Virus record (IMG/VR): IMGVR_UViG_3300048987_000005
Coordinates: 1 to 36,967 of that record
Direction: 5' to 3' (one strand)
From: a virus
Length of the DNA: 36,967 bases
Shown piece after piece: positions 1 through 36,967 of the stretch. The notes beneath the pieces were generated by a model, which worked only from the letters and a program-made list of their open reading frames with translations, was not told where the DNA came from and searched no databases. Both the position numbers and the translations under genes were made by a program. The stretch's first letter is position 1, and the number at the start of each line of letters is the position of its first letter.

Positions 1-170
1 TTTACGCTCTCATTCGAGGCATACCAGTAGCAATGCAGCAGCCTACTATCAAACGTGCAGCAGCACCTATGGTGTATGGCAAGCCTTATGAAAAGAAAGC
101 TAACAAACATCATCTTGATGCTTTCTTACATGGAGCGTACTATATCAAGAAGAATGGATTGGTGTATTAA
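1..170 (+). CDS. C-terminal part of an unidentified early-side protein (truncated by window edge)
   Basis: An open frame runs from base 3 to a TAA at 168-170 and gives 55 residues with no start inside the window. The visible part is basic and ends in a helix-like stretch HLDAFLHGAYYIKK. A His-x-Asp-Ala helix near the C-terminus is seen in some RNase H-fold or RuvC-like nucleases, but the fragment is too short to claim that. The stop overlaps the next start (TAATG at 168-172), so the two genes are translationally coupled in one rightward operon. Confidence 0.6.
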   Translation, partial: YALIRGIPVAMQQPTIKRAAAPMVYGKPYEKKANKHHLDAFLHGAYYIKKNGLVY

Positions 171-406
171 TGCCTACAGGAAATCCAGGTAAGCCACGTC
201 TTAAAAAGAGGGCTTACGTTAGAAGTGGGGATGATGGTTTCGGCAGTAAAGTAGCAAGTGAAATACTAGATGTTCTTGAAAAGCACTACCCTGATTATGC
301 ATTCTATAGAGAAGGAAGTAAGTCTTATTTTACTGTAGAGGACTCTAGTGGAAATTTACGTACCTTTATTGTTGTCATATATGAGACTGGACCTGGACGC
401 AAATAA
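170..406 (+). CDS. Small hypothetical protein, last gene of a rightward operon
   Basis: This is 78 residues with a basic N-terminus (GKPRLKKRAYVR) followed by a mixed alpha/beta pattern. I do not recognise the family. The start is fixed by TAATG overlap with the upstream frame. The gene ends just before a hairpin that separates it from the opposing late operon, so it is the last gene of its transcript in this direction. Confidence 0.6.
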   Translation: MPTGNPGKPRLKKRAYVRSGDDGFGSKVASEILDVLEKHYPDYAFYREGSKSYFTVEDSSGNLRTFIVVIYETGPGRK

Positions 407-407
407 A

Positions 408-453
408 GCAGCCTCCCGACTCGGTAAAGGGCTAACCGAATCGAGAGACTGCT
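408..453. terminator. Hairpin between convergent operons
   Basis: An imperfect inverted repeat pairs GCAG plus the CTCCCGACTCGGT block with ACCGAATCGAGAG plus CTGC, with a short loop around AAAGGGCTA. It lies between the end of a rightward gene (406) and the end of the leftward late operon (482), where a bidirectional terminator is expected. There is no clear U tract on either side, so the terminator role is inferred from position and symmetry. Confidence 0.5.
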
Positions 454-481
454 CAACGCCCTCTAAGGAAAACTATGATTA

Positions 482-709
482 TTAAACAGGTGGAGCAGTT
501 GCAACAGCAGATGAAACAACAGGCCTCACATGATGTCGAATTACAAGGCCAGATAAAAGAGTTACAATTGTGCTTAGAGCAACTACTTGATCGGCTGATA
601 GATGCAGACCTAAGCTCACCGCAAGGGATAGTATGGCTGAAAGCAGGGTGCCATAAATTGCTGGTTCAGGTGAATCAGTTGGGGAAGGTAAAGAATTAAG
701 ATCTGCCAT
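482..709 (-). CDS. Holin-like small membrane protein
   Basis: This is 75 residues with a short polar Pro-rich N-terminus, two hydrophobic segments (about residues 18-36 and 41-58) joined by a tight polar turn (HLSADQ), and a basic tail (RHHVRP). That is the layout of small two-helix phage holins, which permeabilise the membrane at lysis. It is the last gene of the late operon and sits in the cluster with the endolysin, which supports the call. The start overlaps the collagen-like gene by 14 nt, and a GGTGGTG lies just upstream as a weak ribosome site. A plus-strand frame (475-699) covers the same DNA, but the membrane-protein pattern on this strand is the more convincing. Confidence 0.7.
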
Positions 710-1319
710 TTAACACCACCAATGCTGGGGAAGTAGTTGTAGTTGTGCTACTAGAACTAGTTGAAGTAGAGCTAGTACTTGTAGAACTACTCGTTGTAGT
801 TGCATCTTGACCGGGAGGTCCTTGTGGCCCTGTTTCTCCAGTTTCTCCTCTTGGACCCTGTATTCCCTGTGGTCCTGATTCTCCTTGTTTTCCTTGCACT
901 CCTTGTAATCCTTGTGGACCGGGAGGCCCTATAGGACCTTGTATTCCAGGATCACCTTTGGCCCCTTGAACACCAGGTAAGCCGTTTAATCCAGGTATAC
1001 CAGGAGGGCCCGATGGGCCTGTCTTACCCTCCACTGTAGTGTCAATCTTATCTGAGATAGCTGCCTTCTGAGCAGGGTCATTGGTAGATGCAAGCTGATC
1101 ATTCAGTTGCTTAACTTGAGTAAGTGCGTTCCTGGCTCTGTTGCGTTCGGTCTTGAGTGCGTTATTGGTAGAAGCTAGAGAGTATAAAAGGATGACCGTC
1201 AGTCCCATGAAGATGAGTAGCAGAACAAGCAGAAGATAGTACCACTTCTTCTCTGAATGTCCGCTGCTTCTCCGAATCTTCTCGTCGAAGTCTAATGACC
1301 GCTCTACAACGTCACTCAT
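696..1319 (-). CDS. Membrane-anchored collagen-like protein
   Basis: This is 207 residues. A cytoplasmic basic/acidic head is followed by one transmembrane helix (about 26-50) and a helical, coiled-coil-like stretch (about 52-92). Then come 25 uninterrupted Gly-X-Y triplets (98-172) and a Ser/Thr-rich tail (173-207). Collagen-like repeats form trimeric rods and are common in phage fibres. A membrane-anchored one inside the lysis cassette is less usual. It is coupled to the upstream gene by an ATGA overlap at 1316-1319. It could be a lysis accessory protein or a structure displayed by the infected cell. The domain layout is certain and the role is not known. Confidence 0.8.
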
Positions 1320-1630
1320 TTTTTATCATCTTCTTCGTACCATTCACGTCTCGTTGCCTTCAGCATAGCAATCTCGGACCTGAGTGACACGATCTCCAAA
1401 TCTTGCTTTGCAATAACCTTCTCGCTTGTATCAAGCCGTAATCTCACGGCTTCAAGTTCTGCCTTCACGTCCTTATAAGCCTCTCGCAATTCATCCCGCA
1501 TAGCCCGCCCCTCTTCTCGAAGGGCAATTTCATCTGTTGTTTCTGTTTGTTTTCTGGTAGCAAGATAAGTCATGAGTCCAACAATAACAAGGCCGCACGC
1601 CCCTAATAATGCAGGCCATACAGCATCCAC
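1316..1630 (-). CDS. Single-pass membrane protein with long coiled coil
   Basis: This is 104 residues. One N-terminal transmembrane helix (about 5-24) is followed by a charged, heptad-rich helix to the end. It lies between the endolysin and the collagen-like protein, a common place for a second holin or a spanin-like factor. With one membrane span and a long cytoplasmic or periplasmic coil it could be a holin or antiholin. No family-specific motif is visible, so the lysis role rests on position. Confidence 0.65.
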
Positions 1631-1631
1631 A

Positions 1632-2195
1632 TTAGTACGTCCAGCGAGCAGGATTTAATGGAGTAGCTTGCGGAGTGTGGTTATTAGCACCAGCTAGATG
1701 GCGCATATCAATGTGACTGATTGCACCATTGCGATCCCCAATACCAGAGAAAATTTGTAGACTAGCTACTTTACGCCACCCACAAATTTGAGGAATATCA
1801 GCAGCATACCCCAGCACATGCATGCTGTCTTGCTCTCCTCCTACAGCTGCGTTGTGGGCAGGATCACGGTAAGCATCAATAACATGAATTGGCATATTAA
1901 GTAAATCTCTAAGCTTTTCAAGTGCTGCAAGTAACTCACGCTTCACATAGCAATCCCCATTACCATGAGAACGCAATTCATCCACTACAAAATTCTGGCT
2001 CAAATGTGGGAGATTAGCTAACGCTGCTTGTGTATTAGCACCTGGAATAGAGTCAACTGTCAACCAAGGACCGATATTAAAAGCCATCTGAAATCTAGCA
2101 ACAGCAGCCTTTGTATTAGGTCCAAGCTCCCCATCAATTTTACCACAGGGAAAACCGTGAGTTGCAAGAAGTGATTGAATTTGTTTTGTGTCCAT
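1632..2195 (-). CDS. Endolysin: peptidoglycan-binding domain plus M15 peptidase
   Basis: This is 187 residues. Residues 3-60 match the peptidoglycan-binding fold (GKIDGELGPNTKAAVARFQ). Residues 65-187 carry the M15 D-Ala-D-Ala carboxypeptidase-like zinc site. The signature SMHVLGYAAD (124-133) supplies ligands His126 and Asp133, and HIDMR supplies His161. M15 phage enzymes cut peptide bonds in peptidoglycan to release progeny. It is followed at once by two membrane proteins and a holin-like gene, a complete lysis module. No signal peptide is seen, so release should depend on the holin. Its start abuts the stop of the large virion protein. Confidence 0.88.
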   Translation of the reverse strand: MDTKQIQSLLATHGFPCGKIDGELGPNTKAAVARFQMAFNIGPWLTVDSIPGANTQAALANLPHLSQNFVVDELRSHGNGDCYVKRELLAALEKLRDLLNMPIHVIDAYRDPAHNAAVGGEQDSMHVLGYAADIPQICGWRKVASLQIFSGIGDRNGAISHIDMRHLAGANNHTPQATPLNPARWTY

Positions 2196-4927
2196 TATCC
2201 GCCAGCAGCCTTTTTCTTAGCGTTACGAATAGAAGCTTTCAATGGTACTTGTTGCCTTCTCAGTTCAGCCGCCTGTTGACCAGGTGTTACCTTATAAACT
2301 CCAGCACCAGTTAAGTAGTTAAGAGTTTGAGGAGACATCACCTTTTGCTTGCCAGTTAGCAGCTTATAGATCTGATTCACTGGGGAGAGTTGACTAGCAA
2401 GGTAACTTGTATTACTCCCTACAGGGGCTCCGCTGAAGGCAGCTTGCCCCATAGCCTGTTCAACTGGAATACGAATAGCTGGGTTAGTTTGAGAAAGCAA
2501 ATTCCTTAGAACGCCAGACTTGCCACCCTCAGCAAACTTACCAATATCATTAAAGGGCAAAGCAGGAACACCAAACTTAGAACCACCAAGATCAATTGGA
2601 GACATCTCTTTCAGCCATTTAGGAATAGAATCTAGTGGCCCTGCATTATATCCTTTATCAGTTCCAAGAAGACGCTGAATTGCAGCCTGTCCCTTAGGGA
2701 TAGTGGCTACTCTACCTGGATGAAGTGCAAGAGCCTCCAGCTGTAGAGGAAGGTTCTTACGAGTCCAAGTATAGAATGGCATGATTCTTTTAAGCTTAGT
2801 CTTTTCAAAATCCGTCATGTCGCCGTAGTCAATGTTAATCTTACGGACTTTAGCGCCAGCCCTACTGGCAGCTTCTCTGATATCTTTTTCTGTAGAGTCC
2901 TTTGTAAGATTAGCACCTTCCTTCTTGAACTGTTCAATGAAATTAGCCATACGTGTAAAGTCTTCACGCTTCTCAGCTATGTTTCCTACAGTCCCTTTGA
3001 AGCCATGATAGGCTTTACCCAGTCCACCAGAAGGGTCGGCTTGCAGTTCCCCCAAGGTGAAACCTGGCTTAGCACCTGCTTCAACGTTATGACGAAGAAT
3101 ATCAGTACCAGAGAAAGTTCTTTCTCCCACCTTAACAGCTACTTTCTCAGGATCACCATAGACTATCTTACCTGCCGTAGCGTATCTTTCAGGGTTGGTC
3201 ACTCCACCGAGTACAAAGTTATTCCAAGCGTCCCCAACTAAGTTACGTACGTGATGTCCTGGGTTAGCAGCAGTATTCCAGAACTTCCATTGATTCTGAA
3301 CCTTGTCAAAATGCTTGAGAAATTCTCCAACTAGCTTATCACTACCGTGCATTGCTTCCATAGCTTTGTATGAATCAGCAATGTGTGCAGGAAATAAAGT
3401 AGTTTTGGGAACATATGGAGAATCAACTGACTTGTATCCTAGTTCCTTAAGATTAGCTCTACCTTCCTTAGTAGCGAACAACTTCTTTACTTCATTATTA
3501 TTTGTATCAACACCAAAGTGTTCCGCTACTTGCTTAGACCACTCAGCCCTAGCAATACCCCCATGAGAAGCACCAATACGCTTCATAAGGATATCATCAA
3601 TAGGCAGAACTGGATCAAGTCCTAATGACTTAGCATGAGCAAGAGATTCAATACTTCTAGGCATAGTGAAGCCAGGCCTATCAGCCCCGATAGCCTTTAG
3701 CTTCTTAAGAGCCTGGGCGTCATTCTCAGCAGTCTTGTAGTAGTGTGGTACGTAGTTTTCCCGTCTAGTTTCACTGAAAGTAAGAGGCCTACCTGTTTTC
3801 TTATCCAAGTGAACGCCTGTATCTACTTCATGCTGTAGACGCTCATCTAAAATCTTACGTGCTTCATCTACGTATGTACCAAGATCCTTACCATTCTCTG
3901 CCTTAACTCCGTGAAGAGAACTAGTTGCCACTTCTCTAGTAATAGGATTTGTTACAGGACCTTTTTCAGCAGCATGAGTGACTAGCTCAAGTTCATGTGG
4001 CTTCAAATCTTTGAATATAGCTTTGACTCCTCGCATATCTTGCTCTGCTTTAGCAATCCCCCTAAGCTGAGATTCACGCTTAATTACGTTAGTCATTTCA
4101 GGGAATTTGAAAGAAGTACGAAAAGCCTCGTTAGCTAATGCCCCAGCCTTAGTACCAGCAACAGCTTTCCCCGCCTTAGCTACAGCTGAGTAGGCCTTTT
4201 CAGATTCGGCTACGGGCTTACCAAACATCTTGAGAACTACCTTACCGGGGGCATCAGTCTTAGCTCCAGCATAGGCTGCTTCTCCAGCTTTGAGAGCCTC
4301 AGGATAAGCTGCTCGTCTTGCAGCGCTCTCACCTTTACCTACAGCCTTAGCAATAGTCTTTTCTTTCTCAGCTACATCTACACCTTTAGCTGCGTATCCA
4401 GCTTCCTTAGTTCCCTTCGCTACTTGACCTGCTTCTTCAATAGCTCTAATAGTTTCAGGCTTAGCGAAGTGTTCAGCAATTGCTCCCAGTTTAGCAGTTT
4501 TAGCTAGGCCCTCTCCACCAGCTTTAACAACCCCACCACCTACATAAGTGAGGGGATCAGTTAAAACATCACCGACTAAACTAAGACCAGCTTTAAGAGG
4601 TTTATTCCTATTAATACTTTGAAAAGCTCCACCATGCCCACGTTCAATAATGGAACCTACGTCAGTCTTAGACTTACCAGCAAGTCCAGAAACTACACCT
4701 CTAGCTACATCTCCTACACCCTTACCCTCTGCTAGTCTAGCAATAGGCTCGTCTACTGCATACATAGGTCTACTAATAACGTCAAAGATACGTGACAAAA
4801 TAGAGGGCCCGCCCTTCTTAACGGACCCTCCTTGAGCTTGTACCTTAGCTGCCATTGCACCAGTCTGTGCCTTAGTCTTAGCAACAGACATTCTAGCAAT
4901 AGCATCTTGCACAGCTTGACTAGGCAT
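2195..4927 (-). CDS. Large internal virion (ejection-type) protein
   Basis: This is 910 residues, basic and Ala/Lys-rich with long helices. A recognisable segment around NPGHHVRNLVGDAWNN also occurs in large virion-associated proteins of several phages and mobile elements. Basic Ala-rich stretches flank it. In short-tailed phages the genes after the nozzle protein encode internal proteins ejected with the DNA, and this gene sits in that position before the endolysin. A GAAGG site precedes the ATG, and the start abuts the upstream stop. I see no lytic transglycosylase motif. An internal or ejection role is inference from order, size and composition. Confidence 0.6.
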   Translation of the reverse strand: MPSQAVQDAIARMSVAKTKAQTGAMAAKVQAQGGSVKKGGPSILSRIFDVISRPMYAVDEPIARLAEGKGVGDVARGVVSGLAGKSKTDVGSIIERGHGGAFQSINRNKPLKAGLSLVGDVLTDPLTYVGGGVVKAGGEGLAKTAKLGAIAEHFAKPETIRAIEEAGQVAKGTKEAGYAAKGVDVAEKEKTIAKAVGKGESAARRAAYPEALKAGEAAYAGAKTDAPGKVVLKMFGKPVAESEKAYSAVAKAGKAVAGTKAGALANEAFRTSFKFPEMTNVIKRESQLRGIAKAEQDMRGVKAIFKDLKPHELELVTHAAEKGPVTNPITREVATSSLHGVKAENGKDLGTYVDEARKILDERLQHEVDTGVHLDKKTGRPLTFSETRRENYVPHYYKTAENDAQALKKLKAIGADRPGFTMPRSIESLAHAKSLGLDPVLPIDDILMKRIGASHGGIARAEWSKQVAEHFGVDTNNNEVKKLFATKEGRANLKELGYKSVDSPYVPKTTLFPAHIADSYKAMEAMHGSDKLVGEFLKHFDKVQNQWKFWNTAANPGHHVRNLVGDAWNNFVLGGVTNPERYATAGKIVYGDPEKVAVKVGERTFSGTDILRHNVEAGAKPGFTLGELQADPSGGLGKAYHGFKGTVGNIAEKREDFTRMANFIEQFKKEGANLTKDSTEKDIREAASRAGAKVRKINIDYGDMTDFEKTKLKRIMPFYTWTRKNLPLQLEALALHPGRVATIPKGQAAIQRLLGTDKGYNAGPLDSIPKWLKEMSPIDLGGSKFGVPALPFNDIGKFAEGGKSGVLRNLLSQTNPAIRIPVEQAMGQAAFSGAPVGSNTSYLASQLSPVNQIYKLLTGKQKVMSPQTLNYLTGAGVYKVTPGQQAAELRRQQVPLKASIRNAKKKAAGG

Positions 4928-6190
4928 CTACTTGACCTTCGCGCCAATTTGCTTAGCTGTACCCACGTTTTGATACCTGAGCTTGAGTGCTTCCAGCAGA
5001 GTGTTAAGGGGGACCTGGTATCCAGCATCCCCGTACGTACTACCAGAAGACTTGTACCCACTAAGATCTACAGTATTGCCTTTAGTAAGGCCCTGAGCCT
5101 GCTGAACCAAATACGTGTATGGACTCACATTCAGTGACCCAGCTATAGGAGCGCCTTGATTAATGAAGTTTAGAATACCAGCATACTGAGTGCCATTGAT
5201 GTTCTTAGCATTTACTCTCTGATCATTAACAAAGTCCATCAAATCCTGCGTACCTGAAGCATCGTCCTTGTACGTTAGAGTAGAATCCAAACCAGCTTGA
5301 TTTTTCTGAATGGTTTGACCCTTAATGATATTATCAAGAGAAGTAGGGTCATTCTTAGCATCAGCATTTTGCTGTGCAATACCCAGGTTTGCAGCTTGAA
5401 TGTAATGAGAGAAAGCATCATTAGCTGCTTGCCTATCAGCAGCGTTTCTTGAGGTAGTAGCTTGACTAAGGAGGGTTCTGAATGCAGGACCCTCAGTCTG
5501 AGCCAAATCAGAAAATTTTTGAAGCTGAGTTGCAATTGACTGGTTAGTAGTCGTCTGCAATTGACCAATTACCTTCAACACCTGAGTAGCTACATCAGCC
5601 CTTTTCTGAGCGTAATTCTGTACGGAATCTCCTACAGCTTTCTGAGCTATACCCTGTAGAGCAGTTCCTAGACCGCCAATATTAGCTAGTGATCCAGCCT
5701 TACCCGTAGCTATTCTACTCTGCTGAGTCGCTTGATTAGCCATTAATCTGGAAATAGGATCGTTACCATAGGCGTCAGCTTTAAGAGCTTGAGTTTGCCC
5801 TAACTGACCTGCACTACTTTTAATACGATCCATAATGCTTTGACTAGATTGATTTACGGTATTGGCTGCTTCATCATAAGCAGAGCCAATTTTTTGAGTA
5901 CCTTGAGAAAAGATATCTCCAATAGCACCAACACCACTTTGAAGTTTCTGAGCTACTTGATTTCCAATATCAGAGATCTTCTGGTCGGCTACTTGACCAT
6001 ACTGCTGCTGAGTTTGAATATCAGTACCAAGAACTTGATTCAACTGATTAATGGTGTTAGTAATACTACTCTCTTGTGGCGCATACGTCATCGCCATTTG
6101 ATCTCTAGTAGACTGCACGTCCACAGGATTAGCTCCAGCAGGTGCAGCAATACTCTGATAAATTGATGGAAGTGTAACAGGAGCAGCCAT
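4928..6190 (-). CDS. Gln/Ala/Asn-rich coiled-coil virion protein
   Basis: This is 420 residues, almost entirely helical and rich in Gln, Ala, Asn and Thr, with no Cys and few aromatics. That composition is typical of internal core or ejection proteins. It overlaps the upstream gene (TGATG) and is directly followed by the 910-aa protein, so the set is probably made and assembled together. GAGG lies nine bases before the start. No enzymatic motif is visible. Confidence 0.6.
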   Translation of the reverse strand: MAAPVTLPSIYQSIAAPAGANPVDVQSTRDQMAMTYAPQESSITNTINQLNQVLGTDIQTQQQYGQVADQKISDIGNQVAQKLQSGVGAIGDIFSQGTQKIGSAYDEAANTVNQSSQSIMDRIKSSAGQLGQTQALKADAYGNDPISRLMANQATQQSRIATGKAGSLANIGGLGTALQGIAQKAVGDSVQNYAQKRADVATQVLKVIGQLQTTTNQSIATQLQKFSDLAQTEGPAFRTLLSQATTSRNAADRQAANDAFSHYIQAANLGIAQQNADAKNDPTSLDNIIKGQTIQKNQAGLDSTLTYKDDASGTQDLMDFVNDQRVNAKNINGTQYAGILNFINQGAPIAGSLNVSPYTYLVQQAQGLTKGNTVDLSGYKSSGSTYGDAGYQVPLNTLLEALKLRYQNVGTAKQIGAKVK

Positions 6191-7305
6191 CAGAATAGCC
6201 TCGGAATATAGCCAGTGGGGTTAGCTGCCACTCTATTATTGATATTAGTAGCTACTTGAGAAATAGGGGTAGGGGGTAATCCAGCTAGTGGAGCAGGAGT
6301 ATTAGTAGGGCCAACTGCATAGGCTTGAATCTTAGCCCAAATGTCTGGAGTTATATCAGCAGTTGCAGGAAGCCCGAGCTTTTGCTTCAATTGTGCTAAA
6401 GCTTGCTGAGTCTTGATTCCAATAATTCCATCAATGGGGCCAGGATTAAAACCTACGGCTGAAAGAGTAGACTGCAATAGCTTAGGATCAATTCCACTAT
6501 CTGCTGCTTGCTGTTGTGGGGTCTTTGCAGCAGGGGGTGGAGCAGCCTGCAAAGCCTTTTGAATCACTGTAGCTGGATTTGTAGGCGGTAACGACATTTG
6601 CCCTGTAGGAGTAGCTTGAGGCTGAACCAATGAGGTAATAGTGGTAGTGAGGTTATTCAACCATTGACGATTAGCATCTGCTGTAGTTTTAGCAGAGTTA
6701 GCTGCTGCCTCATCTGCTGCTACCTGAGTCTGTCTTGCAGTCTCTCTAGTACCCCTATCAATTTCAGCCTGTGTGAGTTGATTTTGAAAACCAGTCTGCT
6801 TATCAGTAAAGTCTCTTTGAATATCCTCAAGAGTACGTTGCTTACCCTGAGCAAGTTGACCTAACTGCGTTTGATACCCCTCTCCAATTCTACCCTGCTC
6901 AGACACGTTAATGCCAGAATAACCAATACCCTGATTAGCCAGTCTGTTCTGAAGTGAAGATAGATTTTGAGTATTAGTTTTTCCAGCAGTATCTACAGCT
7001 GTATTGTAATCCTCGCCTGCCCGCTGAGTTTGTAGATCTTTACTTGAAGATAATCCAGCCAATCCAGCATTGATTTGATTCTTAGTAGCTTCGTACTGAG
7101 GATCAAATGCCATTGGAGCAGGTGCAGCCGGTGTAGCAGGAGCTGCCGGTAAACTAGCAGCAATACCTGCATTAATTTGCTCTAACGTACTAGCACCAGG
7201 AGCATTAGGGCCAAGCGTAGGCAAGCCGGTAATAGCAGCAGGAGCTTGTGCAGCTACAGTACTAGCTCCCGTCTTAGCTGCTGGCAATAGTGCAGTCAGA
7301 TTCAT
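6190..7305 (-). CDS. Virion protein with C-terminal peptidoglycan-binding-like domain
   Basis: This is 371 residues. An Ala/Pro-rich N-terminus (to about 75) leads into a Gln-rich helical middle (about 75-215) and then a C-terminal module (about 265-335). That module carries the peptidoglycan-binding pattern: a helix, then GFNPGPIDGIIGIKTQQAL. A cell-wall-binding domain on a virion protein suggests a role at entry. The start follows AGAGGT, with TAATG coupling from the gene upstream. It belongs to the same internal-protein block as the two downstream genes. Function is inferred from the domain and position. Confidence 0.65.
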   Translation of the reverse strand: MNLTALLPAAKTGASTVAAQAPAAITGLPTLGPNAPGASTLEQINAGIAASLPAAPATPAAPAPMAFDPQYEATKNQINAGLAGLSSSKDLQTQRAGEDYNTAVDTAGKTNTQNLSSLQNRLANQGIGYSGINVSEQGRIGEGYQTQLGQLAQGKQRTLEDIQRDFTDKQTGFQNQLTQAEIDRGTRETARQTQVAADEAAANSAKTTADANRQWLNNLTTTITSLVQPQATPTGQMSLPPTNPATVIQKALQAAPPPAAKTPQQQAADSGIDPKLLQSTLSAVGFNPGPIDGIIGIKTQQALAQLKQKLGLPATADITPDIWAKIQAYAVGPTNTPAPLAGLPPTPISQVATNINNRVAANPTGYIPRLF

Positions 7306-7688
7306 TATCTACCTCTTTGAAGTTTCCTCTGTGCTGCTGCCTGAAAAGCCATCTGTGCTGACTTATTTTGCATTGCTGCTGATGCCTGCTGTAAACCAGG
7401 ACTAGGTGCTTGTGGTGTAATAGACTGTTGCAATCCCTGTAGAGCTTGTGGCATGGATGGAGTAGCTTGAGGAGGTGGTGCGCCACCTGTTTGAGCCATA
7501 ACAGCTTGTACAGCTTGTGGACTTACAGCAGTAGGGGGACGCCCCATATCAGGACCTCCAGGACCAGACTGCGCGTTATTACCAGCTGGGTACATATTTT
7601 TTCCCCGAGCTAATTCTCCTACAGGGCCTCTTGAATCTTTAAGGCCCTGCATTCTTTTAGCTACCTCTTCCATAGGATCTACTGCCAT
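7305..7688 (-). CDS. Pro/Gln/Ala-rich small virion-region protein with RKLQRG tail
   Basis: This is 127 low-complexity residues rich in Pro, Gln, Ala and Gly, ending AFQAAAQRKLQRGR. The start has a perfect AAGGAG site. The basic C-terminal motif recurs in three other small late proteins here (68 aa at 23160, 45 aa at 22668, 32 aa at 14477). It may therefore be a shared docking or packaging tag. No known family was recognised. Confidence 0.6.
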   Translation of the reverse strand: MAVDPMEEVAKRMQGLKDSRGPVGELARGKNMYPAGNNAQSGPGGPDMGRPPTAVSPQAVQAVMAQTGGAPPPQATPSMPQALQGLQQSITPQAPSPGLQQASAAMQNKSAQMAFQAAAQRKLQRGR

Positions 7689-7696
7689 TAGACTCC

Positions 7697-8299
7697 TTAA
7701 GAAGCTGCTTCGTATACGAAATTTAAACGAATCTGGTTGTTAACACCCCAAGCAAAAGGAGTAGTATTGCCTGCTATAATACCCGATGCTACACCCATCC
7801 TAAATGACTGTACGCCATTATCTTGAAAGACCGTGATATGAAACAGGGCCCCGTTATAGGCATATCCACTACCTACTACCGCTGTGAATCCATCAGAGTT
7901 AGCCGCCGGAGCAACAGGAGCGCTAAGTGAATAAAATCCTGAACCGGCGTTAGTACCTGACGAACCAAATGTTACGTTAGCCTTGCCAATAATAGTGCGA
8001 CCAATCCGCACATAGCGCCCCATAACCGAACTACCAGCGCCTAGCGTGGGGTTCGTAGTGTCTGCCGTCAAGGAAGGCGTATACGACGTCCACGCTTCAG
8101 AAGATATTTTTACTAAAGTAATAGAACTATCTTGTATATCTACTGTTGAAATGCTACCATCTTTAATATTAATACTATCTAGTTTATTTACAATATCTTG
8201 AATCTTATTGTAGTTAAGCTGTACGTTATCTCGAAACAACAATAAACCACTATCTGTTGTTTCAAGAATAGGTACAGGATCAAGACTAAGTAAAGGCAT
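7697..8299 (-). CDS. Tail fibre or receptor-binding-type protein
   Basis: This is 200 residues. The N-terminal helix (about 20-45, LFRDNVQLNYNKIQDIVNKL) is a virion-attachment-like coil. It is followed by a short beta linker (INIKDGSISTVDIQDSSIT). From about residue 70 a beta-rich domain begins W-x-x-YTPSL and continues with NPTLG and GRYVRIG. This module is frequent at the ends of phage minor tail or fibre proteins of Gram-positive hosts. It is coupled to the nozzle gene by TAATG. A fibre role is likely; the receptor is unknown. Confidence 0.7.
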   Translation of the reverse strand: MPLLSLDPVPILETTDSGLLLFRDNVQLNYNKIQDIVNKLDSINIKDGSISTVDIQDSSITLVKISSEAWTSYTPSLTADTTNPTLGAGSSVMGRYVRIGRTIIGKANVTFGSSGTNAGSGFYSLSAPVAPAANSDGFTAVVGSGYAYNGALFHITVFQDNGVQSFRMGVASGIIAGNTTPFAWGVNNQIRLNFVYEAAS

Positions 8300-9816
8300 T
8301 ACGGAGCCCCAGAAGCAGAGATATGAGTCTTAACAGTGAAGTGCATTTCACCACGATAGAATGAAAATGGACTAGTTAGAGAATGTACACAGTTCAGTTG
8401 AAAGACTCTACATCTCCCAGCTCCTGGAATCTTATACGCTTTGCGAAGTGTAGCATGGAATCCAGGAGATGTTGAAGCTCTGGAAGAACCATCTCCAATC
8501 ATGTTGAATAGAGGACTTCCTCTTGCAGTATACTCTAAACTATTCCATTTATTGCGCCAATACCAATCTATAAAGCTTGAATACTCTTTAGAAGTAAACT
8601 GAGATGGATAAGCAGTACCTGTACCTACAGTACCGTACTGAAAACCATCAGCAAATGAATTATACCCTGACGCCAAAAATGTGTCATAACCTGCCGAACT
8701 AACAGCATCTTCTAGCATTTCATAAATATTAGTGCCATCTATTAAAACAAATGCAGTCTCAGAAGAACCACCCTCATTAGGAGGTAATACATAAAAATCA
8801 GTAGGTGTGCCAATTCCACCAACACCAAAAACCCAATTAGACCAAGCTTTAGTTAATAAATTATAAACATAAAAATAAGACCCATAAGCAGTACTAGCCA
8901 TCATTATAAGATTAAAACCCCAAAGAGCTAATCTCCAAGTAGAAGATCCAATGATGACATTACTATATAGTAATTGAGTACGATCCCAAATATTTTGACT
9001 TAAGTTAACAAAGCTTGTTCCATTAGTCTTCACTAAACCTTGAGAAGAAATGAAATAAACTTCATTATCATAAGACAAAACAGCGCTACCGGAGTTAGCA
9101 GAAGAACGGGCGCACCCAAGTGTATTATTTATTTTACGAAGAACCCAATCAGCAGGACTAGTACCTTGAACATAAAGAGTCCAAACTGAATAGTTCTTAA
9201 AAATAAACAGCAAGTCCCCAACAGAAATAATAGCTGAAATTCTATCATAATAATCTACACCAACATCAAGGGAACTAGCAACCTGCCAAGTATCTGGTGC
9301 GTTAGGATCAGAAAAATATATACGACTTGGGTTAAGTGTAAGTCCAGCTGCAAACAAACGCCCTTTATGATAATCAGCTGCTATAGAAACAGGTGAGTTT
9401 GTAAGTACAGCACCTACTGTATTAAAGGCAGTAAACTTATGAATACCATCAGAAAACCCACCATATAGTGTACCATTAACGTACTTAACCCAACTAAGAC
9501 CTGAAGCTCCTGTAATGTTATTGGTACCTGGAGACCCTAAACTCCAAGTAAAGGCTGAAGGGGAGCCATTAAAAATAAGCCTTCCATTAAGATTATCCGG
9601 TCCAATAATATTGTAAGGGGAGTTAGGAAGTGCAGGGGAATTAGTCTTCCAAAAACCAGGCCTCTTTACAATATTACCATCTTGATCAAAATATATATTC
9701 TTGGCAACAACTAACTCATTATCTGCAATCTCAGTTGGTGGTGTTTGAGTATTCAACCCACCGCCAAAAAGCATCTCACGCTGTGTATACCGTAAAGTTC
9801 TTACATTGGGCGGCAT
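8299..9816 (-). CDS. Tail nozzle / tail tubular protein B-like protein
   Basis: This is 505 residues with a beta-propeller-like pattern: repeated strands around FTAFN, RLFAAG, PSRIYFSDPNAPDTWQ, GDLLFIFK, SVWTLYVQG and VYFISSQGLVKT. This style is found in distal tail nozzle or stabilisation proteins of podoviruses. The protein follows the adaptor gene, as in that family, and precedes fibre and internal proteins. It probably forms the lower tail tube. GGTGAT precedes the start. Confidence 0.72.
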   Translation of the reverse strand: MPPNVRTLRYTQREMLFGGGLNTQTPPTEIADNELVVAKNIYFDQDGNIVKRPGFWKTNSPALPNSPYNIIGPDNLNGRLIFNGSPSAFTWSLGSPGTNNITGASGLSWVKYVNGTLYGGFSDGIHKFTAFNTVGAVLTNSPVSIAADYHKGRLFAAGLTLNPSRIYFSDPNAPDTWQVASSLDVGVDYYDRISAIISVGDLLFIFKNYSVWTLYVQGTSPADWVLRKINNTLGCARSSANSGSAVLSYDNEVYFISSQGLVKTNGTSFVNLSQNIWDRTQLLYSNVIIGSSTWRLALWGFNLIMMASTAYGSYFYVYNLLTKAWSNWVFGVGGIGTPTDFYVLPPNEGGSSETAFVLIDGTNIYEMLEDAVSSAGYDTFLASGYNSFADGFQYGTVGTGTAYPSQFTSKEYSSFIDWYWRNKWNSLEYTARGSPLFNMIGDGSSRASTSPGFHATLRKAYKIPGAGRCRVFQLNCVHSLTSPFSFYRGEMHFTVKTHISASGAP

Positions 9817-10445
9817 CAGCCATCACCAGCACAAAGCTGAACACTAGGATAACTATCGGACTGTTCTATCTGAGAATCATAGATAGTCTTAAGCAATCTC
9901 ATATCATAATCCTGTTTCGCCTGCTGTGCAGCAGCCCACTCCTGGTCCTGCTCCCAAGCATGCCACAGACAGAAACGTACAAGATCCTCATGAAACATTG
10001 TAGGAATTTCAGGAGTTTGACCAGAGGTAGTTAGTGAAGTTGCGTATCTAATATACCACACAGTAAGCCCATTAGTAATGTTGGCAGGTGGTATGGGATA
10101 GAGATTAAATTTACGCTGCCAGTGAAAATAGTACAGTGTGCTGCTCTGCATAGGCGATGAGAGACGATCAGGAAACAGCATATCAATACTCTGTAGAGTC
10201 AGTCTAACCATCTTGATACCATTGACCATCAACCGCTGCTCTTTAATGAAGTCAGCAGGATATGCGTATTGATCTGTTCCTGCAACAATATTAGCAGTAT
10301 AAGGGGCCTCAAGACACTCAGACTTACGACAAATATCCATCTGCCCGTCATTGATCCAATCAAGGATCATAGTATCATTAATCTGAGCCTGAGCAGTATC
10401 CCCAAAGATATTCTTTACCCTAGTCTGGATCTCACTAACTAACAT
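9816..10445 (-). CDS. Head-tail adaptor / tail tubular protein A-like protein
   Basis: I chose the ATG at 10445 (209 residues) because AAGGTGGAGG directly precedes it; the longer start at 10475 has no ribosome site. The N-terminal pattern MLVSEIQTRVKNIFGD, followed by MILDWINDGQMDICRK and YAYPADFIKEQRLMVNG, is typical of podoviral head completion or tail-tube-A adaptors. These form a ring below the portal. The start overlaps the previous gene by 11 nt. The neighbours (capsid upstream, nozzle downstream) fit. Confidence 0.75.
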   Translation of the reverse strand: MLVSEIQTRVKNIFGDTAQAQINDTMILDWINDGQMDICRKSECLEAPYTANIVAGTDQYAYPADFIKEQRLMVNGIKMVRLTLQSIDMLFPDRLSSPMQSSTLYYFHWQRKFNLYPIPPANITNGLTVWYIRYATSLTTSGQTPEIPTMFHEDLVRFCLWHAWEQDQEWAAAQQAKQDYDMRLLKTIYDSQIEQSDSYPSVQLCAGDG

Positions 10446-10914
10446 CCTCCACCTTCCAGCTAGGCTTGGGGTCATCGTCCACAGTTACTAATTTATCGCC
10501 ATCTTTGAAAGTATACCGCCCTTTGGGTGACTTAAGAATGTGGGTGGTGAGATCATTTGCCTCTCCCATTCTCTCTTGGAAGCGTCTCCCTTCCCTTTGA
10601 CGCAAACTAGCATTATGCTTATCCACAGAAGACAGAACGTCAACCATATGACAATCTGCCATCCTAATGCGTTCCAAAACCCTTTCATCGAGTTGCCAGG
10701 CATAGAAGATCACCCTCCACTCGCCATCATTACAGCGTTCAATAATTCTATACGGAGCATCTCCCATTGCAGCAGCACGTTCTAAGTATTGTACTTTAAG
10801 ATTGGGGTCATACTCATAGATCTTCTGTACAACGTTTAGAACGTCCTGCTCAACAAAAGTACTGTCATCCAACTTAACCATTCCAGTTGGGTTATGGAGT
10901 TCATCCCACGACAT
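10435..10914 (-). CDS. Conserved-looking head-region protein of unknown function
   Basis: The ATG at 10914 (159 residues) is chosen because AAGGAGAG lies just upstream. The protein is charged and mostly helical, with a central strand-rich part (EWRVIFYAWQ) and a basic RQREGRRFQERMGEAND helix. It is the first gene after the hairpin behind the capsid gene and overlaps the adaptor gene. The position suggests a head or neck accessory protein. I cannot name the family. Confidence 0.6.
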   Translation of the reverse strand: MSWDELHNPTGMVKLDDSTFVEQDVLNVVQKIYEYDPNLKVQYLERAAAMGDAPYRIIERCNDGEWRVIFYAWQLDERVLERIRMADCHMVDVLSSVDKHNASLRQREGRRFQERMGEANDLTTHILKSPKGRYTFKDGDKLVTVDDDPKPSWKVEDVS

Positions 10915-10934
10915 GCTATCTCTCCTTGAAAAAG

Positions 10935-10981
10935 CCCTACAGGGCAGTAGGGGAAGGCCCAAAAACTACTGCCCTGTAGGG
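10935..10981 (-). terminator. Strong hairpin after the capsid gene
   Basis: A perfect 16-bp inverted repeat pairs 10935-10950 (CCCTACAGGGCAGTAG) with 10966-10981, around a 15-nt loop. It starts 14 nt after the capsid stop. There is no long U tract on the leftward strand. It may act as a partial terminator or an RNA stabiliser that lifts capsid mRNA levels relative to downstream genes. The stem contains the CCTACAGG word repeated elsewhere in the window. Confidence 0.75.
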
Positions 10982-10994
10982 ATTTAATTAGCTC

Positions 10995-12209
10995 TCAGCC
11001 CTCAATGATGTCGTTAAGAGAACCATGAGCATTACGCTGGTTGGTTCCAACTTCGTAGTAGGACTTAATCAGACCCTCCCAAGCATCAAAGTCATGGACC
11101 CACTTAAGAACAGTTCCATCCTTATCAGCCCAATGCCACGGCTTGCTACGGAAAATCTTGATCTTAGGCTCAGTGACAAAACGAGCCTTGTTCGGAGGAG
11201 CATCCACATCCTCAACCAGCGGAATTTCCTTAGCACCGTAGTTAAACGGAAGCCCCTGGAAACCACCAGCGTATTCCTTAGTGTCAGTGTAACGCCGCTG
11301 CTGAGTAAGCAGGTTGAAATAAGCACGACGAACACCAAGACTAGTGAAGATAGCAGTAGGACGCTGACCAGACTTAACTCTAATGCCGTCACAAAGCTCA
11401 ATCATAATGCCTTCAGAGAGAGCCCGAAGAGTACCAGCGCCAGCAGGGTTATTACGGATAACTGCCTTCCACTTGGGTTGGGCAGCAACAGTAACACCAT
11501 GAAGAGTAACAGTGTCAGAAATAATGTTGCCGAAACCGGAAGGTTCACGAAGAGTACCACCAACGTAGTTACCCTCACGATAAATTCCATCCGTTGACGA
11601 AGCTGTAGCATCAGCACCGTCATAGGTAACAACAAGAGTAGTTTCGTTGATAGCAGTAATGTTACGTGCTAGTGCAATAGTTGCACCGTTAGAACGTGTA
11701 AGAATGTCAATACGCATGTTAATTTCAAGGTATTGAATGTTGTCTACAGTAACAGTGTTAGCACCATCAGCTGTAACAGAAGCCAACAGTCCAGTCTGGT
11801 CACCATAGGTAATACGGTTTTCGTCCTTCGCAATGTCATCCTTGATGCGGTTCATTTCCTCGTCAAGACCTGAAGCAAACGACTGCGGATTCGTGTCCGC
11901 AAGCTCCATGACTTGACCAGTAATACGAGCCCTAGCGTAACCATACTGAAGAGGAACATGAACAGCAGCATAGCCCTGGTTACCGGCAGCAGGGAGAGTT
12001 TCAAGCTCTCGTCTCCAACCTACACCAGTGTTACGAGTAACATGGATAGGAAAGTCAACGTACTTACCACCAACAGTTTCAACCACTCCATCAGAAGTAC
12101 GCTCAATGCGGGAACGAGCAACGTTCTCCTGGTTAATTTGGTCCTCAATACGACCCTCATAAACTTCCTTGAGAATCGCGTCAAGGGTGGTCATTGTTGC
12201 TTGAGCCAT
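10995..12209 (-). CDS. Major capsid protein, HK97-type fold
   Basis: This is 404 residues. The N-terminal arm leads to an E-loop-like region (about 45-95, KYVDFPIHVTRN and GVGWRRELETLP), a long helix (about 112-135) and an inserted beta domain (about 145-216). The spine-helix/P-domain region TLRALSEGIMIELCDGIRVK comes next, then PTAIFTSLGVRRAYFNLL, both usual in phage capsid proteins of this fold. The start has AAGGGAG. It follows the scaffold gene and is followed by the hairpin. The inserted domain also occurs in the 182-aa protein at 13929-14477. Confidence 0.88.
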   Translation of the reverse strand: MAQATMTTLDAILKEVYEGRIEDQINQENVARSRIERTSDGVVETVGGKYVDFPIHVTRNTGVGWRRELETLPAAGNQGYAAVHVPLQYGYARARITGQVMELADTNPQSFASGLDEEMNRIKDDIAKDENRITYGDQTGLLASVTADGANTVTVDNIQYLEINMRIDILTRSNGATIALARNITAINETTLVVTYDGADATASSTDGIYREGNYVGGTLREPSGFGNIISDTVTLHGVTVAAQPKWKAVIRNNPAGAGTLRALSEGIMIELCDGIRVKSGQRPTAIFTSLGVRRAYFNLLTQQRRYTDTKEYAGGFQGLPFNYGAKEIPLVEDVDAPPNKARFVTEPKIKIFRSKPWHWADKDGTVLKWVHDFDAWEGLIKSYYEVGTNQRNAHGSLNDIIEG

Positions 12210-12219
12210 TATAACTCCC

Positions 12220-13095
12220 TTATTGCCCGGCTTGATTAGCCTGGGTAATTACATTAGCAATTAAGTTTTTAATGTCGCGGGAGTCATACGAACCAAGTCT
12301 CTGTGGTTCTGCCTGAGCAACAGCACCACCACCAGCAGATGAGAGCATTGCAGGAGGAAGGTTCGCAGTTGCTTGCGAAGCCTTATTAATGATCTCCTGT
12401 GCCATTGATTGCCATTGCTTAACGGCAGCTTCCCCATCAATACCGTTAGCAATAGCCATCGTAACATACTGCTCATCAAAGTCACCTAGTTCTGTTTTTA
12501 ACAGACCCATGTAACTTTCAAACTCTGAGTCCTGCTGCGTCTCTGTTCTTTGAGTTTGTTCTCCAAGAACATACTGAGCGAGCGCCTCTAGAACTTGCTG
12601 CTGTTGTGTAAGCTGTTCAGTAATCTCAGGAGGAAGCCCCTGGATAACTTGGTCCGTCTGACTTCCCGCTTCACTAGGAGGAGTCTGTTCCTTTCCATCT
12701 TCAATAGCAAGTGCTTCTCTAAGAGCCTGATACATCTTTTCAGGTTCTTCGTTAAGTACACGGTAAACTTCAGCCATTTGCTGAGTGGTTTCCGAGTCCC
12801 AACCAAGATCGGCATAAGGCTTGTATTGATTATGGAGGTCCTGGAATCTCCTAGTGGTTCCAGCATCCCACTTAGTTAGGTAGGGCTGAAGAATTTCACG
12901 GTGTTCCTCAGGAACATCTTTAAGAATGCCCTGTGCAAAATCGCTGTACTCGTGAGACGAGCCCTGGCCTTCGCTTCCACCTTCTGTACTCGTCCCACCA
13001 GAACCCCCACCTAATTCAGAGGGGTTTGCTTCAAACGCCATAAGCGAGTGGAAGCTCAGGAAGGACGAGCCCTGGAAGAATTTACGTACCCACAT
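12220..13095 (-). CDS. Scaffold protein
   Basis: This is 291 residues, acidic and rich in Gln and Glu, with a Gly/Ser-rich N-terminal part and long helices ending ANVITQANQAGQ. The start at 13095 is preferred because AAGGGGTAGGAA precedes it; the internal Met19 has no ribosome site. Lying immediately upstream of the capsid gene, with this composition, it fits a capsid assembly scaffold that is lost or cleaved on maturation. No protease gene is seen nearby. Confidence 0.72.
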   Translation of the reverse strand: MWVRKFFQGSSFLSFHSLMAFEANPSELGGGSGGTSTEGGSEGQGSSHEYSDFAQGILKDVPEEHREILQPYLTKWDAGTTRRFQDLHNQYKPYADLGWDSETTQQMAEVYRVLNEEPEKMYQALREALAIEDGKEQTPPSEAGSQTDQVIQGLPPEITEQLTQQQQVLEALAQYVLGEQTQRTETQQDSEFESYMGLLKTELGDFDEQYVTMAIANGIDGEAAVKQWQSMAQEIINKASQATANLPPAMLSSAGGGAVAQAEPQRLGSYDSRDIKNLIANVITQANQAGQ

Positions 13096-13098
13096 TTC

Positions 13099-13389
13099 CT
13101 ACCCCTTGTTTATTGTAATATCCACACTCATTTGAGGCTGTTCTGTACCTTCCGAAATTCTAGCTACCCATAGATCACAAGTATCTTCCGCATTGACTAC
13201 ACCAGCAACTCTTCTACAGGCGGAATTCTGTTCTCCTGTATTAAGGTAGTGATCACATTCAAAGCAAGTATCTTTAGTATTGGCGTTATCGTGTGGCCTA
13301 TAATTAGCCTCTTCCTTAGTTATTTTACCACCTAGTCTATCTACTACATAAGCCTTCCTTTGTTTATCCGGTGCATACTGATCTCGCAT
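13099..13389 (-). CDS. Four-cysteine HiPIP-like small protein
   Basis: This is 96 residues. The core has Cys42, Cys45, Cys58 and Cys71 in a C-x2-C-x12-C-x12-C pattern, with RRVAGVVNAEDTCDLW around the last two. This resembles the small HiPIP-like or metal-binding proteins often found near phage head genes. It could bind a metal or an iron-sulfur cluster in the capsid, or act during assembly. It sits three bases after its upstream neighbour. The motif is clear and the function is unknown. Confidence 0.65.
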   Translation of the reverse strand: MRDQYAPDKQRKAYVVDRLGGKITKEEANYRPHDNANTKDTCFECDHYLNTGEQNSACRRVAGVVNAEDTCDLWVARISEGTEQPQMSVDITINKG

Positions 13390-13392
13390 ATC

Positions 13393-13926
13393 TTAACCGT
13401 TCTTGGGCTTAGCGCCTTTTTGAGTATTAGTTTGACTGCGGTATAGAGACTTGATTCCGCCAAAGAGACTCTTAACCGCATTAGCTGTTTCAGTTCCAGC
13501 ATTCCTACCACCAATACTAGCAGTAGGTCCACCGCCAATTTTGTTTAGTACCTTATCTGCACCAGATCTAGCACCTGATGTAGCAGTTCCCAGCGTGGAT
13601 GGCTTTCCTACAGTGGGGGATACACGTCTAACAGCAGCGGCAGGTGCAGAGGCAGGCATAGGAACTGAACTAGGCTTAGCTGTAGTTGCAGTAATGTTTC
13701 CGGAATCACCCTTCGCACTACTTGCAGCAGCAGTATTAATGGCCTGACTAGAGGAAGCCTTCAAACGCTGAGGTGAGTAGTACCGCTCCATTGCAGTTTT
13801 AAACTCTGGGGAATTATTACCAGAGTTATACTGCTTCAATGCAGCAGACATCCCCATCTTTTTAATTGAATCAATAGTTGATTGACTTACTTTTTGATTA
13901 GTGGGGGGTGCTTGGGGATCAGGCAT
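13393..13926 (-). CDS. Ala/Ser/Thr-rich basic head-region protein
   Basis: This is 177 residues of low complexity. A short helical N-terminus (about 13-60, STIDSIKKMGMSAALKQYNS) is followed by a disordered Ala/Ser/Thr/Gly-rich basic stretch. AAGGGG precedes the start. It lies between the capsid-domain paralogue and the HiPIP-like gene. It could be a minor head protein; no family is recognised. Confidence 0.55.
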   Translation of the reverse strand: MPDPQAPPTNQKVSQSTIDSIKKMGMSAALKQYNSGNNSPEFKTAMERYYSPQRLKASSSQAINTAAASSAKGDSGNITATTAKPSSVPMPASAPAAAVRRVSPTVGKPSTLGTATSGARSGADKVLNKIGGGPTASIGGRNAGTETANAVKSLFGGIKSLYRSQTNTQKGAKPKNG

Positions 13927-13928
13927 AA

Positions 13929-14477
13929 TTACCCCTTAATTGAACCCAACTGGTCATTAACTCTAATAGCATAGATCATATCGTTCATAGTCATTTTATC
14001 AAGTTCAGTCGCTGAATAGGTAGTTGCAGAAATAGCAGTAAGTCTAGCTCTCATCGCATCAATGCTACCAAAGTTAAAGTTATCAAAACCGCTACCTACG
14101 CCCAACCCACCATTGAGGTTAGCGTAGTCCTCCCTACCACCACCAGCAGGTACAGCAGGGGGCTGTGCCAGCTCCCACTGACCCGTAAGATAAATACCAA
14201 ACAGAGTAGTTAGTGTAGCATCTGCTCCAGTGTATACAACAGTATTAGTTACATTATCCACTGACTGTACCACACGACCGACAAATCCAGCGCCAACAGC
14301 ACCTGTAGTTTTAGTTAAAGCATCAATAACCAAACCTACCCTAAAATTACGAATATCAGCTGCTGACACAGTAAAACCATTAGCCGTATCCGTAACCACT
14401 GTTCCAAGAAGTGTCTCATCAACTTTGTCTACAGCACAAACACCTACCTCATTGCCAATCATAGCGCGTGCGCACAT
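13929..14477 (-). CDS. Head-associated protein sharing the capsid protein's inserted domain
   Basis: This is 182 residues. Residues about 27-100 align with residues about 145-216 of the major capsid protein. Shared blocks include TV...I, IDxLT...GA, VVY-x-GADAT and GIY--G. The C-terminal part carries MIYAIRVNDQLGSIKG, loosely like the capsid stretch SEGIMIELCDGIRVKSG. It therefore looks like a partial capsid paralogue, possibly a decoration or vertex protein. AAGGG lies before the start. The alignment was made by eye. Confidence 0.65.
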   Translation of the reverse strand: MCARAMIGNEVGVCAVDKVDETLLGTVVTDTANGFTVSAADIRNFRVGLVIDALTKTTGAVGAGFVGRVVQSVDNVTNTVVYTGADATLTTLFGIYLTGQWELAQPPAVPAGGGREDYANLNGGLGVGSGFDNFNFGSIDAMRARLTAISATTYSATELDKMTMNDMIYAIRVNDQLGSIKG

Positions 14478-14575
14478 TATTTCTTACCCTTCTGTAGCTT
14501 ACGCTTTGCTGCTGCCGTATGGCCTTTCTCTTCAGCAGTCCAGCGCTTTGCTATATCTGGATGCTGACTATACAT
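14477..14575 (-). CDS. 32-residue basic protein with AAAKRKLQKGKK tail
   Basis: This small frame sits between portal and the 182-aa gene, starts at an ATG (14575) five bases after the portal stop, and ends in TAATG overlap with the next start. It encodes a short helix (HPDIAKRWTAEEKG) and a basic tail matching three other small late proteins. The ribosome site is weak. Tight packing and the shared tail argue that it is real. Confidence 0.55.
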   Translation of the reverse strand: MYSQHPDIAKRWTAEEKGHTAAAKRKLQKGKK

Positions 14576-14579
14576 GAAC

Positions 14580-16583
14580 TTACGTTGCTGCTGGCTGCGA
14601 AACGGCACCCCCACCTCCTTGAGGAGCGCCCCCATTGAGTTGAGGCTGGCTACCATTTGGCGGCATTCCTCCTACAGGCTGCGGAGGAGGTACTTGTTGA
14701 CCTCTACCAATAGCAATCAACTTAGGATCATCTGGAGCTAGCTGCATCCCTAGCATAAGTGCCATCTTCTGACGATGTCCACTTATGTGCTGTTGGAATG
14801 CAGTCTTCTGCTCGTCCTTGAGATTCTCATATTCCTCAGTCTTGCAATAACCCTCATGCTCTTGAACATGAACAATATCAATGTCGTAAGTGTTAGATCC
14901 AAATGCAGGCTCTCCGCTCGATAGCCTGTCATTTTCTCTCTGAGCCTGTCGGGCATCACGTTGCAGTTCTTCATACATACGTCCAGTCTCGGACATATTA
15001 AGGTACTTAAGCCCCTGCTCAGGAGGAACATACCCATCCTTCATTAACTCCAGAATGAATGCTTGCTTCGCTGCTCTAGATACAGGTGTTGCAGAACCAG
15101 ACTCAATCTTGAAGTTAGTATTACCACGAATACTTTCAGCCGAAAACTTATGTGCTTCCCACTTACCATTGACACCTGTAACTTGTACCATCCTCTCAGC
15201 CTGCCAGAACTGAGCAACATGAGAGAGGAAGTGTCTTCCGAGTCTTTCTACTCCCTCCTCTAAGCTAGCTACAGTCAAGAGGAGCTTAGAGTCATCCTGC
15301 TCCTGTAGGAAAGAAATAGCAGTAGCAGCACTTACTCCCGGAGGAGCATTGCCACGAGAGATGTCATGCTGTGAAGCACTGTCATCCATGTCAAGCTTAA
15401 TACGCTCCACTTCATCAATAACATAAGATGGTAGGTTTTGAAGTGGAAGAGGCTGGGGAGGAGCGAAACCAGGAGTGTAAAAAATGATAAGCCCAGGCTC
15501 ACTAGTGATACGGTTAGGGTCCACCGAACCACGAACAGCCACCAATTGTGGCTTTGACATTCTGTTCTTTGCTTCAACAATCTGACTCCTAGTGCGGTTG
15601 TATTCTTTTTGCAAAGGAATCAAGTCTGCAATAGAAGATTCACCATAAAAACGACCTGTAGGGATGTGGTCAAGCTTCGTGTATGGGTATTCCTTATGTT
15701 CATAAGGCCAACCTTCCTTAGAATACAGAAGCTTGTCCTTAGTAGCCATAATGAATAGCCCATCGGGAAACTTGCTATTAGGCTGAAACCATCCTTCTCT
15801 AACTGAAACGTAACGCTTCTGATTAGAAGAACCACCAACCCCTAGCGCTGAAAGGAATCTCTGCTCAAAAATACCACCCCCAGAAGCACTTGAATCTGGC
15901 TGAACATCTACATCAAAATTCTTCTTAATCCAACCAGGATCTTTAGCCATCTCTTGAATAAGAAATGGCTGATTTTCCAATTCCTGCTCCTGAAGATCAG
16001 GAACAATCATATGGAACGGAGTTACAGGTTCAGCACAAATCTTACCCTTCACCTTATCCGAATCCATTGCATTCTTATCGTACCAGTCTTTCACAAAACT
16101 GGTACCACAAATAAGCTCCCAGAACACGGCTTGGCGAATAACACGGTTCATGTGGTTTTCACGCCACAGATATTCGTGAATATTCTCACCAGCCCTAGCT
16201 CCAGCTAAATCAGCTTCGTCTGTAGTAGATGGAATTACAAAGCCCCTCGGCTTCTCTTTGGTGATTTTAGCAAGCTCCCCACGAACAACAGTCCTAATGC
16301 GATTACATACAAACCTAACTCGCCAAGAGGGAGCTGCCGGTTCGTACAGTTTTGAGTAGCTAACATCAGAAGAGTATCCAGTTGCATCCAAAGCTCCAGA
16401 CGTAGCCCATTGCACATAATGCTTTCCAAAGTAAAAAGCCATGTGCATGTACCACAAACGCTCAAAGTTGAAGCGACCCTGTCTAGCAAGATTATATGAC
16501 TTATTAAAGTAGTCTACCAGTTCCTTTTCAGGATTGCCAGTCGACAACTTGTTTGCAATCAAATCTCGGATTGCAGTAGCCAT
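14580..16583 (-). CDS. Portal protein
   Basis: This is 667 residues. N-terminal helices (RFNFERLWYMHMAFYFGKHYVQW) lead to a wing-like region with RVRFVCNRIRTVVRGELAKI. The central part has YPYTKLDHIPTGRFYGESSI, then the long-helix region LIPLQKEYNRTRSQIVEAKNR, typical of P22-like podoviral portals. The C-terminus is Pro/Gly/Gln-rich and probably flexible. Portals form the dodecameric DNA channel at one vertex and the terminase docking site. The gene lies between large terminase and capsid genes, as expected. Confidence 0.85.
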   Translation of the reverse strand: MATAIRDLIANKLSTGNPEKELVDYFNKSYNLARQGRFNFERLWYMHMAFYFGKHYVQWATSGALDATGYSSDVSYSKLYEPAAPSWRVRFVCNRIRTVVRGELAKITKEKPRGFVIPSTTDEADLAGARAGENIHEYLWRENHMNRVIRQAVFWELICGTSFVKDWYDKNAMDSDKVKGKICAEPVTPFHMIVPDLQEQELENQPFLIQEMAKDPGWIKKNFDVDVQPDSSASGGGIFEQRFLSALGVGGSSNQKRYVSVREGWFQPNSKFPDGLFIMATKDKLLYSKEGWPYEHKEYPYTKLDHIPTGRFYGESSIADLIPLQKEYNRTRSQIVEAKNRMSKPQLVAVRGSVDPNRITSEPGLIIFYTPGFAPPQPLPLQNLPSYVIDEVERIKLDMDDSASQHDISRGNAPPGVSAATAISFLQEQDDSKLLLTVASLEEGVERLGRHFLSHVAQFWQAERMVQVTGVNGKWEAHKFSAESIRGNTNFKIESGSATPVSRAAKQAFILELMKDGYVPPEQGLKYLNMSETGRMYEELQRDARQAQRENDRLSSGEPAFGSNTYDIDIVHVQEHEGYCKTEEYENLKDEQKTAFQQHISGHRQKMALMLGMQLAPDDPKLIAIGRGQQVPPPQPVGGMPPNGSQPQLNGGAPQGGGGAVSQPAAT

Positions 16584-16586
16584 ATG

Positions 16587-16958
16587 CTAGACTCTCTCTT
16601 GCTTGATTCCCAGTTCTTCTAACTCAGGACCAAGATCCACAATCACTTCACCAAGACCTACAGTTTCATTATATGACTGAGCAAAACGTCTTAACTCCTC
16701 TTCATCACTCATACCCTTACCTTCAATAGGATCAGAGGTCAAGGCTGAAGTCTGAAGCTGACTGTTCATTTGAGTGTAGCTCGTCCATTCCTTCGTCATG
16801 CAGCGATTCAGCAGTCTCTCCCTCTCCAATTCCCACTGAATCCTCTGCTGAGAAGAACTCCGCTGCTCCGCTTTCAGCAATCTTAGTAGCATACCCACCA
16901 CGAACAACGACATTACCATCGTCGGTAAGACGATAGCCAGCACTTGCCAAGGCGTCAT
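16587..16958 (-). CDS. Small membrane protein with charged coiled coil, in overlapping frame
   Basis: I chose the ATG at 16958 (123 residues) because GGAGAAG lies just upstream. One transmembrane helix (about 5-27, LAIVLPTMVMSLFVVGMLLRLL) is followed by a charged helix (IQWELERERLLNRCMTKEW) and an acidic tail. Its first 227 nt lie inside the neighbouring 162-aa gene in another frame. It ends four bases before portal. Similar single-span proteins with an ERER-type helix occur near phage portal genes; the role is unknown. Confidence 0.6.
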   Translation of the reverse strand: MTPWQVLAIVLPTMVMSLFVVGMLLRLLKAEQRSSSQQRIQWELERERLLNRCMTKEWTSYTQMNSQLQTSALTSDPIEGKGMSDEEELRRFAQSYNETVGLGEVIVDLGPELEELGIKQERV

Positions 16959-17220
16959 GAATCTTCTCCAAATCACCTAATCTCTTAATTAGCTCATAGT
17001 TCTGAGCCTGTAGCTCCTCATTAGAAATACGGAGTTCTTTATACTCATCAAAACTAAGATAAGCATACAGCTTAGCCATTTCACCCAGACACATATTACA
17101 AATGTAAAATGCACCATCGTAATCTAAAGAAATTCCGGTATCAACATAGGAATCTCTAATAGACGCTCTACAAATGAAACAGCATCCAGGTGGTAGTGTT
17201 GGCGCATAGACTAACTGCAT
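16732..17220 (-). CDS. Cys-pair zinc-binding-like protein with coiled coil
   Basis: This is 162 residues. The N-terminal part has CCFIC (13-17) and CNMC (about 41-44), able to bind zinc. A coiled coil (about 58-92, EELQAQNYELIKRLGDLEKIHDAL) and an acidic tail follow. The start has CCGGAG at good spacing. The C-terminal half overlaps the membrane-protein gene downstream in a different frame, and both have good ribosome sites. No family name can be given. Confidence 0.6.
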   Translation of the reverse strand: MQLVYAPTLPPGCCFICRASIRDSYVDTGISLDYDGAFYICNMCLGEMAKLYAYLSFDEYKELRISNEELQAQNYELIKRLGDLEKIHDALASAGYRLTDDGNVVVRGGYATKIAESGAAEFFSAEDSVGIGEGETAESLHDEGMDELHSNEQSASDFSLDL

Positions 17221-17726
17221 TAGAACTCCGGAGCAGGTACAATACCCTCTTCAGCAGCCATTGCAGCAGGAGCAGGAGAAGGTTCTGTATCAGAAGTAGG
17301 TGCAGTAGTAGGAGTTTCGTTCTCAGGAACAGAAGTAGTTTCATTCTTCATAGGAACCCTAGTGTCCTCAACAGGCTCCCCTGTTTCAGGATCAGCTTCG
17401 ACATAACCCTCTCTAGTCTTGTCAGGCTCCGGCTCAAACTTTGAACGACGCTCCTGCATCTTCTCATCCTCAATCATATCAAGATAAGTAGCAGGCTGGT
17501 CAAAAGACCGCTCACTCACAGTAATATCAAGGTACTTGTCTTGATTTGAAGAACCAATAACAGTAACCTCACCACGAGCATTGTTGATCTTCACTGAATC
17601 AACAAGCATTGCTCTGCCGTTAGACCGCCAAACTTCCCTACCATTAACTCTAATAACATACTCTTCTACAGAAGCAAGCTCTTGGTTGGGGGAAGTATCT
17701 GCAACAGCGTTACTAGTATCAGTCAT
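17220..17726 (-). CDS. Acidic protein of unknown function between terminase and portal
   Basis: This is 168 residues. A beta-rich N-terminal half (about 20-75, EEYVIRVNGREVWRS and GEVTVIGSSNQDKYLDITV) precedes an acidic, Pro/Thr-rich, probably disordered C-terminal half. TAATG coupling to the terminase stop and GGAG upstream fix the start. It may be a packaging or head accessory protein; no motif supports a precise role. Confidence 0.55.
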   Translation of the reverse strand: MTDTSNAVADTSPNQELASVEEYVIRVNGREVWRSNGRAMLVDSVKINNARGEVTVIGSSNQDKYLDITVSERSFDQPATYLDMIEDEKMQERRSKFEPEPDKTREGYVEADPETGEPVEDTRVPMKNETTSVPENETPTTAPTSDTEPSPAPAAMAAEEGIVPAPEF

Positions 17727-19231
17727 TACCAGTCGTCTCCTAGATTAGGATCGTACACCTTCTGAGTACTTACTGATGTAAGCTCGTCGTCATATCTGTC
17801 ATCAGCCGATACCGCAGTTGTAGCTCCGTGCTTATCCATTGGAGCAGATTTAGGAGCGTGTGTACCTGAATCAAGTTCAGGTCTGCTTGCGATAAGGTAC
17901 CTGAGTGCATCTGCTGCGTGATCATCCTTTTTATGCTGTTCTTCTTTTTTATTTTTGTCATCTCGTGACTTCTTATTAGCCCAATGAGCCCACCTTAATC
18001 TTGCAATCTCTCGGATGAGGTTCGTACAATTCCTGGTGATAATGAGTTGAGGTACTCCGTTAACCCCTGTAAGATAACGAGCAACTCTGTTAATTCCTGC
18101 TTTTTGATCGTTGTTACCAAGGACGATGGGTATGCCATAATCCGTGTATTCAATAAGGACCGAAGTTCCTGTAATTGGATCAATATTCCTAATAGATGGA
18201 TCTCCGACATAATAATCGGGATATCTTCCATGCTCCTGGTTAATACGATGCACTTCTTCCGCGTGAGTCCGAATAATCTCCCCGGACTTATAATATTCAT
18301 CGAAGACAACAACTCGTCCGTCTTTGTTAACGCCCGCCCAAAGCCACGCTGTAGCGTTTGAAAATCCATGATCCATCCCCGCTACTAGAAGCCAATCATC
18401 AGGTATTGTGACTTCATCTCTAACATGCTTAGACGGATCAAACATTTTATAGATGAGTCCACCAATCTGAATGAACTTACCCTTACGTCTTGCTTCTAGT
18501 TCCTCATCCGTAAGACCAGAGAGAAGTACATTAGCATCTCCCCAATTAACATAGGGATTATCGTCCATTTGCACTTCAACCACTTTAACATTCGTATCCT
18601 CTTTTGCTGCCAAGTACAGCTCATCATAAATCCAGGATGACATACCATCTACAGGGGTCATAGTAATCCAGAAACTTCCACTTGTATCAAGGAGCCGTTG
18701 CAAACACTCAATGTACACATCACGTGGCGGTTCCTCATCGAACCATATGAAATGTCTACTGGTACCAGCGAATTTATCAACATCTTGATCCATTGACATA
18801 AATTCAAGAGTGCTTCCATTGGTCAGAGTGAGAATTCTAGTTTCTTTGCTGAACGCTTTCTCCCAAGATCCACCTAATAGTTCACTAGCTGGCATCCATC
18901 TGGCAATTTCAGGCTTGACAATTTTCTCAACTCCGTTAACGAAGTCGACAGATACACAACGTCCACGTACAGGCGGCGAAGGGGTTTGTATATACGGGTG
19001 TTTACCTGTAAGCCACATAACGGCTTCAGTTGCTCCACCAACTGTTTTTCCAGATCGGTTACCTCCAAGGAACAACCGCTTGTGGGCAATTGAACCATGA
19101 AACTCAATTTGCTTTTCATGCGGCTTATATCCATATAAATTAGGCCTTAGAACCTGGGCACGAAGCCCCTCTGTTAGAGTCCGTAATGCAGTTCTAGTAT
19201 CCTTGATCTTAGATTGCTTAGGGCTAGGCAC
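17726..19231 (-). CDS. Terminase large subunit
   Basis: This is 501 residues. The ATPase domain has Walker A GGNRSGKT (56-63) and Walker B FIWFDEE (161-167), with a coupling-like TMTP near 190. The RNase H-like nuclease domain has Asp287 in GMDHG, Asp344 in GDPS and the final DDHAADALRY (436-445). It drives DNA translocation into the prohead through the portal and cuts the concatemer. The start is GTG, coupled as TAGTG to the fibre gene upstream. Small terminase is about 5 kb away, separated by fibre genes. Confidence 0.92.
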   Translation of the reverse strand: MPSPKQSKIKDTRTALRTLTEGLRAQVLRPNLYGYKPHEKQIEFHGSIAHKRLFLGGNRSGKTVGGATEAVMWLTGKHPYIQTPSPPVRGRCVSVDFVNGVEKIVKPEIARWMPASELLGGSWEKAFSKETRILTLTNGSTLEFMSMDQDVDKFAGTSRHFIWFDEEPPRDVYIECLQRLLDTSGSFWITMTPVDGMSSWIYDELYLAAKEDTNVKVVEVQMDDNPYVNWGDANVLLSGLTDEELEARRKGKFIQIGGLIYKMFDPSKHVRDEVTIPDDWLLVAGMDHGFSNATAWLWAGVNKDGRVVVFDEYYKSGEIIRTHAEEVHRINQEHGRYPDYYVGDPSIRNIDPITGTSVLIEYTDYGIPIVLGNNDQKAGINRVARYLTGVNGVPQLIITRNCTNLIREIARLRWAHWANKKSRDDKNKKEEQHKKDDHAADALRYLIASRPELDSGTHAPKSAPMDKHGATTAVSADDRYDDELTSVSTQKVYDPNLGDDW

Positions 19232-21420
19232 TAGTCATCCACCAAGATTAATATTCCTCGTTTATCATTTCCACTACCTGTAATACCGCCCAAAGAAACT
19301 AAACGCTTCATATCTGCATAAGCTCCAGAAACTCCATCACTACGACCAGCAAGAGGTACAAGGTGAGCATGGGAGGGATTGGTTAAATCACCACTTGCGC
19401 CAGAAACACCGTCTGATTGTGCAGCTAAACTAACTGCCGGGCCAAAAATCCAGTTAGTGTTATTTCCATTATTAACTCCACCAGGAGTAGCCTGGAAAAT
19501 AGACTTGCTCGCCCTTATATCTTTAACACTAACATACTGCGAAATTTGTGGAAGTAGACTGCGAAGCATAGCTTGAGTTCCAGCTAAAGAACTACTGATC
19601 GCTATAAGATTACCTGCTGTACCATTAACATTCCAATTAACAACAGTAATACTATTTCCAATAGTAAACTGTAAAGTTTTAACCCCACCACTAACATTAA
19701 GTGTTGTAATAGTGATATTATTTGCAGTAATAGTTAAACTACCAGCGGATGCAGCTACATTGTATGTGACACTATCATATACTAACCCAGGAGGCCCTAA
19801 AATTAGTACTCTAGCACTAGCAGAAGCAGCAGCTACTACAATAGCTAATCCAGAAATAACAAGCCCAGTCTGAGAAGCAGATATATTCCATACATTCCCA
19901 GCAGGACCTATAAGACTAACCGTTCCGCCATTTACCCCTCTAGAGAATAATGACGAAGCAGCAAAAGATCCAGTAATTATTGTTTTGGTATTTAAATTAA
20001 TGACACCAGCAGTTAAGGTAATACCTTTGCTGGACACTAAAGATAGATCATCAGATAAGGTATAATCAACACAGTTAAAAGTAATAGTTCCCGCAAACAC
20101 TTTGCCAGCACTAGTAATAATTGAACCACTACGACCAGCAAACGTTAATCCGTTCGCACCAGCCAATGTCATACCTGCGGATAGTATTAATGAGCCACCA
20201 GCTTGTGCTGAACCAAAGCTCATACTAAAAGTACCAGTAAATCCAGTACAATCAATATTTCTTCCAAGACGAATCATATCTGTAACATATGTACCAACAG
20301 CAGAAAGAGCGTTTAAGAAAACATCGTCTTGTGGAAGAGGAACACTAGCTCCACCTGCACCACCGGATGTAGCACTCCAAACAGCAGTATTTGACCAGTT
20401 ACCTGCAACTACAGCATAACGAGTTACTGGTGCAGTAAAACCAGTAATACCTGTATTACCACCCTCGTCCCCCACAGTGCCTGTTAAGTTCCAGTTAGCA
20501 GCACCAGCAGCACTAATATCCCCAATATTCACGTTACTAAAAGCAATTGCTGCTGCTGTAATAGTTCTAGGTACACCTGTAACGTTAGATGCTACTCGTA
20601 TACGGTTTACAATACTATTACCAGTAGCAGTTAGGATGCCCGTAATAGTACAATCCCTATTAAAAATAATTGCACTATTTTTATTAGCAATACTAGGATA
20701 GTTAATATCCTTTACATCAGATACATCTATAGCAACACTACCACCTGTTGCCCCCGTCATAGTAATGGACATGCCGTTTAAACCTTGACCAACAGGCATA
20801 CTTATAGTAGCAGAAGCAACTATCCTAAGTTCTGCCGTATTAGCGGCCATAGTTAAACCAGCATTACTGCAAACCCATATAGCTCCAGAACTGCTAGCAG
20901 TAAAAATGCTAGATCCAGCAATAAGCGTCCTAACGCCTGCTTGAGAAAAAAATGCTGAAAAATTAACTGCTTGATTGTTAGTATCTAAAGTTCCATTAGA
21001 AAGGGATAAACTTGAAGAAGTAAAAGTATCTTGAAAAACCCACTTACCACCAGCACCAGTAAACAGTGTAGAACCTACTGTCTTTCCAGCAAATGTAAGG
21101 GGCCACCCAACTCCCCCATTATCAGATGTAGATACAAAAAACAAAAATGCAGTAGTAGCAGTCCACCCCATGCCAGCTACTAACTTAAAAGCACCGCCAG
21201 TAGCATCCCCTATAGACAATTGAGATGCACCAGAAACTGTACCCACCATCCCAGTCATATCGAATGATCGACAAACAGCAGCTACGTTAAGTATTAAGTT
21301 ACCAGAACTAGCAGTCGCTACAACATCATCAGCACTAGTAGGGACAGCAACCTCTACCCAAGAGGCAGTATCATTCCAGTTTCTTGTCCCACCGCTTGGT
21401 GATATTGTACGAGTAGCCAT
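19231..21420 (-). CDS. Large beta-helix fibre or appendage protein
   Basis: This is 729 residues, rich in Gly, Ser, Thr, Ala, Val, Ile and Asn, with regular short strands typical of beta-helix spikes. Two halves look duplicated: the start TRTISPSGGTRNWNDTASW with LVAGM about 60 residues later, and TRYAVVAGNWSNTAVW with LILSAGM later. The C-terminus repeats SDGVSGA twice. AGGA precedes the ATG. With its three upstream neighbours it forms a fibre/decoration cassette placed between the terminase genes. The receptor is unknown. Confidence 0.7.
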   Translation of the reverse strand: MATRTISPSGGTRNWNDTASWVEVAVPTSADDVVATASSGNLILNVAAVCRSFDMTGMVGTVSGASQLSIGDATGGAFKLVAGMGWTATTAFLFFVSTSDNGGVGWPLTFAGKTVGSTLFTGAGGKWVFQDTFTSSSLSLSNGTLDTNNQAVNFSAFFSQAGVRTLIAGSSIFTASSSGAIWVCSNAGLTMAANTAELRIVASATISMPVGQGLNGMSITMTGATGGSVAIDVSDVKDINYPSIANKNSAIIFNRDCTITGILTATGNSIVNRIRVASNVTGVPRTITAAAIAFSNVNIGDISAAGAANWNLTGTVGDEGGNTGITGFTAPVTRYAVVAGNWSNTAVWSATSGGAGGASVPLPQDDVFLNALSAVGTYVTDMIRLGRNIDCTGFTGTFSMSFGSAQAGGSLILSAGMTLAGANGLTFAGRSGSIITSAGKVFAGTITFNCVDYTLSDDLSLVSSKGITLTAGVINLNTKTIITGSFAASSLFSRGVNGGTVSLIGPAGNVWNISASQTGLVISGLAIVVAAASASARVLILGPPGLVYDSVTYNVAASAGSLTITANNITITTLNVSGGVKTLQFTIGNSITVVNWNVNGTAGNLIAISSSLAGTQAMLRSLLPQISQYVSVKDIRASKSIFQATPGGVNNGNNTNWIFGPAVSLAAQSDGVSGASGDLTNPSHAHLVPLAGRSDGVSGAYADMKRLVSLGGITGSGNDKRGILILVDD

Positions 21421-21421
21421 A

Positions 21422-21859
21422 TCAGTCCTGTGTTACAACCAAAGAACCAACATCAAAATAAGCTGTATCCCCATTAAGTACTGGCTTAGGTGTATTTAAA
21501 GGTCCCCAATAAACGTTGTTTCCTGCACTAGCTGCATCAAAAACTCCAAAATAACCTATGTTTGCTGCGGCGTTCCAATCAGCCGTAGCCATAGGAAAAG
21601 TAACTGCTGCTGTATTAAGAGTAAGGGCAGGACTAGTATTAATAGCAGCATCCCACCCTGAACCAGCCCTATTAACAGCTACCCTGGCATAACTACCTGT
21701 TGCAGGTAATTCTGTAAAACTACCATCTGATGCTACAGTTCCCAAGCCCACCCAAAGGTTTGAAATATCTAATCCCATAGGTAATGTAGCTGAGGCTCCG
21801 ACATTTCTAAAAATAAGATCTAAGAATTTCTTCTCATAAACGTCACTCATAGATCCCAT
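21422..21859 (-). CDS. Small beta-rich tail or fibre-associated protein
   Basis: This is 145 residues. A short N-terminal helix (YEKKFLDLIFR) is followed by NLWVGLGTVASDGSFTEL and SYARVAV. This pattern recurs in small phage tail-fibre-like proteins. It lies two bases from its neighbour upstream, with GAGGTG before the first ATG; Met4 is an alternative start. The context with the 729-aa fibre suggests a virion surface role. Confidence 0.65.
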   Translation of the reverse strand: MGSMSDVYEKKFLDLIFRNVGASATLPMGLDISNLWVGLGTVASDGSFTELPATGSYARVAVNRAGSGWDAAINTSPALTLNTAAVTFPMATADWNAAANIGYFGVFDAASAGNNVYWGPLNTPKPVLNGDTAYFDVGSLVVTQD

Positions 21860-21861
21860 TT

Positions 21862-22185
21862 TTAGTACACCTCTTCAAAGGTGTAATTAAAACATATAGG
21901 GTAAGCTTGACTCAAGTTTACAATCAAAGCTTCACCCTTCGCCCCATCTAACAAATCTCTATGAGAAAACGCACCTGGATTGCCCAAGTTCCAAATGTAT
22001 TTAACCCTACTGCCGAGTTTCACAATTGCTAAATTCTCCCCAGTATTACCTTGGGAAGCACTCATTCCAATCCAAAAAATTCTAAGCCTAGCTCCTGCAC
22101 CTGGAGTAATTACGACGTTATCTCCGGCAGTATTTAAAACAACTGCGGTAGGTTCTCCTTGAAAAGAAGATACTAACGTTCCCAC
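21862..22185 (-). CDS. Small beta-sandwich virion protein
   Basis: This is 107 residues of alternating hydrophobic strands (VVLNTAGDNVVITPGAGARLRIFWIGM) with no enzyme motif. The GTG start at 22185 follows one base after the stop of the gene upstream; the ribosome site is weak. The size, fold pattern and location suggest a capsid decoration or fibre adaptor. The role is inference. Confidence 0.55.
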   Translation of the reverse strand: MGTLVSSFQGEPTAVVLNTAGDNVVITPGAGARLRIFWIGMSASQGNTGENLAIVKLGSRVKYIWNLGNPGAFSHRDLLDGAKGEALIVNLSQAYPICFNYTFEEVY

Positions 22186-22186
22186 A

Positions 22187-22537
22187 TCAATGACTTATAG
22201 GAATAGTCAAAATAATAATATCCCTGTCACCACCCTGATTGACAGGAACACCAGAAGGACCAGATCGAATCTTAATAAAACAATTGCCAATTATAATAGC
22301 AGTAGAAAGAAAAGTAGCTTGACCTGCGGCACCGTCTAGCGCCAATGCAGTACCGACACCAGAACCAGGATCAGTAAATACTTCTCCAAAGGTTCCACCA
22401 CTAACGTCCCCTACCTGAAGAGATAAGTCAGCAGCAGTCCAAACAGCAGGATAAATAATTCCAAGCAATCTCTGATTACGTAAATCAATCTCTCCAGAGA
22501 GAGATGCGCCGTTTAAAATTTTAGCTCTAGCACTCAT
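22187..22537 (-). CDS. Small virion decoration-type protein
   Basis: This is 116 residues. The pattern GASLSGEIDLRNQRLLGI, then PAVWTAADLSLQVGD and FIKIRSGPSG, is one often seen in small phage structural proteins with a beta-sandwich fold. GAGGT precedes the ATG. It is the first gene after a possible leftward promoter at 22573-22603 and opens the fibre/decoration cassette. Confidence 0.6.
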   Translation of the reverse strand: MSARAKILNGASLSGEIDLRNQRLLGIIYPAVWTAADLSLQVGDVSGGTFGEVFTDPGSGVGTALALDGAAGQATFLSTAIIIGNCFIKIRSGPSGVPVNQGGDRDIIILTIPISH

Positions 22538-22572
22538 CAGTACCTCAAAGTTTTTCCTACAGGGTAGTCTCT

Positions 22573-22603
22573 ATTATAGAGGCTGGCCGATGATTCTGAA
22601 CAA
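22573..22603 (-). promoter_or_regulatory. Candidate internal late promoter
   Basis: On the leftward strand a perfect TATAAT (22573-22578) sits inside a CTCTA/TAGAG dyad, with TTGTTC 19 bases upstream. The spacing is long and the -35 is poor. The dyad across the -10 copies the design of the early promoters in this window, which raises the odds that it is used for the fibre/decoration genes. Confidence 0.45.
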
Positions 22604-22666
22604 AACTACTAGAACGATCACGAACAGTAGCAAGTAAAAAAGAAGGTACAGCGGATCACGAGGCAT
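22574..22666 (-). CDS. 30-residue membrane microprotein
   Basis: The frame starts one base after the stop of the gene upstream and encodes MPRDPLYLLFYLLLFVIVLV plus a short basic end. It is therefore essentially one transmembrane helix (about 6-24). It fills an otherwise empty gap in a tightly packed operon. Its 3' end overlaps the possible promoter at 22573-22603. The role is unknown. Confidence 0.5.
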   Translation of the reverse strand: MPRDPLYLLFYLLLFVIVLVVLFRIIGQPL

Positions 22667-22667
22667 C

Positions 22668-22805
22668 TCACTTCTTACCTGCGTCTTCCTTCTTTTCAAA
22701 CGGAGCTGACTCTGTAGCCTCTTCAGCTGCACTACCCTCTACTAGCTTCTTTCCCTTACTAAGCTTCCTCTTCGCTGCCTTCTGAAATTGCGGCGGCATC
22801 GGCAT
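22668..22805 (-). CDS. Small basic/acidic protein with AAKRKLSKGKK motif
   Basis: I chose the ATG at 22805 (45 residues); AGAGG lies about eleven bases upstream. The N-terminal part PPQFQKAAKRKLSKGKK matches the basic tails of three other small late proteins, and an acidic Ala/Glu tail follows. It overlaps the phosphatase gene by 47 nt. The motif is the only handle on function. Confidence 0.5.
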   Translation of the reverse strand: MPMPPQFQKAAKRKLSKGKKLVEGSAAEEATESAPFEKKEDAGKK

Positions 22806-23160
22806 TTCCCGTAGTTCCTCTCTTCCACCAAGGCTCAAACTTAAGTAGGTCACCTACCCTAGGAAACGTACCAGTAAAAGTAACTGCCCTATCGTCCAAT
22901 GTAAGGAAAGCAATTGGCTTTATGCAAGTTACTTCCATCTCTGGAAACCTATTAACTCTAAGCCAAGCCTTTATTTTAATCTTGTTAGCTTCCTCGTGGC
23001 ACCTTGAAGAATAAACCACAAGTGTGAAGTGTGTCTGAGCTTTCTTACAGAAACGTACAGCACCCTCTACAGGTAAGTCTCCAGCAATATCTTCTGACCA
23101 CTTAGTATACGAATGTAGCACTCCATCAAAGTCCAAGCACAGAGTTGGCTTGTACGCCAC
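22759..23160 (-). CDS. HAD-superfamily phosphatase
   Basis: This is 133 residues. HAD motif I LCLDFDGVLH gives Asp10 and Asp12, motif II is at SSR (51-53), a Lys lies near 81, and motif IV is LDDR (about 88-91). Short HAD phosphatases occur in many phages and may act on nucleotides or DNA ends; the substrate cannot be read from sequence. The last 30 residues are Ala/Glu-rich and outside the fold. Confidence 0.75.
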   Translation of the reverse strand: MAYKPTLCLDFDGVLHSYTKWSEDIAGDLPVEGAVRFCKKAQTHFTLVVYSSRCHEEANKIKIKAWLRVNRFPEMEVTCIKPIAFLTLDDRAVTFTGTFPRVGDLLKFEPWWKRGTTGNADAAAISEGSEEEA

Positions 23161-23366
23161 TAAAAGCCCTTCTGCAATTTCCTAACGGCTGCGTTCTGAA
23201 ACCGTCCTACTTTCTGTGAAGCAGAAGGGTCAGGCTTATCACCTAGGTGTCCACGAGTTCCCCCAGCGTTAGTTACCTGCTTCTTAACCCAAGGTAGTTC
23301 TTCCTTAGGTTTAGAAGAACTAATCAACTTAGGGCTAGTAGGAGGAGTCTGCTCAGATCTAGGCAC
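23160..23366 (-). CDS. 68-residue basic protein with FQNAAVRKLQKG tail
   Basis: The frame begins at GTG and ends next to the phosphatase start. The protein is Ser/Pro/Lys-rich and probably disordered, ending VGRFQNAAVRKLQKGF. That tail matches the other copies of the FQxAAxRKLxKG motif. The ribosome site is weak. No fold is recognised. Confidence 0.5.
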   Translation of the reverse strand: MPRSEQTPPTSPKLISSSKPKEELPWVKKQVTNAGGTRGHLGDKPDPSASQKVGRFQNAAVRKLQKGF

Positions 23367-23367
23367 G

Positions 23368-23544
23368 CTAACTCATCTCACCCTCAACCACTACAGCTAC
23401 AGCATGAGCAGCAGCAATCCAAGCCTGTTTAAGATCTTCCTGCTGTTCGTCCCAAGTAGGCATAGGGTCACCACTAAAGACTTTCCAATCCCTACAGTCT
23501 CCGTAAGCAGTATAAGCTACTTGAGCCAACGCTTCGTCACTCAT
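23368..23544 (-). CDS. 58-residue helical phage protein
   Basis: The ATG (23544) has AAAGGAAA upstream and the frame fills the gap exactly, ending before the next GTG. The sequence pattern VAYTAYGDCRDWKVFSGDPM, then PTWDEQ and QAWIAAAHAV, resembles a common small phage protein of unknown function. It is helical with conserved-looking Trp residues. It lies downstream of the Tad1-like gene in the same operon. Confidence 0.6.
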   Translation of the reverse strand: MSDEALAQVAYTAYGDCRDWKVFSGDPMPTWDEQQEDLKQAWIAAAHAVAVVVEGEMS

Positions 23545-23868
23545 TTAATTTCCTTTGTGAGTTCCCTCTACAGCCTGTTCTTCACGTCTAGCAGTCCTTC
23601 TGTTCAGAATACTTAGGGCTGCTTCCAAGTGACTAATAGCTTGTGCGTTTTCCACGCAATTAAACTTACTTTCTTGGTAATGCTCAATACGCTGCTTAGC
23701 AGCAGCAATAACTGTCTCTACAAAAGCTCCGTTGGGCTCAATACGTTCTGCACCTCTACCAAGCGGCCCGTTCTGCCATTCAATATGAAGCCCTGTACCA
23801 GTAACAAACCCGCCAGCAGGGTTCCAAGAGTTGTCTAGAAAGTTCTTAGCTTCAAATTCAGCTAGCAT
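23545..23868 (-). CDS. Tad1-like anti-Thoeris/anti-CBASS candidate (signal-nucleotide sponge)
   Basis: This is 107 residues. Recognisable blocks are IEWQNGPLGRGAERIEPNG (29-47), FVETVIAAAKQRIEHYQ, and the helical hairpin FNCVENAQAISHLEAALSIL with RRTARREEQAVEGTH at the end. These match my memory of the Tad1 family and its Acb2/Tad1 hairpin. Tad1 proteins bind the cyclic ADP-ribose signal of Thoeris defence, and some also bind CBASS nucleotides. AAGGA lies before the ATG. The gene is second-to-third behind small terminase, so expression should follow the late promoter. The family call is from recall, not a search. Confidence 0.65.
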   Translation of the reverse strand: MLAEFEAKNFLDNSWNPAGGFVTGTGLHIEWQNGPLGRGAERIEPNGAFVETVIAAAKQRIEHYQESKFNCVENAQAISHLEAALSILNRRTARREEQAVEGTHKGN

Positions 23869-24088
23869 CCAAGTATTCCTTACAGTAGTGAACTAAGTCG
23901 GCTAGCTTACTTTCATCCTGAGTTACAACAGTTACTTCACAGCCTGAACCCCAAACGTGAGCCGTGTACTGTACTGCTGTAGGTGGTCTACCCGGCTCAC
24001 AGGGTTCATCGTAGTACTTACGTTCTTCTACCTCGCCTGTAGGGTCTAGCACTTCTCTATCCATGTATAGCTCATGAACTTCTTCCAC
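23858..24088 (-). CDS. Acidic 76-residue protein of unknown function
   Basis: The GTG start is coupled to the upstream stop (TAGTG) and the end overlaps the Tad1-like gene by 11 nt. The protein is acidic with a Pro-rich middle and a beta/alpha end (TAHVWGSGCEVTVVTQDESKL). Placement between small terminase and the Tad1-like gene makes an anti-defence partner possible, but nothing in the sequence shows it. Confidence 0.5.
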   Translation of the reverse strand: MEEVHELYMDREVLDPTGEVEERKYYDEPCEPGRPPTAVQYTAHVWGSGCEVTVVTQDESKLADLVHYCKEYLDAS

Positions 24089-24285
24089 TACTCTGCCAGT
24101 CCACTACGAACAATGCTAATAGCCTCGTTACTAGCGTCTCCGTTGCACTTCTGCCCCACGAATAGAGTCTCTGCAATGTCTACAGCACGTTCGACCTCAT
24201 GTGGCCTTACTCCACGACCAAGTTGATTCTCCCTCTCAATATTACTACGAAGAATCTTTCCCTTGAGTTCTCTATCACTAATCAT
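24088..24285 (-). CDS. 65-residue charged helical protein
   Basis: The ATG at 24285 is chosen because GGAG lies eight bases upstream, 28 bases after the small terminase stop. The protein is mostly helical (ISDRELKGKILRSNIERE and HEVERAVDIAETLF). I cannot name it. Confidence 0.5.
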   Translation of the reverse strand: MISDRELKGKILRSNIERENQLGRGVRPHEVERAVDIAETLFVGQKCNGDASNEAISIVRSGLAE

Positions 24286-24313
24286 TCTATACACTCCAGG
24301 TGTTGATCTATGA

Positions 24314-25033
24314 TCAAGCAACTTCTTCTGCGTCAATAATGTTATCCAACTCGTTAGCAATAGCGTTAATTACCGCAGGGTCTTTCACGTGACGTGAAAT
24401 AGTTTCAATCACTTGAACTAGTACAGACTCAATGTTAATGTTAATGTTAAGCTCAGGGCGGTAAATCCCCCGCATTCTAAAAAAGAGTTCTAACGACTTG
24501 TTGTCCCCAGCCTTAACGTTGTTGATGAGAGATTTGTAGGCATGAAAATCACTAGAGGAGAATAGAGCTTCGCCTCTTTTGCGAAGGAATTCAACAAAAG
24601 CAGGCTGACGGAGCCAAGCGTGGTACTGTTGGGACGAGACTTGGATGTAAGCAAGCTTCTCCCTTTCCGAGCGCTTATCATGCAAGTTCAGCATCAAGTT
24701 AGCGCAAATAATCTGCTTCGCAGAAAGGGCTCGTGACTCCTGAATCAACTTCCCTACAGTAACCAGCCCTTCCGTATCAATACCGCGAGCAGCGAGTTGT
24801 GTTCTAAACGTCTCGTTCGCGTACGCCTTCGATACGAACTCTCTTCTTGTAGACAAATCCTCCGAAACTCTCTCTGGAGTTGGGCAGAGTCCAGTCTCCC
24901 AGAATACCTGTTCGACATAGTTAAGGACCCTCACTTCCATAGAAGTAAGCTGCTTAGCTAGTTCTACAGTAGCGGGGTCCGGGCTACTTTCTACAGTTTC
25001 GTGAAGCCACTCGCCTAAGTCAAACTCGTCCAT
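24314..25033 (-). CDS. Terminase small subunit-like DNA-binding protein
   Basis: This is 239 residues. Two helix-turn-helix-like regions are seen: about 50-90 (RVLNYVEQVFWETGLCPTPER) and about 120-160 (YIQVSSQQYHAWLRQPAFVEFLRKR). The segment KAGDNKSLELFFRMRGIYRP, then ININIESVLVQVIETI, is typical of small terminase subunits of Gram-positive phages. It is the first late gene, with GAGG before the ATG and leftward promoters upstream. It should recognise the packaging site. Confidence 0.75.
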   Translation of the reverse strand: MDEFDLGEWLHETVESSPDPATVELAKQLTSMEVRVLNYVEQVFWETGLCPTPERVSEDLSTRREFVSKAYANETFRTQLAARGIDTEGLVTVGKLIQESRALSAKQIICANLMLNLHDKRSEREKLAYIQVSSQQYHAWLRQPAFVEFLRKRGEALFSSSDFHAYKSLINNVKAGDNKSLELFFRMRGIYRPELNININIESVLVQVIETISRHVKDPAVINAIANELDNIIDAEEVA

Positions 25034-25057
25034 TCTAGCCTCACGTAGAAGTTAAAA

Positions 25058-25087
25058 ACCCTACATCCCTTAAGGACGGGGGGTCAA
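25058..25087 (-). promoter_or_regulatory. Leftward promoter for the late operon
   Basis: On the leftward strand TTGACC (25082-25087) is followed after 18 bases by TAGGGT (25058-25063), about 25 bases before the small terminase ATG. Two further GGTCAA copies lie at 25093-25098 and 25148-25153. The exact late promoter may need a phage factor; this is sequence reading only. Confidence 0.5.
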
Positions 25088-25124
25088 GTAAGGGTCAAGG
25101 GTGCTTGCCCTGGGGGCTGCTGTC

Positions 25125-25153
25125 AGGGTACCCTATATAGCAGCATAGGTCAA
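25125..25153 (-). promoter_or_regulatory. Second leftward promoter candidate
   Basis: TTGACC (25148-25153) and TACCCT (25125-25130) on the leftward strand are spaced 17 bases apart. The -10 lies within the palindrome GGGTACCC (25126-25133). It points toward the late genes. Confidence 0.45.
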
Positions 25154-25478
25154 GGGTTTTCTGGGGCCGGTATCGTAGAAGTAAGGGTTTAATAGTGGAA
25201 GAATTGGAGTAATTTGTAGTAATTGTAATTCAAGAAAAGATACTAGTAAAACGAGGGAAAAAGTTGGGGGAGTTAACATTATTGGCATACCCGTACCCTT
25301 GTCTACTAGACCGATCGACTTAATAGACAATGCCCACACTGAATGAGCAGTCAGTCAGTGAGTCAGCGTCAACGTTGATGTTGACCAAATGAATGACCAT
25401 TCACTCAAGCCCGGAGCCGAGAGTGCATACCTATGCATAGAAATTCAATATCATTAATCGGCACAGACCCACATCCTG
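25154..25478. other. Gene-free divergent control region
   Basis: No convincing gene is seen here. It holds an AT-rich part (about 25190-25290), a CAGTCAGTCAGTGAGTCAG repeat (25348-25366), an inverted repeat GTCAAC-N6-GTTGAC (25368-25385), GAATGACCATTC, and the palindrome TGCATA-CC-TATGCA (25424-25437). This suggests operators between the leftward late and rightward early transcription units. A leftward GTG frame (25133-25339) lacks a ribosome site. Confidence 0.6.
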
Positions 25479-25487
25479 TGTTATGCT
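25479..25487 (+). promoter_or_regulatory. Extended -10 promoter ahead of the tRNA-like RNA
   Basis: TGTTATGCT fits an extended -10 (TGn plus TATGCT). There is no good -35. Transcription would start near 25494-25498, exactly at the 5' end of the tRNA-like sequence. Confidence 0.5.
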
Positions 25488-25497
25488 CTTGTTGTTG

Positions 25498-25618
25498 GGC
25501 AGGGAAGTGCGATCGGGACGGCTTATAAACCGGGTTCGGAGAAATTGCACGGTGCGGAGCGGTACCACTGGAGGTGCGCCTCTAAGTAACCACGAAGGTT
25601 CGAATCCTTCCCCTGCCA
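25498..25618 (+). ncRNA. 121-nt tRNA-like RNA with enlarged D-arm region
   Basis: The ends form a perfect 7-bp acceptor stem (GGCAGGG with CCCTGCC) and a canonical T arm, GAAGG-TTCGAAT-CCTTC, directly abutting it. Between them I see three more arms: a 7-bp stem GTGCGAT/ATTGCAC enclosing 30 nt, a GGTG/TACC stem with an 8-nt loop, and a long stem with GAGG-TGCG-CCTC at its tip. That makes a cloverleaf-like layout, but much longer than a normal tRNA. No 7-nt anticodon loop with U33 is clear. CCA is not encoded. It may be a tRNA mimic rather than a decoding tRNA. Confidence 0.6.
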
Positions 25619-25650
25619 CTGTAATCAATACTTCGAAAGGGCTAGCTGTG

Positions 25651-25836
25651 ATGCTTCCTAACATAACCATCAGCCTGATAGAGCGAACCATTGACAATCT
25701 CTGGGGAGATGGTGCCGACTGGCATAACGAACTTAAAGCAGAAGGTATGCCCGATTCTCCGGAGCTGACAAAGCTTCTAGCCTATATACTGTATCTTGAA
25801 GAGATTCGCTTTGCACTTTGGTATAACTGCGAGTAG
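25651..25836 (+). CDS. 61-residue early protein
   Basis: The ATG (25651) or the adjoining GTG (25648) follows GAAAGGGCTAG, the ribosome-site style of this region. A longer frame runs through the tRNA-like RNA and is not used. The protein is helical and acidic with many aromatics (TIDNLWGDGADWHNEL). It is the first gene after the tRNA-like RNA; its function is unknown. Confidence 0.65.
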   Translation: MLPNITISLIERTIDNLWGDGADWHNELKAEGMPDSPELTKLLAYILYLEEIRFALWYNCE

Positions 25837-25840
25837 TTGC

Positions 25841-25874
25841 TTGACTCTAGCTCTCAAGTGTGGTATCTTGAGAG
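25841..25874 (+). promoter_or_regulatory. Early promoter with -10 dyad
   Basis: TTGACT (25841-25846), 17-base spacer and TATCTT (25864-25869). An 8-bp inverted repeat CTCTCAAG-N8-CTTGAGAG (25851-25874) spans the -10, so a bound protein there could block polymerase. It drives the 52-aa gene. Confidence 0.75.
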
Positions 25875-25910
25875 TGTGAGCCAGGTCACTACTAGGAAAG
25901 GGCAAACACT

Positions 25911-26069
25911 ATGACTACGAATGGCTTGTCTGCTGGTGATAAGGTTATTGATTTCAGAGGAGAGCAGAGGGGTACTGTTACTGCCATCTATACCGATCGG
26001 GCCCCTAAGTCTGACAGGGTGGTAGTCAACGGACGTGAGTACTACTGTACCGTTTGGTCTAAGATCTAA
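25911..26069 (+). CDS. 52-residue early protein
   Basis: GAAAGGGCAAACACT directly precedes the ATG. The protein looks like one small beta barrel (GDKVIDFRGEQRGTVTAIY and DRVVVNGREYYCTVW), the pattern of small SH3- or KOW-like folds. It is coupled to the next gene by TAATG. Function is unknown. Confidence 0.7.
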   Translation: MTTNGLSAGDKVIDFRGEQRGTVTAIYTDRAPKSDRVVVNGREYYCTVWSKI

Positions 26070-26293
26070 TGTCTATCTATTGGTGTAAGCGTAGCGACGT
26101 GATGGCAGGTAGTGTGCTTGAGGCTAAGGACCGTGACTCGGGCATGACGTTCACCATCACCAACAAGTACACTCACTACCAGCTTAAGGTGAAGGGTATG
26201 CTGTATGGTGATGTCATCCCCTTTAACGAGACTTGGGACTACAAGACGGTTGGTGCATGCAAATCCTTCGTAACCAGACATTTCGGTCGCTGA
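26069..26293 (+). CDS. 74-residue basic early protein
   Basis: It starts in the TAATG overlap and shares a transcript with the 52-aa gene. It is beta-rich and basic (GMTFTITNKYTHYQLKVKGM), with two Cys far apart. I do not recognise the family. A host-takeover role is possible for such early microproteins but not shown. Confidence 0.65.
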   Translation: MSIYWCKRSDVMAGSVLEAKDRDSGMTFTITNKYTHYQLKVKGMLYGDVIPFNETWDYKTVGACKSFVTRHFGR

Positions 26294-26307
26294 TCGCTCA
26301 CTAGGTC

Positions 26308-26349
26308 TTGCATTAACGGTTGCGCTCTGGTATCGTGGGTTCTAGAGCG
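26308..26349 (+). promoter_or_regulatory. Early promoter with -10 dyad
   Basis: TTGCAT (26308-26313), 17-base spacer and TATCGT (26331-26336). The inverted repeat CGCTCT/AGAGCG (26323-26328 and 26344-26349) surrounds the -10. It precedes the 43-aa gene. Confidence 0.6.
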
Positions 26350-26395
26350 TTTCCGCTAGTACAATACCGTACTACGTCTACAGCAGGAGGCTAGT

Positions 26396-26527
26396 GTGTT
26401 CGAAGTCTTTAATTACAAAACCGGCGAGACTCTCGGTTACACTGATGATGAGAGGATAGCTAAGCTTTATACCGTGCTTAGAATCTCCTCTGATTACATC
26501 AACGCAGATGAGGAGGAATCCTGCTAG
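26396..26527 (+). CDS. 43-residue acidic early protein
   Basis: A GTG start follows CAGGAGG, a strong ribosome site. The protein (FEVFNYKTGETLGYTDDERI, then an acidic end) has no known motif. A leftward frame over this region is a shadow. It lies behind its own promoter. Confidence 0.6.
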   Translation: MFEVFNYKTGETLGYTDDERIAKLYTVLRISSDYINADEEESC

Positions 26528-26590
26528 ATTGGAGGTAATCCTCACTTCTAGGCACGTTTGGCGAGATTTTACTTCGATTTCGTCCATTTG

Positions 26591-26640
26591 AAAAAAACGT
26601 GGTACCCGGGGGGACCCCCCTATAGGGGGGGGGTCCACCA
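26591..26640 (-). terminator. Homopolymer G/C hairpin followed by T7 on the leftward strand
   Basis: Runs of G6 (26608-26613), C6 (26615-26620) and G9 (26625-26633) can pair as alternative hairpins, with CCCCCC-TATA-GGGGGG perfect. On the leftward strand the stem is followed by seven T (complement of 26591-26597), the intrinsic terminator layout. It could stop antisense transcripts between early cassettes. Run lengths may be unreliable. Confidence 0.6.
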
Positions 26641-26677
26641 CCCTAAGAGGTACCCTGAAGCCTCGATACATCGACCC

Positions 26678-26706
26678 TTTACACACCCCCTCTGACCTGC
26701 TATTAT
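26678..26706 (+). promoter_or_regulatory. Near-consensus promoter
   Basis: TTTACA (26678-26683), 17-base spacer and TATTAT (26701-26706). It reads into a possible 26-aa frame and then the 318-aa gene. Confidence 0.65.
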
Positions 26707-26725
26707 GTACACAGAGGTGAAGGGA

Positions 26726-26806
26726 GTGTCTATAACGCAACACACCTCCTGTGGCTCCTGTTACTGGAGAGCGGATACTAGTAACACAGGATTACACAGA
26801 AATTAG
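26726..26806 (+). CDS. Possible 26-residue microprotein with CxxC
   Basis: A GTG follows AGGTGAAGGGA and a promoter placed to start 13 bases earlier. The frame encodes MSITQHTSCGSCYWRADTSN plus a short end, with one CGSC pair. An inverted repeat (26757-26765 with 26780-26790) overlaps its end, so this could instead be an RNA leader. Confidence 0.35.
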   Translation: MSITQHTSCGSCYWRADTSNTGLHRN

Positions 26807-26807
26807 C

Positions 26808-26836
26808 TTGACTTCACTTCCTACACATGCTAAGCT
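26808..26836 (+). promoter_or_regulatory. Early promoter for the 318-aa gene
   Basis: TTGACT (26808-26813), 17-base spacer and TAAGCT (26831-26836). The -10 is part of the palindrome TAAGCTTA. The GAAAGGGCAAA leader and ATG follow 34 bases downstream. Confidence 0.75.
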
Positions 26837-26869
26837 TACACTACCAACCAAACAGAAAGGGCAAACATA

Positions 26870-27826
26870 ATGACTGATCTTAGCAACGCTAATGACAACA
26901 ATGATGCTGACTCTGTAACTCCCGAGGACGCAGAACAGGCATCAGAGTTCGACCTTCGTTCTCTCGGCATTGATCCAATGAACACCCCCCTCTCTGACCT
27001 GCTTAAGATCTACCGAGAGCAGGCGGAGATTTGTCAGGACTACGCTCGTAAGCAGAAGGATGGTACTACCGACCCTTCTTCTGTAGAGGGTGCTATCAAG
27101 TCAGACGTTACCAAATACCTTAAGGGTGAGGCTCCTGAGGACATCAAGCAGACTGTAAGTGATTGGCGTACTCTTGGTACTAACCTCACTGAGAAGGTCT
27201 TTCATTACCTGACTAGTGACCCACGTAACGCTAACCTCGTTACCAGTGCTGTTCTGCTTGACGAACTCCGTAACTGTGTGTCACTGATGGAAGACGAATA
27301 CAACTACCACTATCAGGCTGCTGTTCAAGCAGTCAAAGACGCAAAGGGAATCAAGTCAACCCCATCAGAAACTGCTATTCGGGCTAAGCTTGCTTGCATC
27401 AAGCTTAAGGGTACTAAGCCCGGAGAAGGGCTCATCAACGCTCGAATCAACATGGCAAGAGCGATGGGAGAGGAGGATAGCATTCCTTCCGACCTGTATA
27501 AGACAGGTGGTGAGCGAAACGTATTCAATACCGACGTGTTCCCTCGTCTTCCTCGTTTGGACGTTGAAGGTACCATTAGTACGAACAGTACTCACCTCAT
27601 CTTCCGTTTTGCAAAGCACGGCGAAACAGAGCAGGCTATTGCTATAGACTGTACTGAGACTACGCTTAACGACGTAGCCCATAACGTTGTCTCGTCTGGT
27701 GCTTACCGAGTGACAGGTAAGCAGATTGAGAAGGACCTGAAGAAGGCAGGTCACGGTATTGGGGCGACTGAGACCGAATGGAAGCTCGAATACAAGACCG
27801 GCACACTGTACGGTAAGAAGGTTTAG
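26870..27826 (+). CDS. 318-residue acidic early protein of unknown function
   Basis: GAAAGGGCAAACATA precedes the ATG. An acidic disordered N-terminus (1-28) leads to a long helical part (about 35-160), then a mixed domain with GTKPGEGLINARINMARAMG and a C-terminal beta/alpha part. Composition and codon use suggest high expression. It is the largest gene of the early cassettes and has its own promoter and terminator. A DNA-binding or host-modifying role is guesswork. Confidence 0.75.
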   Translation: MTDLSNANDNNDADSVTPEDAEQASEFDLRSLGIDPMNTPLSDLLKIYREQAEICQDYARKQKDGTTDPSSVEGAIKSDVTKYLKGEAPEDIKQTVSDWRTLGTNLTEKVFHYLTSDPRNANLVTSAVLLDELRNCVSLMEDEYNYHYQAAVQAVKDAKGIKSTPSETAIRAKLACIKLKGTKPGEGLINARINMARAMGEEDSIPSDLYKTGGERNVFNTDVFPRLPRLDVEGTISTNSTHLIFRFAKHGETEQAIAIDCTETTLNDVAHNVVSSGAYRVTGKQIEKDLKKAGHGIGATETEWKLEYKTGTLYGKKV

Positions 27827-27831
27827 TGATT

Positions 27832-27864
27832 CATTCTCTGCTCTAGTCAATAGGGCAGGGAATG
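27832..27864 (+). terminator. Hairpin after the 318-aa gene
   Basis: Two 13-nt arms (27832-27844 and 27852-27864) pair fully with two G-U wobbles, and the loop is seven bases. It lies five bases after the stop. No U tract follows. Confidence 0.6.
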
Positions 27865-27925
27865 AGTTCCTAACTCAATAAGGTCAAATCGGTCGCGTTC
27901 CAGCGTTCCATCAGGAAGGGCTAAC

Positions 27926-28099
27926 ATGCCGCTCGAAATGCTTGCACTTGCCGCTAACTACGCTTCTTCTAACCCTAGAGTCAATGAGATGGTGATTAAG
28001 TACAACTACTTCCCTGCTTTAGAAGGGTATGCGGCAGGATGGTACATTGATGCTGTTAGTTACTTTGGTGATAACGGTATCGTCGAATACTTTATTTAG
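27926..28099 (+). CDS. 57-residue early protein
   Basis: The ATG follows GGAAGGGCTAAC, a variant of the local ribosome-site leader. The protein has a helical start (PLEMLALAANYASSNPRVNE) and an aromatic end (GYAAGWYIDAVSYFGDNG). No family is known. A promoter with a dyad follows directly, so it closes its unit. Confidence 0.6.
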   Translation: MPLEMLALAANYASSNPRVNEMVIKYNYFPALEGYAAGWYIDAVSYFGDNGIVEYFI

Positions 28100-28103
28100 T
28101 TGC

Positions 28104-28137
28104 TTGACTTTTCTACTACACTCCTGTAGAGTAGTAG
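28104..28137 (+). promoter_or_regulatory. Early promoter with -10 dyad
   Basis: TTGACT (28104-28109), 17-base spacer and TAGAGT (28127-28132). The dyad CTACTAC...GTAGTAG (28113-28137, one mismatch) spans spacer and -10. Confidence 0.75.
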
Positions 28138-28166
28138 TTAAGCCAACTAACTGAAAGGGCAAAGTA

Positions 28167-28346
28167 ATGGAGCAGTCACAGAACTACGAGGACAATAACC
28201 CGACTTTCCTGTCTAGGGGCTTTAGTCAGGAGTACAAAGATACTCAAACTGTAGAGTCTATCCGCAAGCTACTTTCTCAATACGATGCGGGGCTTATTAC
28301 CGCAAGTGACGCAATGCGCTTTCTCTTCGGTGATAACCTCAAGTGA
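28167..28346 (+). CDS. 59-residue early protein
   Basis: GAAAGGGCAAAGTA precedes the ATG. The N-terminus is polar and disordered; the C-terminal half is a helix-turn-helix-like pair (ESIRKLLSQYDAGLITASDA) that could be a small protein-protein or DNA-binding fold. Its TGA overlaps the next GTG. Confidence 0.65.
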   Translation: MEQSQNYEDNNPTFLSRGFSQEYKDTQTVESIRKLLSQYDAGLITASDAMRFLFGDNLK

Positions 28347-28444
28347 ACACTAGAGATACGTGGAAAGAGATTGACAGACTGTATTACGAACAGTCTAAGC
28401 GTAAGCCCGTACTTCGTGCTAAGCTTACTCGAAAGGTTAAGTAA
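28343..28444 (+). CDS. 33-residue basic microprotein
   Basis: It starts at GTG in a GTGA overlap with the gene before and ends one base before the next ATG. The product is strongly basic (QSKRKPVLRAKLTRKVK) and may bind nucleic acid. The ribosome site is weak, so it relies on coupling. Confidence 0.5.
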   Translation: MNTRDTWKEIDRLYYEQSKRKPVLRAKLTRKVK

Positions 28445-28630
28445 ATGGCTACAAAGGGCAACGTCCCTAACAGTGTGAACACTACAGAGTTTAGAGCTAA
28501 GAAGAATAACAACAAAAGTAAGTTCTTAGCAACTTGTAGGGATTGTGGTTGGACTAGTGGGAAAGTTAGTAGAGTGGGCAAAGCTTATAAACTTTTAGAT
28601 AGTCACAAAGTTTTGAAAGGGTGTAAGTGA
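28445..28630 (+). CDS. 61-residue small zinc-binding-like protein
   Basis: GAAAGG precedes the ATG. After a basic disordered start the protein has Cys31, Cys34 (CRDCGW), His54 and Cys60, enough for one zinc site. It belongs to the row of small Cys-pair proteins of this early region. Confidence 0.6.
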   Translation: MATKGNVPNSVNTTEFRAKKNNNKSKFLATCRDCGWTSGKVSRVGKAYKLLDSHKVLKGCK

Positions 28631-28631
28631 T

Positions 28632-28826
28632 ATGAAGCATATTGATAAGATCCTTAGTTTGATTGATAAGGTTTTACCTGTAGAGGATGATAAGGCATTG
28701 GTCTACCCTTGTAGTGAATGCAATACCAGAGAAGCGTATATTCTTATTCAGGGTCCTAACCTTCAAGAGCTATGTACTGAGTGCTATGAGTGGCTATATG
28801 GTTGTGTATGGGAAGCGCCTGTATGA
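28632..28826 (+). CDS. 64-residue zinc-ribbon-like protein
   Basis: GAAAGGGTG precedes the ATG. An acidic N-terminal helix is followed by CSEC (27-30) and CTEC (48-51), a two-knuckle ribbon. The start of the next gene overlaps its stop (ATGA). Confidence 0.65.
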   Translation: MKHIDKILSLIDKVLPVEDDKALVYPCSECNTREAYILIQGPNLQELCTECYEWLYGCVWEAPV

Positions 28827-28987
28827 GAGGCTACGAACATCCTAACGTCTGGCAGATAGGCAGATGCTATTCCTGCAATTGGGAGAGAGGTAAGGGCAAG
28901 CGTACTCAAGTAATGTATGGAAACATCTGTCAGTATTGTATAGCTTACGCAGTTGGTACATTTTGGGGAACAAATAAGTACAGGTAG
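28823..28987 (+). CDS. 54-residue zinc-ribbon-like protein
   Basis: I use the ATG at 28823 (ATGA overlap, GGGAAG upstream) rather than an earlier in-frame ATG at 28790. CYSC (15-18) and CQYC (36-39) form a ribbon with a basic loop between. Confidence 0.6.
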   Translation: MRGYEHPNVWQIGRCYSCNWERGKGKRTQVMYGNICQYCIAYAVGTFWGTNKYR

Positions 28988-28991
28988 TTAG

Positions 28992-29025
28992 TTGCAATAG
29001 GGTTCTACCCTACAGTGTAGGATAG
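28992..29025 (+). promoter_or_regulatory. Early promoter region with CCTACA-G-TGTAGG operator
   Basis: TTGCAA (28992-28997) and TAGGAT (29018-29023) lie 20 bases apart, a long spacing. The symmetric site CTA-c-CCTACA-g-TGTAGG-a-TAG (29005-29025) covers the -10. The core CTACA/TGTAG is the word repeated over the window. Confidence 0.6.
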
Positions 29026-29059
29026 TTCCTTATAACAACTAAACGAAAGGGTAAGTACA

Positions 29060-29200
29060 ATGTCTGATACTCAAACTCGAATGTGTGTTATGACTGGCAA
29101 GCTTTGTCCTAGTCATACTCTCTATCATCTTGAGATTGTTGCTGTGATTCTACTCATCATAGTTCTATGCGCAGCGCTTTGGAAAGTCCTGTCAAAGTAG
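29060..29200 (+). CDS. 46-residue membrane microprotein
   Basis: GAAAGGGTAAGTACA precedes the ATG. A short Cys-containing N-terminus (MSDTQTRMCVMTGKLCPSH) is followed by one transmembrane helix (about 24-41, EIVAVILLIIVLCAALW). Early phage membrane microproteins can act in superinfection exclusion or host inhibition; here that is inference only. Confidence 0.6.
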   Translation: MSDTQTRMCVMTGKLCPSHTLYHLEIVAVILLIIVLCAALWKVLSK

Positions 29201-29251
29201 TTTAGTGAATTTTCGGTCGCGATTTGTCCGTTTTGTGCTAGGGAGGCTTGA

Positions 29252-29899
29252 ATGGGATTGCCTAAAATTCATTCACTAACTGATACTGATATTAAGATTC
29301 TGTTATCCTTAGTTAAAAGACAGACCTTAGAAGAAGTAGCATTATCTAGTGGAGTACCATTCAGTTACTGTCAGACTAGACTTAGATACCTCAAGAAGAA
29401 AAGATATATTGATTCTGTAGATAAGAGTGGACAAGCTTTTATCTATCAGACTTGCAGACTTCCAGAAACTGAACCCTTATTTACAATTGTAGATAATACA
29501 AACTCACAAACTAAGAATGTCTACAGGATTCCGTATTTTTATGGCAAAACTTTAACTTTCGGTGAGGCATTTAGTTGGGTTAATGAACAAAACAGTGCAA
29601 ATAATACAAAACAAAGTTTATTGCAAGTAATTAAGTGGTCATTAGCAGTAATTAAAAACCGCTCTCATCGTAAATTTATTGGAGAGCAGTTCTCTCAACA
29701 TCCTGATGAAGAGAGAATGAGAGAAGAATTAGGTAAGTATATTGCTATGACAGAAAGAGAACTAAAATTAGCCAAAGAGTTATATGATACAAAGTTTCTC
29801 TGGTCTGGTCACGAAAACATATGGTCTATTATCTCAGAGGGGGAGCCTACGGAAACCGTTCTAAAAGCCTACAAAGAAGCAGGAGCATTTGTTAAGTGA
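29252..29899 (+). CDS. Winged-helix DNA-binding protein (candidate regulator)
   Basis: This is 215 residues. Residues about 8-68 form a winged helix (LTDTDIKILLSLVKRQTLEE, VPFSYCQTRLRYLKKKRYID and a wing ending FIYQTC). The rest is helical and may dimerise or bind a partner. GGGAGG precedes the ATG. The gene is AT-rich with many TTA and ATA codons, unlike its neighbours, which hints at recent acquisition. It is the only clear transcription regulator seen and could be the protein that reads the early-promoter dyads. Confidence 0.65.
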   Translation: MGLPKIHSLTDTDIKILLSLVKRQTLEEVALSSGVPFSYCQTRLRYLKKKRYIDSVDKSGQAFIYQTCRLPETEPLFTIVDNTNSQTKNVYRIPYFYGKTLTFGEAFSWVNEQNSANNTKQSLLQVIKWSLAVIKNRSHRKFIGEQFSQHPDEERMREELGKYIAMTERELKLAKELYDTKFLWSGHENIWSIISEGEPTETVLKAYKEAGAFVK

Positions 29900-30093
29900 T
29901 TACTGAAACTGAGATAAGGGATATTCTTAAAATTGTTCGGCAACTTGAAAGAGTATTAGAGCAAGCTTTGCGTAGTGAAGTAGAAAAGAATGAAGATAGA
30001 GTTAGAAAGCAGTTAGAAGCTAGCGGTATTAGTATAGATTCTGATTCTACAGAATTAACTGAACTAGAATCAACAGACGCTTTTGAACTTTAG
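29896..30093 (+). CDS. 65-residue acidic coiled-coil protein
   Basis: The GTG start overlaps the regulator stop (GTGA), with AGGAG eleven bases upstream. It is a coiled coil (about 3-45) with an acidic Ser/Thr tail. Coupling suggests that it works with the winged-helix protein, perhaps as an antagonist or co-factor. Confidence 0.55.
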   Translation: MITETEIRDILKIVRQLERVLEQALRSEVEKNEDRVRKQLEASGISIDSDSTELTELESTDAFEL

Positions 30094-30115
30094 CCACTAA
30101 GCCAAAAAATCCCTC

Positions 30116-30149
30116 TTGACTTCTGGTTCGGAGTGTGCTACAATAGCAC
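30116..30149 (+). promoter_or_regulatory. Early promoter with -10 dyad, start of the helicase operon
   Basis: TTGACT (30116-30121), 17-base spacer and TACAAT (30139-30144). The dyad GTGCTA-CAA-TAGCAC (30135-30149) overlaps the -10. The best promoter match in the window. Confidence 0.8.
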
Positions 30150-30169
30150 TATCAGAAAGGGCCAAGCGA

Positions 30170-30316
30170 ATGCGACACATCTGTCGGGCATTACTACTGT
30201 TCATTGGTTACAGCTTGCTTATTCAACCGACTCATGCTATCATTCGTGAATGCGAATCTGGTTGGGCTTGTAGCAGAACGGAGATAGGTAATGCACTTAC
30301 CCTCAATCACTCCTGA
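30170..30316 (+). CDS. 48-residue secreted microprotein with two Cys
   Basis: GAAAGGGCCAAGCGA precedes the ATG. Residues 1-23 look like a signal peptide (basic start, hydrophobic core, end THA). The mature part is about 25 residues with two Cys (ECESGWAC). It would act in the envelope or outside the cell, for example to block superinfection; this is inference. It is the first gene of the helicase operon. Confidence 0.6.
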   Translation: MRHICRALLLFIGYSLLIQPTHAIIRECESGWACSRTEIGNALTLNHS

Positions 30317-30473
30317 GATGGTGCAAAAGGCAATGACCTATGTTTGGTCTACAGCTAACGTTTGCTGGCAAGCTAACTTTACAGCAGACTGTAGTGAACT
30401 TCTGAAAGAGTACGATTACCTCTCGCATTACATGACAGCCGATCAAGTCTACAAGATCCTAGATAAGGTGTGA
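30291..30473 (+). CDS. 60-residue early protein
   Basis: GGAGATAGGTA precedes the ATG, which overlaps the secreted microprotein gene by 26 nt. The protein has ITPEMVQKAMTYVWSTANV and a C-terminal helix, a pattern I associate with small actinophage proteins of unknown role. Confidence 0.55.
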   Translation: MHLPSITPEMVQKAMTYVWSTANVCWQANFTADCSELLKEYDYLSHYMTADQVYKILDKV

Positions 30474-30475
30474 TG

Positions 30476-30721
30476 ATGAGCGTCCGTTGGACTGATAAGC
30501 AGCTTAGACTTATTGAGAAGCTAAGCGCTGGGATGGATAAGTTTCGGAAAGATTTAGATAATTCAGGATTGAATGATGATATCTTCGATGCTTTCGAGGA
30601 TAAAGTTCCTGGTGATTTGATTGCTGCTCATTCCCAGATAATGGAGGGTATGAGTAAGATTTGTCGAATGGTTGAATTCCAGAAGATGATTAGAAAGCCA
30701 GTGTCCGATGGAAGCATTTAG
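30476..30721 (+). CDS. 81-residue charged helical protein
   Basis: Three consecutive in-frame starts exist (30470 GTG, 30473 and 30476 ATG). I chose 30476 because AAGG lies seven bases upstream. The protein is helical and highly charged (TDKQLRLIEKLSAGMDKFRK). It overlaps the helicase start by 14 nt and may be its partner. Confidence 0.55.
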   Translation: MSVRWTDKQLRLIEKLSAGMDKFRKDLDNSGLNDDIFDAFEDKVPGDLIAAHSQIMEGMSKICRMVEFQKMIRKPVSDGSI

Positions 30722-32717
30722 TTTTGATGACTTCGATGACATAGTTGCTGAGACTGTAGAGCCTACAGTGGACTGGTTAGAGGCTGAAGTAGATAAGCAG
30801 GCTGATATGGCTAATCCTCCAGTGGAGATTGTTTCGGTCACAATTGTAAGTGATCCACGTGAGGAAGAGTTGCTCGAACTTATTAAAAAGGTCGATGCTC
30901 TTAGGGCGAAGGTCGATCATTTTGATAGCGAGGTAACTAATCCTCTTCAGTCTGAGCTTACTAAGATTCATAGTGAGCAAGAGCATTCTCGTAAGGTCTT
31001 TCAGCAATTGATGGATGAACTTAACAAGCAGTATGCTGAGCGTCAGCGTGAGCTTTATAGGGCTAGGGACGAAAGACGTACTTTGCAGTTTGAGCTTGAT
31101 CGTATGCAGCGGGAACACTCTAATCTGCTTAAGTCTATGCAGACTGAGAAAGTGCTTAAGGAGATTGAAGATAAGATTGATATGCTTATCGTCTCTGCTC
31201 CCTGGGGTATGGATGCTAGATCATACCAGCTTATTGACTTGAAGTACATGCTGGCAGCATTTGAAACTGGTAAGTCTGGAGTACTTAATGCCAACGATAT
31301 GGGTTTGGGTAAGACCTTTGAATCAATCATGCTTGATTATTGTCTCCAGCATTTGTTTCCAGCCAAGTATGACAGAATGCCTTTGGTTCTTTGGGTCACT
31401 ACACCCTCGCTCATTAAGCAGACAGTTCGTGAAATTAAGCGATGGAACCCTGGCCGAAAGGTTATTCCTGTAGAAGGTAGTTGGAATCGGCAGGCTCGGG
31501 AATGGGCCACCACTATGGCTATTGATGAACTTGCCTTGGTAGTGGTAAACTATGAGCAGATGAACACAAACGATGTACTCATGAACACTAAATGGGATGT
31601 TATCTTTGCGGATGAGGTGAGTAAGCTTAAGGGTGGTGCTAATCCTAAGCCTACTAAGGTTTGGGAAAACATGCGAGGACTTCTTTGGGAGCTTGATGCA
31701 AAAGGCAATTATAAAGACCCGTATGATCCAACACCTAGAGCCAAGTTTTTCGTACCGCTCTCAGGTACGCCAATTCAAAATAAGCCAGGTGATATGTGGG
31801 CGTATTTGCATCTCTTTATGCCTAACAAGTTCCCCAAGCTTAAGAACTTTGAACGTGAATATGCGTATGGTTGGCCCGAGATTAAGGTCAATTTTGAGCG
31901 AATGATTAATGTAATGTCGGATCAGGTTATCCGCCGCAGTAAGAAGGACGAGCTAAAGGATCTGCCTGATAAGATTCGTGAACTTCGTGAGTGCGATATG
32001 ACTACTAATCAGCGCAAGCTTTACGAAGAGATGCGAGATAACTTCTTCACTTGGCTGGACACTAAGAATGAAGCTCCGCTTAAAGCTAGTGTAGTAATTG
32101 AATGGATCATTCGTCTGTGGGAATTGGCACTTGATCCTTCCATCATTAAGATCTTTGATGCTGAGATGAATGAGATTCCTACAGAGTGTAAGGAATCTGG
32201 TGTCATTGATGAGGCTATGGAAATTCTTGAGCAAGAGCTTGCTGGTGGAGAGAAGGTAGTAGTGTGGAGTAGTTGGTTTAATCAGCCTCTCTTTACTATG
32301 AAGGATCGTATCGAAAAGGAACTTGGAGTTAAGTGTGCGCTGTATACTGGAGAGCAGAGTACTACTCAGCGAGATGATGCTGTAGTGTCTTTCCAGTCTG
32401 AGGATGAGGGATCAGTTCAGGTCCTGCTTTGTAACATGAAGGCAGCAGGGTACGGACTTAACCTACAGAACAGTAGTGTTGCTATCTTCCTCGATAGATG
32501 GTGGAATCCCGCAGTACAGGTTCAGGCAGAAGACCGTCAGCATAGGATGGGGCAGAAGAACTCTGTTACTATTCATCAGATGCATGCTACTGACTCAGTG
32601 TATGATTTCATCAAGTCTAAGTTTGACAGTAAGGAGGAGATGGCTGAGTCTATCATGGAGTCTAAGAAGTTCCGTAAGTCTTCCGATTGGAAGCGTGACC
32701 TTGAGGGATTGATCTAA
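30708..32717 (+). CDS. SNF2-family DNA helicase / translocase
   Basis: This is 669 residues. An N-terminal acidic part and coiled coil (about 50-160) precede the two RecA-like domains. Motif I is NDMGLGKT (196-203), motif II DEVSK (302-306), motif III SGTPIQN (352-358), motif IV VVVWSSW (517-523), motif V AAGYGLNLQ (579-587) and motif VI QAEDRQHRMGQ (606-616). SNF2 enzymes move on double-stranded DNA and displace bound protein; in phages they may aid replication or strip host proteins. It sits in the middle of the early operon. Confidence 0.9.
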   Translation: MEAFSFDDFDDIVAETVEPTVDWLEAEVDKQADMANPPVEIVSVTIVSDPREEELLELIKKVDALRAKVDHFDSEVTNPLQSELTKIHSEQEHSRKVFQQLMDELNKQYAERQRELYRARDERRTLQFELDRMQREHSNLLKSMQTEKVLKEIEDKIDMLIVSAPWGMDARSYQLIDLKYMLAAFETGKSGVLNANDMGLGKTFESIMLDYCLQHLFPAKYDRMPLVLWVTTPSLIKQTVREIKRWNPGRKVIPVEGSWNRQAREWATTMAIDELALVVVNYEQMNTNDVLMNTKWDVIFADEVSKLKGGANPKPTKVWENMRGLLWELDAKGNYKDPYDPTPRAKFFVPLSGTPIQNKPGDMWAYLHLFMPNKFPKLKNFEREYAYGWPEIKVNFERMINVMSDQVIRRSKKDELKDLPDKIRELRECDMTTNQRKLYEEMRDNFFTWLDTKNEAPLKASVVIEWIIRLWELALDPSIIKIFDAEMNEIPTECKESGVIDEAMEILEQELAGGEKVVVWSSWFNQPLFTMKDRIEKELGVKCALYTGEQSTTQRDDAVVSFQSEDEGSVQVLLCNMKAAGYGLNLQNSSVAIFLDRWWNPAVQVQAEDRQHRMGQKNSVTIHQMHATDSVYDFIKSKFDSKEEMAESIMESKKFRKSSDWKRDLEGLI

Positions 32718-32878
32718 TGGAAGATATCTATATCTGTGCCCATTGTGGTAGCATAAGAGACTCAAGAGATATGATTGCAGTTGAGCCCACAGATAATGAA
32801 GATAGTAGACTTTGGTTCTGTACTTGGAATTGCGTAGGAGATTATGCAATCTCTACTGCAATACAGGATACAGACTAA
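32717..32878 (+). CDS. 53-residue zinc-binding-like protein
   Basis: The start is coupled to the helicase stop (TAATG). CAHC (7-10) and Cys35/Cys39 (CTWNC) form a likely zinc site. The next gene is again coupled by TAATG. Confidence 0.65.
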   Translation: MEDIYICAHCGSIRDSRDMIAVEPTDNEDSRLWFCTWNCVGDYAISTAIQDTD

Positions 32879-33081
32879 TGCCACCTACATATCAGTTTGA
32901 GTTAGGATGTAAAGAGCATAAGCTTAGTCTTCATGGTACTCCGCTACTAACTCCACTAGGTAGTTGTTGGGAACTAGGTCTATCAGCTATGTACTGTCCT
33001 GAAGGCGGTAATACCTGCTCTAATGAGTGGTACTATGTTGATATATCATTTGATGAAGATATCAATGAGGAGTTTAAGTAA
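32878..33081 (+). CDS. 67-residue Cys-containing protein
   Basis: I use the ATG at 32878, coupled by TAATG. Cys11, Cys30, Cys40 and Cys47 with nearby His may hold a metal, though the spacing is irregular (YCPEGGNTCSNEWYYVDI). The tail is acidic. Confidence 0.55.
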   Translation: MPPTYQFELGCKEHKLSLHGTPLLTPLGSCWELGLSAMYCPEGGNTCSNEWYYVDISFDEDINEEFK

Positions 33082-33245
33082 TGCCTCCCATCTGTCCTAG
33101 ATGCTTGCAATATGATTGGCTTACTACCCCCGATCTACATGAATCAGCTAGGGATAAGGGGTATAAACCAATCATCTGCGAGAACTGTGGTTGGGAAGGT
33201 GAGGCAGACGACTTAGGAGAAGGTGATAGTGCCAATCCGGATTGA
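33081..33245 (+). CDS. 54-residue zinc-ribbon protein
   Basis: CPRC (5-8) and CENC (33-36) form a classic zinc ribbon; the tail is acidic. It is coupled by TAATG to the gene before and overlaps the next by 17 nt. Confidence 0.65.
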   Translation: MPPICPRCLQYDWLTTPDLHESARDKGYKPIICENCGWEGEADDLGEGDSANPD

Positions 33246-33456
33246 ATTCGAACACATACCACATCCCTTCAAGCTATGTCTACAGTGTAATGATGCACTT
33301 GGTTCTGAGTGCGTTACACTAGATCCAGGCAATCCACATATGCGTAAGGTCTATGCCTGTAGGGATTGCTTTGGTGGGCTGTTGCATGAACTAGGTGATG
33401 GTATCATGCGAATGATTAAGAACCAAGAAGAACAGGAAAAGGGCGATGAAAATTAG
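33229..33456 (+). CDS. 75-residue zinc-binding-like protein
   Basis: The GTG at 33229 is chosen for AGGAGAAG upstream; 33223 is an alternative. CLQC (17-20), Cys28 and CRDC (44-47) are metal-ligand candidates. A helical acidic tail follows. Confidence 0.6.
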   Translation: MPIRIEFEHIPHPFKLCLQCNDALGSECVTLDPGNPHMRKVYACRDCFGGLLHELGDGIMRMIKNQEEQEKGDEN

Positions 33457-33616
33457 TGCTGAGTACATCATAGTAATTAATCAAGAAGACGCACATAGGC
33501 TAGTAATTCTTATGAAGTTGTGTACTAATAATGATGCACTCTCCAAAACACTAGAAACACATCTTAAAGTATTTGCTGCTACGCTAGGTGAGACTCTTGA
33601 GGGAATGGGCGCATGA
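33446..33616 (+). CDS. 56-residue helical protein
   Basis: GAAAAGGGCG precedes the ATG within the end of the previous gene. It is alpha/beta with a long C-terminal helix (LSKTLETHLKVFAATLGETL) and has a single Cys, unlike its zinc-ribbon neighbours. It overlaps the next gene as ATGA. Confidence 0.55.
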   Translation: MKISAEYIIVINQEDAHRLVILMKLCTNNDALSKTLETHLKVFAATLGETLEGMGA

Positions 33617-34098
33617 AGTGTGAAGTGTGTGGTAGTGATAGAATGCTGAAAGGTCCTGCTCATTCCCCTAGTGAGACTACCTGTCTTGATTGTGGTAGTC
33701 AATTCAATAGGGAAGTACGCACTATACCTAAGCCCGAAGCTGTTAGGTCGCAATTGCCTGAGTTTCCGGCTGAAGGTTTTGATACGCCAGAAGCAGCTAT
33801 GGCTCATCTGGCTAAATTGAAGGAAGCAGCTAAAGCTTTAGGTAAGCCCACTGTAGGAACAGAAGATAGAATCAATAAGCCTAAGCGTAAGGTTCACCCT
33901 ACTAGTGACTACCCTGTAGAGCTTGTTATGGCAGAACTCCACTATTATCAGCGAAAGGGCGAAGGTTTTCCTCAGGTTTTATCTACAGCAAAGGGCGAGC
34001 GAGGAGTTCGTAACGAAAATGTGCTTATCTTTGTGCATAATCATCATCCCGATCAATCTTGCACCAATAGCTGCCGTGAGGTAATTGAGAATGGATGA
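33613..34098 (+). CDS. 161-residue protein with N-terminal zinc ribbon
   Basis: CEVC (3-6) and CLDC (24-27) form a ribbon. A helix with FDTPEAAMAHLAKLKEAAKA follows, then a basic region and a His/Cys-rich end (HNHHPDQSCTNSC). The family is not recognised. Confidence 0.6.
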   Translation: MKCEVCGSDRMLKGPAHSPSETTCLDCGSQFNREVRTIPKPEAVRSQLPEFPAEGFDTPEAAMAHLAKLKEAAKALGKPTVGTEDRINKPKRKVHPTSDYPVELVMAELHYYQRKGEGFPQVLSTAKGERGVRNENVLIFVHNHHPDQSCTNSCREVIENG

Positions 34099-34273
34099 AC
34101 TGCCTGAATCCCATAAAGAAGGGCATCTCTCAGTAGAGAATTTAGACATAATCATGAGTATGGGACCTAGTTTACAACAATGCGATTTTGGTTTGCAGAT
34201 AGCCCGGGATGGTAGAGTGTGGGTATGCGTCAATGGAATTGCTTTCCTGAGGTTTAAGCCTAATGATAGATAA
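34091..34273 (+). CDS. 60-residue early protein
   Basis: The ATG at 34091 lies inside the end of the previous gene, with GAGG upstream. The N-terminal half is helical and acidic; the C-terminal half is beta-rich (LQIARDGRVWVCVNGIAFL). Its function is unknown. Confidence 0.55.
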   Translation: MDELPESHKEGHLSVENLDIIMSMGPSLQQCDFGLQIARDGRVWVCVNGIAFLRFKPNDR

Positions 34274-34499
34274 CATATGTGCTGTTTGTTTCAGGAGAAT
34301 CTCTGCTCATACAGTTAGAGAGGTAGCAATATGTCAAGAGAAGTTTGGTTATGTTGAACTCGAACGCACCGCCAATAAGCTATGTGTATCATGCGGTTGT
34401 CCTTCCGATCTTCTTGATCCTTGTACTAATGAATTCTATTGTAATGGATGTCTTATGTGGCAAACTCAGCTCAACGATGAAGGATCTCAGGGTGACTAA
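34263..34499 (+). CDS. 78-residue Cys-rich zinc-binding-like protein
   Basis: GAGG precedes the ATG, which overlaps the gene before. CAVC (6-9) and a cluster CVSCGC...C...CNGC (41-63) could form one or two ribbons. It overlaps the HNH gene. Confidence 0.6.
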   Translation: MIDNICAVCFRRISAHTVREVAICQEKFGYVELERTANKLCVSCGCPSDLLDPCTNEFYCNGCLMWQTQLNDEGSQGD

Positions 34500-34806
34500 A
34501 GATGATGAGCGCATACGTGACAAACGATCTACCGGACGTAAACGCGGTAGAGCAGTTCTTATTAAACTTACCATCGCTGGTGAAAGAGATTACATCTGTG
34601 CTAATTGCGGGGCCATACCGAATAAGGGATTTGAGGAATCTTCTAGGTCCGGCGGATTGGATTGTCAGCATATCAACAAAAACATCATGGACTGTGACCC
34701 TGCTAATCTTAAATGGCTCTGTAGAATCTGTCACTATGCGGAAGACAGAGCCACTGATAAAGGGGTTTCTACCCTAGGGGGTGATGAATTCGGTTATGGA
34801 ATATAG
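34492..34806 (+). CDS. HNH endonuclease
   Basis: I chose GTG at 34492 (104 residues) for AAGGA at good spacing; an ATG at 34477 is possible. The core has CANC (36-39), LDCQH (catalytic-type His60), PANLKWLCRICH (Asn72, Cys77, Cys80, His81), the HNH fold with a structural zinc. A basic N-terminus may bind DNA. Phage HNH enzymes act in packaging, homing or host DNA breakdown; no target is evident here. Confidence 0.75.
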   Translation: MTKDDERIRDKRSTGRKRGRAVLIKLTIAGERDYICANCGAIPNKGFEESSRSGGLDCQHINKNIMDCDPANLKWLCRICHYAEDRATDKGVSTLGGDEFGYGI

Positions 34807-34987
34807 TCTTACACCTACAGGGTACAGACAGTGCATGCTTAGTAAAACATACGTGTACCATTTACCTAAGAGACACTCCAATAAAGCTTTGTGTGGAAGA
34901 ATAATATCTCACAACTTAATAGCTCCAATAGAGCCGCTCTACAAAGGAATACTTTGTGAGCAATGCAAATCCCAAAGCCTTTTGTGA
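34784..34987 (+). CDS. 67-residue Cys/His protein
   Basis: The start overlaps the HNH gene; AGGGGG lies just upstream of the ATG at 34784 and a later ATG (34796) is an alternative. Cys17, Cys37 and CEQC (58-61) with His26/His31 suggest metal binding. Confidence 0.5.
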   Translation: MNSVMEYSLTPTGYRQCMLSKTYVYHLPKRHSNKALCGRIISHNLIAPIEPLYKGILCEQCKSQSLL

Positions 34988-35333
34988 ATGTAAGTTTAAA
35001 GCTAATGAATTCTACGGTTTAATAGGTGCTGGTGAGACAAAGGGCCGACCCGGTATCCAATACGTTCACACCTGTGGTCGACCGACTGAGATGGTTTGGC
35101 GTGGCTGGCTCAGGAAGTGTGCGACCTGCTGGGGGCTTTTCTCATCCCCCTGGTCTGTCCTGTGCAAGACCTGTCATATGGAGGAGTGTGGCGCAGGTGC
35201 CACATTCCACGGTTGGGCATGGGCACGAATGGAAGATGAGAAATATCGCAGGAAATTGCTTGACGCAGGAGCCCGATTGCGGTACGATACAGAGGTCGGG
35301 GCGAGCCATGCCCGCAGCGACCCGCCCCATTAG
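34956..35333 (+). CDS. 125-residue Cys-rich protein
   Basis: A GTG start follows AAAGGA. Cys10/Cys12, Cys40, CATC (55-58) and CKTC (70-73) plus Cys78 suggest two zinc sites. The C-terminal part is charged. A promoter for the next gene lies inside its 3' end. Confidence 0.55.
   Translation: MSNANPKAFCECKFKANEFYGLIGAGETKGRPGIQYVHTCGRPTEMVWRGWLRKCATCWGLFSSPWSVLCKTCHMEECGAGATFHGWAWARMEDEKYRRKLLDAGARLRYDTEVGASHARSDPPH
35260..35300 (+). promoter_or_regulatory. Promoter inside a coding region
   Basis: TTGACG (35260-35265), 17-base spacer and TACGAT (35283-35288). CCCGA/TCGGG arms (35272-35276 and 35296-35300) surround the -10. A GGGGCG/CGCCCC hairpin (35298-35328) lies in the leader. It drives the 294-aa gene and perhaps the RNA beyond it. 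Confidence 0.65.
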
Positions 35334-35378
35334 CAAAACTACCCGATTAACAAACTAAAAGAGAAAGAGCAAACTACA

Positions 35379-36263
35379 ATGAGTGTTACTGAAGCTTCCC
35401 CCATGAATGACCCGCAGGTTCTTAGTATGCTGGATAACCTCCGCCAGCTTTCTACTCAGATCAAGGCTATTGATGCCGAACTCGGTGTTGATGCTACCGG
35501 CCCTATTGCACAGCGTAACAAGATTGCTAGTCAGTACATTGAGCAGTATGGTACAGCACCTGAGTTTCAGGGTTTTCTTGACAAGATTGATGGTTATCTT
35601 GGAGGTATGAAGGACAAGCCGGAACTCCTGTCTGCTGTGTTTGTTGCACTTAACGATCGTATCTCCAAGAACTTTGGTAAGATCGTTAAGGACCAGCTTG
35701 ACGCCGAAGTTGCTAAGCTCCCTAAGACTGAAGCTCCTACTATTAGTGACGAGCGCAAGACTGCTCTTGCTAACGAGCGTACCAAGAAGGTTGGTATCTT
35801 CAAGGCTCAGAAGGAGATGCTTAAGTTCTACGATGTCCTTACTCTGCCTACTGATATTGAAGAGCCGCCTGTTCGTAGGGGTTCTATTGGTCCTCGTGGC
35901 GCTCAGTTCACTAAGACCTATCAGTACTACCTTGACGGTAAGCTTCAGCAGCTTACTGACACTGATGGCGTTAAGTCTGATGCTACTCTCAGTAACATTG
36001 CCACGAAGCTCAAGAAGGAACTTAACTGGACCACGAAGGATCTTCGTGACAAGATCATGGCTCACCTTAACGTGACGGCTAACTCTAACAACGAAGTTGA
36101 TCTGCCTGACACCTGGGAATTCCCCTTCCCGGCTCCGGTTAACAAGACGCTTCGTGCAGTCGTTACTACTACCCCTAGTGTCGATGAGTCAGACGACGGT
36201 GATGAAACCACTAACGGAACTGACGCTACTGACACTGGCGAAGATATGTTTGCCTCAGCTTGA
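35379..36263 (+). CDS. 294-residue abundant-type early protein, unknown function
   Basis: GAAAGAGCAAACTACA precedes the ATG. A helical N-terminal domain (about 10-115) and a linker lead to a central part with SIGPRGAQFTKTYQYYLDGK and TLSNIATKLKKELNWTTKDL. An acidic Thr/Asp-rich tail (about 265-294) ends the protein, like tails of single-strand-binding or nucleoid proteins. Codon use (many GGT, CGT, AAG) suggests high expression. Its function is not known. Confidence 0.75.
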   Translation: MSVTEASPMNDPQVLSMLDNLRQLSTQIKAIDAELGVDATGPIAQRNKIASQYIEQYGTAPEFQGFLDKIDGYLGGMKDKPELLSAVFVALNDRISKNFGKIVKDQLDAEVAKLPKTEAPTISDERKTALANERTKKVGIFKAQKEMLKFYDVLTLPTDIEEPPVRRGSIGPRGAQFTKTYQYYLDGKLQQLTDTDGVKSDATLSNIATKLKKELNWTTKDLRDKIMAHLNVTANSNNEVDLPDTWEFPFPAPVNKTLRAVVTTTPSVDESDDGDETTNGTDATDTGEDMFASA

Positions 36264-36859
36264 TTTGTAGGGCCGTAAGAGCTTCCCCAGCTAGTAGGTC
36301 CTACAGCGAGTTGGTAGTGCCCGGCTAAACAGGGAACTACACATTATTGGATCTACAGTGAGTAGTCGAGCCCGATCGCTCCGAGAGACACGGCTGCACT
36401 CGGCACTGTAGATCCAACTAAACCGTCACTCATGGGGTCAACTATGCGGTAAGGAGAGAGCGGGCGTGAAGCATGGAATCCCAATATTAGTCCGCACTCA
36501 CCCCACCCTGCGGAGTGGAGTAATAGAAACTCACTAGCTTCATCAGCTAGAGTACCTAGTGCAATTCTAGGCTCCGCAACTGGGAAGAGATAAGAACAAG
36601 TAGAAGAAGATTCTAGATTAACTTCTATGTATGGCTTATCTCTTCCCGCATTTCTCTGTTACAGGAGCGGGTGCATAGACGCCGTGTCAGTGTGCAAACT
36701 CGGGTTGAGTCGAGACAGCTCTCGAAGAATTAATGGCTGTAGGGTCCTGTAACAGAGTTTCTCCTAGGGTGGGGTTAATGCCCTTTCACCATCCTAGGGT
36801 GGGGGAGTTGAGCGCAGCTACCATCCCACGATTGTAACTGCGATCCTCCCCCAGTATTT
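36264..36859 (+). ncRNA. Gene-free interval of consecutive hairpins: candidate large structured RNA
   Basis: No open frame with a ribosome site is seen. The stretch holds many inverted repeats. Main ones: GTAGT-g-CCC/GGG-a-ACTAC (36314-36340); 14 bp TTGGATCTACAGTG with its complement (36347-36360/36404-36417); TCCGCA/TGCGGA (36491-36514); CTAGCT/AGCTAG (36534-36550); CCTAG/CTAGG (36555-36571); 13 bp GGGAAGAGATAAG (36582-36594/36635-36647); 13 bp CTCTGTTACAGGA (36654-36666/36745-36757) enclosing ACAGC/GCTGT; and GGGGGAG/CTCCCCC (36801-36852). The H4 loop can pair with a distant repeat. It could be an RNA of the ornate large class or, less likely, an origin. Confidence 0.6.
36763..36804 (+). 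repeat. Two direct copies of CCTAGGGTGGGG
   Basis: Copies at 36763-36774 and 36793-36804 in the structured interval. Both contain GGGTGGGG, complementary to CCCCACCC in the loop at 36497-36508. Confidence 0.8.
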
Positions 36860-36967
36860 ATGGAATACTGTATGATTCACGACCTACTGTATGACGATAC
36901 ACTTTGCCCAGTCTGCCACTTGACAGATGTAGAGCGAAGGTGTATACTCTGCTCAGACGTTCTCCCT
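36860..36967 (+). CDS. N-terminal part of a zinc-ribbon-like protein (truncated by window edge)
   Basis: The frame opens at ATG 36860 (or 36872) and stays open to the window end (36 codons). CPVC (16-19) and CILC (28-31) make a zinc ribbon like those upstream. The ribosome site is weak. The start lies in a CAGTATT/AATACTG hairpin (36852-36870), which may control it. Confidence 0.5.
   Translation, partial: MEYCMIHDLLYDDTLCPVCHLTDVERRCILCSDVLP

What the first reader, a model, noticed from the sequence alone, without database searches (positions are those of the whole stretch)
25498..25618. A 121-nt tRNA-like RNA with canonical acceptor and T arm but a large extra arm
The 7-bp acceptor stem and T arm fit a tRNA exactly, and an extended -10 promoter puts the start at the 5' end. 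The middle is about 45 nt too long and lacks a clear anticodon loop with U33. This may be a tRNA mimic, such as a decoy or a regulator of the following genes, or a tRNA with an insertion.
Basis: partly seen in the sequence, partly recalled or inferred. Interest (0 to 1): 0.75.

Follow-up and report, generated by a model that had tools for sequence, protein, structure and literature searches.

The report
Oversized, non-decoding tRNA-like phage RNA
A small environmental phage carries a gene for a 121-nt RNA whose two ends fold exactly like a transfer RNA but whose middle cannot read a codon; it resembles a little-studied kind of tRNA-like RNA of unknown function that I also find, mostly unannotated, in other phages including T4, and it may act as a tRNA decoy.

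Summary
Window 25498-25618 folds with a perfect 7-bp acceptor stem, a perfect 5-bp T arm with consensus loop TTCGAAT, and an A discriminator base. The Rfam tRNA model scores it 25.8 bits, E = 6e-5 for the whole record, below its cut-off of 29. It is the only such structure in the window; dinucleotide shuffles gave 0 all-Watson-Crick cases in 1500. The middle is about 45 nt too long, has no 7-nt anticodon loop with U33, and no single deletion restores a tRNA, so it is not a plain tRNA with one insertion. The fold of the middle is no better than shuffles and is uncertain. A 99.5% identical relative carries an unrelated cassette in place of the RNA and the 61-codon gene behind it. No sequence homologue was found. 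The same plan exists elsewhere: a different 132-nt example in a sister phage, T4's stable RNA species 1 (rnaC), and an almost unannotated 147-154-nt RNA in about 230 Ackermannviridae records, where acceptor, T arm and an inner arm covary. I read it as a phage-borne, tRNA-processed, non-decoding tRNA-like RNA. Decoy action against tRNA-targeting host factors is plausible but inferred. A decaying tRNA gene is the main rival.

The parts
25479..25487 (+). extended -10-like promoter element TG-T-TATGCT; predicted start near 25494
   Evidence: sequence; no -35 match, not listed by the promoter scan
25498..25618 (+). 121-nt tRNA-like RNA
   Evidence: structural scan and shuffles; Rfam tRNA 25.8 bits, E 6.1e-5; fold
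25498..25504 (+). acceptor stem, 5' strand GGCAGGG
   Evidence: 7/7 Watson-Crick with 25611-25617
25507..25550 (+). elongated D-like arm: GTGC/GCAC base extended to 7 bp; GATCGG follows the 5' strand like a D loop with G18 G19, then about 25-30 extra nt
   Evidence: pair probability 0.98-1.0 for the outer 6 bp; tRNA model aligns it as D stem
25551..25566 (+). arm at the anticodon position: 5-bp stem GGTGC/GTACC, 6-nt loop GGAGCG, no U33
   Evidence: MFE; pair probability only 0.53
25567..25587 (+). extra arm at the variable-arm position, 8 bp, loop TGCG
   Evidence: MFE; pair probability 0.2-0.53
25594..25610 (+). T arm GAAGG-TTCGAAT-CCTTC
   Evidence: 5/5 Watson-Crick, consensus T loop
25611..25618 (+). 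acceptor stem 3' strand CCCTGCC plus discriminator A; CCA not encoded
   Evidence: sequence
25635..25641 (+). ribosome-binding-site-like GAAAGGG, as before other early genes of this phage
   Evidence: sequence
25651..25836 (+). 61-codon gene directly behind the RNA, no known family; no relative found in viral contigs
25360..25831 (.). cassette (RNA plus 61-codon gene) replaced by unrelated DNA in a 99.5% identical relative

Best explanation
It is a phage gene for a non-decoding tRNA-like RNA. Shown: its outer half is a complete tRNA acceptor/T half, the anticodon half is replaced by enlarged structure, and the gene is part of an exchangeable cassette at the head of the early genes. Inferred: it is transcribed from its own extended -10 promoter; RNase P and 3' tRNA processing cut out the RNA (freeing the mRNA of the next gene just upstream of its ribosome-binding site); CCA is added and the T loop modified, so it accumulates as a stable RNA like T4 species 1. 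Most likely use, inferred only: it occupies host factors that recognise the acceptor/T half or a class II (Tyr/Ser/Leu-like) tRNA body, such as tRNA-cleaving defence nucleases or toxins, as a decoy that cannot be used for translation.
For: Perfect acceptor and T arm beyond chance; tRNA model E 6.1e-5. Nearest normal-length phage tRNAs with this acceptor and A73 include several tRNA-Tyr; one (L053) differs by one base over the last 26. Class II-like five-arm MFE. T4 rnaC, a documented stable RNA, has a 5-bp T arm with compensatory changes among relatives and a partly or fully paired acceptor. An Ackermannviridae RNA of the same plan covaries in acceptor, T arm and inner arm (30 cells changed on both sides against 9.1 in shuffles). 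A sister phage carries a different 132-nt tRNA-like RNA with acceptor GGCAGAG. Cassette exchange is typical of accessory, often defence-related genes (general knowledge). [quoted passage not shown] PMC11555353 abstract).
Against: No homologue of this RNA, so no covariation test on it. The middle is no more stable than shuffles. No expression data. No host known, so no target. Decoy action is inference. It does not sit in a tRNA cluster as T4 rnaC does.
Confidence: 0.5

Rival explanations
1. A decaying or rearranged phage tRNA gene, perhaps once a class II tRNA such as tRNA-Tyr, that gained D-loop sequence and lost its anticodon arm and has no function now.
For: G18 G19-like GG at the right place in the D-like arm; 3' end nearly identical to a phage tRNA-Tyr; middle no more structured than shuffles; other phages carry tRNAs with inserts.
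Against: All 12 pairs of acceptor and T arm are intact while the rest is beyond repair by any single deletion; conserved RNAs of the same plan exist in T4-like phages and Ackermannviridae.
Confidence: 0.3
2. A cis-acting leader: a tRNA-like fold in the 5' UTR of the 61-codon gene that is cleaved by RNase P, or binds a tRNA-binding protein, to control that gene.
For: It lies 32 bases upstream of the start codon and was exchanged together with that gene.
Against: The pieces are equally explained by a separate RNA gene; the other phages carry such RNAs in tRNA arrays.
Confidence: 0.1
3. The 3' part of a tRNA gene kept as a phage attachment site (attP).
For: attP sites often hold the T arm and acceptor 3' strand of a host tRNA (general knowledge).
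Against: No integrase found among the tested genes; the 5' acceptor strand is also present; the 25-nt 3' end with up to one mismatch occurs in 0 of 396 genomes sampled from the phylum of a genome holding a distant relative.
Confidence: 0.04
4. Chance pairing.
For: A T arm alone is not very rare, and the middle fold is ordinary.
Against: 0 of 1500 shuffled windows show an all-Watson-Crick structure of this size; tRNA model E 6.1e-5.
Confidence: 0.04

Closest known systems
Bacteriophage T4 stable RNA species 1 (rnaC, 139 nt; function unknown, PMC9697503)
   Same: Phage-encoded, oversized, non-decoding; perfect 5-bp T arm with consensus loop; ends pair as an acceptor (5/7 in T4, fully paired in Yersinia phage fHe-Yen9-01); a hairpin and a short linker just before the T arm.
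   Different: No sequence similarity; T4 rnaC lies in a tRNA cluster of a large myovirus and is expressed late; the window RNA stands alone at the head of the early genes of a small phage and has a perfect 7-bp acceptor.
Unannotated 147-154-nt tRNA-like RNA of Ackermannviridae (Kuttervirus, Agtrevirus, Taipeivirus; found here)
   Same: 7-bp acceptor, 5-bp T arm, enlarged middle without anticodon arm.
   Different: Different middle, conserved in about 230 records, located next to tRNA genes.
132-nt tRNA-like RNA of the sister phage IMGVR_UViG_3300020156_000043 (L067 2489-2620)
   Same: Same phage group; acceptor GGCAGAG/CTCTGCC and A73, close to the window's; perfect T arm.
   Different: Normal D arm; the enlargement is in the anticodon arm (ARAGORN's intron mode reads tRNA-Arg(UCU) with a 58-nt anticodon-loop insert); different genome position.
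Canonical class II phage tRNA-Tyr (e.g. L053)
   Same: Same acceptor, A73 and T stem; 25 of the last 26 bases.
   Different: No anticodon loop, no U33, U8 or A14; 121 instead of 88 nt.

Membership tests
canonical tRNA (Rfam RF00005) | 7-bp acceptor and 5-bp T arm with TTCRANN loop | tested here: met
canonical tRNA (Rfam RF00005) | score above the family's cut-off | tested here: not met
   25.8 against 29 bits
canonical tRNA (Rfam RF00005) | anticodon arm with 7-nt loop and U33 | tested here: not met
   no single deletion restores one
canonical tRNA (Rfam RF00005) | core residues U8, A14, G18 G19, Y48 | tested here: not met
   A at 8, G at 14; GG present in the D-like loop (sequence)
tRNA with an intron in the anticodon loop | a normal tRNA after removing one stretch | tested here: not met
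   ARAGORN intron mode finds nothing at default threshold; deletion scan no better than shuffled middles
tmRNA | tmRNA model or tag reading frame | tested here: not met
   no tmRNA by ARAGORN or Rfam up to E = 10
T4 species 1-like (rnaC) phage stable RNA; no formal family | oversized phage RNA closed by acceptor and T arm, without anticodon arm | tested here: met
T4 species 1-like (rnaC) phage stable RNA; no formal family | sequence homology to T4 rnaC | tested here: not met
T4 species 1-like (rnaC) phage stable RNA; no formal family | processed, stable RNA in infected cells | not testable with these tools
   needs RNA from infected host
T4 species 1-like (rnaC) phage stable RNA; no formal family | lies in a phage tRNA cluster | tested here: not met
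   only tRNA-model hit in the record
tRNA-gene attachment site (attP) | phage integrase and matching host tRNA | tested here: inconclusive
   none found, but the record is incomplete and the host unknown

The most novel reading that the evidence does not exclude
Oversized tRNA-like RNAs with an intact acceptor/T half and a replaced anticodon half are a widespread, largely unannotated class of phage RNA (this RNA, T4 rnaC, the Ackermannviridae 150-nt RNA and others), kept as accessory decoys against host tRNA-targeting immunity.
Probability: 0.22. Interest if true: 0.85.

Novelty: new variant of a known kind. Interest (0 to 1): 0.55.

Why it matters
T4's stable RNAs are still listed as of unknown function (PMC9697503). 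Finding RNAs of the same plan in unrelated phages, one of them conserved with covariation in about 230 Ackermannviridae-type records yet almost unannotated, turns an oddity into a testable class. Standard tRNA finders miss it. With tRNA-cleaving defences now known, a decoy role can be tested directly in laboratory E. coli and T4.

Tried and rejected
Searches for relatives of the RNA found nothing: the 17-mer AAGTGCGATCGGGACGG in viral contigs; D-arm plus T-arm pattern, five chance hits; 3' pattern TAACCACGAAGGTTCRANYCC; blastn in phages and plasmids, only tRNA 3' ends or short chance matches; nine related virus records. The 61-aa protein has no relative in viral contigs. No antisense match of more than 10 nt within the window. 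Restoring a tRNA by one deletion failed. Of seven oversized hits to the same acceptor, L019 is a normal tRNA overlapping a chance 7-mer, L018 looks like a tandem partial duplication, and two pairs are duplicates. A donor tRNA with the same 3' end in sampled genomes: 0 of 396. A covariance model of the window RNA was not built because there is only one sequence. Searches failed for technical reasons.

Full report
Setting. The window is a 36,967-base virus record, a phage with a major head protein, portal and terminase whose large terminase is 39-43% identical to Arthrobacter phage Jasmine relatives and a spring-water podovirus; an actinobacterial host is inferred. A near-identical record, IMGVR_UViG_3300044720_000008, overlaps both ends of the window in circularly permuted order, so the window is probably a partial genome of some 46 kb. 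The RNA lies between the leftward small terminase gene and the rightward early genes.

Observation. At 25498-25618 the sequence pairs as a 7-bp acceptor, a 5-bp T arm with loop TTCGAAT, and an unpaired A. It is the only structure of this kind in the window. In shuffled windows such structures of at most 140 nt appear at 0.005 per window with G-U allowed, and none of 1500 shuffles gave one with all pairs Watson-Crick. The Rfam tRNA model matches the full 121 nt at 25.8 bits, E 6.1e-5 for the record, just below its cut-off. ARAGORN misses it. So it is tRNA-related and not chance.

The middle. The minimum-energy fold has five arms, like a class II tRNA: an elongated D-like arm with a GG where G18 G19 would be, a 5-bp arm with the 6-nt loop GGAGCG, an 8-bp extra arm, and the T arm. 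There is no U33 loop, no U8 and no A14. But the middle is no more stable than dinucleotide shuffles (31% as stable), and the 3' half of the middle has a competing fold at similar probability, so only the outer half and the base of the D-like arm are secure. Removing any one stretch does not give a normal tRNA; shuffled middles do as well.

A swapped cassette. The near-identical record is 99.5% identical over window 1-25359 and 96.5% over 25832-26699, but the 472 bases between them, which hold the RNA and the 61-codon gene, are replaced by about 415 unrelated bases with another small gene. A more distant relative (L005) also lacks the RNA here. No sequence relative of the RNA was found in viral contigs, phages, plasmids or nine related records.

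Others of the same plan. A pattern with the same acceptor and an oversized middle gave seven viral contigs, of which four independent ones are credible: tRNA-like genes with inserts in different places or a partial duplication. Ten contigs carry normal-length tRNAs with that acceptor. The structural rule then picked out a 151-nt RNA next to tRNA genes in Salmonella phage GG32. It is present in about 230 Ackermannviridae-type records, mostly with no feature or a hypothetical protein annotated. In ten sequences its acceptor, T arm and an inner arm covary: 98.6% of cells paired, 30 cells changed on both sides against 9.1 in shuffles, slid controls 41-48% paired. It matches no Rfam family. T4 rnaC, a documented stable RNA of unknown function (PMC9697503), has the same T arm with compensatory changes in relatives and acceptor pairing of 5/7 in T4 and 7/7 in Yersinia phage fHe-Yen9-01 (the latter read by eye from the alignment). 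A sister phage with 75% identical terminase holds a 132-nt tRNA-like RNA with acceptor GGCAGAG, different from the window's by one compensatory pair; homology of the two is unproven.

Mechanism. Transcription from the extended -10, processing by tRNA enzymes, CCA addition and stability are inferred from the intact acceptor/T half, which is what these enzymes recognise (general knowledge). The best functional guess is a decoy. Host defences cut tRNAs, including tRNA-Tyr in its variable loop, and phage tRNAs counter them (PMC13096335; PMC11555353, abstract). The window RNA's outer half is closest to phage tRNA-Tyr, and accessory cassettes are where such genes are exchanged. No step of this was tested. 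The chief rival is a decaying tRNA gene.

Verdict. Not a tRNA by definition, not a tmRNA, not a single-intron tRNA. In plan it resembles T4 species 1 RNA, without being a sequence relative of it; whether it works the same way is unknown, because the function of T4 species 1 RNA is unknown too.

Noticed in passing
L036 3461-3611 (Salmonella phage GG32; also L037-L045): A 147-154-nt tRNA-like RNA, almost unannotated, conserved in about 230 Ackermannviridae-type records with covarying acceptor, T arm and inner arm; no Rfam match.
   Followed up: partly
L036 724-846 (Salmonella phage GG32): A second oversized tRNA-like candidate of 123 nt (6 of 7 acceptor pairs) about 1.2 kb before tRNA-Met.
   Followed up: no
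L017 2477-2591 and 2597-2705: Two adjacent phage tRNA-like genes whose anticodon loops hold a similar insert of about 37 nt (GTACAG.TTGTAT...CTG.CTACAGC...CAAAAT); similar free copies follow at about 2880-3340.
   Followed up: partly
L067 2489-2620 and 1706-1777 (IMGVR_UViG_3300020156_000043): A 132-nt tRNA-like RNA that ARAGORN's intron mode reads as tRNA-Arg(UCU) with a 58-nt insert in the anticodon loop, near a tRNA with an 8-nt anticodon loop and a tRNA-Leu.
   Followed up: partly
L021 2781-2916 and 4068-4210 (same in L022): A tRNA-Met-like gene with about 60 nt inserted between acceptor and D arm, and a 143-nt tRNA-like structure nearby.
   Followed up: partly
window 36509-36580: ARAGORN's tRNA-Met gets no support from the Rfam tRNA model; probably a false positive.
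   Followed up: yes
window 25340-25410; L005 4530-4650: Short direct repeats between the divergent terminase and early genes (window GAATGAGCAGTCAGTCAGTGAGTCAG; L005 several GTAACTGTTTACTTAGA), perhaps operator sites.
   Followed up: no
L018 3471-3546 (-): A twister-sister ribozyme match of 38.5 bits, above its cut-off, in a 52.7-kb viral contig.
   Followed up: no
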